Below, piece by piece: positions 1 to 64,000 of a stretch of DNA of 64,000 nucleotides. Location of the stretch: positions 9,548-73,547 of the forward strand of contig NZ_CH672409.1 of the NCBI RefSeq assembly GCF_000152885.1, read 5' to 3'. Made by a program: the position numbers and the translations under genes. Positions within the stretch are counted from its first letter, which is position 1, and each line of letters opens with the position of its first letter. The DNA comes from Idiomarina baltica OS145 (lineage in GTDB: Bacteria; Pseudomonadota; Gammaproteobacteria; Enterobacterales; Alteromonadaceae). Below the pieces are notes generated by a model. That model worked only from the letters and a program-made list of their open reading frames with translations. It was not told the origin of the DNA and did no database searches.

Positions 1-26
1 TAACGCTTTGAAAAAACAACACTTTA

Positions 27-527
27 TTAACTTTCTTTGTCGAGTACTTTTATAGTATAGGCAGGTACTTGATCATCCGACGCGGCAACAAATTGCCGCT
101 TAAGTTCTTGCCAGCTATGCGCTTTTTGATAATCAGGGAAGTATGTATCGCCTTCAACATCTAATTCGATTTCGGTAACATATAGACGGTCGCAATACGG
201 GAAAAAAAGTTCATATATTTTTCCTCCACCAATAATCATCAACTCTTCAGCATCCCCAGCGGCGGCAAATGCTTGGTCGACATTTGCCACCCAAATTACG
301 CCATTATCGGGGTCTTGGTGTCGATCGGGTTGCGAAGTTAATACAATATTCTTACGTCCTGGCAAGGGACGACCCAATGATTCAAACGTTCGCCGACCCA
401 TAACAATCGGCTTACCTAATGTAACTTTTTTGAAATATTGTAGCTCATTAGGAATATGCCATGGCATCGCATTGTCCTTTCCTATGACTCGATTATTCGC
501 CATCGCGGCTATCATAGAAACTTTCAT
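27..527 (-). CDS. folA: dihydrofolate reductase
   Basis: Dihydrofolate reductase (166 aa) reduces dihydrofolate to tetrahydrofolate with NADPH in the cytosol. The N-terminus has the family's nucleotide and substrate site, with MPWHIPNEL at residues 21-29. The VMGRRTFESLGRPLPGR block binds NADPH, and IIGGGKIYE lies near residue 100. The catalytic acid equivalent to E. coli Asp27 is a glutamate here (about residue 28), as in many other DHFRs. The length matches the family (about 160 aa). It lies downstream of obgE on the same strand with a 22-nt gap, so co-transcription is possible. Identification is secure. Confidence 0.97.
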   Translation of the reverse strand: MKVSMIAAMANNRVIGKDNAMPWHIPNELQYFKKVTLGKPIVMGRRTFESLGRPLPGRKNIVLTSQPDRHQDPDNGVIWVANVDQAFAAAGDAEELMIIGGGKIYELFFPYCDRLYVTEIELDVEGDTYFPDYQKAHSWQELKRQFVAASDDQVPAYTIKVLDKES

Positions 528-549
528 TGAATGTCGCCCTTTTTAGACA

Positions 550-1740
<1,191 letters not shown>

Positions 1741-1779
1741 TTAGAACAATTCTTGAGGATACTAAGGTTAGCACATATG

Positions 1780-1810
1780 AAAAAGCCCTGCCGTAAAGGC
1801 AGGGCTTTTC
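1780..1810 (-). terminator. rho-independent terminator after rpmA
   Basis: Perfect 8-bp stem GCCCTGCC (1785-1792) and GGCAGGGC (1798-1805), flanked by A-run and T-run, so it could act on either strand. Biologically it follows rplU-rpmA on the minus strand, where the stem is followed by TTTTT, and it precedes obgE. Confidence 0.8.
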
Positions 1811-1832
1811 AAATCTTTTGAGACAGCTGAAA

Positions 1833-2090
1833 TTAGTCAGTGATTACACTGATAAATTTACGATTTTTGCTGCCTTTAGTTTCGAAAGAAACTTTACCTT
1901 CCGCGGTCGCGAATAAGGTGTGATCTTTACCCATGCCTACGTTGCTACCAGCGTGGAATTTAGTACCACGTTGACGAACTAGGATGTTGCCTGCCAATAC
2001 AGACTCACCACCGAAACGCTTAACACCCAGACGTTTACTCTCTGAGTCACGACCGTTTTTAGTAGAACCACCAGCCTTTTTGTGTGCCAT
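1833..2090 (-). CDS. rpmA: 50S ribosomal protein L27
   Basis: L27 (85 aa) has its N-terminal tail near the peptidyl-transferase centre. The protein begins [16 protein letters not shown] with no cleavable extension of the Firmicutes type. The family core is visible ([31 protein letters not shown]). It is preceded by a clear AGGAG ribosome binding site and lies 18 nt after rplU, forming the standard L21-L27 operon. Confidence 0.98.
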
Positions 2091-2108
2091 GTGTCGTTAC
2101 TCCTTAAA

Positions 2109-2420
2109 TTAGCTGTTGATACCAGTGATTTTCACTTCTGTGAACCACTGACGGTGACCTTGTTGCTTACGTGAATGCTTACGACGACGGAATTTAACGA
2201 TCTTCACTTTGTCGCCACGACCGTGATCAACGATCTCAGCTGTCACTTTGCCACCTGATACTAACGGCGCACCGATTTTTACATCGTTGCCGTCAGAAAC
2301 CATAAGAACCTGGTCGAACTCAACTACGTCTCCGGTAGCTGCTTCCAGTTTTTCCAGGCGGACGATTTGGCCTTCAGTCACACGGTGCTGCTTACCGCCA
2401 CTTTGGAATACTGCGTACAT
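2109..2420 (-). CDS. rplU: 50S ribosomal protein L21
   Basis: L21 (103 aa) starting [14 protein letters not shown], which is the family's normal N-terminus. The open frame continues 35 codons upstream to 2525. I reject that longer start because a good sigma70 promoter lies inside it (2468-2496) and a GGAG ribosome binding site stands just before the ATG at 2420. The C-terminal [14 protein letters not shown] segment is the basic rRNA-binding part. First gene of the rplU-rpmA operon, divergent from ispB as in E. coli. Confidence 0.97.
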
Positions 2421-2467
2421 AGTAATCTCCACTGCCATTAGGCACTCGAATTTAAAATAGGTCGCGA

Positions 2468-2496
2468 ATTCTACTGAATAAACAACAGGATCGCAA
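2468..2496 (-). promoter_or_regulatory. sigma70 promoter of rplU-rpmA
   Basis: On the minus strand: -35 TTGCGA (2491-2496), a 17-nt spacer, and -10 TAGAAT (2468-2473). Predicted transcription start is near 2461, giving an rplU leader of about 40 nt. Spacing and hexamers are close to consensus. The promoter lies within the open frame upstream of L21, which supports the shorter L21 start. Confidence 0.65.
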
Positions 2497-2632
2497 GTAG
2501 TTTCTGGTGTTCTTTTATGATTCATTTGCGCACTTTTTCGAGTTATTCAACGTCGTTGCCAATGGCTAGCAACGCACGCTCATATATTGTAACATCCCAT
2601 CTCCGTTAAATTTACGTAAAGCATCTCATATT

Positions 2633-3607
2633 ATGATGGATCTGAAGTCCATTAACGATCTCGCACAAAAAGACATGCAAGGCGTTAACGCGCTCATTGG
2701 CGAACAGTTAAGCTCCGATGTAGCGCTGATCAATCAACTGGGCATGTATATTGTGAATAGTGGCGGTAAGCGACTGCGCCCTCTGCTTGCTGTTCTCTCA
2801 TGTCGTGCACTCGGTTATGAAGGCCGTGCCCACCTATCGCTGGCGACTATTATCGAATTTATTCACACCGCAACGTTGCTGCATGACGATGTCGTTGATG
2901 AGTCGGAACTGCGCCGTGGTCGCAAGACCGCTAACGCGGTATTTGGTAATGAAGCCTCGGTACTCGTTGGTGACTTTCTATATACCCGCGCGTTCCAAAT
3001 GATGGTTCAGCTCGACTCAATGACGATTTTGAGTATTTTAGCGGATGCCACGAACGTGATCGCAGAGGGTGAGGTTTTGCAATTGATGAACTGTAATGAT
3101 CCGGACACCACCGAAGCACGCTACTTTGATGTCATTTATGGCAAAACGGCGAAGTTGTTTGAGGCTGCGACACAACTGGCTGGCGTGCTTACCGAACAAG
3201 ACAGCACAGTGACCGAACAATTGGCTGACTATGGTCGCTATTTAGGCACCGCGTTCCAATTGGTCGACGACCTGATGGATTATACATCCGATAGTCAAAC
3301 CATGGGCAAAAACGCGGGCGATGATCTCGCTGAGGGTAAACCGACACTGCCACTGTTATACGCGATGTGGCATGGTGATGAAGCTGCTCGCAAGTTGATT
3401 CGAGAAGCCATAGAACAAGGTGATGGGCGCGAACACTTAGAAACCGTGCTTGCGGCTATGCACGCCACGGGCGCGCTCGAGTACACTCGTCAAAAAGCGC
3501 TTGAGGTGGCGCAGCAGGCGCGGGAGAGTTTAGCCGTTTTACCTGAATCAGATTATAAGCAAGCGTTGATCGCGCTGACTCATTTAGCGGTTGATCGCGT
3601 CGCATAA
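2633..3607 (+). CDS. ispB: octaprenyl diphosphate synthase
   Basis: Trans-polyprenyl diphosphate synthase (324 aa; the second Met at 2636 is an equally possible start) that makes the ubiquinone side-chain precursor from FPP and IPP. The first Asp-rich motif is HDDVVDE (D85, D86, D89), followed by LRRG. The second is LVDDLMDY near residue 215. The KRLRP motif near residues 47-51 binds IPP diphosphate. It is divergent from rplU, the conserved gammaproteobacterial arrangement, and ends at a bidirectional terminator shared with mdh. Confidence 0.96.
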   Translation: MMDLKSINDLAQKDMQGVNALIGEQLSSDVALINQLGMYIVNSGGKRLRPLLAVLSCRALGYEGRAHLSLATIIEFIHTATLLHDDVVDESELRRGRKTANAVFGNEASVLVGDFLYTRAFQMMVQLDSMTILSILADATNVIAEGEVLQLMNCNDPDTTEARYFDVIYGKTAKLFEAATQLAGVLTEQDSTVTEQLADYGRYLGTAFQLVDDLMDYTSDSQTMGKNAGDDLAEGKPTLPLLYAMWHGDEAARKLIREAIEQGDGREHLETVLAAMHATGALEYTRQKALEVAQQARESLAVLPESDYKQALIALTHLAVDRVA

Positions 3608-3633
3608 TTAGGCTCATCACATAAATCAAACAT

Positions 3634-3666
3634 AAAAAAACCGCATGCAAGCATGCGGTTTTTTTG
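3634..3666. terminator. bidirectional terminator between ispB and mdh
   Basis: Perfect 8-bp stem CCGCATGC (3641-3648) and GCATGCGG (3651-3658) with A7 before and T7 after. It serves the convergent ispB (plus) and mdh (minus). Confidence 0.9.
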
Positions 3667-3678
3667 TTCGCTTCGCGA

Positions 3679-4611
3679 TTAAGATGCGAAGTCGATACCT
3701 TTTTGGATATCGCCTTTCAAACCGTCGAGCATGTCATCCATGCACTTTTGTTCGAATGCGCTTAACTCACCGTAAGATAGGATTTCTTCTGCACCATTCT
3801 TGCCTAAGCGAACTGGCTGTGCGAAGAATTTAGCGTTATCACCAGGACCTTCAACGTAAGTGCACTCGATAGTGTCCTGACCTTGCAAGCCGTTAACTAA
3901 TGACAAGCAGAAACGAGCTGCGGCTTGACCCATTGATAATGTTGCAGAACCGCCGCCTGCTTTCGCTTCAACAACTTCGGTACCCGCATTCTGGATACGG
4001 TGAGTCAAATCTTTGATTTCCTGCTCAGTAAACTCAACGCCTTCGACTTGTGACAACAGTGGCAGAATCGTCGTGCCGCTGTGACCGCCAATTACTGGCA
4101 CAGTGACATTAGCAGGATTCAAACCACGCAGTTCAGCAACAAAAGCTTCAGAACGGATAACGTCAAGTGTCGTTACGCCGAAAAGTTTTTGTTTATTATA
4201 AACGCCCTTTTGCTTCAATACTTCAGCCGCAATAGGAACCGTTGTATTCACTGGGTTAGTAATGATACCGACGCAAGCGTCTGGACAGTTATCTGCGACA
4301 CCTTCAACAAGGTTTTTAACGATGCCGGCGTTCATGTTGAACAGGTCAGAGCGGTCCATACCTGGCTTACGCGGAACACCTGCTGGAATCAAAACGATAT
4401 CGCTACCGACGAGTGCTGACGCTAAATCGTCTTTACCATAACCGGTAACTTTTACGTCGGTTGGGATGTGGCTCAGATCAACCGCTACACCAGGAACAAC
4501 TGGGGCAACGTCATATAAAGACAGTTCAGAACCCGCAGGTAGTTGAGTTTTTAACAACAAAGATAACGCCTGGCCGATACCACCGGCCGCACCTAATACG
4601 GCTACTTTCAT
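3679..4611 (-). CDS. mdh: malate dehydrogenase
   Basis: NAD-dependent malate dehydrogenase (310 aa) of the E. coli type, interconverting malate and oxaloacetate in the TCA cycle. The N-terminal dinucleotide-binding loop is GAAGGIGQ. Substrate-binding arginines are in the [11 protein letters not shown] segment. The catalytic His is in the [13 protein letters not shown] segment. ACGGAG lies a few bases before the ATG. It is divergent from argR, the same arrangement as in Enterobacteria and Vibrio. Confidence 0.98.
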
Positions 4612-4650
4612 CTCAGACTCCGTTTTTATGTTGGATTAGTGACTGCATAA

Positions 4651-4667
4651 GCATAGAATAGTTATGC
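4651..4667. promoter_or_regulatory. inverted repeat in mdh/argR intergenic region (possible ARG box)
   Basis: GCATA (4651-4655) and TATGC (4663-4667) flank an AT-rich centre, and the outer sequence TGCATAAG...TTATGC adds symmetry. It lies between the divergent mdh and argR starts, where ArgR autoregulation would be expected. The match to the 18-bp ARG box is loose, so this is tentative. Confidence 0.25.
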
Positions 4668-4733
4668 GGATATGGCGCAAAACTGTACTCCAATAGGGCT
4701 TAAAATACAAATAAACTGATCTAGGCGAAGGGC

Positions 4734-5213
4734 ATGACACAAGCAAAACTACTGGCAGCATTTAAAGCATTATTGAAAGAAGAACGCTACGGTTCACAAG
4801 GTGAAATCGTTGAGGCACTCAAGCAACAAGGCTTTAGCAATGTCAGTCAATCCAAGGTTTCGCGTATGCTCAGTAAGCATGGTGCAGTGCGAACACGGAA
4901 TGCTAAACAAGAGATGGTGTACTGTTTACCTGCCGAAATATCAGTGCCCTCGGCTAAAGCACCATTAAACCAACTTGTTTTGGATATTCAGCACAATGAT
5001 GTCATGGTCATTATTCGTACTAGCCCGGGTGCCGCACAACTCATTGCTCGCTTACTTGATTCAGTCGGTAAAAAGGAAGGCGTACTTGGAACCATCGCGG
5101 GCGACGACACCATTTTTATCGCGCCGTTAAAGGTCTCTGAGATCGATTTTACCTTAGAAAAAGTAAAGTCGTTATTTGAGGCACACTCGGTTGTACCGGA
5201 CAACGAAAATTAA
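4734..5213 (+). CDS. argR: arginine repressor ArgR
   Basis: Arginine-responsive hexameric repressor (159 aa). The N-terminal winged helix-turn-helix spans about residues 1-75 ([30 protein letters not shown]). The C-terminal oligomerisation and arginine-binding domain contains [13 protein letters not shown], with the conserved Asp pair that contacts arginine. Divergent from mdh, as in other Gammaproteobacteria. It probably regulates itself and arginine genes elsewhere. Confidence 0.97.
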
Positions 5214-5229
5214 ATAGCGATTCGCGGGC

Positions 5230-6165
5230 TCAGCAAGCCGAGCGTTCTACACTCAATGCCAGAAACGCCCGGCTCGGCACGAAGAATGCCGAATTGATTG
5301 TGGCTTGCGTGTAATCGAGCAAAGGGTCGTATTGGTTCGAGTCATCTTCTTGATAGCGCTGCTTGAGCCAGTTCACTACGGCCTTTGGCTGGCATGTAAA
5401 ATACATCGCTAACATACCCTGCTCTCGCGTATCACCCCACGCCATATTTTGCCGTAATAAAGGAATAGGTTGCTCATTTTTATCAAGCAAGCGCGTTTTA
5501 CTGGCATGAGTGACACCGATAATGTCGGCCTCGGGTAACTTTTCCGAGGTGACTTTATCACGTCCTAATACCTGCTCCTGACGCTCAATACCGAGATAGT
5601 CCCAACGCTTTAAATCATGTTTAAACTTTTGCACGAACAGATAACTACTGTGCTCAAACAAGTCACTTTGTTGTTTGTCGATTAGCGCTACATTTCGACG
5701 GCGTAAACCACGTGGATTATCAGGCGCATCAACGAATCCCATCAGATCACGGCCATCGAGATAACGGAAGCTATGAATATGCTCCGCGATTTCGATATCA
5801 TAACCCAACCACTCATTAAGTGTGCGAGCGGCTAAGTAATTGGCATCATAGCGATCTGATCGGAGGTTAATCAGCAAATCGAACACCTGCTCGGGCGCAT
5901 CTCTATGGCCCTCTCGCAGCTCGGGGAAGCTACCAAAGCCCTCGGGACGATGCTCAGGATAAAGAATATCCCAATACTCACTGCCAATGGCGATAAACCC
6001 ATTCAACATCGCTTCCGAGAAGCGATCGCTGAGTTCATCTATAATCGATGGAATACGAGCAATTTTGCGACGCATGACATCAACATCATCCGTCATGACA
6101 TGGCAAAACAAAGTGAGTCCATGTAGATTAGGCTCGTCACAAATTCCGGATTGCGCTTTAAACAA
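5230..6165 (-). CDS. DyP-type heme peroxidase (YfeX-like)
   Basis: Dye-decolorizing peroxidase family protein (311 aa), heme-dependent, expected in the cytoplasm because no signal peptide is visible. Family landmarks: distal Asp in GFVDAPDN (D146), proximal heme-ligand His in VTHAS (H220) and distal Arg in PLLRQNMAWG (R238). The canonical GxxDG signature reads GFVDA here, with Ala in place of the last Gly. The gene is convergent with argR and divergent from the DUF885 peptidase. No encapsulin gene is adjacent. The physiological substrate is unknown. Confidence 0.85.
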   Translation of the reverse strand: MFKAQSGICDEPNLHGLTLFCHVMTDDVDVMRRKIARIPSIIDELSDRFSEAMLNGFIAIGSEYWDILYPEHRPEGFGSFPELREGHRDAPEQVFDLLINLRSDRYDANYLAARTLNEWLGYDIEIAEHIHSFRYLDGRDLMGFVDAPDNPRGLRRRNVALIDKQQSDLFEHSSYLFVQKFKHDLKRWDYLGIERQEQVLGRDKVTSEKLPEADIIGVTHASKTRLLDKNEQPIPLLRQNMAWGDTREQGMLAMYFTCQPKAVVNWLKQRYQEDDSNQYDPLLDYTQATINSAFFVPSRAFLALSVERSAC

Positions 6166-6272
6166 AGTGTATCTCCGTTCCAGTTAAACGTTGTTTTAGT
6201 TATTTTTACATTCATCGGAACTGCAGGCATTATAGAATGCCTGTAAATCACACAGAATCGCAAGGAAAAATC

Positions 6273-8030
6273 ATGCGCCAATTGATTTTAGCCGCCAGTA
6301 TTGTCTCACTGGTGTCGTGTGCAAGCCAATCGCATACACCGCCGAACGCTGAAACTCATCAAGTCAGTCAGCAAACTTCATTGACCGAGTCGTTTCATAC
6401 ACTGGCCAATACTGTTTGGGAAGACTTATCAGCAAGCCATAAAACGGCATTACCGGACATGTCCCCAGCGGCACTTAATGCGCGTTATCAGAAGCACGCA
6501 AAGTGGTTAGCACAACTTGATGCGATTGATGTCAGCCAGCTCAGTTCTCAAGATCGCATTAACCATGCAATGATCTCATATTCACTTAAAAATAGCGTCG
6601 ACGAGTATCGCTTTAAAGCTCATTATATGCCACTCACTGCAGAGGGCTCATTTCATTCGTCATTGGCGTTCATGCCAGGTAATACGCGGTTTGAGTCGGC
6701 TCAGGATTATCGCGACTACCTTAGTAAGCTAGCAACTATCCAGCGGTACATGACACAACAAACTGACTGGCTGCGTAAGGCTATTGAGGAAGGCTATACG
6801 CAACCGAAAGCAGCGATGGAAGGATTTGAAGAAAGTATCCTTGCCTATATTGTGCAAGATCCTGAGCAAAGTGTTTATTTTGACCCGTTCAAACAGCAAC
6901 CTCGCTTTGTTGATGATGCCACTTGGGCTGAATTGCAACAACAAGCGCGTAACGTCATCGATAACCAGATTATGCCAGCTTACGATGACTACTTTACTTT
7001 TATGGTCACCGAGTACTTGCCGAACTCACGTGATTCAATCGGCGCTTATGACTTACCTAATGGAAAAGCGTTTTATAAGAACCGTATCGAGCATTACACG
7101 ACAACCGACATGACCGCCGAAGAAATCCACGAAATTGGGTTGAGCGAAGTTAAGCGTATTCGTGCAGAAATGGATGAAGTAATTGCGGAATCAGGCTTTG
7201 ACGGTGATTTTGATGAATTCGTTGAATTCTTGCGTACCGATGAGCAGTTTTATGCAGACACGCCGGAAGAGTTGCTCGCAACCGCTGCGTTGGTCGCAAA
7301 AAAGATGGATGGTAAACTACCCGGCTTATTCAAAACGTTGCCACGTAAGCCCTATGGTATTGCGCCTGTACCAGACGAGATTGCTCCCAAGTACACAACC
7401 GGTCGTTATAAAGGCTCAAACCGTGCTGACCAAGCGGGCTATTATTGGGTAAATACTTATGCATTGGATCGTCGTCCACTGTATCAAATCCCCGCATTGA
7501 CCCTGCACGAGGCCGTGCCAGGTCACCATTTGCAGAATGCAATCGCCGGAGAGATGAAAAATGTGCCAGAGTATCGCCAGCAAACTTATATTTCTGCTTT
7601 TGGTGAAGGCTGGGGCTTGTACTCTGAATATTTAGGTTTAGAAGCTGGTTTTTATCAAGACCCATACAGCAACTTTGGTCGCTTAAGCTATGAAATGTGG
7701 CGTGCAGCACGTTTAGTAGTGGATACGGGTATGCATGCTATGGGTTGGAGCCGTGAGCGTGCGATTGACTTTATGGCGAGCAACACAGCGCTATCGTTAC
7801 ATAACGTGAAAACTGAAATTGATCGCTATATCACTTGGCCCGCTCAGGCACTGTCCTATAAGCTGGGTGAGTTGAAAATCAAAGCACTGCGCAAGCGGGC
7901 AGAAGACGAGCTTGGTAGTGATTTTGATCTACGCGAGTTCCACGATGCGATACTCGAGAACGGCAGTGTGCCACTGGATGTGTTAGAACAGCATATTAAT
8001 CAATGGATTGATGACCAAAAGTCGGCCTAA
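6273..8030 (+). CDS. DUF885 family lipoprotein, putative metallopeptidase
   Basis: Member of the DUF885 family (585 aa from the ATG at 6273, which has AAGGA 6-10 nt upstream; the open frame extends 12 codons further). The N-terminus is a lipoprotein signal with lipobox LVSC, so it is probably anchored in the envelope. The putative zinc site is LHEAVPGHHLQ (H412, E413, H418/H419), with a downstream conserved GEGWGLYSE that probably gives another ligand. The substrate is not known from sequence; related proteins are assumed to be peptidases. It ends at a strong bidirectional terminator. Confidence 0.85.
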   Translation: MRQLILAASIVSLVSCASQSHTPPNAETHQVSQQTSLTESFHTLANTVWEDLSASHKTALPDMSPAALNARYQKHAKWLAQLDAIDVSQLSSQDRINHAMISYSLKNSVDEYRFKAHYMPLTAEGSFHSSLAFMPGNTRFESAQDYRDYLSKLATIQRYMTQQTDWLRKAIEEGYTQPKAAMEGFEESILAYIVQDPEQSVYFDPFKQQPRFVDDATWAELQQQARNVIDNQIMPAYDDYFTFMVTEYLPNSRDSIGAYDLPNGKAFYKNRIEHYTTTDMTAEEIHEIGLSEVKRIRAEMDEVIAESGFDGDFDEFVEFLRTDEQFYADTPEELLATAALVAKKMDGKLPGLFKTLPRKPYGIAPVPDEIAPKYTTGRYKGSNRADQAGYYWVNTYALDRRPLYQIPALTLHEAVPGHHLQNAIAGEMKNVPEYRQQTYISAFGEGWGLYSEYLGLEAGFYQDPYSNFGRLSYEMWRAARLVVDTGMHAMGWSRERAIDFMASNTALSLHNVKTEIDRYITWPAQALSYKLGELKIKALRKRAEDELGSDFDLREFHDAILENGSVPLDVLEQHINQWIDDQKSA

Positions 8031-8049
8031 CCAAGACGACTGATAAATA

Positions 8050-8080
8050 AAAGGCTTGCCAAATACGGCAAGCCTTTTTT
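8050..8080. terminator. bidirectional terminator between DUF885 gene and RND pump
   Basis: Perfect stem GGCTTGCC (8053-8060) and GGCAAGCC (8067-8074), followed by T6 on the plus strand and preceded by A's. It serves the two convergent genes. Confidence 0.88.
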
Positions 8081-8098
8081 ATGAGCCGATGTTATCGA

Positions 8099-11000
8099 CT
8101 ACGATGATTGAGGTGTTTTAACTCGCTGCACAACCGCATACATCACAGGGACCACAAACAATGTCAGTACCGTGGCAAAACCTAAACCAAACATAATGAC
8201 CGTCGCCATACTGGCAAAGAAATCATCCAGTAATAGCGGTAACATCCCTAATATCGTTGTTGCGGCGGCCATAAATACCGGCCGGACACGACTGACCGAA
8301 GCATCGACCAAGGCTTGATAAGCAGGTTTGCCCTCCTCAAGCTCGACATTAACCTGTTCAAGCAACACAACACCGTTTTTGATTAGCATGCCTGAAAGAC
8401 TGAGAAAGCCCAATAATGCCATAAAGCCGAAGGGCATATTCAGTACTAATAAGCCCAACGTGACGCCCACAATCGATAACGGTACCGTGGTCCACAGCAC
8501 AGTCGCTAAACGCATCGAATTGAACAACAATACGGTGATAATGAACATCGCGAGAAATCCGAGTGGTAAAGAACCAAACAGAGCCTTCTGAGCTTTATTG
8601 GATGCCTCATGCTCACCGCCCCACTCTATAGAATAGCCCAGCGGTAGTGCCATGTTATCAATCTTAGGTTGTACTCGTGCAAATACAGCCGCCGCCGTTT
8701 CGTTACCGAGCACGTCGTGATCGGCCATCACTGTCAGCGTCCGTTTTCTATCACGACGCATGATCAGGGCGTTTTCCCAGACCACATTAATATCTTGAAC
8801 CACTTGTCCTAGCGGTAAGTAGCGATCAAGCACAGGACTGTATATTTGCAATTCGCGCCAGTTATCCAAGTCAACTCGCTCTTGAGCCGGCGCGCGCGAG
8901 ATAATCGGTAATAAATCAGTTCCATCGCGATAAATGCCAACGGTGCGACCCTCAAAGTTGGTTTTGAGTAAGTGGTCTACATCCTGCTTAGTAATACCGA
9001 GTCGCCGTGCGGCCGCTTCATCAAACTGCGGTCGAAGCAATTTCGTCTTTTGGCGCCAATCATGACGAATATTCATCGCCCCTGGATCGTCGCGTAAAAT
9101 TGTCTCAGCTTGCTGAGCCAGTTTGCGTAAGACCTCTGGATCGGGACCGCTGATGCGCGCTTCTATCTTAGCAGGCGTTGCTGGACCAATATTGACACGT
9201 ATGAGTTTATCTTCGACCTGAGGGTGATGTTCTCTTAGGTACTGACGTGTGTCTGCCATGACATTCAACATGGTGTCTTTGTCAGCGACCCTTACGATCA
9301 ACTGCGCGTAACTTTCGTAAGACTTTTCGACCAAGTAAGTCAGGGTAAAGCGCGGTGCTCCCTGACCAACGGTGGTCGCAACTGAGGCGACTTCTGGTTG
9401 CGCCAATAAGTATTGCTCAGCACGTCTTGCATCTTGAGACGTAAAACGAATGTCAGTGCCTTCTGGATACCAAAGGTCGACGTAAAACATGGGAGTCGTC
9501 GACGGTGGAAAAAATGCCTGTTTAACTTGTTTGAAGCCCACCGCCGAAGTGACCAAGAGCGCCAGCATCGCTAACATGGTCAGCAAACGATGCTGCAAGC
9601 ACCACGATAATACACGTCGATAACCTTTAAACACCGGATGACCATACACATCATCACCATCCGCCGCCAATTTATCCCCCTCTTTATACATTCGGTCGGC
9701 TAAGAATGGAATAAGTGTCAGCGCGGTTATCCAACTGAGTAGTAACGAAATCAACAACACCCAAAACAGGCTTCCGGCAAATTCCCCCGTCGCGTCAGAA
9801 GATAACCCGATAGGCGCAAAGGCGATAATGCCAATCACGGTGGCACCGAGTAGTGGCCATTGATTCTGGCGCACCACCGTCACCGCGGCTCTAAGCTTTG
9901 TTTGTCCGCGTTGCATACCGACCATCATGCCATCGGCAATAACAATGGCGTTATCCACCAGCATACCCAGCGCAATGATGAGCGCTCCTAGTGACACCCG
10001 CTGGAGGTTGATATCAAAAATATTCATGAAGATGAACGTGCCCAATACGGTTAATAGCAGCACGCCACCAATGAGAATCCCACTGCGAAAGCCCATACTC
10101 AGTAAAAGAGCGATAATCACAATGACTACGGCTTCGACCAAATTCATCAAGAAATTATCGACCGAGTTTTCGACCTCGTGTGGCTGGTCGTAAATACGCT
10201 CTACGCTCATGCCCACGGGTTGAGCATAACTCAACTCGTCCAAACGTTGGTTAATACGCTGCCCCACGTCAACCACGTTGACATTATCTGCAAATGAGAC
10301 GCCTAGCCAAATTGAGGGTTGTCCATTGAAGCGTACAATATGACTGGGGATTTCTTTGGTATCTCGGTAAATCTGTGCGACGTCACGTAAGTAAATCCGT
10401 TGCTCGGCTCCCGGATTACTAATCACCAAATTAGCAAGCTCTTCCACGGATTCAAATTCACCTGTTGTGGCAATCCGAAAGCGCTCCTCGTCTACCGTGA
10501 CTCGCCCAGCATCGGCCACGGTATTTTGTGTGGTTAGCAAGTTAGCGATACGACTCGTGGGAATACCAACATTTGAGAGCTTTGACCGTGATACTTCAAC
10601 AATCACCTGCTCTTGCTGTTCGCCACTGGCGATCACTTTGCCGACGCCCTCCACCAGCACCAATTCACGACGTAGGAAATCTGCGTAATATTCGATGTCT
10701 TGATAATCATAACCGTCACCGGTAATGGCGAGCAGCACACCATAAACATCAGCGAAATCGTCACGAATGATCGGTTGTTGTGTTCCGGGCGGTAAATTAC
10801 GCGCGCTGTCATTGATTTTACGGCGCAATTCATCCCAAATTTGCTCTAGATCATCAGCGCGATAAGTGGACTTCATTTCAACGGTTATTTGCGAAAGGCC
10901 GGGCTTCGAGATAGAGCGAATATTATCAACGTAACTGAGCGACTGGATGGCATTTTCAAGTGGGTAAGTAACCTCTTCTTCGACTTGTTGTGCCGATGAG

Positions 11001-11158
11001 CCTGGATAGGCGGTGATTACCATAGCTTGCTTAATAGTAAACTTGGGGTCTTCAAGTCGCCCAAGCTGTAATAAACTGACAATGCCTCCAACCAGTAGAA
11101 CAATAAGCAACAACCAACTACTGGTTTTTCGCTCCATACTGTATTGAGCTATATTCAT
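8099..11158 (-). CDS. RND efflux pump inner-membrane transporter (HAE1-like)
   Basis: Resistance-nodulation-division transporter (1019 aa), proton-driven export from the periplasm or inner membrane through a tripartite complex. The architecture is typical: TM1 near residues 13-32, a large periplasmic loop, TM2-6 (about 330-470), a second loop and TM8-12 at the C-terminus. TM4 has GMLVDNAIVIADG with one Asp followed by Asn, rather than the Asp-Asp pair of AcrB. The start overlaps the adaptor stop by 1 nt (TAATG), so translation is coupled. No outer-membrane factor is adjacent; a TolC encoded elsewhere is presumably used. The substrate cannot be told. Confidence 0.93.
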   Translation of the reverse strand: MNIAQYSMERKTSSWLLLIVLLVGGIVSLLQLGRLEDPKFTIKQAMVITAYPGSSAQQVEEEVTYPLENAIQSLSYVDNIRSISKPGLSQITVEMKSTYRADDLEQIWDELRRKINDSARNLPPGTQQPIIRDDFADVYGVLLAITGDGYDYQDIEYYADFLRRELVLVEGVGKVIASGEQQEQVIVEVSRSKLSNVGIPTSRIANLLTTQNTVADAGRVTVDEERFRIATTGEFESVEELANLVISNPGAEQRIYLRDVAQIYRDTKEIPSHIVRFNGQPSIWLGVSFADNVNVVDVGQRINQRLDELSYAQPVGMSVERIYDQPHEVENSVDNFLMNLVEAVVIVIIALLLSMGFRSGILIGGVLLLTVLGTFIFMNIFDINLQRVSLGALIIALGMLVDNAIVIADGMMVGMQRGQTKLRAAVTVVRQNQWPLLGATVIGIIAFAPIGLSSDATGEFAGSLFWVLLISLLLSWITALTLIPFLADRMYKEGDKLAADGDDVYGHPVFKGYRRVLSWCLQHRLLTMLAMLALLVTSAVGFKQVKQAFFPPSTTPMFYVDLWYPEGTDIRFTSQDARRAEQYLLAQPEVASVATTVGQGAPRFTLTYLVEKSYESYAQLIVRVADKDTMLNVMADTRQYLREHHPQVEDKLIRVNIGPATPAKIEARISGPDPEVLRKLAQQAETILRDDPGAMNIRHDWRQKTKLLRPQFDEAAARRLGITKQDVDHLLKTNFEGRTVGIYRDGTDLLPIISRAPAQERVDLDNWRELQIYSPVLDRYLPLGQVVQDINVVWENALIMRRDRKRTLTVMADHDVLGNETAAAVFARVQPKIDNMALPLGYSIEWGGEHEASNKAQKALFGSLPLGFLAMFIITVLLFNSMRLATVLWTTVPLSIVGVTLGLLVLNMPFGFMALLGFLSLSGMLIKNGVVLLEQVNVELEEGKPAYQALVDASVSRVRPVFMAAATTILGMLPLLLDDFFASMATVIMFGLGFATVLTLFVVPVMYAVVQRVKTPQSS

Positions 11159-12231
11159 TACAGCCCCCGCTCACGCTGCCATTCACGCACTTGCTGCTGC
11201 GGCTGTAGTTGGTATACACCCGCGCTGACGATACGCTCACCGGTTTCGAGCCCGTCGGTGACGAGTAGACCCTCGTTGGTCATGTTCCCAACTTCGACGC
11301 TTCGCTTTTCGACTTGCATTTGCGCATTGACTACCCATACATAATGTTGGTTATCTTGCTCATCAAACACCGCCGTTGAGGGCACCAAAACGCCTTCAAG
11401 GGTGCCGCGCATAACTTGCCGTAAATCGACAATAACCGTTGCAGTCATGCCTGGCAGAATATTCAATTCATCGGGTCGAGGTAAGGTAAACACGACCTCA
11501 TAGGTGTTGGTAGCGGGGTCTGCCTGGGAGTCCCACTCTTTCAAATGACCAACAAAGCGTTTTTGTGGCGCAGCATCAAATACTACCGTCGGCTCATAAT
11601 TAAGGTTTTTATTCACTTGCGCAAAGAGATTTTCCGGCACTTGGATAGAAACATCCACTGCGTTGGCTATTTGCAAAGTCGCAATGGGTTGCTTTGCTTG
11701 AACATTTTCGTAGCGCTCAACAGGTCGCTGAGCTATTACACCATCAAAAGGTGCGCGTAGCTCGGTATAGCCTAAGTTAGCCTTGGTGGTTTCATAATTC
11801 GCTCGCGCAACAGCCAGCTGCGACTCAATTTGGTCGAACTGCGCCTCGGACATCAGCCCCTGCGCAACCAGCTTCTTGTTGCGTTGATACTGTGACGACG
11901 CCAGGTCGAATTGCGCTTTTGCTTGTTCCATCGCCAGACGGTAGTCCGTCGGGTCAAGGCGAGCAATGAGGTCGCCTTTTTTGACTTGGGCGCCCGCCCT
12001 TACTGGTAGCTCCTTGACCTCACCCGCAACACGAAAGGTCAACTGTGCCACTTCGGCTGCTTCAACGACGGCTGGAAATTGGCGTAGTTGTTCCCCGCCG
12101 GCATCTTGCACCGTGACGATCCGCACTGGGCGAGGTGGCTTCTCTGCCGAGACGTTACTGGATGCAGGTTCGGAACATGCTGTTAACAACAACAGCGAGC
12201 ATAGTGTGATGCCGCCAATCATTCGATTCAT
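11158..12231 (-). CDS. RND efflux periplasmic adaptor (membrane fusion) lipoprotein
   Basis: Membrane fusion protein (357 aa) bridging the RND pump and an outer-membrane channel. The N-terminus is a lipoprotein signal with LLTAC lipobox. Next come a lipoyl/barrel-sandwich half motif (GEVKELPVRAGAQVKKGDLIARLD), an alpha-hairpin around residues 100-150, the second half motif (LRAPFDGVIAQR) and a beta-barrel domain. It is first in a two-gene operon with the pump and divergent from a LysR regulator, which is the likely controller. Confidence 0.93.
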   Translation of the reverse strand: MNRMIGGITLCSLLLLTACSEPASSNVSAEKPPRPVRIVTVQDAGGEQLRQFPAVVEAAEVAQLTFRVAGEVKELPVRAGAQVKKGDLIARLDPTDYRLAMEQAKAQFDLASSQYQRNKKLVAQGLMSEAQFDQIESQLAVARANYETTKANLGYTELRAPFDGVIAQRPVERYENVQAKQPIATLQIANAVDVSIQVPENLFAQVNKNLNYEPTVVFDAAPQKRFVGHLKEWDSQADPATNTYEVVFTLPRPDELNILPGMTATVIVDLRQVMRGTLEGVLVPSTAVFDEQDNQHYVWVVNAQMQVEKRSVEVGNMTNEGLLVTDGLETGERIVSAGVYQLQPQQQVREWQRERGL

Positions 12232-12344
12232 TTTGGAACTCCCATTGGGCGCAAGTTAATAGGAAAAACTTTGCTTATTGCTTAGTTTAGCGTTAAATTT
12301 AATTTAGTTATATTGAAAAAATCTTTTTAACTACTTCAGTTTTA

Positions 12345-13241
12345 ATGAATATACTGCATCTCAAAATGATGGCGAGCGTCGCCGCTTCGGGCTCGCTTCA
12401 AAAAAGTGCTCAGCAACTGCACCGTAGCCAGTCAGCCATTAGTATGGCACTCAAGAAGCTCGAGCAAGAGGCTGGCTTTGCGCTATTTAATCGGGACGGT
12501 TACCGTCTGCAACTGACAGCGCACGGTCAACAGTTTTTACGACAAGCTGAAGAAGTCTTGCGCCAGCATGAACGCTTGGATACGTTATCCAGTCGTTTGC
12601 GCACCGGCGCTGAACCCCATTTAACGCTTTGTTTTGACCACACCTGCGATGCGCGTTATTGGTTCGATGCCATAACCTTAGTACAAAGCGAATTTCCCGC
12701 CACCGAATTACGCTTTGAAGGCGAATCGCAACTACGAGCCTTGCGACGCATTAATCAGGGGGAAGCCGATCTCGCAATTTGTCCTTGGCTGCCGTTGTTT
12801 CGACAGTACGGCGAATTTGAGACACTCAAAGTGAGCCCTTTTCAACTTGTCGTTGTAATGCATAGTCAACTTGCCGAAGAAAACGGCGGTGTGCCTGATA
12901 ATCGGCAGCAACTGTTGGGGCTACCGATGTTGGTGCCGCAAGTACTCGAAGTCGGTATTAATGTCGACGCTATCCTCAAACTGCCGAGTCAGCGACGTAT
13001 TCAAACCAGTGACGTGGCGACACAACGAGATATGCTCGTTGCTGGCCTAGGTTGGGGGGCGATTCCTATGCACATGGCCGCACCTTATTTGGCCAGTGGC
13101 GAGTTGGTACAAATCGAAATTCCGGGGTTCGTGCAACGGGTCAATTTAGAAGTACACATTATACGCTCGGCAATACGGAGTCCGGGTCCTGCGGCTGAGG
13201 CCATTTGGCAAGCATTTGCCGAAAAGGCCGTTGATAGCTAA
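12345..13241 (+). CDS. LysR family transcriptional regulator
   Basis: LysR-type regulator (298 aa). The N-terminal winged HTH occupies about residues 1-60 (SGSLQKSAQQLHRSQSAISMALKKLEQEAGFALFNR motif region, with the typical QSAIS recognition helix). The rest is a periplasmic-binding-protein-like effector domain. It is divergently transcribed from the RND adaptor across a 113-bp AT-rich gap, an arrangement in which the regulator usually controls the neighbouring pump. No effector can be assigned. Confidence 0.92.
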   Translation: MNILHLKMMASVAASGSLQKSAQQLHRSQSAISMALKKLEQEAGFALFNRDGYRLQLTAHGQQFLRQAEEVLRQHERLDTLSSRLRTGAEPHLTLCFDHTCDARYWFDAITLVQSEFPATELRFEGESQLRALRRINQGEADLAICPWLPLFRQYGEFETLKVSPFQLVVVMHSQLAEENGGVPDNRQQLLGLPMLVPQVLEVGINVDAILKLPSQRRIQTSDVATQRDMLVAGLGWGAIPMHMAAPYLASGELVQIEIPGFVQRVNLEVHIIRSAIRSPGPAAEAIWQAFAEKAVDS

Positions 13242-13322
13242 AACCTTCTGTTATTCATAGTATTTATACCCTACATTGTCTGATTTATAGCCGCGTGCCG
13301 TGTGAATTGGCGGGAAAATGCG

Positions 13323-13328
13323 TATAAT
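13323..13328 (+). promoter_or_regulatory. candidate -10 element of acnB promoter
   Basis: A perfect TATAAT lies 55 nt before the GTG start of acnB. The -35 is weak (TGTGAA at 13301-13306, 16-nt spacer). This suggests an activator-dependent promoter. It also lies inside the longer upstream reading frame, supporting the downstream GTG start. Confidence 0.45.
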
Positions 13329-13383
13329 GCCCGCCACTAGTGAAGTCATTATTTCTCATGCAAACACACAAGAGGTAACTGGA

Positions 13384-15972
13384 GTGCTAAAAGAATATCG
13401 TCAGCACGTTGAAGAGCGTGCCGCTGAGGGCATCCCTCCGAAGCCATTAACGGCTGAACAAGTTGCAGATTTAGTTGAGCTGCTAAAAAACCCACCCGCG
13501 GGTGAAGAAGCGTTTTTAGTCGAGCTCCTTTCAGAGCGTGTACCTCCAGGCGTCGATGAAGCGGCTTATGTAAAAGCAGGCTTCTTGAGCGCAGTTGTTA
13601 AAGGCGACGTCGAAAGCCCTGTTATCAGTAAAGAACAAGCCGTTAAATTGTTGGGCAACATGCACGGTGGCTATAACATCGAGACTTTAGTCGCGTTGTT
13701 AGATGACGCTGAATTAGGTCGTCTTGCGGCTGAAGAGCTTAAGCACACCATCTTGATGTTCGACGCCTTCCACGACGTTGAAGAAAAAATGAAAGCAGGC
13801 AACGCGCTTGCAAAAGAAGTCGTAGAATCATGGGCTGAAGGTGAGTGGTTCACTAGCCGTGACAAGATGGCGGACGAAATCAAAGCGACTGTATTCAAAG
13901 TGACCGGTGAGACCAACACCGATGACTTGTCACCTGCGCCGGATGCATGGTCACGCCCTGATATTCCTTTGCACGCTAAGGCAATGTACAAAATGCCGCG
14001 TGAAGGCATCACCAATGCCGGCGAGCAAATTGAAGAACTTAAGAAGAAAGGTCACCCCGTTGCATTCGTAGGCGATGTTGTGGGTACTGGCTCTTCACGT
14101 AAGTCGGCGACTAACTCTGTGCTGTGGAACATCGGTGAAGATATGCCAGGTACGCCAAACAAGCGTGCAGGCGGTATTTGTATCGGTGGTAAAGTCGCTC
14201 CTATCTTCTTTAACACGATGAAGGACGCGGGCGCATTAGTATTTGAAGCCGACGTTGAGAAAATGAACATGGGCGATGTGATCAGCATCTTCCCATACGA
14301 AGGCAAAATCAAAAACGAAGCGGGCGAAGTCATCGCTGAATATGATTACGCATCGCGCGTCATCCTAGATGAAGTGCGTGCAGGTGGCCGTATCAACTTG
14401 ATCATCGGTCGTGGTTTGACTGCAAAAGCGCGTGAATCATTGGGCTTAGGCGCAAGCGATTTATTCTTAACGCCTGAACAACCACAAGACAGTGGTAAAG
14501 GCTACAGCCTTGCTCAGAAACTGGTCGGTAAAGCATGCGGTATGGAAGGCGTACGCCCAGGTACTTACTGTGAGCCGCAAATGGCAACCGTAGGTTCACA
14601 GGATACCACCGGTCCAATGACCCGTGACGAACTTAAAGACTTAGCGTGCCTTGGCTTTAACTCTGACTTGGTCATGCAGTCATTCTGTCACACCTCTGCG
14701 TATCCAAAACCGGTTGATGTTGAGACTCAGCACACGTTGCCAGACTTCATCATGAACCGTGGCGGTGTATCACTGCGCCCAGGCGACGGTATCATCCACA
14801 GCTGGTTAAACCGTATGTTGTTACCAGACACGGTAGGTACTGGTGGTGACTCACATACTCGTTTCCCACTGGGGATTTCTTTCCCTGCGGGTTCTGGTTT
14901 GGTCGCTTTTGCTGCAGCAACAGGCGTTATGCCGCTGGATATGCCTGAGTCGGTATTGGTGCGTTTTAAAGGTAAGATGCAGCCAGGTATCACATTACGT
15001 GACCTTGTTCATGCCATCCCAGCGTTTGCGATTAAAGACGGTTTGTTAACAGTCGAGAAACGCGGTAAGAAAAACGCATTCTCGGGTCGTATCTTAGAAA
15101 TTGAAGGCCTTGAGCATCTAACTGTTGAGCAAGCGTTCGAATTGTCAGACGCTTCTGCAGAGCGTTCAGCGGCAGGTTGTACTATCAACCTTTCAGAAGA
15201 GTCAGTAGGTGAGTACTTACGCTCAAACATCACTATGTTGCGTTGGATGATCAACGAAGGCTATGGTGATGCACGTACACTTGAACGCCGTGCGCGTAAG
15301 ATGGAAGAATGGCTTGAGAACCCGTCATTGATGCGTGCAGATAAAGACGCTGAATACGCAGAAGTGATTGAAATCGACCTTGATGAAATCAAAGAGCCTA
15401 TCGTTTGTTGTCCGAACGACCCTGACGACGCAAAATTCCTGAGCGAAGTCGCTGGCGATAAAGTTGACGAGGTTTTCATCGGTTCATGTATGACCAACAT
15501 CGGTCACTTCCGTGCCGCTGGTAAGCTGCTTGAGAAGAACTCTGATCCGTTAAACACTCGCTTATGGATTGCGCCGCCAACGAAAATGGATAAGGCTCAG
15601 CTTGAAACTGAAGGTTACTACGACATCTACGAGCGTAATGGCGTCCGTACTGAGATGCCGGGCTGTTCATTGTGCATGGGTAACCAAGCACGCGTAGAGC
15701 CAAACTCAACGGTGTTGTCAACCTCAACGCGTAACTTCCCTAACCGTTTAGGTGATGGCGCAAACGTTTACCTTACTTCTGCAGAACTTGCAGCAGTCGG
15801 TGCTATCGTTGGTCGTTTACCGACACCAGAAGAGTACCTTGAGTACGCGCAAGACATTAACGCGATGGCTGGCGAAGTTTATAAGTATCTAAACTTTGAC
15901 CAAATGGATGCGTTCCGTGACGCTGAAAAAGCAGCAAAAGAGAACATCATCCCGACCATCAACGTTGCTTAA
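13384..15972 (+). CDS. acnB: bifunctional aconitate hydratase 2 / 2-methylisocitrate dehydratase
   Basis: Aconitase B (862 aa; E. coli about 865) isomerises citrate to isocitrate in the TCA cycle using a [4Fe-4S] cluster. I chose the GTG start at 13384 because the protein then begins [15 protein letters not shown], the family N-terminus, with AGAGG 8 nt upstream; an ATG 66 nt earlier only extends the frame past the promoter. The N-terminal HEAT-like domain, swivel domain and catalytic domain are all present. Cluster cysteines are in the SCMTNIGHF and GCSLCMGNQ segments. It ends in a strong terminator. Confidence 0.97.
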
Positions 15973-15999
15973 TCGCATCGCGTACTGAGTCGAAGTTAA

Positions 16000-16031
16000 A
16001 AGCCTCGCAGTTTTGCTGCGAGGCTTTTTTA
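16000..16031 (+). terminator. rho-independent terminator after acnB
   Basis: Perfect 9-bp stem GCCTCGCAG (16002-16010) and CTGCGAGGC (16016-16024), 5-nt loop, followed by T6. Confidence 0.92.
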
Positions 16032-16039
16032 ATGATCAA

Positions 16040-16585
16040 TTAACAGCCGTCTGTTTTATTTGCAACAAAAGTGCCGCGTGAATTAATGGGTTGGGTAAAA
16101 TAAACGCGACAATTGTCATCGGCTATCTCACCATCATCATCACGGTCAAAACCAATATAGGTTTGATGACGCTCGCCGACTTCAATAATGACATCCTCTG
16201 AGAAACTCACCATTTTTGCCACTTCAAAGTTATCAGGCCCCAATTGATCCACGTCATTTTTTATTAGCTTGATGTCGCGGCTGACATTATTACGCGGATT
16301 CTCTTGGTCTGACGTGGCATCGGCTTCAATAATACCGTCACCATTAACATCTAACCACGGACTGCCATTCACGTATATAACTCGGTTAGGTAGCTGCAAC
16401 GCAGCATCAATATGCTTGGAGGCTTCCGTCAAGGTACCCGACATCGACTTAACCGCATTGGTCCGTGCTGCGGTACCAAAGTCAAAAAACTTAGGCGCCG
16501 CCGTCACCGCTAGGACACCAATGACCACAATAACAATAATCAACTCAATCAGGGTAAAACCTGCATTTAACGTCTGTTTACTCAA
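16040..16585 (-). CDS. type IV-like prepilin (MSHA/T2SS pseudopilin-like)
   Basis: Prepilin-like protein (181 aa) with a class III signal: short basic leader, then NAG|FTLIEL with Gly at -1, Phe at +1 and Glu at +5, followed by a hydrophobic helix. The start codon is TTG (16583-16585) with a strong GGAG 5-6 nt upstream. The globular part contains a DVNGDG segment and a DRDDDGEI segment resembling calcium-binding Asp-rich loops. It lies 8 nt after the adhesin gene of the chaperone-usher operon and is probably its last gene, which is unusual because the two pilus types use different secretion routes. It needs a prepilin peptidase such as PilD at 40459. Confidence 0.82.
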   Translation of the reverse strand: MSKQTLNAGFTLIELIIVIVVIGVLAVTAAPKFFDFGTAARTNAVKSMSGTLTEASKHIDAALQLPNRVIYVNGSPWLDVNGDGIIEADATSDQENPRNNVSRDIKLIKNDVDQLGPDNFEVAKMVSFSEDVIIEVGERHQTYIGFDRDDDGEIADDNCRVYFTQPINSRGTFVANKTDGC

Positions 16586-16593
16586 AAGGGCTC

Positions 16594-17463
16594 CTACCTT
16601 GCTGTTACGGTCACATAAACGGTATCCTGGTACCGACCCGCGCGTTGATACTTCACATCATCCACGACGATACCCATATCAAAACGTCGCTTGCCTGAGT
16701 AACTTTGCTGGTAGCTGCGTTGGTAGGTGGTGGTCGCGGGAAAACGATTGCCATCAAAAAGGATCTCATACGGGATACGGCTACTCGTATCTTGTTGATG
16801 TACCAGTGCACGGTCTTCCGAGTAAATTGATACATCGTATAGACTGTTACTAAATACTTTCAGTCGCCAATCAGCCCGCGCGCCATCATTGAGGCTCCCT
16901 AAGTCTACTTGGTAGTGGCCGCCATGACCGCGCACCGAATCACTGTGCGACCGAGCGACTTGAATACTGACAACGGCTGGCATGTAAAACCCAAGGTCGA
17001 CCACTTTGTCCATTAATGTACGACGACCATCCTTTGATTGAACCACCAGGGCAGCGGCATAGGCGCCAGCCGTGATCACGCGGTGCGCGTCGATACGTAA
17101 CCATAGGTTTAAATGCTGATGACCATTGTAATCAACAATCCAAGAACGACGTCCATCGACCGTACGCACGGGCAAAGGCTTGCGGTTAGTGTTCAATAAG
17201 GTGGCGTCGAGTTGTACACCTCCTTCACCGATGAGTTTAAAAGGTCCGTTATCCACAGCACTAAAAATCAAACTATCGATACAAGGACGTCCCTCTCGAA
17301 ATGCCTGCACTTTTATCGGCAATAAAATTTCATCGTCAAACCTTACCGAGTTGTATTGATTAACTTGCACATCAAAGTCACCCGTGCACTGGTGTGGGTA
17401 ACGACTATCAGCTTGTGCCACAGCTGATACCAGAAAAATAAACACGATTATGAACCTTTTCAT
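16594..17463 (-). CDS. putative chaperone-usher pilus tip subunit/adhesin
   Basis: Exported protein (289 aa) with a Sec signal peptide ending near AQA (about residue 18). The C-terminal end (AGRYQDTVYVTVTAR) matches the last beta-strands of spore-coat-U-like pilins, as in the major subunit encoded upstream in the operon. The N-terminal half (about residues 20-150) resembles nothing I recognise and may be the receptor-binding domain. Only two Cys remain in the mature protein, possibly one disulfide. Its ATG overlaps the usher stop by 4 nt. By position and size it is the tip adhesin; that is inference. Confidence 0.65.
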   Translation of the reverse strand: MKRFIIVFIFLVSAVAQADSRYPHQCTGDFDVQVNQYNSVRFDDEILLPIKVQAFREGRPCIDSLIFSAVDNGPFKLIGEGGVQLDATLLNTNRKPLPVRTVDGRRSWIVDYNGHQHLNLWLRIDAHRVITAGAYAAALVVQSKDGRRTLMDKVVDLGFYMPAVVSIQVARSHSDSVRGHGGHYQVDLGSLNDGARADWRLKVFSNSLYDVSIYSEDRALVHQQDTSSRIPYEILFDGNRFPATTTYQRSYQQSYSGKRRFDMGIVVDDVKYQRAGRYQDTVYVTVTAR

Positions 17464-19844
17464 GGTTGCACCTCGCTTACGGTAATAATCCCCGCATCAA
17501 TTAAATTTTCTTCCGCTGCTTTAAAGTTCACTTTTGCTTGATACTTACCTATCACTAACTTGTAAGTACCTGGCGCAATGCCCTCGACCGCAAAACGGCC
17601 CCTGCGATTGGTAAATACATCCAACACCAATCCATTTCCAACCAGTTCGCCACGCTCCAAGCTGAGTGGCTGACCCGACTCATCTTGGATATAACCCAAG
17701 ACTAAATAAGCGGCATCCGAACCCACAGTAATGACGCGTCCAGTCACACTACCACCACTTGAGTCATACAATCCTGGGCCCCAGTTATAACCGAGCGGTG
17801 CATTAGGTACATTAACGACAAGGCTGGTTTCACTAAACGGCGCGCCTAATGTCACTAATCCTGCTAAATGCTCTCCCGCGCGAGCCTCAATTTCACCCAA
17901 ATAATCTGGATTAATCTCGACATCACTATCGGCGAGTGTCTTATGCTTTTTAATCAGCGCGAATGGAGCATCAACAATACTCGACATGCCAAGGCTTCCA
18001 TCAGCAAAACCGAGCGTCGTACTCAGCGATGTGCGATAGATGTCAAAACGAGCGCCCGACTCGAGTTCTAGTTTTGACGCCGTCAGTTCGCCGCGTATGC
18101 GGTTTCCGGTGTAACTACCGCTGGCGCGAATATCCCGTAGTTGTGGATTATCGATACCATAGATTTCGTAGCCATAGTTGCCCACACGGTTGCGGTTAAT
18201 GCGACCAAAGCTCGCTTGCGCCTGTTCTCTACGGTGATCGTATTCAACCCTTGTACGCAACTGACTACGTGAATCATAACTGTTCCACGAAACACTCAAA
18301 AACACGCCATCTTGCTGCTGCGTTAATGGATCAACAAAGTTACTGCGATAATATTCGGCACTCAGTAACCAGCCGCGACGACGCCAACTGAACCGAAGCG
18401 AATCCGTATTAATTGTTGTGCCATCGACCGCTTCGTAGCGCGACACACTGGCGGTTAAATCAAACTCATCATTGAAGAAATAAGTATAGTCTGCCGTCAC
18501 TCGACGGTCATCAAATAACGTCAGTGGCTGCGTGGCGACTGTGGGGGCAAACTCAACTCTTTTCTCAAAACTGAAGCGCAGGTTAGGCGAGCTATTATAA
18601 CCACTTCCCCAGACTGAGAACCCGACATCCACAGACGCTGCATAGCCATTAAATTCATCCAACTTAGATTGTGAGCCACGCAATGTAATGACACCGATAT
18701 CAAAACCATAGGAGACCGTCGTGCCCACAATATGGCCCAAACTACTAAGTTCGAGGTTCACACCGGCAGTGAAACTATCCGAGAAACCGTAATCGTAATA
18801 GCCAGAGAATGTCAGTTCATCCCCATAGTTATATGAAAACTCTTCAAACTCCGATGCATAGCCGAGCTGAAAAGAGAAATCTGAAAGACCTTTGCGTAAC
18901 AATGCGCCGCTGTAAAAGTTGTCAAAGCGAAATGTCTGTGTGGAGCCGTCCTCAAAAGTCGCAACGACGAGCACTTCATTGGCGCCTGCTGTGAAGGGCA
19001 GATCATTTAACTCATAACGACCTGGGTTAAATTGTTGTCGTAAGACGGTAAAGCCGTTGACTTGGATCTCAACATCGGCGCTCGACGGTAGATAGAACTG
19101 CTGACTGTTGCCTGGACTGATTTCACGACGCGGTTGAAGCTCACGGTAGGCGCGCGAAACACCAATACCCCCCATATTGAGACCGCTGACATGCCCACTC
19201 GTAAAGGTAGTCAAATCGCCGAGTTCATAGCGCAATGGCAATTGAGGGTTATCGTGAAATAGTGTGACTTCTCCACGATAGAACTCGTTATTGCCCTCAT
19301 CGTTTCGATCGGCAAAGGCAGACCAACGCGCGTTCACACCATCGTATCCACCGACGTTTGCCGAACCGAGCCATTCTAGGGCGTAGCGCGTGTCTGAGTC
19401 GACAGTCTCCGTCAGTAGGTTAAACCGATTTAAGCTCGCAATAGTCGCAGTGCTATCGGGAATTACGACATAATCCGCAGTACCGTAATTTAACTCAGTT
19501 GGACGCAGAGCACTACCAGCTAACTTTGCCGTTAGACTCATGTTTTGCGGTGAAAAGTCGATAAAAATCCCACGATCTTGCAGTGCAGTGATGGGGATTA
19601 AACTGTCAGGATAAGCCTCTACCCAATGCATGGTGTCGTCATTCAGCATACGGCCCATTGAGCTCAGTAATGACTGTTTAACAACAGCAACGACTTGGCC
19701 CGATTGAATGGTCGCCGCGATGTCTTGAATCGCGCGTTCATTATAATTGACCGGCAAATCAATTGCATATTGTTGAGATTGTAACGGTAATGCATAAGCC
19801 GAGGCAGACGCACTAACGATCATCAGCCAGTTTAATGCGCGCAT
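17460..19844 (-). CDS. chaperone-usher pilus outer-membrane usher
   Basis: Usher of a chaperone-usher pilus (794 aa from the ATG at 19844; the frame is open to 19865). It is an outer-membrane beta-barrel that catalyses subunit polymerisation and secretion. The N-terminus is a Sec signal (MRALNWLMIVSASASAYA). The N-terminal domain, a long barrel region with alternating aromatic strands, a plug-like region and C-terminal carboxypeptidase-regulatory-like beta domains (GYIQDESGQPL, GRFAVEGIAPGTYKLVIGKY) are visible. It overlaps the chaperone gene by about 30 nt. It resembles the archaic/alternative usher class found with spore-coat-U pilins. Confidence 0.9.
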   Translation of the reverse strand: MRALNWLMIVSASASAYALPLQSQQYAIDLPVNYNERAIQDIAATIQSGQVVAVVKQSLLSSMGRMLNDDTMHWVEAYPDSLIPITALQDRGIFIDFSPQNMSLTAKLAGSALRPTELNYGTADYVVIPDSTATIASLNRFNLLTETVDSDTRYALEWLGSANVGGYDGVNARWSAFADRNDEGNNEFYRGEVTLFHDNPQLPLRYELGDLTTFTSGHVSGLNMGGIGVSRAYRELQPRREISPGNSQQFYLPSSADVEIQVNGFTVLRQQFNPGRYELNDLPFTAGANEVLVVATFEDGSTQTFRFDNFYSGALLRKGLSDFSFQLGYASEFEEFSYNYGDELTFSGYYDYGFSDSFTAGVNLELSSLGHIVGTTVSYGFDIGVITLRGSQSKLDEFNGYAASVDVGFSVWGSGYNSSPNLRFSFEKRVEFAPTVATQPLTLFDDRRVTADYTYFFNDEFDLTASVSRYEAVDGTTINTDSLRFSWRRRGWLLSAEYYRSNFVDPLTQQQDGVFLSVSWNSYDSRSQLRTRVEYDHRREQAQASFGRINRNRVGNYGYEIYGIDNPQLRDIRASGSYTGNRIRGELTASKLELESGARFDIYRTSLSTTLGFADGSLGMSSIVDAPFALIKKHKTLADSDVEINPDYLGEIEARAGEHLAGLVTLGAPFSETSLVVNVPNAPLGYNWGPGLYDSSGGSVTGRVITVGSDAAYLVLGYIQDESGQPLSLERGELVGNGLVLDVFTNRRGRFAVEGIAPGTYKLVIGKYQAKVNFKAAEENLIDAGIITVSEVQP

Positions 19845-20529
19845 CTTCGACTCGTCCTTGCTCATTGAGAGACGCCAGCGCTAAACGAATGGTATGCGAT
19901 GGCATTAAATAGGAAACGGGTAGTAACTCGCGATACATTGTCCATTCAACAGCATGCTCATTACCTGAATCTATAATCAATTGACTGCCATTAAGATTAA
20001 CCACTTGGTTACCATTGTTAGTAAGCACTAACTGACAACCTATCTCGGCATCATTACACTCGAGTTTCTGTTGTAGGTCCTCAACCCCCTGTTGAGGATT
20101 GACGAATAGCAGTGTAGCGAAATTAAACACCATGTTAATTTCAGGTTGGCCATCGGGTTCACTTTTTAGCGGCAATTGCTTAAACACAATTCGGTAAGAC
20201 TGCGTCTCAGCTAAACGTGGGTCACCAATAAATTGCGCTCGAAAAACTTGATAGGACTGGGCGCCCACTTCAATCTGCGGTGGCAGTACGATAATGTCAT
20301 CGGTTTCGACTAACTGTTCAACTTGGTTGTCATCGAAGCTTCGTTTGTACACTTCAACTTCAAGCGGCAAGGTGGTGTCGCTCGGATTTGCGACGCGATA
20401 AGTCACACGGTTATGACCGCTGGTCGCCTGGATTTCAGCGATCATCGGCTCCACTTCGTAGGCATCTACCAGCACAGCAACCAGTACTAGCAGCCACAAC
20501 ATTGCTTTTTTTAACATGGCTGAACTCAT
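19813..20529 (-). CDS. chaperone-usher pilus periplasmic chaperone
   Basis: PapD-like periplasmic chaperone (238 aa) that caps pilus subunits by donor-strand complementation. A signal peptide occupies about residues 1-23. Two immunoglobulin-like domains follow. Domain 1 has YRVANPSDTTLPLEVEVYKR and QSYRIVFKQLP, typical of the family, and the NMVFNFATLLFVNP edge strand would complement subunits. It is the second gene of the pilus operon, after the major pilin and a stem-loop that may set relative expression. Confidence 0.88.
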   Translation of the reverse strand: MSSAMLKKAMLWLLVLVAVLVDAYEVEPMIAEIQATSGHNRVTYRVANPSDTTLPLEVEVYKRSFDDNQVEQLVETDDIIVLPPQIEVGAQSYQVFRAQFIGDPRLAETQSYRIVFKQLPLKSEPDGQPEINMVFNFATLLFVNPQQGVEDLQQKLECNDAEIGCQLVLTNNGNQVVNLNGSQLIIDSGNEHAVEWTMYRELLPVSYLMPSHTIRLALASLNEQGRVEDARIKLADDR

Positions 20530-20547
20530 GAGATTATTCGGGAAAAT

Positions 20548-20575
20548 TAAGCCATCGCCCTAAAGCGATGGCTTA
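20548..20575 (-). terminator. stem-loop between major pilin and chaperone genes
   Basis: Perfect 8-bp stem GCCATCGC (20551-20558) and GCGATGGC (20565-20572) with a 6-nt loop. On the minus strand it is followed by TTAATTTT, a weak T-tract. It is best seen as a partial terminator or 3'-end stabiliser giving more pilin mRNA than chaperone/usher mRNA. Confidence 0.6.
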
Positions 20576-20590
20576 TATGGAAAAACTCAA

Positions 20591-21094
20591 TTAGTTCGGA
20601 GTCACAGTGACAGTGATCGTGTCACTATAGTCACCGGCGCGCTCATAACCTGTAGGTGCAGGAGAGACCTTCAAGGTACGGCGATGGAGGTCACCATTGG
20701 TGTTGTTACCGACCATGTTTCCGTTGCCAGTCATTGAATAAGGTGAGGTGAGAGAAACGCCCACTGCTGAACCATGATCCATAGTGTATGGAATGAAACC
20801 GGCTTGTGGATCGTTGTTTAGTGCTAACACACCACCGTTTTGTGAGCTGTAGGTGATGGTAGGCATTGCAGAAGTATTACACCAGAAACCAACACCAAAG
20901 CCAGCTGTAGCAACGCCGTCGAGAGCGATAGTTTTTGATGGACCACTGCTGTTATCCACTTTACAGACTTTCTCAACGGTACCGTTGACAGTAAATGACG
21001 TGGTATCGGTGTTGCTTAAATCCATTTGTTCAGCGACTGCTGCGGTGGTGGTGAATAGACTAGCAACTAAGAGGGTTTTTACTGAAGTTTTCAT
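20591..21094 (-). CDS. major pilin, spore coat U-like domain
   Basis: Secreted pilin (167 aa) with a Sec signal peptide ending AVA|EQ (about residue 21). The mature part is a single spore-coat-protein-U-type domain: FTVNGTVEKVCKV, a second Cys in GFWCNT (probable disulfide) and the terminal AGDYSDTITVTVTPN strands. This pilin type pairs with archaic/alternative chaperone-usher systems such as Csu. It is the first gene of the operon pilin-chaperone-usher-tip-prepilin. It has AGGA about 10 nt before the ATG and directly follows two tandem riboswitch-like elements. Confidence 0.85.
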   Translation of the reverse strand: MKTSVKTLLVASLFTTTAAVAEQMDLSNTDTTSFTVNGTVEKVCKVDNSSGPSKTIALDGVATAGFGVGFWCNTSAMPTITYSSQNGGVLALNNDPQAGFIPYTMDHGSAVGVSLTSPYSMTGNGNMVGNNTNGDLHRRTLKVSPAPTGYERAGDYSDTITVTVTPN

Positions 21095-21115
21095 TTTGCG
21101 AAATTCCTAAGTTCC

Positions 21116-21198
21116 GCAACCCGGCTATCTGAGATACATCTCAACACACTCTGAGACCCGTGGCTTTCCGTCCTCATCTCGCGATGAGTTTGGCAGTT
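21116..21198 (-). ncRNA. c-di-GMP-I (GEMM-I) riboswitch, gene-proximal copy
   Basis: Read on the minus strand, the transcript has GCCAAAC, then a perfect 6-bp stem CTCATC/GATGAG capped by a GCGA (GNRA) tetraloop, then GGACGGAAAGCC, ACGGGTCTCAGA, a variable hairpin and AGATAGCCGGGTTGC. These are the ordered conserved blocks of GEMM-I: CAAAC, GNRA-capped P2, GACGxAAAGCC, tetraloop receptor and GCCGGGTTGC. Only about 21 nt separate the aptamer from the pilin ATG, including the SD TTAGGA, so translational control is most plausible. Recognition is from memory of the motif; a covariance-model search would settle it. Confidence 0.85.
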
Positions 21199-21220
21199 AA
21201 ACAAAATTAATTATTTAGCT

Positions 21221-21299
21221 GCAACCCGGCTATCTTCGTTTTTATTTTTAGAAGACCCGAAGCTTTCCGTCCCCGCCTCACGGAGGGTTTGGCCGACTC
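21221..21299 (-). ncRNA. c-di-GMP-I (GEMM-I) riboswitch, upstream copy
   Basis: Second copy of the same motif, 5' of the first in the transcript and separated from it by about 25 nt of AT-rich linker. It has GGCCAAACC, a stem with GTGA (GNRA) tetraloop and one internal mismatch, GGGACGGAAAGC, TTCGGGTCTTC, a variable loop and GAAGATAGCCGGGTTGC. The conserved blocks match the proximal copy while loops and stems differ in sequence, as expected for two functional aptamers rather than a recent duplication. Confidence 0.85.
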
Positions 21300-21320
21300 A
21301 AGTGGCAACCCACTTGAGTC
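21295..21320. repeat. perfect 11-bp inverted repeat at 5' edge of riboswitch tandem
   Basis: GACTCAAGTGG (21295-21305), caac loop, CCACTTGAGTC (21310-21320). On the minus-strand transcript the hairpin sits just before the upstream aptamer and has a T-run before it rather than after, so it is not a terminator for either strand. It may be a 5' mRNA hairpin or part of the switching structure. Confidence 0.7.
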
Positions 21321-21359
21321 GAAAAAAATAATAGATGAGCGTTTTAGTATTTGCCATAA

Positions 21360-21384
21360 CGATTGCAACGTTTTATTGCAATCG
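21360..21384. promoter_or_regulatory. inverted repeat, candidate operator upstream of pilus operon
   Basis: Perfect 9-bp arms CGATTGCAA (21360-21368) and TTGCAATCG (21376-21384) separated by 7 bp, in the AT-rich DNA (about 21330-21460) that must hold the pilus operon promoter. TTGCAA within the arms could also serve as a -35 hexamer. It looks like a dimeric regulator site; the regulator is unknown. Confidence 0.45.
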
Positions 21385-21469
21385 ATTGTTAAACCATTGT
21401 TTGTTAATAGTTTATTTTGTAAGCATTTTGTAAATACCGCACATCTGCGAACAACGGTTTGCTGATTAA

Positions 21470-24400
21470 CTACCTTTTTTGACGTCGATTTAACACCAAA
21501 AATACAACTGGGATTAATACCATCGACACCAACGGCGCCAATACCATCCCACCCACCATCGGAGCGGCAATGCGTTGCATAACGTCATTACCAATACCGG
21601 CTCCAAGCATGATAGGTAATAATCCCACAATGATTGTAGATACTGTCATCGCTTTCGGGCGGACGCGTTTTAACGCCCCATCCTGTATTGCCTGTAGCAA
21701 TTGCGAAGCATCGTTATTACGGGCTTTCCAGGCTTGGTTAAGGTAAAGCAACATGACAATACCAAATTCTGCAGCGACCCCCGCTAAAGCAATCATTCCG
21801 ACAATTACAGCTAATGATAATTGGTAATCGAGTAAATAAATAAACCAAAGGCTACCTGCTAGCGCCAAAGGTAGGGTCGCGATAACAACTAACGCTTGCG
21901 ATAGCGAGTTAAAAGCGCCGTAAAGCAGGCAAAGAATGAGTACCAATGTAATTGGAATGATTAGTTGCAAGTCTCGCTCAACCTGTTGCATCGCTTCAAA
22001 TTGCCCTGTCCAGTTCCAGCTGTAACCGTCAGCGAGCGACAATGATTGAAGAGAAGGTGTCGTTTTTTCAATCAACTCCGAAGTCGTCACGCCCGCCTTC
22101 GGCTCAATAAAAATCCAGCTGCTGAGCCGTGCGTTCTCACTTTTTAGCACGGCAGGACCTGCGGTCAGCTGAATATCTGCGATATCACTCAACACTAACC
22201 AACGACCAGACTCACTGAAAAAAGGAAGTTGTTTAAGCTTTTCAATGTGATCCCGTGTCGCACGTGGATAACGAATATTGATCGGGAACCGTTGATCACC
22301 CTGAATAGATGTTGCTATTTGCTGCCCCCCTATCGCTTGCGAAATAAGTTGTTGTAGCTCATTTTGCGAAACCCCATAGCGAGCCGCTTCCTTTAATTTG
22401 GGCGAAATTTCGACATATCGACCAGACTGTGCACGTTCGGCTATGACAGAGCCTGTTGCAGGATGCTGCTTCAGCTGGTTTTCGATTTGCGTCGCAATAT
22501 GCTGTAGCTGGCTCGGATTAGAGCCGCTGACTTTAATCGCCAAAGGTGTTTTCACCCCCGTTGCTAGCATTTCTATACGAGTTCTAATCGGCATGACCCA
22601 AGCATTAGTTACGCCTGGAATTTGTACGTACTGGTCAAGTTCAGCTTTAATATCCTCAATGGTCTTTCCCGCGGGCCATTCCGATTCGGGAGTTAAGGTT
22701 ATGCTTGTCTCAATCATCGTAAGAGGAGCCGGATCAGTTGCTGTATCCGCTCTGCCAATCTTACCGAATACTCGCTCAACTTGAGGGTGTTGAGCTATCA
22801 ATTTATCCGTCTGCTGTAACAGTTCAGACGCCTCTTCGACGCTAATGCCAGGCATCGTCGTCGGCATATACATTAAATCCCCCTCATATAAGGGAGGCAT
22901 CAATTCATAGCCTAATTTTTGCCAAGGATAGACCGCGCTTGCAGTGATAGCGATGGCAAGTAACACCGTTACTTTAGGCCACTTCAATGACATATTAAGC
23001 GCAGGTCGATAGAACCAAACTAATACGCGAGTAATAAAATTACCTTCCTCTGATGGGATTTTACCGCGTATTAAAAAAACGATGAGCACTGGAATCAAAG
23101 TGATCGATAACAGCGCTGCACACGCCATCGCAAGCGTTTTAGTATATGCCAATGGTTCAAATAAGCGCCCTTGCTGCCCTTGTAACGCGAATATAGGAAG
23201 AAAACTAACGGTAATAATGAGCAACGAAAAGAACAGTGAGCCACCCACTTCGCGACACGCATCGAGTATCACTTTCTGACGTTCAGACGAATCAGGTTGT
23301 CGCTGTTGCTTGTCGGTAAATAATTGCAAATGTTTATGCGCATTTTCAATCATTACAATAGCCGCATCAACTAGAGCACCAATGGCTATCGCAATACCAC
23401 CCAAACTCATTATATTCGCTGTAATTCCCATCAGGTTCATAATCCAAATGGCAATCAACACCGATAACGGTAAACTGATCACGGCGACAAGCGTCGAGCG
23501 GGCATGCAACAAGAAGATAAAGCAGATCACGGCGACAAACGCCATCTCTTCAATGAGCTTGCTACTGAGGTTATCAACTGATGCATTGATTAATTCAGAG
23601 CGGTCATAGGTCGTTACGACCTCGATGCCTTCGGGAAGACCTTGAGCAAGCTGTTTTAATTGAGCCTTTACGCGGTTAATCGTCTTTAACGCATTACTGT
23701 CATAGCGCATAACAATAATGCCACCCACCACTTCACCCTGCCCACCTAAATCGGCCACGCCTCTTCGTAATTCAGGTCCCACTCGAATATGCGCAACGTC
23801 TCCTAAGGTAACAACACCATCATTTGAGGAAGCTGGGCCAATCGGTAGCCTCTGAAAATCTTCGATAGATTGTAAGTAACCGAATCCACGCACCATGTAT
23901 TCGGCCTCAGCCATTTCAATAACTGAGCCACCGACCTCTGAATTAGCATTTCGAATCGCTGCTGTGACATCCCCTAGGCTGATTTGATAGCGTTGCAGTT
24001 GCGTCGGATCAACGACCACTTGGTATGTCTCAACCATCCCCCCCACTCGGGCTACCTCAGCTACACCTTTAACACTCTGCAATCCTTGCTTTAAGTACCA
24101 GTTTTGGATTCGCGTTAACTCGCCTAAGTCATGCGTATTTGTTCGGTCCACCAGTGCATATTGATAAATCCAGCCGACACCGGACGCATCCGGTCCCAGC
24201 ATCGGTTGAACTCCTGTTGGCAACTGTGCCTGTGCCTGATTCAAATACTCGAGTACTCGACTTCTTGCCCAGTAGGGATCTGTGCCCTCCTCAAATACGA
24301 TATAAATATATGAGTCGCCGAAAAATGAAAAGCCACGCACTGACTTCGTGTTAGGGACGGACAATAAAGTACTCGACAAGGGGTACGTTACTTGCTCTTC

Positions 24401-24583
24401 AACCACCGCAGGGGCTTGACCTGGGTAGCTGGTCTTCACGACAACCTGGACGTCCGATAGATCGGGAATCGCATCGAGTTGCGTATCGCGTAACGATTGA
24501 AGACTGACGAGTGCTATCGCCGCGGCGAGTAACAGCACAAGCCAACGATGTCGTAAACTGAGTCCTATCAGAAAGTTAATCAT
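21470..24583 (-). CDS. cusA: CusA/CzcA-like heavy-metal RND efflux transporter
   Basis: Heavy-metal efflux RND pump (1037 aa from the ATG at 24583; GGAGG 5 nt upstream decides this start over one four codons earlier). TM4 has GALVDAAIVMIENAHK, the HME signature with a single Asp, as in CusA. The periplasmic segment PIRTRIEMLATGVKTPLAIKVSG corresponds to the CusA region around its methionine metal site and retains the Met. It overlaps cusB by 8 nt. Copper/silver is the likely substrate from the CusB partner; zinc or cobalt cannot be excluded. No CusC or CusF gene is adjacent. Confidence 0.88.
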   Translation of the reverse strand: MINFLIGLSLRHRWLVLLLAAAIALVSLQSLRDTQLDAIPDLSDVQVVVKTSYPGQAPAVVEEQVTYPLSSTLLSVPNTKSVRGFSFFGDSYIYIVFEEGTDPYWARSRVLEYLNQAQAQLPTGVQPMLGPDASGVGWIYQYALVDRTNTHDLGELTRIQNWYLKQGLQSVKGVAEVARVGGMVETYQVVVDPTQLQRYQISLGDVTAAIRNANSEVGGSVIEMAEAEYMVRGFGYLQSIEDFQRLPIGPASSNDGVVTLGDVAHIRVGPELRRGVADLGGQGEVVGGIIVMRYDSNALKTINRVKAQLKQLAQGLPEGIEVVTTYDRSELINASVDNLSSKLIEEMAFVAVICFIFLLHARSTLVAVISLPLSVLIAIWIMNLMGITANIMSLGGIAIAIGALVDAAIVMIENAHKHLQLFTDKQQRQPDSSERQKVILDACREVGGSLFFSLLIITVSFLPIFALQGQQGRLFEPLAYTKTLAMACAALLSITLIPVLIVFLIRGKIPSEEGNFITRVLVWFYRPALNMSLKWPKVTVLLAIAITASAVYPWQKLGYELMPPLYEGDLMYMPTTMPGISVEEASELLQQTDKLIAQHPQVERVFGKIGRADTATDPAPLTMIETSITLTPESEWPAGKTIEDIKAELDQYVQIPGVTNAWVMPIRTRIEMLATGVKTPLAIKVSGSNPSQLQHIATQIENQLKQHPATGSVIAERAQSGRYVEISPKLKEAARYGVSQNELQQLISQAIGGQQIATSIQGDQRFPINIRYPRATRDHIEKLKQLPFFSESGRWLVLSDIADIQLTAGPAVLKSENARLSSWIFIEPKAGVTTSELIEKTTPSLQSLSLADGYSWNWTGQFEAMQQVERDLQLIIPITLVLILCLLYGAFNSLSQALVVIATLPLALAGSLWFIYLLDYQLSLAVIVGMIALAGVAAEFGIVMLLYLNQAWKARNNDASQLLQAIQDGALKRVRPKAMTVSTIIVGLLPIMLGAGIGNDVMQRIAAPMVGGMVLAPLVSMVLIPVVFLVLNRRQKR

Positions 24584-25811
24584 GCGCGCCTCCATGCTGA
24601 TGCTGATTCATCGGCATCACTGCTGACTGCTCGGGCAACAGGCCCCTTAAAGACGCCTCAGAGTCGAGCATGAACTGGCCATTAGTGACCACCTCTTCTC
24701 CCGCTTCGAGTCCACTTAATATCTGGACTTCATCACCCACCATTTGACCGACTTTCACCGCCCTTACAGTGAATTCATGGTCACTGCTTTTAACCACAAC
24801 TCGGTTTTGCTTAGCAACTTGAATCAAGCTTGAGACAGGCACCACCAGCGTTGCGGGAAGTTTTGGTAGCTCAACATGAGCATTTAACCAACTACCGACC
24901 GCGAGGGTGTCACTTGATACGCTGAGCGGCACTCGGGCGCGAAGCGTTTGTGATGCCTCGTCTATCTCTGGATAAACGTAATCAACATGCCCCATCCAGT
25001 GACCTTGCACAGTGTTTGAAGCGATATGCACCATCTGCCCCGACTTAATCAGCGCACTATACCGCTGTGGTATATCAAGCATGAGCCAAAGTGACTGTTC
25101 ACCACTAATGGTCATAACTGACTGTTCTGGCACGATATACATACCTTCTTGAATATTGAGCGCACTCACAAAACCCGACTGAGGTGCAAAGTAATCAACC
25201 GTGTAGCGCGTTTCTTTTGTTCGCTCTAATCGTTCAATTTGTTCGTCGGTCATACCGAGTAATTTGAGCCGCTTGCGACCACGGTTTTTAAAACTCGTTT
25301 GCTTTTCAGCTGAGCCAACTTGTTGTAGAGAATCAAGTAACTGCAAATAGTCATCTTGAGCGACAACTAAATCTGGCGCATAGACTTGATAAAGCGGGTC
25401 GCCTTTATTAACAGCCTCTCCCTCGACGTCCACATACAGCTTCTCAACCCATCCTTTCGCGCGTGGATGAATATGAATCTGTTCATTTTCAGCCCATTGC
25501 AGTTTCCCTTGCACACTCAGTTCAGGTTGAAGCGACTTTCGGGTCACCGAAGTCGTTGTCACGCCAATCGCCTGCTGTTGAGCGGCGGGTATTTCAAATA
25601 ATGGCGATGTTATCGGACTTTGCTTGGCATGGTTCATATTCATATCCATGCTTTGGCTTTCCTTTAGCACCAAATCCATGCCACAAATAGGACACTTACC
25701 TGGTTCGTGTTGAGTGACTTCACTGTGCATTGGGCACACATAAACCGGCTCTTGTGCAGAGACAAACGGAGTTAATAGGATCAAAACGATCCATAAAATA
25801 CGAGTATTCAT
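24576..25811 (-). CDS. cusB: CusB-like heavy-metal efflux adaptor with HMBD
   Basis: Periplasmic adaptor (411 aa) for the CusA-like pump. After a signal peptide (cleavage near AQ|EP, about residue 20) comes a heavy-metal-binding domain: C26-P-M-H29 and C40-P-I-C43-G-M, the YHS-like site found in CusB/CopB-type proteins. A Met/His stretch (MDMNMNHA) follows. Then come barrel-sandwich, alpha-hairpin and beta-barrel domains, and a His-rich C-terminus (NQHQHGGAHD). These Met/His/Cys features favour Cu(I)/Ag(I). A terminator-like hairpin lies between it and the small upstream gene. Confidence 0.88.
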   Translation of the reverse strand: MNTRILWIVLILLTPFVSAQEPVYVCPMHSEVTQHEPGKCPICGMDLVLKESQSMDMNMNHAKQSPITSPLFEIPAAQQQAIGVTTTSVTRKSLQPELSVQGKLQWAENEQIHIHPRAKGWVEKLYVDVEGEAVNKGDPLYQVYAPDLVVAQDDYLQLLDSLQQVGSAEKQTSFKNRGRKRLKLLGMTDEQIERLERTKETRYTVDYFAPQSGFVSALNIQEGMYIVPEQSVMTISGEQSLWLMLDIPQRYSALIKSGQMVHIASNTVQGHWMGHVDYVYPEIDEASQTLRARVPLSVSSDTLAVGSWLNAHVELPKLPATLVVPVSSLIQVAKQNRVVVKSSDHEFTVRAVKVGQMVGDEVQILSGLEAGEEVVTNGQFMLDSEASLRGLLPEQSAVMPMNQHQHGGAHD

Positions 25812-25823
25812 GTTTCCACCTAA

Positions 25824-25860
25824 TTAAAAAAACCAACGCTATTTTATTTAAAGTTGGTTA
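25824..25860 (-). terminator. terminator-like hairpin upstream of cusB
   Basis: On the minus strand, AACCAAC and GTTGGTT (25853-25859 and 25831-25837) form a 7-bp stem around an AT-rich loop, followed by T7. It overlaps the stop codon of the small His/Cys-rich gene and lies about 20 nt before cusB, so it acts as terminator or attenuator between them. Confidence 0.6.
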
Positions 25861-26199
25861 AGCCTTAGGTGGGCGTAGAATACCTTCGGAGGCATCAAGT
25901 AACTGGGCGATGGGTGCTGCAAAAACACCTTGGTAAGCGGTTACTTGAATATTGGAAGAGATAGAAAGAAGTCCCGCATGCGCGAAACAATGCTGTGTGC
26001 AATTATCGCAGGCGTGTGTGTCCTGCTCACAGTCGGATGAAGATGCGTGACGCTCAGCACTAGGCTGAGCGTCACCAGAGTCGCAGCAATCATGATGCGT
26101 CATCGTTGTTGTCATCGGCATGGCTTGAGCGTGAGTAGCGGGTAATACCCCACTCACGATTGTCAGAGCCATACATAGCAACAATACGATAGTTCTCAT
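25858..26199 (-). CDS. small His/Cys-rich exported protein, metal-associated
   Basis: Exported 113-aa protein with a Sec signal peptide (about residues 1-24, ending AQA). The mature part carries clustered potential ligands: MPM, HHDCCD, H and C in SSDCEQDTHACDNCTQHCFAHAG. Similar small proteins (for example the CopL-like family) accompany copper-efflux genes. Position directly before cusBA and composition suggest periplasmic copper binding or sensing. I do not recognise a precise family. It starts 30 nt after the pepO stop on the same strand, so its promoter is within or just after pepO. Confidence 0.6.
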   Translation of the reverse strand: MRTIVLLLCMALTIVSGVLPATHAQAMPMTTTMTHHDCCDSGDAQPSAERHASSSDCEQDTHACDNCTQHCFAHAGLLSISSNIQVTAYQGVFAAPIAQLLDASEGILRPPKA

Positions 26200-26229
26200 A
26201 ACTGTATACGACTACCTATCCTCAAGTTA

Positions 26230-28314
26230 TTACCAAATGGTAACACGGTTCTCTGGTGCTACGTAAAGCTCATCACCAGGCTTCACGTCAAAGGCTTCAT
26301 AAAACGCAGGTACGTTGACCACCGTTCCGTTTACACGGTATTCGGCTGGCGAATGCGGATCGCTCAACACCTGTTGACGAATCGCATCTTCACGATACTT
26401 GCCACGCCATACTTGTGCCCAGCCGATGAATACACGCTGAGGACCTGTAAAGCCATCCATCACAGGCGCTTGTTCGCCGTCGAGCGATTTCATGTAAGCT
26501 TTATATGCGATAGTTAATCCTGCAAGGTCACCAATGTTTTCACCCAACGTCAGATCACCGTTGATGTTCACACCTTCGATAGGCTCATAAGCGCTGTACT
26601 GCGCTGACAATGCTTTACCCCGTTTATCAAAGGCTTCACGGTCGGCATCAGTCCACCAGCTGTTCAAGTTACCTTCACCATCATATTTAGAACCTTGGTC
26701 ATCAAAACCATGGCCCATTTCGTGGCCGATAACGGCACCGATGCCGCCATAGTTAACAGCCATCTCAGCATTCATATCAAAGAATGGAGGCTGCAAGATA
26801 CCCGCTGGGAAAACGATCTCGTTACGCACCGGGCTGTAATAAGCGTTAACCGTTTGTGGTGTCATGCCCCAGTCTTCTTCATCGACTGGACCGCCGATTT
26901 TCTCGATTTCTTCGTTGTAATTGAACTCAGCGTACGCTTTGTAGTTACCAACGAGGTCAGTCGAAGAAATATCTAAATCTGAGTAGTCACGCCACTCGTT
27001 TGGATAGCCTACTTTTGGATCGAACTTGGCGAGCTTTTCCAACGCTTTTTCTTTAGTTTCGTCGGTCATCCAATCTAAGCCTTGGATTGAATCTGCGTAA
27101 GCAGCACGCAAGTTTTCAATCAAGCCTTCCATCTTCTCTTTAGCTTCGGGCGGGAAGTATTCTTTGACGTATACCTGCCCTAACACTTCGCCTAACACGC
27201 TGTTAGTCGCATCCACGCCACGCTTCCAGCGCGGCTCTTGCTCTGGAATGCCACGTAACGTAGTACCATAGAATGCAAAACGGCGATCGGAGAAGTCTTC
27301 ACTTAAGATTGAAGCGGCATCGTTGATCACTTTAAACGATAAATAGTCCTTCCACGTCTGCAGATCGACATCCGTGAACATCTCACCGAGTTTCTCGAAA
27401 TACGATGGTTGACTGACAATCATGTTGTCGACATCGTTCAAGTCAGCGGCTTTCAAATAACGCGCAAAGTCAAAGCTACCAAGCAATTCATCGACTTCGC
27501 TTGCCGTCATTTTGTTGTAAGTTTTGTCAGCGTTACGGCTTTCAACACGCGTCCACTGTGCTTCGGCTAATTTTGTTTCCAGCTCTAGCACACGTTCCGC
27601 CGCCGCTTTTGCATTGTCAACGCCAGCCATTTCCATCACATCGCTGATGTACTCAACATACGCGGTACGGAACTCTTTAAATTTGTCTTCGTCGCTTAAG
27701 TAGTACTCACGATCCGGCAAGCCAAGACCACTTTGCGATACATACATCGCGTTAGTTTGTGGGTCTTTTGCATCCGGATAGACGTAGAAGCCGAACGGAA
27801 TTGACGTGCTCATGCGGCTCATGTGTGCGAAGTATTCAGCAACGGACTCGTAGCTATCAAGCGCGTTGATCGACTCAAGATCCGACTGGATTGGCTTGGC
27901 ACCGAGCTCATTCAACGTCTCAACGTCCATATACGCGTTGAAGAAATCACCCACTTTGCGTTCGTTAGTGCCTGCAGCCGCATTCATGTTGGCTGATTTC
28001 TCAATAATATTGTGTAGACGCTCTTGGTTGCGTTCACGCAAGTCAAAGAAAGAACCGACGGACGAGCGATCGTCAGGAATTTCGGTTTTTTCCATCCACG
28101 CGCCATTGACGTACTGATTTAGGTCATCTTGAGGACGCGCGCTTTTATCAAAGTTCTCTAGCACGATACCCGAGCTTAATTGCTGTTCTTGTTGTTTCTC
28201 GGCTGCGGGCTTCTGTTGGCTAGACTGTTCCGATTGCGCTTCTTGTTGCGGCGAACATGCGCCTAAAGCAAGTGCCATAGAGACACTCAGAGCAACGGTA
28301 GTTAATTTATTCAT
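26230..28314 (-). CDS. pepO: M13 family metallopeptidase (PepO-like) lipoprotein
   Basis: Neprilysin-type zinc endopeptidase (694 aa). The lipoprotein signal ends LGAC, so it is probably membrane-anchored in the periplasm or on the surface. A low-complexity Gln/Glu/Ser spacer follows. The zinc site is HEMGH (H531, E532, H535), with the third ligand E592 in ENIGDLAG. NAYYSPVRNEIVFPAGILQPPFF is the family's substrate-binding region. The C-terminal end VTIW fits the usual terminal Trp of M13 enzymes. Length and domain order are normal. It is flanked upstream by the lpdA terminator. Confidence 0.93.
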   Translation of the reverse strand: MNKLTTVALSVSMALALGACSPQQEAQSEQSSQQKPAAEKQQEQQLSSGIVLENFDKSARPQDDLNQYVNGAWMEKTEIPDDRSSVGSFFDLRERNQERLHNIIEKSANMNAAAGTNERKVGDFFNAYMDVETLNELGAKPIQSDLESINALDSYESVAEYFAHMSRMSTSIPFGFYVYPDAKDPQTNAMYVSQSGLGLPDREYYLSDEDKFKEFRTAYVEYISDVMEMAGVDNAKAAAERVLELETKLAEAQWTRVESRNADKTYNKMTASEVDELLGSFDFARYLKAADLNDVDNMIVSQPSYFEKLGEMFTDVDLQTWKDYLSFKVINDAASILSEDFSDRRFAFYGTTLRGIPEQEPRWKRGVDATNSVLGEVLGQVYVKEYFPPEAKEKMEGLIENLRAAYADSIQGLDWMTDETKEKALEKLAKFDPKVGYPNEWRDYSDLDISSTDLVGNYKAYAEFNYNEEIEKIGGPVDEEDWGMTPQTVNAYYSPVRNEIVFPAGILQPPFFDMNAEMAVNYGGIGAVIGHEMGHGFDDQGSKYDGEGNLNSWWTDADREAFDKRGKALSAQYSAYEPIEGVNINGDLTLGENIGDLAGLTIAYKAYMKSLDGEQAPVMDGFTGPQRVFIGWAQVWRGKYREDAIRQQVLSDPHSPAEYRVNGTVVNVPAFYEAFDVKPGDELYVAPENRVTIW

Positions 28315-28398
28315 TGGTTGTCACCTGTTATTTAGTTTTTGTCGACTCATATCTACAAGTTCGAACAAATTAGCGCAAAATTAGGCGACAAGTAAAGA

Positions 28399-28435
28399 AA
28401 AACGGCAACATTCGCGATGAATGTTGCCGTTTTGC
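28399..28435 (-). terminator. rho-independent terminator after lpdA
   Basis: AACGGCAACATTC and GAATGTTGCCGTT form a perfect 13-bp stem (28401-28413 and 28419-28431) with a 5-nt loop. On the minus strand a T-run follows. It terminates the pdh operon. Confidence 0.88.
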
Positions 28436-28459
28436 TGATAATTTACCGTAAACGAAAAG

Positions 28460-29887
28460 TTACTTTTTCTTTTTCGCTTTCGGGTTAGGCATATCAGTGA
28501 TTGAACCTTCTTGAATTTCAGCAGCTAAGCCAACTGATTCATGTAAGGTTGGGTGAGCATGAACGGTTAATGCGATATCTTCTGCATCACAACCCATCTC
28601 GATCGCTAAGCAAACTTCACCTAACAACTCACCGGCGTTAGAACCACACATTGAACCACCGATGATACGGTTATTCTTATCAAAGATAAGCTTAGTCATA
28701 CCTTGCTGAGCATTTGAGGCGATAGCACGACCTGATGCAGACCATGGGAAGGTTACTGCTTCGTATTCGATGCCTTTTTCTTTCGCTTCTTTCTCTGTTA
28801 CACCGGCCCATGCTACTTCTGGATCGGTATACATGATCGAAGGAATTACCTTCGGCTCGAAGAAGTGTTTCTTGCCTGCAATCACTTCGGCCGCTACGTG
28901 CGACTCGTGAACGGCTTTGTGGGCTAACATCGGCTGACCAACGATATCGCCGATCGCGAAGATGTTGTCCACGTTAGTACGCATTTGGCTGTCCACTTCG
29001 ATGAAGCCTTGCTCGGTGACCTTAACGCCCGCTTTATCAGCGTCGATCTTCTTACCATTCGGCGCACGGCCGACTGCGGTCAATACCACGTCATATTTAA
29101 CGGGTTTCTCTGGTGCACCTTTGCCTTCAAAGGTGACATAGATACCGTCTTTCTTCGCTTCAACTTTAGTCGCTTTAGTGCTTAGCATGACGTTTTCAAA
29201 ACGTCCTTTCACTTGCTTGTTGAAGCTCTTCATGATGTCTGCATCAGCAGGCGGTACCAATTGGTCCGTCATTTCAACAACATCAACTTTAGAACCCAGC
29301 GAGCTGTATACCTGGCCCATTTCTAGAGCGATGATACCACCACCTAGAAGAAGCATTTTTTCAGGGATTTCTTTCAGCTCAAGTGCATCGGTAGAGTCCC
29401 AAATACGCTCATCATCATGTGGGATGAAAGGCAATTTGATAGGTTGTGAACCGGCTGCGATGATTGCGTTTTCAAACTCAATCTCGGTGTTGCCGTCTTC
29501 ACCTTCTACATTCAAAGTGTTGCTGCTCGTGAACTTGCCGTAACCGTTGACGACTTTCACTTTACGCATTTTAGACATTTGACCTAAACCGCCAGTCAAT
29601 TGACCCACGACTTTTTCTTTGTGCTTACGGATCTTGTCTAAATCAATTTTAGGCTCGCCAAATTCGACGCCTTCGTTCGCCAATACTTTGGCATCTTCAA
29701 TGTGCTTTGCTAAATGCAACAAAGCTTTTGAAGGGATACAGCCTACGTTCAAACAAACACCCCCTAAGGTGCTGTAACGTTCAACTAGAACCGTTTCTAA
29801 ACCAAGGTCAGCGGCACGGAATGCTGCTGAATAGCCACCTGGGCCAGAACCTAACACTACTACCTGTGCTTTAATTTTGTCGCTCAT
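28460..29887 (-). CDS. lpdA: dihydrolipoyl dehydrogenase (E3)
   Basis: FAD-dependent E3 (475 aa), shared by pyruvate and 2-oxoglutarate dehydrogenase complexes. N-terminal FAD loop GSGPGGY; redox disulfide C45-LNVG-C50; NAD-binding GGGIIALEMG; second FAD motif in FAIGDIVGQPMLAHKA. The C-terminal dimerisation domain has the catalytic HAHPTLHE. A 111-bp gap separates it from aceF; it contains a GC-rich imperfect hairpin and may hold a separate promoter, as lpd has in E. coli. Confidence 0.97.
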   Translation of the reverse strand: MSDKIKAQVVVLGSGPGGYSAAFRAADLGLETVLVERYSTLGGVCLNVGCIPSKALLHLAKHIEDAKVLANEGVEFGEPKIDLDKIRKHKEKVVGQLTGGLGQMSKMRKVKVVNGYGKFTSSNTLNVEGEDGNTEIEFENAIIAAGSQPIKLPFIPHDDERIWDSTDALELKEIPEKMLLLGGGIIALEMGQVYSSLGSKVDVVEMTDQLVPPADADIMKSFNKQVKGRFENVMLSTKATKVEAKKDGIYVTFEGKGAPEKPVKYDVVLTAVGRAPNGKKIDADKAGVKVTEQGFIEVDSQMRTNVDNIFAIGDIVGQPMLAHKAVHESHVAAEVIAGKKHFFEPKVIPSIMYTDPEVAWAGVTEKEAKEKGIEYEAVTFPWSASGRAIASNAQQGMTKLIFDKNNRIIGGSMCGSNAGELLGEVCLAIEMGCDAEDIALTVHAHPTLHESVGLAAEIQEGSITDMPNPKAKKKK

Positions 29888-29998
29888 GATAACCCCTTGT
29901 TATTCACGGCGGGTTGAGCTACCCACCGAGGTCCGTCAACGCTAAATGTGCGGTTATTGTAACGCCATTTAGATCGTATTTCTCGGTAAAATTGGTGC

Positions 29999-31741
29999 TT
30001 AAAGCACCAATTTACGAATATCACCTAAAACTTGGCTCAAATACGCTGTGAAACGCGCCGCATCTGCACCATCGATCACGCGGTGATCGTAGGACAGACA
30101 CAATGGCAACATGAGTTTAGGTTCAAACTCTTTACCGTTCCACTTCGGCTTCATCTCATTACGCGATACGCCTAAGATAGCCACTTCTGGTGCATTAACG
30201 ATCGGTGTAAATGCTGTGCCACCAATACCGCCCAAGCTTGAGATTGAGAAACATCCGCCTTGCATATCGGCTGCTTTCAACTTGCCGTCACGTGCACGCG
30301 CACTGACATCAACAAGCTCTTCTGACAGCTCATAAATGCCTTTCTTATCGACATCACGGATGACCGGTACAACGAGACCGTTCGGCGTATCCACCGCAAT
30401 ACCAATGTGCACATATTTCTTCATGATTAAGGCTTCACCCGACTCTGACAACGATGAGTTGAAATTCGGGAATTCACGCAATGCTTTCGCACACGCTTTC
30501 ATGATGAACACCAATGGTGTGATCTTGAAGCCAAGATCTTGTTTCTTAGCGACTTCGTTTTCCGATTTACGGAACCGCTCAAGTTCGGTGATGTCCGCTT
30601 CATCAAACTGCGTGACGTGTGGGATAGTCACCCAGTTACGATGCAGGTTGGGACCTGATTTCCGCTGAATGCGCGATAACTGAACTTCTTCCACTTCACC
30701 GAATTTGCTGAAGTCGACTTTAGGTCCATCAATTACTTGCAGACCACCGCCGCCTTGGGACGTTTGTCCGGCGACTGCTTTCGGACGTGACAACTCGTAC
30801 TTAACGTACTCTTGCACATCTTCTTTGAGGATACGGCTCTTAGGCCCAGTCCCTTTGACTTGCGATAGGTCGACGCCGAATTCACGTGCAACACGACGAA
30901 CGGCCGGTGATGCATGAATCGGTGAACCATCTTTACGCTCGGTCGGATGATCCGGCACAGGCGGCTGACGTTCGCTGGTCGGCGTAGAGTTCGACTTAGC
31001 GGACGCTTTGTCGTCGCTCTCAGACTTCGAGGGTGCTTGCTCAGCCTTATCTTCGGATTTCGATGCTGATTTAGACTCGTCTTTGGTTGAGCTCGAACTA
31101 CCGCCACTGCGCGTGACTTTCAACTTCGCGATCTTAGAGCCTTGCGATACTTTATCGCCGACTTTGACCAGCATTTCTTCCACTTCGCCATCTTCGGGGC
31201 ATGGCACATCCATGGTGGCTTTGTCAGTTTCTAAGGTAATCAAGCCATCTTCTTTTTCGACCGAATCACCTTTGTTGACCAAGATCTCGATAATTTCGAC
31301 ATCTTCTTCATCGCCAATATCAGGGACTTCTACGTCAATCACTTCGCTCTCGCCACCACTTGCTGCTTCCTGCTCCTGGTCATCCTGTGCATCGTCATCG
31401 TCTTCCGGTGCGTCAGAGGATGAGTCATCAGAAGAGGATTCTTCCGTCGTGTCTTCGGCTTTGTCATCATCGCTGTCGTCGTCATCATCGGTGCTGTCGT
31501 CACTCGCCGCTTCGATGATAGCGAGGACGTCACCTTCTTTGATGGTGTCGCCTTCTTTTACTTTTAACTCGACGATTTTCCCGCCCTCAGAGGCGGGAAT
31601 ATCCATAGAAGCTTTGTCACTCTCGACTGTGACAACACCATCTTCTTTTTCGATGGTGTCGCCTGCACTGACGAGGATCTCAATGACTTCGACTTCTTCT
31701 CCGCCCACGTCGGGGACTTTGAGTTCAATCTTATCCGCCAT
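29999..31741 (-). CDS. aceF: pyruvate dehydrogenase E2, dihydrolipoyl acetyltransferase
   Basis: E2 core of the pyruvate dehydrogenase complex (580 aa). It has two lipoyl domains, with lipoyl-lysines K43 (ESDKASMD) and K174 (ETDKATMD); E. coli has three. A peripheral-subunit-binding domain (SPAVRRVAREFGVDL) and the catalytic domain ending in YDHRVIDGA, with the active-site His, follow. The linkers are strikingly Asp/Ser/Glu-rich (about 80-130 and 215-260) instead of Ala/Pro-rich. It lies 11 nt after aceE in the pdhR-aceE-aceF-lpdA block. Confidence 0.97.
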   Translation of the reverse strand: MADKIELKVPDVGGEEVEVIEILVSAGDTIEKEDGVVTVESDKASMDIPASEGGKIVELKVKEGDTIKEGDVLAIIEAASDDSTDDDDDSDDDKAEDTTEESSSDDSSSDAPEDDDDAQDDQEQEAASGGESEVIDVEVPDIGDEEDVEIIEILVNKGDSVEKEDGLITLETDKATMDVPCPEDGEVEEMLVKVGDKVSQGSKIAKLKVTRSGGSSSSTKDESKSASKSEDKAEQAPSKSESDDKASAKSNSTPTSERQPPVPDHPTERKDGSPIHASPAVRRVAREFGVDLSQVKGTGPKSRILKEDVQEYVKYELSRPKAVAGQTSQGGGGLQVIDGPKVDFSKFGEVEEVQLSRIQRKSGPNLHRNWVTIPHVTQFDEADITELERFRKSENEVAKKQDLGFKITPLVFIMKACAKALREFPNFNSSLSESGEALIMKKYVHIGIAVDTPNGLVVPVIRDVDKKGIYELSEELVDVSARARDGKLKAADMQGGCFSISSLGGIGGTAFTPIVNAPEVAILGVSRNEMKPKWNGKEFEPKLMLPLCLSYDHRVIDGADAARFTAYLSQVLGDIRKLVL

Positions 31742-31752
31742 ATCAATACTCC

Positions 31753-34425
31753 TTATGCGTTACGTGGGTTAAGTTTATCGACGTCAATACCGTAGTCTTT
31801 GATCGCTTTGCTCAACACTTTTGCGTCAATGTCGCCGGCATCAACAAGCTCTTTAAGTGCAGCAACCACCACGTGGTTAGCGTCCACTTCAAAGTGCTTA
31901 CGCAGATTTGCACGGCTGTCCGAACGACCAAATCCATCGGTACCCAAGACACGATACGAAGTCGGCACCCACTGACGCACTTGATCAGCGTATAACTTCA
32001 TGTAATCCGTCGCTGCAACCGCTGGACCTTTCGCATCTTTCATTGCCTTAGTGATAAAGGCTTCTTTCGGCTCTTTATCAGCATTGAGCATATTGTGACG
32101 CTCAACATCTAGACCATCACGCGCCAGCTCGTTAAATGAGGTTACGCTGTACACAGTCGAGTTGATATCGAAGTCCTCTGCCAAGATGTCAGCGGCTTTG
32201 CGCACCTGCTCTAAGATCGTACCGCTACCTAACAGCTGAACATCGGCTTTAGCTTTCTTCTTAGCTTTCACGTCGTCGAGCTTATAAATACCACGTAAGA
32301 TGCCTTCTTCGACACCTTCTGGCATTTCTGGCTGATGATAGTTTTCGTTCATTACAGTCAAGTAATAGAACACGTTCTCTTGGTCTTCATACATGCGCTT
32401 CAGACCGTCATGTACGATCACTGCAATCTCATAACCGTAGGTTGGGTCATAAGTAATACAGTTAGGCACCGTACCGAACAAGATATGGCTGTGTCCATCT
32501 TGGTGCTGCAACCCTTCGCCATTCAGCGTTGTACGACCGGCTGTACCGCCAATCAAGAAACCGCGTGTTTGGCTGTCGCCAGCGGCCCACACTAAGTCAC
32601 CCACACGTTGGAAACCAAACATCGAGTAATAGATGTAGAACGGAATCATCGGCTCATTGTTAAGTGAGTAGCTTGTACCTGCCGCCACCCACGACGCCAT
32701 TGCGCCCAGCTCGTTGATACCTTCTTGAATAACCTGACCTTTCTTATCTTCTCGATAATAGGCCACTTGATCGGCATCTTGCGGAGTATATTTTTGACCA
32801 TGGTGCGCATAAATGCCCACTTGACGGAACAAGCCTTCCATACCAAAGGTACGTGCTTCGTCAGGAATGATAGGTACGACACGCTTACCGATTTTCTTAT
32901 CTTTCAATAATGCCGTCAGTACGCGGACGAACGCCATCGTTGATGAAATTTCGCGGTCGCCTGAACCTTTCAGCACCGCATCAAACGCTTTCAACGACGG
33001 TAGCTCGAGCTCAACATCGCTCTCGGCGCGGCGAGTCGGCATGTAACCGCCCAATGCCTCGCGACGCTCGTTCATGTACTTCAGCTCTTCACTGTCTTCC
33101 TCAAACTTGTAGTAAGGCAGATCTTGTAGCTCTTCATCTTTGAACGGGATGTTAAAGCGATCACGTAGATGCTTGATGGCATCCATATCCATTTTCTTAA
33201 CTTGGTGGGCGATATTTTTACCTTCGCCTGCCGCACCCATGCCGTAACCTTTCACGGTCTTCGCTAAGATAACTTGCGGACGCCCTTTGGTGTTCACTGC
33301 TTTGTGATAGGCCGAGTAAACCTTAACGGGATCGTGACCGCCGCGGTTTAGACGCCAGATATCTTCATCCGATAAGTTAGCGACCATTTCTTCGGTTTCT
33401 GGATATTTACCGAAGAAGTGTTCACGCGTATATGCGCCACCTTTTGCTTTAAAGTTCTGGTAGTCACCATCCACGGTTTCTTCCATCAACTCACGCAACT
33501 TACCTTCGGTATCGCGATAAAGTAGTGGATCCCAGTAGCGACCCCAGATTACCTTGATAACTTCCCAACCTGCACCGCGGAAGGTGCCTTCCAGCTCTTG
33601 GATAATTTTACCGTTACCACGCACCGGACCATCTAAGCGTTGCAAGTTACAGTTGATAACAAAGGTCAAGTTATCTAAGCCTTCGCGTGATGCCAGGCTA
33701 ATCGCACCCAAGCTTTCTGGCTCATCGGTTTCACCATCGCCCATAAAGCAATACACGCGTTGATTTGAGCAGTCTTTAATGCCACGGTCAGTCAAATACT
33801 TCAAGAAACGGGCGAGGTAGATCGCCTGAATTGGACCCAAGCCCATTGATACGGTCGGGAATTGCCAGAAATCAGGCATCAGGTTCGGGTGCGGATACGA
33901 AGGCAAGCCTTTGCCGTCGACTTCTTGGCGGAAGTTATCCAGTTGCTCTTGAGTCAAACGACCTTCGATAAACGCACGGCCATAAATACCCGGCGATGCG
34001 TGGCCTTGAATAAATAGGAAGTCACCCCCGTCGCCCTCACTCGGTGCGCGGAAGAAGTGGTTAAAGCCGACATCATATAGCATCGCTGAGGACGCAAAAC
34101 TCGCAATGTGACCGCCGAGTTCCTCACCTTTCTGTGACGCACGCAAAACCATCATCGCCGCGTTCCAGCGAATGGCTGAACGAATACGCGCTTCCATGGT
34201 TTGATTGCCCGGCATGGTCGGTTCCTGACTCGCCGGAATAGTATTTAAGTAGGAAGTGGTTGGACGATAAGGCAAATACGCACCGTTACGACGCGCTTTA
34301 TCAATCAGTTGCTCCAACAAGAAGTGTGCGCGATCCGGACCTTCGGCGTCCAGAACGCCTTCGAGCGCATCAAGCCACTCCTGCGTTTCTTGCTGGTCAA
34401 CATCTTGTTTGTTTTCTTCACTCAT
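31753..34425 (-). CDS. aceE: pyruvate dehydrogenase E1 component
   Basis: Homodimeric thiamine-diphosphate E1 (890 aa; E. coli 887) that decarboxylates pyruvate and acetylates the E2 lipoyl groups. The start at 34425 (MSEENKQDVD) has AAAGGA just upstream; an ATG 15 nt earlier overlaps that site. The TPP/Mg motif begins GDGETDEPES and extends to NCNLQRLDGPV. Full length with typical AceE segments throughout. It is the second gene of the PdhR-controlled block, 27 nt after pdhR. Confidence 0.97.
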   Translation of the reverse strand: MSEENKQDVDQQETQEWLDALEGVLDAEGPDRAHFLLEQLIDKARRNGAYLPYRPTTSYLNTIPASQEPTMPGNQTMEARIRSAIRWNAAMMVLRASQKGEELGGHIASFASSAMLYDVGFNHFFRAPSEGDGGDFLFIQGHASPGIYGRAFIEGRLTQEQLDNFRQEVDGKGLPSYPHPNLMPDFWQFPTVSMGLGPIQAIYLARFLKYLTDRGIKDCSNQRVYCFMGDGETDEPESLGAISLASREGLDNLTFVINCNLQRLDGPVRGNGKIIQELEGTFRGAGWEVIKVIWGRYWDPLLYRDTEGKLRELMEETVDGDYQNFKAKGGAYTREHFFGKYPETEEMVANLSDEDIWRLNRGGHDPVKVYSAYHKAVNTKGRPQVILAKTVKGYGMGAAGEGKNIAHQVKKMDMDAIKHLRDRFNIPFKDEELQDLPYYKFEEDSEELKYMNERREALGGYMPTRRAESDVELELPSLKAFDAVLKGSGDREISSTMAFVRVLTALLKDKKIGKRVVPIIPDEARTFGMEGLFRQVGIYAHHGQKYTPQDADQVAYYREDKKGQVIQEGINELGAMASWVAAGTSYSLNNEPMIPFYIYYSMFGFQRVGDLVWAAGDSQTRGFLIGGTAGRTTLNGEGLQHQDGHSHILFGTVPNCITYDPTYGYEIAVIVHDGLKRMYEDQENVFYYLTVMNENYHQPEMPEGVEEGILRGIYKLDDVKAKKKAKADVQLLGSGTILEQVRKAADILAEDFDINSTVYSVTSFNELARDGLDVERHNMLNADKEPKEAFITKAMKDAKGPAVAATDYMKLYADQVRQWVPTSYRVLGTDGFGRSDSRANLRKHFEVDANHVVVAALKELVDAGDIDAKVLSKAIKDYGIDVDKLNPRNA

Positions 34426-34452
34426 AGCTATTCCTTTCATTCAATGTTTCAA

Positions 34453-35211
34453 TCAGGAACGACGAAGCGAGCGCCGAATGCGAGATTGCTCTTTTGTCAT
34501 CTCCATCAATGCCTGTTCAATATAGGACAAATGTTGATGACACGCATCTCGTGCCTGCTCCGGTTGACCGTTGATAATTGCCTTGGCAATTTGCAAACGG
34601 TGTTGGTTTAACTGCTCCACTACTGAGGGATTGTTAGCCAACACCTCTAAGTTTTGCTTTATGTTTTCTGCAAGGAGCTCGCGCATGCCCTGCACCACAT
34701 GCAAAAGCACCACATTATGTGATGCTTCGGCAATGCGTAAATAGAAATTAACGAGCGACTGCACTTGCTCGTCGATAGCCCGCGTTTGTGAATCCATTAT
34801 GCTATTGATACTGAATTCGATACGATCTAGATCGGCATCTGTGCCTCGTAAAGCGGCATAAAACGACGAAATGCCCTCCAGCGCATGACGAAATTCGAGA
34901 AGGTCGAATTGTGATTCGGGGTGTTTTGCCAATAACTCGAACAACGGCGTTGTCACCGACTCATTCACACTGTCGGTGACAAAGGTGCCACCACCGTGGC
35001 GACGTTCTAACAACCCTTTCGCTTCGAGCTTTTGAATCGCTTCCCGCAACGATTGCCGCGAAACACTGAACTGTTGCGCAAGCTCTCGTTCGGCGGGCAG
35101 CTTTTGCCCGGCTTCAAAACGGCCATCAACGATCATCGCCTCGATTTGAGAAACGATTTGATCGGAAATTTTTGCCACTTTTATGCGTTCAAAAGGCAAT
35201 GTGCTGTCCAC
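34453..35211 (-). CDS. pdhR: GntR/FadR-family pyruvate-sensing repressor PdhR
   Basis: Transcription repressor (about 248-252 aa) of the pyruvate dehydrogenase genes. N-terminal winged HTH (LPAERELAQQFSVSRQSLREAIQKLEAKGLLERRHGGGTFV region) and C-terminal FadR-like effector domain (DLLEFRHALEGISSFYAALR, SHNVVLLH). Close resemblance to E. coli PdhR along the whole length. Start: the frame opens with GTG at 35211, but alignment of the N-terminus to E. coli favours the TTG four codons in (35199). Two PdhR-like palindromes and a promoter lie upstream, consistent with autorepression relieved by pyruvate. Confidence 0.93.
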   Translation of the reverse strand: MDSTLPFERIKVAKISDQIVSQIEAMIVDGRFEAGQKLPAERELAQQFSVSRQSLREAIQKLEAKGLLERRHGGGTFVTDSVNESVTTPLFELLAKHPESQFDLLEFRHALEGISSFYAALRGTDADLDRIEFSINSIMDSQTRAIDEQVQSLVNFYLRIAEASHNVVLLHVVQGMRELLAENIKQNLEVLANNPSVVEQLNQHRLQIAKAIINGQPEQARDACHQHLSYIEQALMEMTKEQSRIRRSLRRS

Positions 35212-35220
35212 CCTCGGTAA

Positions 35221-35235
35221 ATTGGTCTGACCAAA
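35221..35235 (-). promoter_or_regulatory. PdhR operator, promoter-proximal
   Basis: ATTGGTCTGACCAAA closely matches the known PdhR box (ATTGGTATGACCAAT); its core palindrome is GGTCTGACC. It lies about 14-22 nt downstream of the -10 element and just before pdhR, a position suited to repression. Confidence 0.85.
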
Positions 35236-35245
35236 GTTGCCCGAT

Positions 35246-35274
35246 ATTCTAAATCATTCAGCGGTAAACCCCAA
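35246..35274 (-). promoter_or_regulatory. candidate pdhR-aceEF promoter
   Basis: On the minus strand: -35 TTGGGG (35269-35274), a 17-nt spacer, and -10 TAGAAT (35246-35251). It lies between the two PdhR-like palindromes. Predicted start near 35239 would place the proximal operator at about +5 to +18. Confidence 0.55.
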
Positions 35275-35283
35275 ATTAATTTA

Positions 35284-35298
35284 GCTGGTCAGACCTTT
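35284..35298 (-). promoter_or_regulatory. second PdhR-like operator
   Basis: CTGGTCAGACCTTTG with palindromic core GGTCAGACC (35287-35295), upstream of the -35 element. The two sites are about 63 bp apart (roughly six helical turns), so cooperative binding or looping is possible. The outer bases match the consensus less well than in the proximal box. Confidence 0.6.
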
Positions 35299-35315
35299 GT
35301 TTACTGGCATTAAAG

Positions 35316-36152
35316 CTAAACGATAGTCCCTGTCAGGGTTAATACTGCGATGACAACAAACCAGAATAGGTGTTGTCGTTTCATCAGATTAAGCTGGTGA
35401 GTGACAGCATCGGATCGATCATCGGGGTGGTGTGACCGCCCTTCTGCCTTCTCGACCACTTGGTGCAATAGCTCGGGGTTATCATCTTGAGTGTTCGTCG
35501 CCATTGCCATGACAGCAGGCAGAGCATGACTAAAGTGACCCACCAAGGCGGCTCCGAGCGCCGCAAAACGTGCTGGAATAAAATTAAGCGCCCACAGTGC
35601 TCGCTCTACCTGAGCCCGTGCGGTCTCATCAAAATCCTGTTGGACTGTGCCGCGGTAGACACTCCGCAAACAGCCATAAGCTAAAACACCTGCAATTCCA
35701 AAGGTGACGAAGAAGAATATCGGTGCCAAAAAGTGGACAAAGTTCAGCCATACTACGGCGCGTTCGACTGGAGTACCCTCGGGTAAATGGGCATAGTGAC
35801 GTAGTTGCTCAGCGGCTTCTTGATAACCTGCACTATCCGCTCGCATTGCTGTTTTTAATAGCTGTTTATACGCGAGTCGTTCCGGCCCTGCATTCATCAC
35901 CAATAGCAACACGATAATGCCGCCAATAAAATTAACTAAACCACTATCAAGCCAATGAAATAATAACCAAGCTAAAGCAGCAGGTAATAATATTTGAAGC
36001 AGTAACGCCCAAGCCGACTGTCCCCGGAAGTAACGGACTTTAGTTTGGCTCCAATTCATCCAGCGCTGCATGTAAAAGTCGATCGACCATACCGCGGGTA
36101 ATGGGTAAAGCCGTTCGATACTAAGTGCTATGAGCAAAGCAATGAGTGTCAT
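35316..36152 (-). CDS. ampE: AmpE-like regulatory membrane protein
   Basis: Inner-membrane protein (278 aa) of the AmpE/CobD-like family, encoded with ampD. Hydrophobic helices are visible around residues 1-12, 50-95, 140-165 and at the C-terminus (FWFVVIAVLTLTG). The N-terminus MTLIALLIALSIERLYPLP is typical. Its start overlaps ampD by 4 nt. In E. coli the ampDE operon connects murein recycling with AmpC control; AmpE's molecular role is unclear. No ampC is seen here. Confidence 0.88.
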   Translation of the reverse strand: MTLIALLIALSIERLYPLPAVWSIDFYMQRWMNWSQTKVRYFRGQSAWALLLQILLPAALAWLLFHWLDSGLVNFIGGIIVLLLVMNAGPERLAYKQLLKTAMRADSAGYQEAAEQLRHYAHLPEGTPVERAVVWLNFVHFLAPIFFFVTFGIAGVLAYGCLRSVYRGTVQQDFDETARAQVERALWALNFIPARFAALGAALVGHFSHALPAVMAMATNTQDDNPELLHQVVEKAEGRSHHPDDRSDAVTHQLNLMKRQHLFWFVVIAVLTLTGTIV

Positions 36153-36757
36153 AGAGAGTCCTTGCGCGACAATGCGTTCAAATAATACGACCAGTCAAAA
36201 CAGCGTCCGGGATCCGTCTTTCGGCCGGGCGCAATATGTTGATGGCCTGTGATTCTGTCTAATGTCAGTTTAGGGTAATAGTCTAATATTGTCTGGCTAA
36301 CATCAACCAAGCTCTGATACTGGCGTTTGCTGTAAGGGGAATGATCGGTGCCTTCAAGCTCAATACCGATGCTAAAGTCATTACAGCGTTCACGCCCGTT
36401 GTAACTGGACACGCCGGCATGCCAGGCGCGTTTGTCAAAAGGCACGTATTGCTCGATAGTACCATCACGTCTAATCAACAAATGGCTTGATACGCGTAAG
36501 CCCGTCAAAGGCGCGAAATAATCACCCTCTTGCTGGCTCAAACCCTGGGTAAATAGTTTCTCAATATAGGGCGTCCCATAGCAACCTTCGGGTAAGCTGA
36601 TACAATGGATGACCAATAGCGAAATGTCCTGTTTATCGGGGCGCTCATCATAGTGCGGTGAAGCACAGTGTTTTACGTCTCGAATCCAGTGATTTTTTAT
36701 TGTGTGTCTTTTCACGGGCTCAGCAAAACGGTAAAGTTTGTGCCCTAGTATCGTCAT
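36149..36757 (-). CDS. ampD: 1,6-anhydro-N-acetylmuramyl-L-alanine amidase AmpD
   Basis: Cytosolic zinc amidase that cleaves anhydro-muropeptides in peptidoglycan recycling. Conserved: SPHYDERP, the first zinc His in LLVIHCISLP, RRDGTIEQYVPFDKRAWHAG, CNDFSIGIELEG, and the second and third ligands in TGHQHIAPGRKTDPG. The frame opens at ATG 36757 (202 aa). The family is about 185 aa, so the GTG at 36715 (188 aa) is an equally good start. Divergent from nadC, the normal gammaproteobacterial arrangement. Confidence 0.93.
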   Translation of the reverse strand: MTILGHKLYRFAEPVKRHTIKNHWIRDVKHCASPHYDERPDKQDISLLVIHCISLPEGCYGTPYIEKLFTQGLSQQEGDYFAPLTGLRVSSHLLIRRDGTIEQYVPFDKRAWHAGVSSYNGRERCNDFSIGIELEGTDHSPYSKRQYQSLVDVSQTILDYYPKLTLDRITGHQHIAPGRKTDPGRCFDWSYYLNALSRKDSL

Positions 36758-36782
36758 TGTCAGTCAAAAGGTAAAGTATCCC

Positions 36783-37658
36783 ATGCAGCTCACCGAAGCC
36801 GAACGCCATGCTATTGCGTCGCAAGTCACTCATAGCCTAGAGGAAGATTTGTCAGCGGCGGATCCCACACTGGATATTACGGCACAGTTGATTCCGGCTC
36901 ATCATCTGAGCGAAGCGACTATCATCACCCGTGAAGATATGGTGGTTTGCGGCACTGCTTGGGTCGAAGAGGTGTTTCGTCAGGTGGATGCCGATGTGGC
37001 TATCGAGTGGTGTGTCACCGACGGCGACAAGGTGCAAGCTAACACAACCTTGTGCCACTTATCAGGCAACAGCCGCAGCTTACTAACAGGCGAACGTTGT
37101 GCACTTAACTTTTTGCAAACACTGTCAGCGACAGCCTCACAAACGGCTTTTTATGTCAGTAAATTGGCAGGGTTCAATACGCGTCTATTAGACACGCGCA
37201 AAACAATTCCAGGTCTTCGTATGGCGCAAAAGTATGCGGTTCGCTGTGGCGGCGGTACTAACCACCGCATCGGTTTATTTGATGCCTATCTGATAAAGGA
37301 AAACCATATCGCCGCCTGTGGTGGTATTGTGCCTGCCGTCAAAACGGCGCGTGAATTAAACCCAGGCAAGCCCGTCGAAGTCGAAGTCGAATCTCTGGCG
37401 GAGTTTAAACAAGCACTGGATGCCGGTGCCGATATTGTCATGTTAGATAATTTTACTATCAGCGATATCGAAGCGGCTGTGGCACAAAACAAAGCCGCAG
37501 GTTCACCACTCAAGTTAGAAGTGTCGGGCAATATTACTGATGAAGCGTTGCAATCACTCGGCGCAACAGGCGTCGATTTCATCTCCAGTGGTGCTTTGAC
37601 TAAACACGTCACTGCTATCGACTTATCGATGCGGATAGGGCAACCTCGCACAAACTAA
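36783..37658 (+). CDS. nadC: nicotinate-nucleotide pyrophosphorylase (quinolinate PRTase)
   Basis: NAD biosynthesis enzyme (291 aa) that converts quinolinate and PRPP to nicotinate mononucleotide. The start ATG at 36783 fits the family N-terminus (MQLTEAERHAIASQV); the frame is open 15 codons upstream without support. Key segments: TRKTIPGLRMAQKYAVRCGGGTNHRIGL with the substrate-binding Arg/Lys/His residues, VEVEVESLAE, DIVMLDN and LEVSGNI. Divergent from ampD and followed by the type IV pilus genes, as in many Gammaproteobacteria. Confidence 0.96.
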   Translation: MQLTEAERHAIASQVTHSLEEDLSAADPTLDITAQLIPAHHLSEATIITREDMVVCGTAWVEEVFRQVDADVAIEWCVTDGDKVQANTTLCHLSGNSRSLLTGERCALNFLQTLSATASQTAFYVSKLAGFNTRLLDTRKTIPGLRMAQKYAVRCGGGTNHRIGLFDAYLIKENHIAACGGIVPAVKTARELNPGKPVEVEVESLAEFKQALDAGADIVMLDNFTISDIEAAVAQNKAAGSPLKLEVSGNITDEALQSLGATGVDFISSGALTKHVTAIDLSMRIGQPRTN

Positions 37659-37715
37659 TCCGTTTGCCAAACGGCGCGGGCGATACCATAGTTTTGGCTT
37701 TACTCGAAAGCCATT

Positions 37716-38165
37716 ATGAAAAAGTACTCGTCCGCCTTTAGTCTTATAGAGTTAATGGTCGTTGTTGCCATTATTGCTATTCTCTCATCGCTCGCGGTGC
37801 CTGCATATCAGCGTTATGTCCAGCAAGCTCGCGTCACTGCCGCATTAAATCATACCCAAAGCTTACAGCTTGCCATGGCACTGTGCTGGCAAACTGAAAG
37901 TGACATGAGCCGTTGTTCACGACCTGGGCAGCGCGGTATTCCCCCAATCCCCGATCCTTTACCTAAGGCGCTAACGTCGCTTGAAGTCACCTCAAGCGGC
38001 ATCATTCAGCTAACCTTAGCTAATGTTGTCGTCGATCAAGCACCGCTTAAACTAAGTTTATCACCGGATACCCGTGGTTTGGTATTTGATTGGCGTCTTG
38101 GTTGCTCGGACTTCGACTCGGGCCAACCCCTTGCAACCCAATGCGTGGAAGGAGTCGCGCAATGA
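37716..38165 (+). CDS. pilA: type IV major pilin PilA-like
   Basis: Type IV pilin precursor (149 aa). Short leader MKKYSSA, cleavage before FSLIELMVVVAIIAILSSLAVPAY; Glu at +5 is present. The residue at -1 is Ala instead of the usual Gly. The mature protein has four Cys: two in the LCWQTESDMSRC segment and two near the C-terminus (GCSDF...TQC). It is the first gene of pilA-pilB-pilC-pilD, and its stop overlaps pilB by 4 nt. Confidence 0.9.
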   Translation: MKKYSSAFSLIELMVVVAIIAILSSLAVPAYQRYVQQARVTAALNHTQSLQLAMALCWQTESDMSRCSRPGQRGIPPIPDPLPKALTSLEVTSSGIIQLTLANVVVDQAPLKLSLSPDTRGLVFDWRLGCSDFDSGQPLATQCVEGVAQ

Positions 38166-39424
38166 TTGTTGCACATCATATCGGCTCCTATTGGCACACT
38201 GAACTACCTGCTAACTCATCAACCTGCCAACGTCTTATAAGCCAACTAGGGCTTCCGGAAGGCTCCTTGACCGAACTTATTGATACTCAGCACGGTCGAA
38301 TTCTGATACTCACTCGCGATGCGTGGCCGCAACGCGATACGATTACATTTCGTTTAAAAGCGATGAACGCCAAGTCCATCCTGTGCGTCTATGCACGCAC
38401 CCAATCTACTGTTCATCTCTCAGCGCTTAACGCTCAGAGCGTGCTTGCTAATGCACGCCGTCTTAACGCCTCGGACATTCATATTGAGTCGCTCCGCGAA
38501 GGTGGTCGCATTCGCCTGCGTATTCAAGGTCGACTAATTGAGCAACGCCGTTTATCACAGCACGATGTCGACACGTTGGTTGCTCAGCTAAAAGTGATGG
38601 CAGAGGTTGATGTCACGGAGAGCAAACAACCTCAAGACGGGCGCATTGACTTGGAGTTACCCGATTCAAGCGCCCGGTTTCGCCTCAACTCATGCCCCGG
38701 TAATCGTGGCGAAAGTCTTGTTATACGGTGTTTATACAGTGCCGAACAACTGCCCTCGCTGCACCAACTTGGATTCACCGATAGACAGTTTCATCATTTA
38801 ATTAAGCAACTCTCCTCTGCGATAGGACTCATCCTCGTATCCGGCCCGACAGGTAGCGGCAAAAGCACCACCATGTACAGTATTATCAAACAGCTAAGTG
38901 AGTCAGGGCTTCGGGTATGTAGTGTCGAAGATCCGATTGAAGTTGAGCTCGATGGAATTTTGCAAACGCAGGTACACTCGCAACGCAATTTAAGTTTTGC
39001 AAAGGTTTTGCGTGCCTTTTTGAGACAAGATCCTGACGTCATCATGATCGGTGAGATCCGCGATGCAGAAACCGCTAAAATCGCTGTACAAGCTGCGCTA
39101 ACTGGTCATTTAGTCATTGCTTCAATACATGCCGATACTGCAATTGATGTGATTCGTCGTTTAGTTCAGTTAGGTGCGCAACAAACCGATGTGACCGCCG
39201 CATTAAGACTGTTAATAAGCCAGCGACTGCTCGCGCAGGCGCAAGGCGGTGTCAAAGTCATATTTGAGTTACTGCCGTGGCCTGAGCGTCTGCGCGGCTA
39301 TAGCGAGTCATTAGCGCAAACGCATCGCGATACTATTCTAAAACACTATCAGTTACCGAGTTTACAGGCACTCATTCAGGCAAGTTATCGGAGTCACGAA
39401 GATGAACGTTTTTCGACGTTATAA
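38162..39424 (+). CDS. pilB: type IV pilus assembly ATPase PilB-like (short form)
   Basis: Cytoplasmic secretion ATPase (420 aa) for pilus extension. Start at 38162 by the ATGA overlap with pilA. Walker A SGPTGSGKST (residues 227-236), Asp box VEDPIE, Walker B DPDVIMIGEIRDAETA and His box ASIHADTA are intact. It is shorter than typical PilB (about 560 aa): the N-terminal domain is reduced, and the C-terminal tetracysteine zinc loop is missing (LISQRLLAQAQGGVKVIFELLPW runs straight through). E. coli HofB is also short. Its place between pilA and pilC supports PilB rather than PilT. Confidence 0.88.
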   Translation: MIVAHHIGSYWHTELPANSSTCQRLISQLGLPEGSLTELIDTQHGRILILTRDAWPQRDTITFRLKAMNAKSILCVYARTQSTVHLSALNAQSVLANARRLNASDIHIESLREGGRIRLRIQGRLIEQRRLSQHDVDTLVAQLKVMAEVDVTESKQPQDGRIDLELPDSSARFRLNSCPGNRGESLVIRCLYSAEQLPSLHQLGFTDRQFHHLIKQLSSAIGLILVSGPTGSGKSTTMYSIIKQLSESGLRVCSVEDPIEVELDGILQTQVHSQRNLSFAKVLRAFLRQDPDVIMIGEIRDAETAKIAVQAALTGHLVIASIHADTAIDVIRRLVQLGAQQTDVTAALRLLISQRLLAQAQGGVKVIFELLPWPERLRGYSESLAQTHRDTILKHYQLPSLQALIQASYRSHEDERFSTL

Positions 39425-40448
39425 TCAATTTTCAACGACTCAATGGTATCTCGCGCTCAATCGCCTAGAACAGCTGATAACGGGCGGATTGCCGCTCGCG
39501 TTAGCACTGGGGGTTGTCGCCAAACAAACGCATCAACCAGCACTCAAAAGACATTATCAGTACCTGCAGCACAGCGTACAGGCAGGAATCAGCCTGGCCG
39601 AGGCCTTGAGCATTGAGAAGCGTCGAGCGTTAAAAGCAGCTCAGGCGGGTATCGCGGTTGCAGAACAAACCGGGCAACTACCTCTGGTCATGCAAAGCCT
39701 AGTGGCTAGTTGGAAACGACAACGGCATATCAGCGCGTTGGTCAAGAATGCCTTACGCTATCCAGTGGCACTACTTTTTATGGCACTCATTATTATTACG
39801 GTGTTTGTCACCTGGGTACTACCCACCATCCAACAACTATTCGACAGCCAACCGCTCCCTGCATTAACCCAGTATTTAATTACATGTGTTACTTGGTTGC
39901 GTCAATCTGCCGCTAACCTACTCGCCGTAACAGGTATTTTGCTACTAAGTTTCACGGTGCTTTATCGGTTACAGAAACAACGCGTTCAGGCAGTAATGCA
40001 GCGTTTACCGATTTGGGGTAAACTGAAGCGCCTAAGCGTGTATCAGTCAACCTTCGAATACCTTGCCTTAGGGATGCAAAGTGGTATGTCTGCGGTCAAC
40101 GCTACGCAAATGGTTGCGAATCACTCAACGTGGCTGCCCATGCAAAGTAAATTACTGAAGATTGCACAAGCACTTAATCAAGGTAACAGTTGGTCTCGAT
40201 CTTTTAGCACGGTACAAATTAACGATCCAACGATCCAGGCGTACCTGCAAACAGCAGAACATATTGGTCGCGTCGATCACGCTGTAGAACGTTTAAGCCA
40301 AGACTTTAGCCAGCGTATCGAACGTTATTGTGAGCAGTTGAGGGTGTGGCTAAACCCTTTACTGATGATCATACTAACGGGCATTATAGGATTTATGTTG
40401 TTGGCGATGTATTTACCGATTTTTTCGCTGACACAACAATTAGCTTAG
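39402..40448 (+). CDS. pilC: type IV pilus inner-membrane platform protein PilC
   Basis: GspF/PilC family platform protein (348 aa), slightly shorter than typical PilC (about 400). Two GspF repeats are visible: the first with ITGGLPLALALGVVA and a membrane segment near 123-145 (LLFMALIIITVFVTWVLP), the second ending in LLMIILTGIIGFMLLAMYLPIF. A further TM lies near 168-188. It overlaps pilB by 23 nt, so translation is coupled. Confidence 0.92.
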   Translation: MNVFRRYNQFSTTQWYLALNRLEQLITGGLPLALALGVVAKQTHQPALKRHYQYLQHSVQAGISLAEALSIEKRRALKAAQAGIAVAEQTGQLPLVMQSLVASWKRQRHISALVKNALRYPVALLFMALIIITVFVTWVLPTIQQLFDSQPLPALTQYLITCVTWLRQSAANLLAVTGILLLSFTVLYRLQKQRVQAVMQRLPIWGKLKRLSVYQSTFEYLALGMQSGMSAVNATQMVANHSTWLPMQSKLLKIAQALNQGNSWSRSFSTVQINDPTIQAYLQTAEHIGRVDHAVERLSQDFSQRIERYCEQLRVWLNPLLMIILTGIIGFMLLAMYLPIFSLTQQLA

Positions 40449-40458
40449 GACTCATAAA

Positions 40459-41319
40459 ATGGATGTATTATTAGCGGCTACTTCTTGGCAAGCGCTCCTC
40501 ATCGCAGGGTTACTCGGCGCATCAGTTGGGAGCTTTTTGAACGTAGTCATCGCGCGCCTGCCAAAACAACTGCAATTACAGTGGAAGTATGAATGTGCTG
40601 AACTTGCCGGCGAGCCAGTACGCGAGAAAACACAGTTTAATATTGCGGTCCCCGGCTCCCACTGTCCTCAATGTCAGCATGCGGTGGCGTGGTATGACAA
40701 CATTCCGATTTTGAGTTATTTAGTGTTGCGCGCCCAGTGTCGTCATTGCAATACACCAATTCCAATTTATTACTGGTTAGTTGAAGTCGCAACGACGCTT
40801 ATTTTTCTCGCGCTCAGTTGGCAGTTCGGTTTAACGATTAGCTTCTGGGTATTCGGCACGGCTCTCAGCTTACTGATTGCCATGACAGTGATTGACTACC
40901 AGCATCAACTATTACCGGATAACCTAACCTACCCGCTGTTATGGTTGGCTTTACTTTGGTCTATCAGCCCACTTAGCACTGTAACTCCAAGCCAGGCCAT
41001 CATCGGTGCCGTGGTTGGGTATCTAAGTCTTTGGAGCCTTTATTGGGTATTTAAACTACTTACTGGCAAAGAAGGGATGGGTTACGGCGACTTTAAGCTA
41101 TTAGCCGCACTCAGTGCCTTCACAGGTGTTACCCTACTCCCTGTCACCGTCATTTTTAGCGCCGTCGCTGGTATTTTGATTGGCCTGGCTGTGGCGATTA
41201 AACATAAGCAATCTGTGCCCATTCCTTTTGGTCCTTTTTTGGCTATCGGGGGGGTAATCAGTTATCTGTGGGGAGAGACGCTGCTTCAATCCTATTGGCA
41301 ATGGCTTGGAGTCATGTAA
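40459..41319 (+). CDS. pilD: prepilin peptidase / N-methyltransferase PilD
   Basis: Bifunctional inner-membrane aspartyl protease and methylase (286 aa) that processes type IV prepilins. The cytoplasmic loop holds two CxxC zinc pairs (CPQCQ and CRHCN). Catalytic aspartates are in TVIDYQHQLLPD and GYGDFKLLAA. About eight TM helices. It is the last pil gene; its stop overlaps the coaE start by 1 nt (TAATG). It is the only prepilin peptidase in the window and so the likely processor of both PilA and the prepilin at 16040. Confidence 0.96.
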   Translation: MDVLLAATSWQALLIAGLLGASVGSFLNVVIARLPKQLQLQWKYECAELAGEPVREKTQFNIAVPGSHCPQCQHAVAWYDNIPILSYLVLRAQCRHCNTPIPIYYWLVEVATTLIFLALSWQFGLTISFWVFGTALSLLIAMTVIDYQHQLLPDNLTYPLLWLALLWSISPLSTVTPSQAIIGAVVGYLSLWSLYWVFKLLTGKEGMGYGDFKLLAALSAFTGVTLLPVTVIFSAVAGILIGLAVAIKHKQSVPIPFGPFLAIGGVISYLWGETLLQSYWQWLGVM

Positions 41320-41924
41320 TGAGTCGTTTTATTTTAGGTCTAACGGGCGGCATCGGTAGCGGAAAAAGCGCGGCTTCCGACTATATTGCGGAGCAAGGTA
41401 TTGCCATCGTCGATGCGGATGTCATTGCACGAGAAGTGGTTGCGCCCGGAACCGAAGGTCTGAAGGAAATAAAGGCGCATTTCGGGCCAGAAGTCATCGA
41501 TGAATCGGGTGCCCTTATCCGTAGTCAATTGCGTCAACGCGTGTTCGATAACCCGGACGAAAAAGCATGGATTAATCAGTTACTGCATCCGCTCATTCGT
41601 CAACAAATCCTGGCTCAGCTTGAGCAGGCACAATCTGCTTATGTTGTATTAGTTGCGCCCTTGCTGCTAGAAAATGGCTTAGATGAATTATGTGATCGCG
41701 TGCTGGTTATCGATGTCGATGAGCAAACTCAGTTAGCGCGAACGCAAAAGCGCGATCAGGCCAGCGAAGAACAAGTCGCTGCGATCATTGCGTCGCAAAT
41801 TGATCGCGCGACACGCCTTAGCAAAGCCGATGACATTGTTAGCAATGAAGACGACCTTCGGGCTTTATACCATCAGTTGGATAAATTGCACGCACACTAT
41901 CTCGAATTGGCTTCACAAAAATGA
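41319..41924 (+). CDS. coaE: dephospho-CoA kinase
   Basis: Last enzyme of CoA synthesis (201 aa), phosphorylating dephospho-CoA. The start at 41319 (MSRFILGLTGGIGSGKS) puts the Walker A at residues 10-17; the frame is open further upstream inside pilD but the family begins here. Conserved DADVIAREV and HPLIR segments are present. Gene order pilD-coaE-zapD-yacG is standard in Gammaproteobacteria. Confidence 0.96.
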   Translation: MSRFILGLTGGIGSGKSAASDYIAEQGIAIVDADVIAREVVAPGTEGLKEIKAHFGPEVIDESGALIRSQLRQRVFDNPDEKAWINQLLHPLIRQQILAQLEQAQSAYVVLVAPLLLENGLDELCDRVLVIDVDEQTQLARTQKRDQASEEQVAAIIASQIDRATRLSKADDIVSNEDDLRALYHQLDKLHAHYLELASQK

Positions 41925-41988
41925 ATCTGTTTGCACCCCGCGACGAAATCATTATCATGGTCGGTCGGATTAATAGGATGAGAGCCCC

Positions 41989-42750
41989 ATGTCGGAATCA
42001 GTGCCATACGTGATTTATGAATACCCTTTGCAAGAACGGTTTCGTACCTACTTGAGGCTTGAGCAAGGGTTTTTACAAATCAAAATGCCGCTCGATGGCT
42101 CTGAACAACAAGCGCTACCATTTTTTAATACCCTATTTGGTTTGCTCGAACTATTTGAACGCTTTGATCTTAAAACCGAACTGAACCGTGATCTCGACAC
42201 GCAGAAACAATTCGTGCAGCAGTGGTCGAAGCACCCACAAGTTGATAAGGAGATGGTCGCACTGCTCCTACATCGGCTTGGAGAGGCTCAAGAACAACTT
42301 GGCACTGCGGCTCAATCTGTCAAAGCCTTGAAAGAAGATGCGTTTTTATCAAGCATGAGACAGCGATTTTCACAACCTGGATATCAAGCACTGTTTGATC
42401 TCCCGCAGTTACAAACATGGCTGAGTCAGAGCCCAGCGAGTCAAATTGAACACCAAGAACATTGGCGCACTCAACTTGCCGATTTTCAACACGCACTGTC
42501 GCAGCTACTGGGTTTATTGAGAGAGCGTGCCCCTTTCGAAACCGTTCGAGCAAAAAAAGGTTTTTGGCAGGAAAGTGCCGACCCATTAGCTATTCTACGC
42601 ATGAAAATAACCGCCGATGACGCGGTTTATCCCGTTGTGTCTGGTCACCGTCAACGCTTTACAGTACGTTTGATGACATTAAATAGTGGTCAGAGTAACG
42701 CGTATCAGCACGACTTAGATATTCAACTTGCTCGATGTTATGAGCAGTAA
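41989..42750 (+). CDS. zapD: cell division protein ZapD
   Basis: FtsZ-bundling protein (253 aa). The N-terminus ([16 protein letters not shown]) and the basic segment [25 protein letters not shown] are typical. It stabilises Z-ring filaments at mid-cell. It follows coaE by 64 nt and is followed by yacG, which overlaps no more than a few codons. Confidence 0.95.
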
Positions 42751-42766
42751 ACAAGAGGAACAGCGT

Positions 42767-42952
42767 ATGCCAACGCACGTCGATTGCCCAACTTGCGGCG
42801 ATACAGTCCAATGGTCAGAAAAGGCCGCCTACCGTCCTTTTTGTAGCGAGCGCTGTAAGCTTATCGACCTAGGAGAGTGGGCAAATGAAGAGAAAGCTAT
42901 TCCTGGCGAGCCGGCTCAAATACCCGAGCAGTCAGCCAACGATGATTATTAA
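42767..42952 (+). CDS. yacG: DNA gyrase inhibitor YacG
   Basis: Small zinc protein (61 aa) that in E. coli binds GyrB and inhibits gyrase. The start at 42767 has AAGAGGA 7 nt upstream; earlier in-frame Met codons overlap zapD. The zinc site is DCPTCG plus FCSERCK, followed by the conserved DLGEWANEE. It is convergent with mutT, their 3' ends overlapping by 4 nt. Confidence 0.94.
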
Positions 42953-43362
42953 TGGGATTGTGCGTCCATAAGGCAGTCGACGATGGGTTGATTCGCATCA
43001 GGAAACTGATAAGCATCGAGCTGAGCGATATCAGCCCAAACAAATTCTTGCCCTTCCATCTGGCGTGCAGTCCCGGTATATGACAGCACCCACCACACAT
43101 CAAGTAATACGCGCTTATCACGGTACTGGTGTTCGACAACCGTGAGTGGTGCACAGTCCGTCACTGCGATATTACACTCTTCTTTTAGTTCGCGAATGAG
43201 TGCTTCGGTGACTGACTCACCCTGCTCGACTTTTCCACCAGGAAATTCCCATTTACCACCTTGGTGCTGATGGTTCAGTCGTTTGGCGATAAATATCTCG
43301 CCTTGCTCATTTTTAATTACGCCCACAGCTACGTGAACTGTGGGCGTCGTACTATCAGACAT
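42949..43362 (-). CDS. mutT: 8-oxo-dGTP diphosphatase MutT
   Basis: Nudix hydrolase (137 aa) that sanitises oxidised dGTP. The Nudix box is [20 protein letters not shown] followed by CNI; the usual Gly near the end of the box is Asn. N-terminal [20 protein letters not shown] matches MutT. It follows secA on the same strand with a 2-nt gap, the classic secA-mutT pair. Confidence 0.95.
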
Positions 43363-43364
43363 AA

Positions 43365-46082
43365 TTAGAGTTTACCGTGGCAATGTTTATATTTTTTACC
43401 CGAGCCACATGGACACGGCTCATTTCGGCCCACTTTCGTTCCGCGTTGAGCCGGTTGTTGCTGATCGCCCGATTCTGCATTGGTATCGGCTGATGCAGTA
43501 GCACTCGCTTGCTCATGCTTGAACTCTCGCGGTGCGCTGTCTGCTGCTTTACGTTGCTGATCAACCGCATCAACATCTTCAGGCGCGCGCACACGGACGC
43601 GGCTCAATAACGTGACAACATCAAGTTTTAGGTTTTCCAGCATTTCACTGAATAATTCAAATGCCTCGCGCTTGTACTCTTGTTTCGGGTTCTTCTGCGC
43701 GTAACCACGTAAGTGAATACCTTGGCGCAGATGATCCATCGCTGCTAAGTGTTCTTTCCAATGTTGGTCAAGGCTTTGTAGCATCACCGACTTTTCAAAG
43801 CGGCGCAGAACTTCTGCACCCACAAGCGCTTCTTTTTCTTTGTAGGCATCGACTAGCGCATTTAAAACACGCTCGCGTAATACTTCTTCGTGGAAGTGCT
43901 CATCCTCATCAAGCGACTTTTGCAATTCAACTTCGATATCAAAGTCGGCACGAAGACGCTCTTCCAAACTCGGCAGATCCCAAAGCTCAGCAAGCGACTG
44001 CGGCGGCACGTATTCATCAATTACCGCGTTAATAACGTCTTCACGTATTACATCAATCGTCGCTGAAATATCGCCTTCATCGAGTAATTCGTTACGCTGT
44101 TCGTACACCACACGGCGCTGGTCATTCGCAACATCATCATATTCAAGCAACTGTTTACGCACATCAAAGTTTCGACCTTCGACTTTGCGCTGAGCGTTTT
44201 CAATTGCACGAGTCACCCATGGGTGCTCAATCGCTTCTCCCTCTTTCATTCCAAGGCGCTTCATCATAGTCGCCATACGTTCTGAGGCGAAAATCCGCAT
44301 CAATGGATCTTCTAAAGAGAGGTAAAAACGCGATGAACCCGGGTCACCCTGGCGACCTGAACGTCCCCGTAGCTGGTTATCAATACGGCGTGACTCATGG
44401 CGCTCAGTACCGATGATATGTAAGCCGCCCGCTTCTATGACTTTGTCATGAAGCACTTGCCATTCTTGTTTGATTTTCTCAATCTTATCGTTGTCCGGCT
44501 CTTCTAGCTTCTCAACATCTGATTTCCAGTTGCCGCCTAATACGATATCCGTACCACGACCCGCCATGTTGGTGGCGATGGTCACCGCGCCGGGACGACC
44601 CGCTTGGGCAACAATGTCGGCTTCTTGTTGGTGAAACTTCGCATTAAGTACCGCATGAGGGATCTTTTTCTTCTTCAGCAAGCTCGAAAGCAATTCTGAG
44701 TTTTCTATAGAGACGGTACCAACCAAGACGGGACGGCCTTGTTTTCGACACTCTTCTATATCCTCAGCGATGGCTTCATATTTTTCGCGGGTCGTTAGAT
44801 ATATCAAGTCGGCACGATCATCGCGCACCATCGGACGGTTGGTCGGAATCACGACCGTTTCTAAGCCATAAATGGACTGGAACTCGAACGCTTCGGTATC
44901 CGCTGTACCGGTCATACCGGCAAGCTTGTCATACAATCGGAAATAATTCTGGAAAGTAATCGATGCCAAGGTTTGGTTTTCATTTTGGATTTCAACGCCT
45001 TCTTTGGCTTCCATCGCTTGGTGCAAACCTTCCGACCAACGACGGCCTTCCATCGTACGCCCAGTGTGTTCGTCAACGATGATGATTTTTCCATCTTTAA
45101 CGATATAGTCAACATCGCGGCTAAATAAATGGTGCGCTCTCAACGCAGCATTAATGTGGTGCAGTAAAGTAATATTAGCGGCTGAATACAGCGAGTCGTC
45201 CTCGCCCAACATGCCACGCTCTTTCAGTAATGACTCAATATGCTCTTGGCCATTCTCAGTGAGATGCAGCTGCTTTGCTTTTTCATCGATGGTAAAGTCA
45301 CCGTCGCCACGTTCTTCTTCGGTGTCTTCCTTTTCTTGACGCACCAACAAAGGTACGAGCTCATTCATTTTTTTATACATCTCAGAGCTATCTTCCGCGG
45401 GACCCGATATAATTAACGGAGTCCGCGCTTCATCGATCAAGATCGAGTCAACCTCATCCACTAGCGCATAATGTAGTTCGCGTTGTACACGTTCCTCTGG
45501 CGAAAACGCCATGTTGTCACGTAAATAGTCAAAACCGAACTCGTTGTTTGTGCCATAGGTGATATCAGCTTGGTAAGCCGCCTTCTTATCTTGCGGCTGC
45601 ATGCCGGGGATATTGAAAGCTACTGACATGCCTAAAAACTCAAACAATGGGCGGTTAAACTCAGCATCACGCTTAGCGAGATAGTCGTTAACCGTAATGA
45701 TATGAACGCCTTTGCCCGTCAATGCATTAAGATACGCAGGCAAAGTCGCCGTTAGGGTTTTACCCTCACCGGTTTTCATTTCCGCGATACGGTTTTCATC
45801 GAGAACCATACCACCCACCATCTGCACGTCGAAGTGGCGCATTTTAAACACACGCTTGCTTGCTTCGCGAACTGTGGCGAATGCCTCCTCAAGAAGGCTA
45901 TCTAATTTGGCACCTTCGTTAAGACGTTTTCTGAACTCTGTGGTTTTTTCTTTTAGTTGTTCGTCTGATAACGCCTCGAACTCTGGTTCGAGTTGATTAA
46001 TTCGATTCACGCGTTTTTGAAGCGTTTTTAAAATACGGTCGTTACGACTCCCAAATACTTTTCTGAACAAACTGCCTAGCAT
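43365..46082 (-). CDS. secA: preprotein translocase ATPase SecA
   Basis: SecA motor (905 aa), driving Sec-dependent export at the inner membrane. Walker [10 protein letters not shown] near residues 102-110; [21 protein letters not shown] is the DEAD-box region; [13 protein letters not shown] and [22 protein letters not shown] are the second nucleotide-binding fold. The C-terminal zinc tail [14 protein letters not shown] for SecB is complete. No secM was found upstream; an M23 peptidase gene lies there instead. Confidence 0.98.
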
Positions 46083-46163
46083 GAGAACGAGTTATCCTGT
46101 TTTTTCAAAATTAAAAAATTCGGCAGCTGCAGGCCACCGCATCTAATGATTCAAACTGAACCG

Positions 46164-47090
46164 TTAATCCGCTGAACGATATACGAAACGATTCGGGTCT
46201 ATCTGCTTTCCATTACGGAGCACTTCATAATGGACGTGAGGTCCGGTCGAACGACCTGTGTTACCCATCTCGGCAATGACCTGTCCACGGGTGACCACAT
46301 CTCCAACCTGCACATTGATCGTCTCATTATGGCCATAACGCGTCTTCAAACCACCCCCGTGGTCAATTTCGACTAAGTTTCCATAGCCCCAACGTTCACC
46401 GGCCCAAGTCACCACGCCTGCACCTGTGGCGATGACTTTTACGTCCTCGTCATAACTGGCAAAGTCCAGACCTTTGTGCATCGCGGGTTTGCCATTAAAC
46501 GGATCCTTACGCACACCATACTGCGATGAGAGCCAACCACTACTGATAGGACTACCTGCAATGAAGCTTTCATTATTAACATTGTGATTCATCATCACAG
46601 ATTCAAGTAACGAGAGTTGTTTTTGCTTGTCAGCAATTTTTGACAGCATTTGCTCAATATCAGATAAAACTTCTGTGCCATTTGATTTGGGCAATGCGAC
46701 CGCCTCAGTTTCTGGCCCCCCTAAAGGAATGCCGGATTCAAAACTGAACTCACCGTTATTTAGGTTCGCCTTTTGCGCGAGCCTTTCACCAAGCGCATCT
46801 AAACGACGCATGTGCGCTCTCAACTCGCCCAAATAAACGGTCATCGCGCCGAGACGTTTCTCAGTCTCGCTATACAGATCAGCGACCGCCTTAGATTGTA
46901 ACGCCAAGTTTTTTTGCTCTTCGCTAATTTTCTCTTGTGCCACACGCGGATCGACACCTTGATAACTCCAAGGCTTGAAATAAGCGACACCCACTAACGC
47001 AGCTAAGCCGATATAAGAAAAAAATCGACGCCGCGATAGCCGGAAACTAAAACGAATTTTGGAGCCTTTATAAAAGACTGATAAACTCAT
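46164..47090 (-). CDS. M23 family peptidoglycan endopeptidase, membrane-anchored
   Basis: LytM/M23-domain protein (308 aa). One TM helix near residues 22-40, a coiled-coil stretch (about 50-110), then the LytM fold. The zinc and catalytic residues are intact: H205 and D209 in HKGLDFA, H285 and H287 in HVHYEV, so it is probably active rather than an EnvC/NlpD-type activator. It sits between dciA (divergent) and secA, a common place for this gene in the order Alteromonadales. Likely role: wall remodelling near the division cluster. Confidence 0.9.
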   Translation of the reverse strand: MSLSVFYKGSKIRFSFRLSRRRFFSYIGLAALVGVAYFKPWSYQGVDPRVAQEKISEEQKNLALQSKAVADLYSETEKRLGAMTVYLGELRAHMRRLDALGERLAQKANLNNGEFSFESGIPLGGPETEAVALPKSNGTEVLSDIEQMLSKIADKQKQLSLLESVMMNHNVNNESFIAGSPISSGWLSSQYGVRKDPFNGKPAMHKGLDFASYDEDVKVIATGAGVVTWAGERWGYGNLVEIDHGGGLKTRYGHNETINVQVGDVVTRGQVIAEMGNTGRSTGPHVHYEVLRNGKQIDPNRFVYRSAD

Positions 47091-47133
47091 TAGTACTCTC
47101 TTATTATGGGTTTACAGCAACGACTAAGCGCAC

Positions 47134-47592
47134 ATGAACTCTAAACCTAAGACCACCAAACAGTGGCTAGATAATCAACGCGATCATAACACGTTGAGCC
47201 AATACGCACAGTTTGCCGTTCAACTCCGTGATTGGCAACTACTCTTTGCACGTAGCCTGCCCGCAAACCTTGCCGCTGAATGCGATTTGCTTAATATTCG
47301 CGACGGCAAGATTATCGTACGCACGCGCTCGGCATCAGCAGGGACTCAGTTGCGAGCATTAGCGCCCCGGTTAATCAAGACTTTTTGCGAGACGGGCACC
47401 AGCGTTCACTCACTTAGCGTCGATATTGATCCTTCCAACCGCTCTCAGCGGCGTGACCCAACCTCGCCCGAAATGAGCCGCCAGCAACGGTTGTTAAGGC
47501 TCGCTGAGCAAAGCAGTGAACCCCTTAAGACTCAGCTGCTTAAGCTCGCAGAACAAATTGCTAACAGCACTAAATTAACGCCTGACGAATAA
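47134..47592 (+). CDS. dciA: DciA-like helicase loader (DUF721)
   Basis: DUF721-family protein (152 aa). The N-terminal KH-like part holds LRDWQLLFARSLPANLAAECDLLNIRDGKIIVRTRSASAGTQLRALAPRL; the C-terminal part is polar and probably disordered. DUF721 proteins called DciA load the replicative helicase DnaB in bacteria lacking DnaC. The gene is in its usual place between lpxC and secA and is divergent from the M23 peptidase. Function is by family. Confidence 0.82.
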   Translation: MNSKPKTTKQWLDNQRDHNTLSQYAQFAVQLRDWQLLFARSLPANLAAECDLLNIRDGKIIVRTRSASAGTQLRALAPRLIKTFCETGTSVHSLSVDIDPSNRSQRRDPTSPEMSRQQRLLRLAEQSSEPLKTQLLKLAEQIANSTKLTPDE

Positions 47593-47626
47593 AAAAAGGT
47601 GCATAGTTTTCACTAAGCACCTTTTC
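47592..47626. terminator. bidirectional terminator between dciA and lpxC
   Basis: AAAAGGTGC and GCACCTTTT arms (about 47595-47603 and 47617-47625) around a loop that can add further TAG/CTA pairs, with A- and T-tracts on either side. Serves the two convergent genes. Confidence 0.75.
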
Positions 47627-47652
47627 AAATACGCACAGGCTATGTCTCGACA

Positions 47653-48567
47653 TCAAGCGAGTGAAGGTGACCAATATTTAATGGGTGCTTCAGACGCTTT
47701 ATCTTCAAATGTCACGAACTCCCAAGCTGACTGCTGTGCTAGCAACGCTTGTAGTAACTGATTATTTAACGCATGGCCTGATTTATACGCTCTCAAGTGA
47801 CCTAAAATACTATGCCCACCCATGTACAAATCACCAATCGCGTCTAACATTTTATGTTTAACGAACTCATCGTCGTAACGCAGACCATCTGTATTCAGGA
47901 CTCTAAACTCGTCTAACACCACTGCGTTATCAAAACTTCCACCTAAAGCCAGGTTGTTTGCACGCAAGTATTCGATGTCTTTCATAAAGCCGAACGTACG
48001 CGCACGACTTATTTCCTTGATAAACGCCGAACTACTGAAATCCATCGAGACCGTCTGACCGGTTTCAGAGATCGCAGGGTGGTCGAAATCGATAGCAAAG
48101 TCGATGCGGAAACCATCATGGGGTAGCAGTTCCGCCCACTTTCCATCGTCTTCGACACGAATAGGCTGTTTGATTCGAATAAATTTCTTCGCACTCGCTT
48201 GCTCTTCAATGCCCGCGCTTTGTAGCAGGTACACAAAGGGGTGAGAGCTTCCGTCCATAATCGGGATCTCGTGCGAATCAACTTCGATAATCAAGTTGTC
48301 GATGCCAACGCCCGCTAATGCGGCGAGCAAGTGCTCAACCGTCGACACTCGAACGTTGTCTTCGTTGATTAAACACGTACACAACTGGGTATCTCGTACC
48401 CAATCAGCGCGAGCTGGGATGTCCACCACCGGGTCTAAATCGACACGGCGGAATATCAACCCTGTGTTGGCCGGCGCGGGGCGCAAAGTTAAGTTCACTT
48501 TGTTGCCGCGGTGTAGACCCACACCTGTGGTTGAAATCGCTTTTTTAAGTGTACGTTGTGTAATCAT
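47653..48567 (-). CDS. lpxC: UDP-3-O-acyl-N-acetylglucosamine deacetylase
   Basis: Zinc deacetylase (304 aa) catalysing the committed step of lipid A synthesis. Zinc ligands H79 (TVEHLLAAL), H238 and D242 ([10 protein letters not shown]) have the same numbers as in E. coli. Catalytic E78 and the GGH motif (GGHSILGHL) are present. It lies downstream of ftsZ with its own candidate promoter and ends at a terminator. Confidence 0.98.
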
Positions 48568-48617
48568 TAATCGAATTCACCTATCCAATCAAATCTGCTG
48601 CGCGAAACGCGGTCTGA

Positions 48618-48647
48618 CATTATACGATAAATGTCATGTATGACGCA
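48618..48647 (-). promoter_or_regulatory. candidate lpxC promoter
   Basis: On the minus strand: -35 TTGCGT (48642-48647), an 18-nt spacer, and a perfect -10 TATAAT (48618-48623), between ftsZ and lpxC. The predicted leader is about 44 nt. The -10 lies within a short inverted repeat (TGACATT...AATGTCA). Confidence 0.55.
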
Positions 48648-48669
48648 AATTTTGCTTAATTTTTACGCA

Positions 48670-49866
48670 TTAATCCACTTGCTTACGCAAAAACGCTGGG
48701 ATATCCAAATAGTCGAGCTCTTTTTCTGCGTTTTGCTTAGGTGCTGGCTTGCGCGCTGGCTCTGCTTTGTGTTCAGCTGCAGGCTCTTGCTCCTCGTCGT
48801 AGTGCGGTGCTGTCGAGCTACAATCTAAATCCCGACGATAAGTTGCTGCCCGGTTCGCGCTTAGGTGCTTGTGCTGCGTTATTGACCAAGGAGATATCTG
48901 GGCTTGCGCTCTGCAACAATACCGGTCGCAACAACAGTGACACGTAATTTCATCAGACATCTCAGTATCGATAACGGTTCCCACAATGACGGTTGCATTA
49001 TCAGAAGCAAACGCCTTGACGGTATTACCAACCGTTTCAAACTCATCGATACTCATATCCATGCCCGCAGTCACGTTGACGAGAACGCCACGCGCACCGG
49101 AAAGGTCGATATCTTCTAGCAATGGACTATTGATAGCCATTTCAGCGGCTTCTTGCGCTCGGTCTTCGCCACTGGCTACGCCGGTGCCCATCATAGCCGT
49201 ACCCATTTCTTTCATGACCGCACGCACATCGGCAAAGTCGACGTTAATCAGACCCGGACGAGTAATGAGTTCGGCAATACCTTGTACGGCACCTAGCAGT
49301 ACATTGTTAGCCGCGCTAAACGCATCGAGTAAGGTGGTACCACGCCCCATCACTTTTAATAGCTTTTCGTTAGGAATGGTAATCAGTGAGTCGACACTCT
49401 GTGCCAAGGCGTTGATACCTTCTTCAGCTACCGCCATGCGTTTTTTACCCTCGAACGGGAACGGCTTGGTGACGACAGCAACGGTTAAGATACCGAGCTC
49501 TTTTGCTACTTCAGCGACCACCGGTGCCGCACCCGTACCGGTGCCGCCGCCCATGCCCGCAGCGATAAAGACCATGTCGGCGCCTTCAAGTTGCGCACGA
49601 ATGTTATCGCGGTCTTCTTCCGCCGACTGGCGCCCGACTTCTGGATTCGCGCCTGCACCCAAGCCCTTAGTAATATCAGAGCCGAGCTGAATAGTAACAT
49701 CGGCACTATGGTTTCGGAGTGCTTGCGCATCGGTGTTTGCAGCGATGAACTGTACACCTTCGATTGACTCTTTAACCATATGCTGGACGGCGTTACCGCC
49801 ACCACCGCCGACACCAATAACCTTGATGACGGCTTCACTTTCGTAATTATCCATCAGTTCAAACAT
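48670..49866 (-). CDS. ftsZ: cell division GTPase FtsZ (with internal frame anomaly)
   Basis: Tubulin-like GTPase forming the Z-ring (398 aa). The nucleotide-binding region is normal ([17 protein letters not shown] at 106-112), and the C-terminal peptide [15 protein letters not shown] for FtsA/ZipA binding is intact. Residues about 308-343 are abnormal: instead of the [10 protein letters not shown] strand the frame reads a Cys-rich sequence. Removing one base at 48945, one at 48900-48902 and one at 48840-48841 restores [20 protein letters not shown] and on to YRRDLD. The three +1 changes sum to a codon, so the gene stays open. See findings. Confidence 0.93.
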
Positions 49867-49906
49867 TTTTCTTCTCCCTACCTGCTTTTACTTGCTACCC
49901 CAGCGA

Positions 49907-51139
49907 TTAAAACTCACCTTTAAACCAGTTTTGCAGCTTTTGCCACATACCGATCACGTCAGTTTTACTGCTTTCTTGTTGCGATGCCGTCGCGTCTTCT
50001 TGACCGTACTTTAACAGTCCAACAGCGGTCGCATAAACCGGATCCTCTACGTAATCTTTTAAACCTTTTATATGGAGCGGTTTACCTATGCGCACTGGCA
50101 TCTGAAAAATCTCTTCTGCGAACTCAATACAACCCTGCATTTTTGCACTGCCGCCCGTTAGCACAACGCCGGCAGCCACTTGCTCATCAAGGCCACTCTG
50201 CACTATCTCTTCGCGAACTAACTCGAACAACTCTTGGTAACGCGGCTCGACCACCTCTGCCAACGTGTGACGAGACATCATCCGAGCGGGTCGCCCACCG
50301 ACAGAGGGGACTTCGATGGTATCTTCCATACTGACCAACCCGCGCAATGCACAGGCGTGCTCGGTTTTTATTTGCTCGGCATGATTAGTCGGCGTACGGA
50401 ATATCTTCGCGATATCACTCGTTACTTGGTTGCCCGCCGCCGGAATAACTGCGGTATGACGCAGTACACCGCCAGCATAAATACAAATGTCAATGGTACC
50501 ACCGCCCATATCAACTAAGGCGACACCCAGATCCTTTTCGTCATCGGTCAGCACGGAAATGCTGGACGCTAACGCTGAAAAAATCAGCTTATCAACCTGC
50601 AAGCCACAGCGTTCAACCGCTTTAGTGATATTCTTTGCCATATCATTGGCACAGGTGATGATATGAACCTTTGATTCCATGCGAACGCCCGACATGCCGA
50701 TGGGGCTACGAATACTCTCTTGCGAATCGATCACGTACTCCTGTGGTAGCACGTGTAGTATTCGACGTTCTTTCGCAATCGGTACGGATTGTGCCGCGTG
50801 AATAACATTGTCCACATCATCTTGTGTTACTTCTGCCTCATTAACCGGCACCATACCGCTTTCGTTCTGGCATGAAATATGACGACCCGAAATATTAAGG
50901 TATACCGAAGCAATTCGACAGTCAGCCATCAACTCAGCTTCATCCACTGCACGCTGAATCGACTGCACAACCAAATTAAGATCGTTAACGCCACCCTTAT
51001 CCATACCGCGCGCTGTTGTTACGCCTACGCCAATGACACTGATATCATCATCAGGCAACAACTCTCCTACCAAGGCAGTGACCTTGCTAGTTCCGATATC
51101 TAATCCAACGACCATTTGTCGTTCAGTGGTCTTCGACAT
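49907..51139 (-). CDS. ftsA: cell division protein FtsA
   Basis: Actin-like ATPase (410 aa) tethering FtsZ to the membrane. VVGLDIGTSKVTALVG is the phosphate-1 motif; VALVDMGGGTIDICIY is phosphate-2; VVLTGGSAKMQG is the adenosine motif. The C-terminal amphipathic helix (MWQKLQNWFKGEF) is the membrane anchor. It lies between ftsQ (6-nt gap) and ftsZ (40-nt gap). Confidence 0.98.
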   Translation of the reverse strand: MSKTTERQMVVGLDIGTSKVTALVGELLPDDDISVIGVGVTTARGMDKGGVNDLNLVVQSIQRAVDEAELMADCRIASVYLNISGRHISCQNESGMVPVNEAEVTQDDVDNVIHAAQSVPIAKERRILHVLPQEYVIDSQESIRSPIGMSGVRMESKVHIITCANDMAKNITKAVERCGLQVDKLIFSALASSISVLTDDEKDLGVALVDMGGGTIDICIYAGGVLRHTAVIPAAGNQVTSDIAKIFRTPTNHAEQIKTEHACALRGLVSMEDTIEVPSVGGRPARMMSRHTLAEVVEPRYQELFELVREEIVQSGLDEQVAAGVVLTGGSAKMQGCIEFAEEIFQMPVRIGKPLHIKGLKDYVEDPVYATAVGLLKYGQEDATASQQESSKTDVIGMWQKLQNWFKGEF

Positions 51140-51145
51140 AGTTGT

Positions 51146-51910
51146 TTAACTCTCTTCTGCTTCCTTTGGCTGCCAACTCACGGCAACCCCTGTATCATAC
51201 CGTAAATCAACGGCTTCTATGCGTTGCTTTTCATTGTTCGGATGCGACTTAATCTTCGGTAATAAATCAATAAAGCGCTTTATCCGTTCTGCCGTCGCTT
51301 CGCGTCCTAGTTTTAACTCGATACCCGACGTCAATACGACATTGACAGAAAATCTATCCGTTAGTCGTAATGCTGAGATGCTTAGACCATTTAACGACAG
51401 TAGCCCTTGTAAATCACGATACGCCGTAAGCGTTTGCTCTACCTCGCGCTCTGGCCCAAACAATTGAGGCAGCGCTTGTGGTAGCTTGCGGGTATCGAGC
51501 TCAGCACTAAATACATCCCCTTCTGCATTCAATAACCGGTCGCCATTCCAATGAGCGATCGGCGTCTGCTCCGTCACATGGACCGATAATCGATCGGGCC
51601 ACACTTTGCGCAGTGAGGCTTGCTTAACCCACGGTAACGCCTCAATGCGCGCTCTAATTTGGTCCACATCGGCCGTAAAAAAACTGCCTAGCGGCTGCGC
51701 TAATATAGCTTCTCTAATGGCCGCCACGTCCGTTTGCTGCAATTGACCTTGTACGTTGAATCGCGCTAACGGTACTTGTTGCTCATCTTCTAGCACATCC
51801 ATCAAATACCAGGTGCCAAATACAAAGCCCCCTATGGTCACCACACAAATCACCACCCCGAGCCAAAAGTTCCACTGTGTTAGCGGGGGTAGCTTGGCAT
51901 GTTGGCTCAT
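51146..51910 (-). CDS. ftsQ: cell division protein FtsQ
   Basis: Bitopic divisome scaffold (254 aa). Cytoplasmic N-terminus, one TM helix near residues 14-36, a POTRA domain (about 45-115: ARFNVQGQLQQTDVAAIREAI to RKVWPDRLSVHVTEQTPIAHW), then the beta domain. It begins directly after the ddl stop with no gap. Confidence 0.95.
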   Translation of the reverse strand: MSQHAKLPPLTQWNFWLGVVICVVTIGGFVFGTWYLMDVLEDEQQVPLARFNVQGQLQQTDVAAIREAILAQPLGSFFTADVDQIRARIEALPWVKQASLRKVWPDRLSVHVTEQTPIAHWNGDRLLNAEGDVFSAELDTRKLPQALPQLFGPEREVEQTLTAYRDLQGLLSLNGLSISALRLTDRFSVNVVLTSGIELKLGREATAERIKRFIDLLPKIKSHPNNEKQRIEAVDLRYDTGVAVSWQPKEAEES

Positions 51911-52837
51911 TTACTGCTCCAGTGTCTGTGCCAAAATATTCCAGACTAACTGTTCAAATGACAGACCATATTGTTTTGCAGCCATAGGTACTAAACTTTT
52001 CTCGGTCATTCCTGGAACTGCATTGGCTTCTAGTAAAAACCACTGACCTTCGTCATCACGCATGGCATCAATGCGTCCCCAACCGCGACCATCGATGGCT
52101 GAAAATGCCAACACAGCTAAGTGACGCAGATACTCCTCATCTTCGTCAGATAATCCGGCCGGGCAGTGATACTGGGTATCGTTTGCCTGATATTTGGCAG
52201 AAAAATCATAAAACTGATGCGGCGTTTGTAACCGTATGACGGGCAATGCCTCATCATTTAACAGTGCTACGGTGTATTCTTTCCCGTTGATCCAACGTTC
52301 GACCAGTACGTCGCTCTGGTAGCGCAATGCTTCTCTTATCGCCGCATCTAACTCGCCGGCTTCGGACGCAACGCTCATACCAATTGATGAGCCTTCTAAG
52401 GCAGGCTTGACGATGACCTTATCACCCAGCTGTTTCAATATTTGTGCTGCATCCCACTGGGCACTGCCGACGCGAATGACGATTGACGGAGCAACAGGCA
52501 AGTGCAGACTCTGCCAGATTTGCTTTGTACGCACTTTATCCATCGCCAATGCGCAACCTAAAACGGCGCTACCGGTATAAGGTACGTTTAACGATTGCAG
52601 CGCGCCTTGCATTGCGCCATCCTCGCCTCCACGACCGTGTAAAACGATAAATGCACGGTCGACACCAAGACTCAATAAATCAGTAATTGGACGCTCCGCC
52701 GGATCGAAGGCGAACGCATCAATTTGCTGGGCAATTAACGCATTCAGTACCGCATGACCCGATTTCAACGAAACTTCTCGTTCCGCAGAGTTTCCGCCCA
52801 TCAGCACAGCTACCTTACCAAAGTCGGAAGACTTCAT
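51911..52837 (-). CDS. ddl: D-alanine--D-alanine ligase
   Basis: ATP-grasp ligase (308 aa) making D-Ala-D-Ala for the murein stem peptide; by position this is the DdlB type. Start at 52837, chosen because GGAGG is 6 nt upstream and the ATG overlaps the murC stop (ATGA). Conserved [43 protein letters not shown] and [16 protein letters not shown] are visible. Confidence 0.96.
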
Positions 52838-54303
52838 AGAGCCTCCTTTCGACAATCAAATACTTCGCTTGCCAGTCGTTTAGCTAACTGCCCAACGTTA
52901 CCTGCGCCTTGAGTCAGGAGAAGGTCTCCCGGTTGTAAAACATCGCCAATAATTTCCAGCAATGCATCCGTGTCAGAAACATAGATTGGATCGAGCTGAC
53001 CGCGCTGACGAATCGAGCGACAGAGCGAACGGCTGTCAGCACCTGAAATAGGAGTTTCTCCGGCGCCATAAACTTCAAGTAGTAATAACGTATCAACCTG
53101 CGATAGTACGTTGACAAAATCTTCATACAGGTCTCGCGTACGCGAATATCGATGTGGCTGAAAAGCCATGACCAGACGTTTATCAGGCCAGCCTTGACGC
53201 GCCGCTTTAATAGTCGCATCAACCTCGGACGGGTGGTGACCATAATCATCGACCACCATCACACCATCCGGTGTCTCGGTTGACCAACCGGAAACTCGAC
53301 ACTCACCATGGTATTCGAACCTTCGTCCGATTCCCTCAAATTTATTTAATGCGCGCTGGATGGCATCATCTTCAATCCCCTCATCCGAAGCGACCGCAAC
53401 AGCCGCTAATGCATTGAGAACATTGTGGCGTCCAGGCAGATTCAGTGAGACATTTAATGGCGCATGTCCATCGCGTAGTACTTTAAAATGACTTTGTCCT
53501 TGATGCTGATGGTAGTCCACTGCTCGCACATCAGCGTCCTCGCTAAAACCATAGGTGATCGCTTGGCGACCGACGCGGGGAATCAACTCACGTACCGCAG
53601 GGTCATCGATACACATGACTGCTAAGCCATAAAACGGCAAATTGTGCAGAAAATCGACATAAGTATCGAGTAAACGGCTAAAGTCCCCACCGTATGTATC
53701 CATGTGATCAGCTTCGATATTGGTGACCACCGCCACCATCGGTTGCAGGTGCAAAAACGAGGCGTCACTTTCATCTGCTTCGGCAATCAGGTATTTGCTC
53801 GAACCCAAGCGAGCATTACTTCCCGCCGAGTTAAGTAAGCCACCAATGACGAAGGTCGGATCACGCTCGGCTTGCGCGAATACACTGGCAACTAACGAAG
53901 TGGTTGTCGTTTTACCGTGCGTTCCTGCGACGGCGATGCCATGTCTAAAGCGCATCAATTCAGCCAGCATTTCAGCACGGCGTACAATCGGGATACGCTG
54001 CTGTTGCGCAGCATCAAGCTCAACATTGTCCGGTTTAATCGCACTACTCACAACTACGACATCGGCGCCTTCAACATTGACGGCCCGGTGTCCGATAAAA
54101 AGCTCTGCACCGATAGCAGCCAAGCGCTGTGTATTCGCATTTTCGGCAACATCGGAGCCAACAACGCAATAACCCTGATTCAGCAATACTTCGGCGATAC
54201 CTGCCATACCAGCGCCACCAATACCGATAAAGTGGATACGCTTGACGCGACGCATCTCAGGCACGTTAACAATGGTAAAAGGCTGTTGTGACGTTTGGCT
54301 CAT
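52834..54303 (-). CDS. murC: UDP-N-acetylmuramate--L-alanine ligase
   Basis: First Mur ligase (489 aa). The start at 54303 (MSQTSQQPF) overlaps the murG stop by ATGA; the frame is open 19 codons further upstream without merit. Domains: N-terminal UDP-binding [21 protein letters not shown]-loop [13 protein letters not shown], central [10 protein letters not shown], and C-terminal [12 protein letters not shown]. Confidence 0.97.
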
Positions 54304-55439
54304 AACGCTCTCTCTACTGCTGGTTGAGGGTGGGTCTCGCCCGCCAAAACCTGAAGGCACAGGTCGACAATATGGTCTGTTGCTTGCAACTCACCGACCG
54401 AGCGGGAAAAGCTCGCCATTTTCCATAGTTGCGAAGGTGCTTGCAATAGACTTTGCAAGGACTTTGCAAGGTTTTCAGCGGTGAACTCATCCTGCGCGAT
54501 GAGAAGCGCTCCACCCGCATCAGTCACCGCCTTGGCGTTAGCGGTCTGGTGATCATCAACGGCATGTGGAAGCGGCACAAAAATAGCGGCTCTACCAATG
54601 CCACAGATCTCAGATACCGAAAGCGCACCAGCGCGACTAATAATGATATCGGCAGCCGCATAAGCACTCGCCATATCATCAATAAACTCGACAACCTCAA
54701 CCGTATGGTGTTCATTATTGACTGCACCATAATGCGCCTCAACCGAAGCAGCATTTCCAGCCCCTACCTGGTGTGTCACATTTAAGGACGCGTCAACTTG
54801 CAAGAGTGCCTCGGGCAACGTTTGATTAAAGACACGCGCACCCAAGCTGCCGCCGACGATCAATATATTCGTTGACGCCGTTGCTTGTTCACGATCTGCT
54901 TGATGCGCCGCTTTAATAATATCTTGTCGCAACGGATTACCCACTCGATACACATGATCGCGCTTTAATAACTGCAAACTCTTCGAGCGTGACTTATCCA
55001 ATGGCAATCCCAGTAATACCGTATTCGCCCATCGAGCAAGTAACAGTGTCGTCATGCCCGGAACTGAGTTTTGCTCATGGGTTATCAGTGGCACACCAAG
55101 ACCATGCGCCACCCAACCGACAGGGGCACATACGTAACCGCCAAATGTAAGCACTAAGTCGGGTTGAAGCTGACGAAACAATTTACGCGTCTGGCGCCAA
55201 GCCGAAAACAGTGTCTTCGGCATGCTAATGAGCCTCTTAACGCCGTGACCGCGAAGTCCTGTCATCGAAATGCGATGCAATGTAAAACCGTGTTGGGGCA
55301 CAACTTTTGCTTCGATACGCTGTTCTTCCGTACCTACCCACTCGACCTGGTGACCCTCACTACGCAACTGCTCAGCAACGGCAAGCGCAGGAAAAACGTG
55401 GCCACCGGTGCCCGCTGCCGCGATTAAAATACGACTCAT
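54300..55439 (-). CDS. murG: lipid II synthase MurG
   Basis: Membrane-associated GT-B glycosyltransferase (379 aa) adding GlcNAc to lipid I. Glycine-rich loops [16 protein letters not shown] and [38 protein letters not shown], and [14 protein letters not shown] are family hallmarks. Overlaps ftsW by 4 nt and murC by 4 nt. Confidence 0.97.
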
Positions 55440-56662
55440 TCGGCACCTCCGCGTGGGGTCACTTTGCGTCCGGTCATGCGGCGTTCATGATCAATTCGAA
55501 GTAGCAGTCCGACAGCCATACAGGATACTAAGAGGCTGGTACCACCGTAACTGACTAATGGGAGCGTCAGCCCTTTGGTTGGCAAAGCACCGGATGCCAC
55601 GCCGATATTAACGAAAGCTTGGATGCTGAACCAGACACCAATACCATAAGCAAGATACCCGCCGTAGCGCTTTTGTACCATTAGACAACGACGGCCAATA
55701 ATTAGTGCACGAACCACAACCATCAACACGAGCGTGATAACCGCCATCACGCCCAGGAACCCTAGTTCTTCAGCTACGACGGACATAATAAAGTCAGTGT
55801 GCGCCTCTGGCAGGTATTGTAATTTCTGGATACTGTTTCCCAGTCCCACTCCTGATAGATGCCCCTGCCCGAATGCAATCAGAGACTGCATAAGCTGATA
55901 ACCAGCTCCGAACGGATCCTTTTCGGGCTCTAGAAAGGTCAGTAAGCGCTGCATGCGATAAGGCTCGATGACAATCAGCAATATAAGCGCCAGCACACAG
56001 GTGATAAAGACACTGAAGAACTGCCACAGTTTAGCCCCTGCTAAAAACAGCATTGCAATAGTGGTTGCTGATAACACCGCAACGGTGCCGAAATCCGGTT
56101 GCATGAGCAACAACACTGCAGCTAAAAACAACAGCGCCATGGGCTTTATAAAGCCTTTTGTCGCCTCACGTAACTCGACCTCTCGACGATCGAGATAACT
56201 CGCCATATAAATATAAAAGAATAATTTAGCCAGCTCAGCGACCTGAATGGTAATGGGTCCAATTTTTATCCAACGCTGTGCCCCATTTACCGAGTGCCCT
56301 ACCGCGAGAACAGCCAGCAACAATGCTAACCCTATCAGTAGCAACTTCCCGCTGTGTTTTTGCCACAACTGTGTTGGTACGGCGAGCGTTGCAAATAGCA
56401 CAACCAGACCTGCAGTGACATAAATGGTATGGCGAATCGCAAAATAAAACGGCTGTCCAGTTAACTTATCGGCAGTCGGCAAAGAAGCTGAGGTAACCAT
56501 AACAAAGCCAAAGACCAACAGCGTGATTGCCAACGTGAACAATGTACGATCATATAAGCATTGCGATGCATTAGGGCGCAACCAAGCCCATGCAGCAACG
56601 CCCAAGTGCTTGCTGCGCTCGGTTATATTGAGTTGCAACTGCTGTTCACGCGCTGCGCTCAT
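55436..56662 (-). CDS. ftsW: SEDS peptidoglycan polymerase FtsW
   Basis: Polytopic SEDS glycosyltransferase (408 aa) that works with FtsI at the septum. About ten TM helices; conserved GAQRWIKIGPITIQVAELAKL region, FGQGHLSGVGLGNSIQK and GLTLPLVSYGGTSLLVSCMA. The start overlaps murD by 17 nt. Confidence 0.96.
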   Translation of the reverse strand: MSAAREQQLQLNITERSKHLGVAAWAWLRPNASQCLYDRTLFTLAITLLVFGFVMVTSASLPTADKLTGQPFYFAIRHTIYVTAGLVVLFATLAVPTQLWQKHSGKLLLIGLALLLAVLAVGHSVNGAQRWIKIGPITIQVAELAKLFFYIYMASYLDRREVELREATKGFIKPMALLFLAAVLLLMQPDFGTVAVLSATTIAMLFLAGAKLWQFFSVFITCVLALILLIVIEPYRMQRLLTFLEPEKDPFGAGYQLMQSLIAFGQGHLSGVGLGNSIQKLQYLPEAHTDFIMSVVAEELGFLGVMAVITLVLMVVVRALIIGRRCLMVQKRYGGYLAYGIGVWFSIQAFVNIGVASGALPTKGLTLPLVSYGGTSLLVSCMAVGLLLRIDHERRMTGRKVTPRGGAE

Positions 56663-58013
56663 ATAACCTCACTATATGCTCTTGAAAAACCTTGCCGCGT
56701 TCGACAAAATTTTTAAACTGATCGAGACTAGCGCAGGCTGGAGATAGAACAACCCAGTCTTCTGCTTCAGCGATTTGCTGCGCCGTTTTTACCGCGTCCG
56801 ACAAGTGCTCGCAGTAACGCGCTCCTTTTCTTAATTCAGCAATTTTTTTACCGTCGCGACCGATCGTCAGTAAGACATCCACCTGACTCAATACCGGTAG
56901 GAGTTGCGTAAACTGCGCTCCTTTACCATCACCGCCAGCGATAAGAATGAGCCGCCCATTAATCATCGGGCGCAGGCCATTGATCGCCGCCTCGGTAGCA
57001 CCGATATTGGTCGCTTTCGAGTCATCTACCCAGCGCACACCCTGAGCCTCGTAAACGACTTGGCAACGATGCGGTAAGCCGGTGAAGTCTGCAATAGCGG
57101 CAATGCCTTTATCTGGACTGAGACCAAGCGTTTCTGCAAGTGCGAGTGCCGCTTGAATGTTCACTAAATTGTGCGTACCCGCTAGAGCAAATCTATCAGC
57201 TCGTGCCAAAATGCTCCCGTTACGAGTCATCGCGATGCCCGCGTCGTCTTTTACGAGCCCATAGTCACTGACGCTCTCATCGACACCCACTGTCACAACT
57301 GAATCTGGCACAATCTTCGGCCAGTGTTGTTGGTCTTGTCGATTAAGCACGCTCACCGATGCATGGTTAAAAATATTCAGTTTTGCTTCGAAATAAGACT
57401 GCTCAGAGTCATATCTATCAAGATGATCAGCACTGACATTAAGCAGTGCTGCCGCGTTCAATTTCAAACTCCGTGTGGTCTCCAGTTGAAAACTGGACAA
57501 CTCTAACACGTAAGCATCTGCGTCTTGCTGCAACGCGTCTAGCACCGGCACGCCAATATTACCAGCGGCGACCCATCGGTAGCCGTGATATTGACCCATT
57601 TGCTCTACCAGTGTTGTCACCGTTGACTTACCATTCGAACCTGTGACTGCAACGACCGGACGTTGATTCAGTTGCGCAAAAATCTCTACGTCGCCTACGA
57701 TAGGAACACCCGCATCCCGCGCCATCTGGATATCAGCATCACGCGCGTCTAGCCCAGGGCTTACCACAATTAGGTCCGCGGCTAGTAGATCTTCAAGTCG
57801 CCAGCCGCCCGTTGTTACATACTCTGTGCCAACAAGGTCTACAATGTCATCCAGCCCGGGTGGGTGTTCACGACTATCAAAGATGCGAATATCGCACTCT
57901 GCATTTAGGGGACTGTTTTCACCGGCAAAGAAGCGCACGACGGAGCTACCGGACTGACCTAACCCCAGTACAACGACACTGCCTATTTGCTGCCAATGAA
58001 TACGTTTTTCCAT
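56646..58013 (-). CDS. murD: UDP-N-acetylmuramoylalanine--D-glutamate ligase
   Basis: Second Mur ligase (455 aa), cytosolic. N-terminal VVLGLGQSGSSVVRF, ATP P-loop VTGSNGKSTVT, VLELSSFQLETT, NVSADHLDRY and VDDSKATNIGATEAA are recognisable. It follows mraY by 10 nt and overlaps ftsW. Confidence 0.97.
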   Translation of the reverse strand: MEKRIHWQQIGSVVVLGLGQSGSSVVRFFAGENSPLNAECDIRIFDSREHPPGLDDIVDLVGTEYVTTGGWRLEDLLAADLIVVSPGLDARDADIQMARDAGVPIVGDVEIFAQLNQRPVVAVTGSNGKSTVTTLVEQMGQYHGYRWVAAGNIGVPVLDALQQDADAYVLELSSFQLETTRSLKLNAAALLNVSADHLDRYDSEQSYFEAKLNIFNHASVSVLNRQDQQHWPKIVPDSVVTVGVDESVSDYGLVKDDAGIAMTRNGSILARADRFALAGTHNLVNIQAALALAETLGLSPDKGIAAIADFTGLPHRCQVVYEAQGVRWVDDSKATNIGATEAAINGLRPMINGRLILIAGGDGKGAQFTQLLPVLSQVDVLLTIGRDGKKIAELRKGARYCEHLSDAVKTAQQIAEAEDWVVLSPACASLDQFKNFVERGKVFQEHIVRLYERSA

Positions 58014-58023
58014 AACTCTTGAG

Positions 58024-59106
58024 TTACCTCAGCTTCAAGGTTGCGAGACCAATAAGTACAAACATCAATGACAAGATCCAGAAACGTACGATTACGCGTG
58101 GTTCTGGCCAGCCTTTTAATTCGTAGTGGTGGTGAATAGGAGCCATACGAAATACGCGTTTTCCGCGTAACTTGTAAGAACCGACTTGTAGCATCACCGA
58201 CAGCGTTTCCATGACGAATACGCCACCCATGATAAAAAGCACGAGTTCTTGTCTGACTAAAATAGCAATCACACCCAGCGTTGCGCCGAGTGCTAATGAT
58301 CCCACGTCACCCATGAACACCATCGCTGGGTAGGTGTTAAACCATAGGAAACCGAGTCCGGCACCGACGATAGCTGCACATACGACTAACAATTCACCGG
58401 ATAAAGGCAGATAAGGGATCTGCAGATACTCCGCGAAATTGACGTTACCCGACACGTAAGCAAAAATGCCTAGCGCGCCGGCTACCATCACGGTTGGCAT
58501 AATCGCTAACCCGTCCAAACCATCGGTGAGGTTGACGGCGTTGCTGGTGCCGACGATGACAAAATACCCTAAAAATAAGTACAACAGACCGAGTTGCGGC
58601 ATCACTTCTTTAAAAAACGGCACGAGTAAAGCCGTTTCCGCAGGAATCTGGCTACTCCAATAAAGAAATCCGATTGCGCAACTGGCGATAATGGACTGCC
58701 AAAAGTATTTCCACTTGGCAATCAGACCTTTCGGATCCTTTCGAACGACCTTACGGTAATCATCAACAAAACCAATGATACCAAAGCCAACCACGACAAA
58801 GAGTGTGACAATCACGTATTTGTTTTCGAGATTGGCCCATAACAATGACGATGCCACGATCGCCGCTAGAATGAGTACCCCACCCATCGTAGGCGTACCG
58901 GATTTACTGAGATGACTCTCAGGTCCATCATCGCGCACTGTTTGACCAATTTGCAGTCGCTGGAGCCTACGAATCAACCAAGGTCCCAACCAGACCGACA
59001 ACATAAGCGCACTCAACACACTTAGAATCGCTCTAAGTGTGAGATAAGAAAAAACATTAAACCCACTTTCGAACTGAGTAAGATACTCAGCCAACCAAAC
59101 TAGCAT
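58024..59106 (-). CDS. mraY: phospho-MurNAc-pentapeptide transferase MraY
   Basis: Polytopic enzyme (360 aa) making lipid I from UDP-MurNAc-pentapeptide and undecaprenyl phosphate. Ten TM helices; conserved [39 protein letters not shown] and [13 protein letters not shown]. Starts within the last codons of murF (overlap 7 nt). Confidence 0.98.
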
Positions 59107-60512
59107 GCGTGCTGATCTCCTTGTAAACTAGCGCTTTTATAGTGTTCTTGTAACGCGTTAACAACACGCTCCATATGTGAAGAGCGTGAGCCTTTGACCA
59201 ACACTGTGACGTGTTCACTCACGGATCGTTGCGTAATAGTTTGTAAAATTTCATCCACAAGTGTCGCGAACGATGAAAAATGTTTGCCCCCACGACCATT
59301 GAAGACCTCGCTAGCACTTTGACTCAACACACCAAGCGTAAAGAATTTGCTGATGCCTGCTTGTATCGCGTGGTCGCCTACATCTTCGTGATAAGCGCGT
59401 GCTTCTGCCCCTAGCTCCGCCATATCACCGAGTACCATGATAGTGGTGCCTTGATAACTACCCAGGAGATCGAGCGCTGCCTTTGTTGAGGCAACGCTGG
59501 CATTGTACGTGTCGTCGATAACAGTCACATTTTCGGTGAGTTGCATTGGGGTCAACCGACCTTTGACAGGTGCTACATTGGCAAGCCCGGTAGCGATTTC
59601 CTCGGCAGACATGCCCACTTCCAATGCTGCCGCACTGGCAGCCAGTGCGTTTTTGACGTTATGTAAACCGCTCAGTTGTAATGAAACCGTCCAATGCTGA
59701 TCGTTAATGCTCAACTTAAATGTGGGCTGTCCCAAACTATTCAGTTCGATCTGACTCGCTCTTACATCGGCCTGTTCACTTAAACCAAAGGTTTGCAACC
59801 GCTTACCAGCACGGACGTTTCGCCAGCATGGTAAGTACTCACTTTCGTATGGAGTTATAGCGAGTCCATCCTCTGGCAAGCCTTGAAAGATTTCAGTTTT
59901 TGCTTTGGCAACACCATGTACCGAACCGAAACCCTCAACATGTGCCGCGCTGACATTATTCAGAATAGCGACGTCGGGACGGGTTAATGACGTGGTGTAG
60001 GCGATTTCACCGGCATGATTAGCACCCAACTCGACCACCGCATATTGATGCTGAGCTTCTAAACGTAACAGTGTTAACGGTACACCAATATCGTTATTAA
60101 AGTTACCCGCGGTTGCCAGCACGTTATATTGCTGACCAATGATAGCGGCGAGCATCTCTTTTACTGTAGTTTTACCGTTACTACCGGTGATAGCTATCGT
60201 TTTAGGAGCGACTTCAGCCTTTACTGCAGCCCCAAGCAGACCCAACGCATAACGAGTATCTTCGACGAGGATATGCGGCGTCTGCTCATCAAGAGGCTGT
60301 TGCGTGATAACGGCAATAGCTCCCTGCGCGAGCGCTTGCGAGATAAAGTCATGCGCATCAAATTGCTCGCCTTTAAGCGCAATGAAGAGTGCAGAATCGA
60401 GCGCGTCGCGCGTATCAGTGCTGACCTTATTGATAACCTGTTGTGGGTTACTCGCACCGCGTAGCTGGCCATTGACCGCCATCGCTACCCACGCCAAAGA
60501 CACACTAATCAT
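59100..60512 (-). CDS. murF: UDP-MurNAc-tripeptide--D-Ala-D-Ala ligase
   Basis: Fourth Mur ligase (470 aa), adding D-Ala-D-Ala made by Ddl. N-terminal [30 protein letters not shown]-loop [32 protein letters not shown] and VLGDMAELG match the family. Overlaps murE by 8 nt and mraY by 7 nt. Confidence 0.97.
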
Positions 60513-61962
60513 CGTTCACCCCACTTATCCAGTCTTGAACAATCTGCCGTTCGTTGTAATCGATACGCTCATGACCAATCACTTGATAGTCTTCATGACC
60601 TTTGCCTGCCAGCAAAACGACATCATCGGGGGCCGCTCGCTCAATGGTATCCAGTACGGCTTGGCGACGCCCTTCCATACTATGCACTTTGCGCTTGTCG
60701 GCAATGCCGGCCATGATATCGGCAATAATTTGTTGTGGTGCCTCGGTGCGTGGATTGTCGTCCGTTACCACAACACGATCGGCAAACTCTGCAGCAACCT
60801 GCCCCATTTGCGGACGTTTACCGCGATCGCGATCGCCGCCGCAACCAAATACGCACCATAGCTTGCCTTTACAGTGCAATCGTAGCGCTTGAAGTACTTG
60901 CTGTAAGGCGTCGGGAGTGTGAGCGTAGTCAACGACCACCAAAGCTGAACTGCCTGCCTGAAATGCTTCCATACGGCCAGGCACGGGTGATAGGTGTCGA
61001 CAATGTTGAGCGATGGCTGTTAACGATTGCTTCTGCGCCAGCATAATCGCCACCGCGCTCACAACATTATATACGTTGAACCGCCCTAGCAGCGGCGTAG
61101 AGAATTGTGCTTCGCGCCCCTCGTAAGCCAAAGTAAATGTCGTACCGTGCTCAGCAAAGGCAAGGTCGCTCACCTGAATATTCGCACGAGAATGACCTTG
61201 TAATGAAATTGACAGCCCATTGGAGGCACCCTCGAGCCAATCTCTCAAATACCGATCGTCTAAATTTATCACTCGGTGATTGAGCTCAAAGTCTTCAAAT
61301 AGGCGCCGCTTAGCATCGACATAATGTGCCATACTGCCGTGATAATCGAGATGGTCGCGGCTAATGTTAGTCGCGACTGCCGTATCAAAGCGCAATGCTT
61401 CAACGCGACGTTGGACCAGCGCATGAGATGATACCTCCATGGCGATGAAGTCAGCACCCTCTGCGACTAAGGTCGACAAGCGTTGCTGCACAGTTACAGC
61501 ATCGGGTGTGGTGTGCTTTTCCGGCAACAGTTGACCAATAAGTCCACTGCCCGTCGTTCCAATTACGGCTGCGGTATAACCTAACTTTTCTGCCAACTGC
61601 GCAGCTAGGTGAGTCACCGAGGTTTTCCCATTGGTCCCCGTAACACCAATCAAAGTCGCGTGACGCGATGGGTGATTGAAAAAGCGCCCTGCGATTTCAG
61701 ATAGCTGCTCCTTTACGCCAGGCATAAACACACAGACAGCGCCGCCGTTTTCTTCGTATCTTAAGCTCGAGCCTTCCGCCAGAATCGCTCGAGCGCCCGC
61801 TGCGATAGCGGTGTTGATATAATCGCGTCCATCGGTCACATAGCCCGGTACAGCGACAAATAAGTCGCCGTTGGCGACTTGTCGGCTATCCAATTTTATA
61901 CCGCTGACCGCTACATTAGGAAACGTAATCGGCAACGGTGGTAGCAAATCACGGAGTTGCAT
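60505..61962 (-). CDS. murE: UDP-MurNAc-L-Ala-D-Glu--meso-DAP ligase
   Basis: Third Mur ligase (485 aa). I chose the ATG at 61962, with GGAGG 5 nt upstream, over the GTG two codons earlier. P-loop GVTGTNGKTSVTHL; the DNPR motif (DDNPRTEAPQQI) indicates meso-diaminopimelate specificity, as expected for a Gram-negative. Overlaps ftsI by 14 nt. Confidence 0.97.
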   Translation of the reverse strand: MQLRDLLPPLPITFPNVAVSGIKLDSRQVANGDLFVAVPGYVTDGRDYINTAIAAGARAILAEGSSLRYEENGGAVCVFMPGVKEQLSEIAGRFFNHPSRHATLIGVTGTNGKTSVTHLAAQLAEKLGYTAAVIGTTGSGLIGQLLPEKHTTPDAVTVQQRLSTLVAEGADFIAMEVSSHALVQRRVEALRFDTAVATNISRDHLDYHGSMAHYVDAKRRLFEDFELNHRVINLDDRYLRDWLEGASNGLSISLQGHSRANIQVSDLAFAEHGTTFTLAYEGREAQFSTPLLGRFNVYNVVSAVAIMLAQKQSLTAIAQHCRHLSPVPGRMEAFQAGSSALVVVDYAHTPDALQQVLQALRLHCKGKLWCVFGCGGDRDRGKRPQMGQVAAEFADRVVVTDDNPRTEAPQQIIADIMAGIADKRKVHSMEGRRQAVLDTIERAAPDDVVLLAGKGHEDYQVIGHERIDYNERQIVQDWISGVNDD

Positions 61963-63715
61963 CAGCACCTCCCATAAAGCCTGCTGCTTTCATTGGTTGA
62001 ACTGTCATATCGTCGGGCGGCACGTTAAGTAAACGCATTGTTTGTGAGACAATACTGGAAAACACGGGTGCAGCTGCGGTGCCCCCGTAGTAATCGTCAG
62101 TACCGGGTTCGTTGATCGTTACGACGACGACAATTTCTGGATTGGATGCAGGCGCAATACCCGCAAATAACGCAACGTACTCATCTCCGTATCCGCCAGT
62201 TGCGCGCGCTTTTCTGCTGGTACCGGTTTTACCCGCTATACGATACCCTGGGACTTGCGCTGCAGTCGCCGTACCGTCAGATACCACACGTTCCATCATG
62301 TGCATGACTGCTCGCGTGTTATCGGGGTTAAAGACCTGTTCTGATTCTGGTTTAGACTCACGGCGAAAGACCGTAAGAGGCATATCTCGCCCGCCGTTGG
62401 CAATCATCGTGTAAGCCTTTGCCAGCTGCAGTGTGGTGACTGAGAGTCCATAACCATAGGATAGCGTCGCCAATTCAAAATCAGACCAGCGACGTCTTGT
62501 TGTCAGTAAACCGTAGCTTTCTCCTAATAGCGAAACGCCCGTATCAGAACCAAAGCCCGCACCAAAGTAAGTCTCTAATAACTCATCGACACCTAACTCC
62601 AGCGCCATTGTTGTCACGCCTACGTTAGAAGAATGTTCAAGCACTTCTGTTAAAGAAATTTTGCCCAAGTTACGATGATCGCTGACACGGCGTCCGCCGA
62701 TACGCAGCCAACCAGGGTTTGTATCGATAATATCACCCACTTTGTGAGTGCCATGTTCCAGCGCACTGAGGACAACGAGCGGCTTTACTGTCGAGCCAGG
62801 CTCATAGGCATCGGTAATCGCACGGTTTCGCATTTTAAAGCTTTGCAAATCAGCACGATTATTCGGGTTGTAGGACGGGCTATTGACCATTGCCAACAGT
62901 TCACCTGTTTTTACATTGACCACCACAGCAGAACCCGAAGTTGCCTGATTGTAGCGCACGGCTTTTTTCAGCTCGGTATAGGCAGTTGCTTGGATCCGCT
63001 GGTCAATGCTAAGTGTTAATTGTTTAGGTGGCTGCGCATCTGTTTGACTAATTTCCTCAATAACCCGCCCTTGCGCGTCCTTGCGATAAACTCGCTTACC
63101 GGGCGTACCAGTTAAGTGATCGTCGTATAGTAGTTCAAGACCTTCCTGGCCTTGTCCATCGATATTAGTAATGCCCACCAAGTGCGCACTAATTTCGCCA
63201 GTGGGATAGTAACGCCGTGACTCAGTTTTTAAATAAACGCCCGGAATACTGAGCTGCCGAACATAATCAGCCTCGCTCGGCGATACCTTTCTTTGCAGAT
63301 AGACAAAGCGACGCTCAGGATTATCAACTTTTGCGACGAGTTCATCTCGATTCATCCGAAACGTTTCCGCAAGCGCTTGCCAACGGCGCTGATCAGCAAG
63401 CGCGCCGCTTTCTGCAATACGCTTCGGATCGGCCCAAACCGTTTCTACCGGAACACTCACCGCGAGCTCGCGGCCATTGCGGTCAACGATCATGCCGCGT
63501 TGCACGCCTAAGCTATCGGAACGCAGACTACGCAGATCACCTTGTAATGAGTACTGTTCTGGGTTGATCACCTGAATATAGGCGGCACGCGCAACCAAGA
63601 TGCTGAATACGAAAAATAGCACGCTCAACGCTGTAATGAAGCGCCAGCGAGCACCCGCCGGATTCTGCTTCTTAACGTTACGTTGGTTCTTTTTGGGTGC
63701 GCGCTTTATTGCCAT
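61949..63715 (-). CDS. ftsI: septal peptidoglycan transpeptidase FtsI (PBP3)
   Basis: Class B penicillin-binding protein (588 aa) cross-linking septal murein. Cytoplasmic tail, one TM near residues 26-46, PBP-dimer domain (about 70-225) and transpeptidase domain with S308-TV-K311, S362-S-N364 and K496-T-G-T499. Works with FtsW. Overlaps ftsL by 10 nt. Confidence 0.98.
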   Translation of the reverse strand: MAIKRAPKKNQRNVKKQNPAGARWRFITALSVLFFVFSILVARAAYIQVINPEQYSLQGDLRSLRSDSLGVQRGMIVDRNGRELAVSVPVETVWADPKRIAESGALADQRRWQALAETFRMNRDELVAKVDNPERRFVYLQRKVSPSEADYVRQLSIPGVYLKTESRRYYPTGEISAHLVGITNIDGQGQEGLELLYDDHLTGTPGKRVYRKDAQGRVIEEISQTDAQPPKQLTLSIDQRIQATAYTELKKAVRYNQATSGSAVVVNVKTGELLAMVNSPSYNPNNRADLQSFKMRNRAITDAYEPGSTVKPLVVLSALEHGTHKVGDIIDTNPGWLRIGGRRVSDHRNLGKISLTEVLEHSSNVGVTTMALELGVDELLETYFGAGFGSDTGVSLLGESYGLLTTRRRWSDFELATLSYGYGLSVTTLQLAKAYTMIANGGRDMPLTVFRRESKPESEQVFNPDNTRAVMHMMERVVSDGTATAAQVPGYRIAGKTGTSRKARATGGYGDEYVALFAGIAPASNPEIVVVVTINEPGTDDYYGGTAAAPVFSSIVSQTMRLLNVPPDDMTVQPMKAAGFMGGADATP

Positions 63716-63999
63716 GGCACTAGCACCTCATGTTTCGCATCGACGTCAATCATACCCAGTTGCTCTTGGGCGATTCGTTCAACTCGGCTATGTTCTGTGA
63801 GTGCTGTTTGTTCGAGCACTAAATGACGCCACTCGCGATCAATTTTATCTTGCGTCGAAAGTAATTCATCCCGCTCACTGGTCAACAGCCGGTTCTGGTG
63901 AGCGGTATATATCACTGTGAGTGCCGAGCCAATCACAGCGATCGCTAATAAGATGACCCACTTAAACCGCATTAAATCTTGCAGCAGCATAATAGGCAA
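63706..63999 (-). CDS. ftsL: cell division protein FtsL (possibly cut by window edge)
   Basis: Small bitopic divisome protein (up to 97 aa in the window; E. coli 121). TM helix near residues 13-30 (WVILLAIAVIGSALTVIY), then a periplasmic coiled coil with EWRHLVLEQTAL and the conserved HSRVERIAQEQLGM. The frame reaches the window end with a TTG at 63999; an ATG at 63990 could be the true start, but the gene may extend beyond the window. Confidence 0.88.
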   Translation of the reverse strand: MPIMLLQDLMRFKWVILLAIAVIGSALTVIYTAHQNRLLTSERDELLSTQDKIDREWRHLVLEQTALTEHSRVERIAQEQLGMIDVDAKHEVLVPWQ

Positions 64000-64000
64000 C

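Follow-up and report, generated by a model that had tools for sequence, protein, structure and literature searches.

Tandem c-di-GMP-I aptamers with a putative shared translational platform upstream of a chaperone-usher pilus operon in Idiomarina baltica

The window analysed here, a stretch of 64,000 nucleotides from the genome of Idiomarina baltica OS145, carries on its minus strand an operon for a chaperone-usher pilus. Two c-di-GMP-I (GEMM-I) aptamers are arranged head to tail directly 5' of the pilin, chaperone and usher genes, and the leader in which they lie is predicted to fold into three further hairpins, termed HP0, HP1 and HP2 (Table 1). A preceding sequence-only reading of the same DNA had described the two aptamers; the hairpins, among them the putative expression platform, were absent from that description.

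Table 1. Coordinates of the leader elements and operon genes within the window
Feature	Position	Strand	Remarks
Hairpin HP0	21322-21293	-	Directly 5' of aptamer 1, reaching its G20
Aptamer 1, c-di-GMP-I (GEMM-I)	21303-21217	-	RF01051 54.3 bits, gathering 35, E 7.8e-08
Aptamer 1 key bases	G20 = 21293, C92 = 21221	-	Converted from folding-analysis indices
Linker hairpin HP1	21222-21193	-	Base pair between C92 (aptamer 1) and G20 (aptamer 2)
Aptamer 2, c-di-GMP-I	21203-21111	-	RF03167 61.0 bits, gathering 59, E 5.9e-12; RF01051 64.1 bits
Aptamer 2 key bases	G20 = 21194, C92 = 21116	-	
Putative expression platform hairpin HP2	21119-21096	-	Shine-Dalgarno AGGA (21108-21105) in loop
Major pilin candidate	20591..21094	-	167 aa, first operon gene; full-length SCPU match, 19.8 bits, under cut-off 22.4
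Periplasmic chaperone (PapD_N)	19813..20529	-	PF00345 31 bits, cut-off 23
Outer-membrane usher	17460..19865	-	PF00577 29.9 bits, cut-off 27.1
Tip subunit/adhesin candidate	16594..17463	-	Sub-threshold SCPU similarity at the C-terminus (20.5 bits, cut-off 22.4)
Prepilin-like gene, operon end	16040..16585	-	Optional member; PF07963, TIGR02532

The pilus had been called archaic-type, which is supported only in part: the domain matches of the chaperone and the usher exceed their cut-offs, whereas the SCPU match of the pilin, full-length as it is, stays under its own. A sequence search found one weak solved relative for the usher, the F1 capsule-anchoring protein (3fcg_A, E 5e-4), and none for the chaperone or the pilin; the AlphaFold model of the pilin has a mean pLDDT of 38.2 and is too poor for a structure search. 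The tip candidate and the pilin have a 16-residue C-terminal motif in common. Relatives of the usher with 77-96% identity occur in the same genus in Idiomarina sp. MD25a (G011), the Idiomarinaceae MAG CPC14 359 (G012), I. fontislapidosi (G004) and I. aquatica (G003), the window's own genome being G000. The proposed gene order pilin-chaperone-usher-tip-prepilin is found in the window, but the prepilin is not a constant member: an ORF of 181 aa stands at its position in three of these four relatives, and I. aquatica has none adjoining, with no ORF of at least 100 aa at that position. The gene resembles a type IV prepilin and lies 8 nt 3' of the tip gene, so that two pilus types are oddly combined in one operon; within the genus its presence is optional.

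The intergenic stretch in front of the pilin gene extends from 21095 to 21469 and thus has the 375 bp that had been given for the leader. When the window was scanned with all Rfam families (cmscan), two matches over gathering thresholds were obtained, both on the minus strand in this leader; a third, which overlaps and belongs to the same clan, was dropped by the tool. The tandem GEMM-I copies on the sense strand are thereby confirmed by Rfam covariance models, and running RF01051 on the minus strand, the check suggested along with the claim, gives a significant match for each copy, both exceeding the gathering threshold of 35 bits. The sequence blocks that had been named are present as well, i.e. 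CAAAC, the GNRA loops GTGA (copy 1) and GCGA (copy 2), and GACGGAAAGC and GCCGGGTTGC in both copies. However, GACGGAAAGC is not the family consensus, which reads GACGCAAAGC in the cmscan alignment, and represents one half of a compensated base-pair swap. The location of the tandem had likewise been recognized, but its extent had been set at 21299-21116, whereas the aptamers span 21303-21111. Only 12-13 nt separate the two Rfam matches. For aptamer 2, the RF03167 alignment shows a weak P1 helix. Among the 150 of 201 first-look candidates scored across the 2.77-Mb genome, only these two copies match RF01051 with E <= 0.001. The leader sequence has no match among the plasmids searched, and the promoter search returned one weak sigma-70-like site, with 0.7 expected by shuffling.

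Aptamer leaders are found at all five usher operons detected in the genus. A strong usher match together with a pilin is present in 5 of 19 genus genomes, with two weaker usher matches left out of the count, one in G017 and the other at a further site in I. fontislapidosi. Four of the five leaders are double (I. baltica, I. aquatica, I. fontislapidosi and MD25a) and that of CPC14 359 is single. The association of GEMM-I aptamers with a chaperone-usher operon is thus borne out, and it is conserved in relatives. GEMM-I matches occur in 6 of the 19 genomes. The sixth, in G016 (L080:2749-2843, minus strand), is a single copy that precedes a 621-aa ORF and overlaps its TTG start; by eye this ORF resembles a two-partner-secretion (TpsB/ShlB-like) outer-membrane transporter. 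The single aptamer of CPC14 359 (L057) is a hybrid with the front of aptamer 1 and the end of aptamer 2, joined at a shared 15-nt stretch, AGATAGCCGGGTTGC. Because I. aquatica, whose usher is the least similar (77%), is double, the single form is most simply explained by a deletion between the 15-nt repeats, with relatedness judged by usher identity and CPC14 359 being a MAG.

Close doublets were also sought by pattern. The search GACGNAAAGCN{80,110}GACGNAAAGC, whose strict, exact cores miss diverged doublets, matched 8 of 395 family genomes: the four Idiomarina leaders and G268, G298, G198 and G153, where the matches are not GEMM-like by eye. A similar pattern (gap 76-106) matched 5 of 398 phylum genomes, namely I. 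baltica and four that are again not GEMM-like by eye. In the family scan, which lists only the better matches, an RF01051 match is present in 120 of 196 genomes. Since the pattern needs exact cores and the scan gives the better matches only, these counts do not settle how rare close doublets are.

Both copies keep the ligand-contacting bases G20, A47 and C92 (cmscan alignments; the numbering was placed here by us), for which the contacting roles are described in PMC3764141, and these ligand-type bases are kept by both copies in all four tandem genomes. As G20, A47 and C92 are retained in both, c-di-GMP is the expected ligand of each aptamer. The suggestion of a two-input switch is not supported, given the c-di-GMP-type bases in both copies. 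A cGAMP (GEMM-Ib) reading was rejected as well, both copies having G20.

The base-pair swap consists of a C21-G46 pair in place of G21-C46 in both copies, and the pairs 21-46 and 22-45 are standard pairs in each (cmscan alignments). A pattern allowing either base at positions 21 and 46 was run across 196 family genomes and its matches were counted by eye. It returned 37 matches, of which 33 have GEMM length (32-33 nt): 25 carry G21/C46, eight carry C21/G46 and none is mixed. The remaining four differ in length, are mixed without exception and appear to be chance matches. Since only compensated forms occur among the 33 GEMM-length matches, the swap is a true covariation. The eight swapped matches comprise two each in I. 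baltica and I. fontislapidosi and one each in G104, G116, G154 and G191, from two other genera, where each single aptamer exceeds an Rfam cut-off. Single C21-G46 GEMM-I aptamers of two other genera (L076:558-641, L077:538-619, L078:514-593 and L079:598-674) each lie close 5' of an ORF with a signal-peptide-like start; at L078 the Shine-Dalgarno, by eye, also sits in a hairpin loop directly 3' of the aptamer. The swap might tune affinity, because G21 and C46 are named as key contacts in a simulation study (PMC9049102).

The 5' strand of HP2 overlaps the 3' end of aptamer 2, sharing UUGC with C92 included, and forms 7-8 bp. It folds with -6.7 kcal/mol (z -2.95; 3 of 200 shuffles are as stable), and it has no fold (0 kcal/mol) once the aptamer-shared bases and their partners are removed. 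The Shine-Dalgarno AGGA lies 10 nt from the AUG. In I. fontislapidosi, MD25a and CPC14 359 the hairpin reads UUGCGAAA-AUUAGGA-UUUCGCAA, with an A-U pair where I. baltica has G-U; in I. aquatica the outermost pair is missing. This arrangement suggests how c-di-GMP could act. Without the ligand, the UUGC at the 3' end of aptamer 2 would pair downstream to form HP2, which would keep the Shine-Dalgarno in its loop and make the spacer before the AUG double-stranded, so that ribosomes would load poorly. Binding of c-di-GMP by aptamer 2 would take these bases into the aptamer, HP2 would dissolve and translation would start.

The folding model is consistent with this direction. When the bound fold is forced on every aptamer, opening of the stretch from Shine-Dalgarno to AUG becomes cheaper in all five species, with costs falling from 5.68 to 4.77 kcal/mol in I. 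baltica, 7.88 to 4.10 in I. fontislapidosi, 6.85 to 4.64 in MD25a, 7.05 to 4.37 in CPC14 359 and 6.67 to 4.20 in I. aquatica. The drop in I. baltica is small (0.9 kcal/mol) and is reached by 12 of 100 shuffled spacers, compared with 2 of 100 in I. aquatica. Between 20900 and 21500 the sense strand has no terminator-like site, and control is therefore most likely translational. Transcription attenuation was rejected, as the sole terminator-like site in this interval is on the other strand.

HP1 connects the two aptamers. It folds with -8.6 kcal/mol (z -4.0; 1 of 200 shuffles is as stable) and is part of the free-state best fold in all four tandem species. The linker from C92 of aptamer 1 to G20 of aptamer 2 comprises 26 nt, 25 of them the same in the four species; third codon positions of the pilin gene agree with those of I. 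baltica at only 59-71%, and similarity in the upstream stretch is 43-60%. The four tandem species are close relatives. HP1 is nearly invariant, which leaves it without covariation support, and a conserved site for a protein would give the same picture. HP0 is very stable (-22.3 kcal/mol, z -7.2; none of 200 shuffles reaches this). A hairpin occupies its site in the free-state best fold of four of the five species, and in I. fontislapidosi only with both aptamers forced. Sequence similarity at HP0 is low, at 31-52% for the three tandem relatives in the comparison, and a change from U-A to C-G between I. fontislapidosi and I. aquatica can be read from the sequences.

The pairing in HP1 points to a possible role for aptamer 1, which would act through this helix, having no platform of its own. 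Either binding event would break the C92-G20 pair, and the cost of the other binding would fall; such coupling would give positive cooperativity and a steeper response. In the folding model, which forces base pairs and includes neither ligand nor tertiary energy, so that the coupling is a prediction only, the coupling term amounts to -3.95, -4.64, -4.82 and -3.03 kcal/mol in the four tandem species. Linker shuffling in I. baltica and I. aquatica, the two species covered, gave a term this large in 0 of 100 and 4 of 100 cases, respectively. With aptamer 1 forced alone, the cost of opening the Shine-Dalgarno to AUG stretch changes by 0 to +0.06 kcal/mol in all four tandem species; since this leaves the cost unchanged, aptamer 1 could act only through the coupling. 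Forcing both aptamers gives a slightly higher opening cost than forcing aptamer 2 alone in I. baltica (4.77 versus 4.31 kcal/mol) and in MD25a (4.64 versus 4.42).

If the aptamers belonged to the GGC variant (RF03167), their ligand would perhaps not be c-di-GMP. Of the 14 GEMM copies scanned, six are indeed assigned to this family in preference by cmscan: aptamer 2 of I. baltica, both copies of I. aquatica (64.3 and 63.8 bits), aptamer 2 of MD25a and of I. fontislapidosi (60.6 and 60.5) and the single copy of G116 (59.2). The label is not clean, however. RF01051 is called for aptamer 1 of I. baltica, I. fontislapidosi and MD25a and for the single copies of CPC14 359, G104, G154 and G191, and aptamer 2 of I. 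baltica itself scores higher with RF01051 than with RF03167. Moreover, the RF03167 consensus GACGCGAA compares with GACGGAAA in both copies here, where position 47, presumably the base to which the name GGC refers, is A and not G. We rejected membership on this ground and consider the variant very improbable. An OFF switch, in which bound aptamer 2 would draw its 3' flank into a P1 helix that masks the Shine-Dalgarno, has its precedent in Vc2, described as a translational OFF switch in which P1 stability is decisive (PMC9262584), and it gains from the Shine-Dalgarno beginning only 8 nt past C92. Yet HP2 already holds the Shine-Dalgarno in the free state, the bound folds of I. baltica have no P1 for either aptamer, and forced binding cuts the opening cost in all five species. 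Pilus genes are moreover expected to rise with c-di-GMP, which also counts against this direction. Overall, we judge an OFF switch unlikely. The missing P1 weighs against an ON switch too, because loss of P1 abolishes binding in Vc2, although Cd1 binds without it (PMC9262584).

The alternatives that remain concern the presence of two aptamers. The leader might hold two separate c-di-GMP-I riboswitches, one after the other and each working a switch of its own; such a series would be pseudo-cooperative, as in Bc3-5 of B. thuringiensis (PMC4759541), and by our reading of Table 1 in PMC9481103 tandem c-di-GMP-I arrays are classed in this way. In the present leader only the short gap separates the aptamers, there is no terminator-like site on the sense strand and no ORF of at least 80 aa starts between them on that strand, which leaves aptamer 1 with nothing of its own to switch; we therefore hold this arrangement to be quite unlikely. 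Alternatively, aptamer 2 might work alone, with aptamer 1 a decaying or redundant duplicate, a situation compatible with an ON switch and not with coupling. The single hybrid aptamer of CPC14 359 would fit, as would the lower RF01051 score of aptamer 1 (54.3 versus 64.1 bits), its P2 mismatch in I. baltica, the lack of any easier ribosome-site opening when it is forced alone, and HP0 occupying the stretch before its G20. The conservation speaks against decay, however: in the three relatives, identity to I. baltica is 92-95% for aptamer 1 and 96% for the linker, far above the third positions of the pilin gene, the ligand-type bases persist in both copies of every tandem genome, and the front part retained by CPC14 359 is that of aptamer 1. 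A redundant duplicate thus appears rather doubtful to us.

We favour a single-platform ON switch, by which c-di-GMP would activate the pilus operon, and regard it as reasonably probable. Its cooperative form, i.e. adjacent aptamers sharing one translational platform through a domain-swapped linker helix, with one binding event freeing the other pocket, is put forward more tentatively; the steep switch that had been proposed is plausible as far as the folding model goes. Ligand binding, the ON direction and cooperativity are all things we infer from folding and comparison, and the leader is very probably c-di-GMP-responsive. The genome of I. baltica has 40 GGDEF-domain matches, and c-di-GMP is thus very probably made by the cell. 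This large c-di-GMP network is matched by a single detected GEMM-I locus as riboswitch outlet, serving the pilus. The paired sensors appear to share one on-switch, probably for a sharp onset of pilus production once the cell settles. If this is true, the doublet, with its one platform and conserved linker helix, would illustrate how RNA can build a cooperative c-di-GMP sensor from nothing but secondary structure, and CPC14 359 offers a natural single-aptamer sister for direct comparison with the double leaders.

The leader is real and conserved, ordinary in its class and unusual in its layout, with a gap of 12-13 nt, no terminator seen and one platform. A 2022 survey (PMC9481103) counts 347 doublets and 12 triplets of c-di-GMP-I riboswitches, which makes them its most numerous tandem class, and several GEMM-I tandems are described in Geobacter sulfurreducens (PMC6456294). 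In a survey of 2025 (PMC12452182), aptamers less than 20 nt apart are termed adjacent and this layout is found to be enriched in Pseudomonadota; for c-di-GMP the survey reports an enrichment of tandem riboswitches that have their own platforms. By the spacing and the absence of a terminator-like site between the aptamers on the sense strand, the I. baltica leader is of the adjacent type as defined in that survey; behind aptamer 1 neither a terminator-like site nor the start of an ORF of at least 80 aa was found that could mark a separate platform. The literature searched yielded no described adjacent-type c-di-GMP-I case, although the supplementary tables of PMC12452182 may list such, and no title that places a c-di-GMP riboswitch on a chaperone-usher operon. 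For Idiomarina, the text seen of PMC6456294 gives only an enzyme structure.

Set against the known families, both copies match the RF01051 model with G20, A47, C92 and a GNRA loop; they differ from it in C21-G46, also present in single aptamers of two other genera, and in having no strong P1 predicted, the flanks being taken by hairpins common to the neighbours. To c-di-GMP-I-GGC (RF03167) they are linked by an aptamer 2 score just over gathering and set apart by the lack of G47. With the tandem c-di-GMP-I arrays of PMC9481103 and Bc3-5 of B. thuringiensis (PMC4759541) the leader shares two same-class aptamers before one operon. Those arrays are placed under multiple expression platforms in Table 1 of PMC9481103, as we read it, whereas one platform, most likely translational, is predicted here. 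The closest parallel in layout is the glycine riboswitch (PMC9481103), which resembles the leader in its two adjacent aptamers, its one platform and the cooperative use predicted here, and differs in ligand and fold; in I. baltica the coupling is predicted to run via the shared linker helix.
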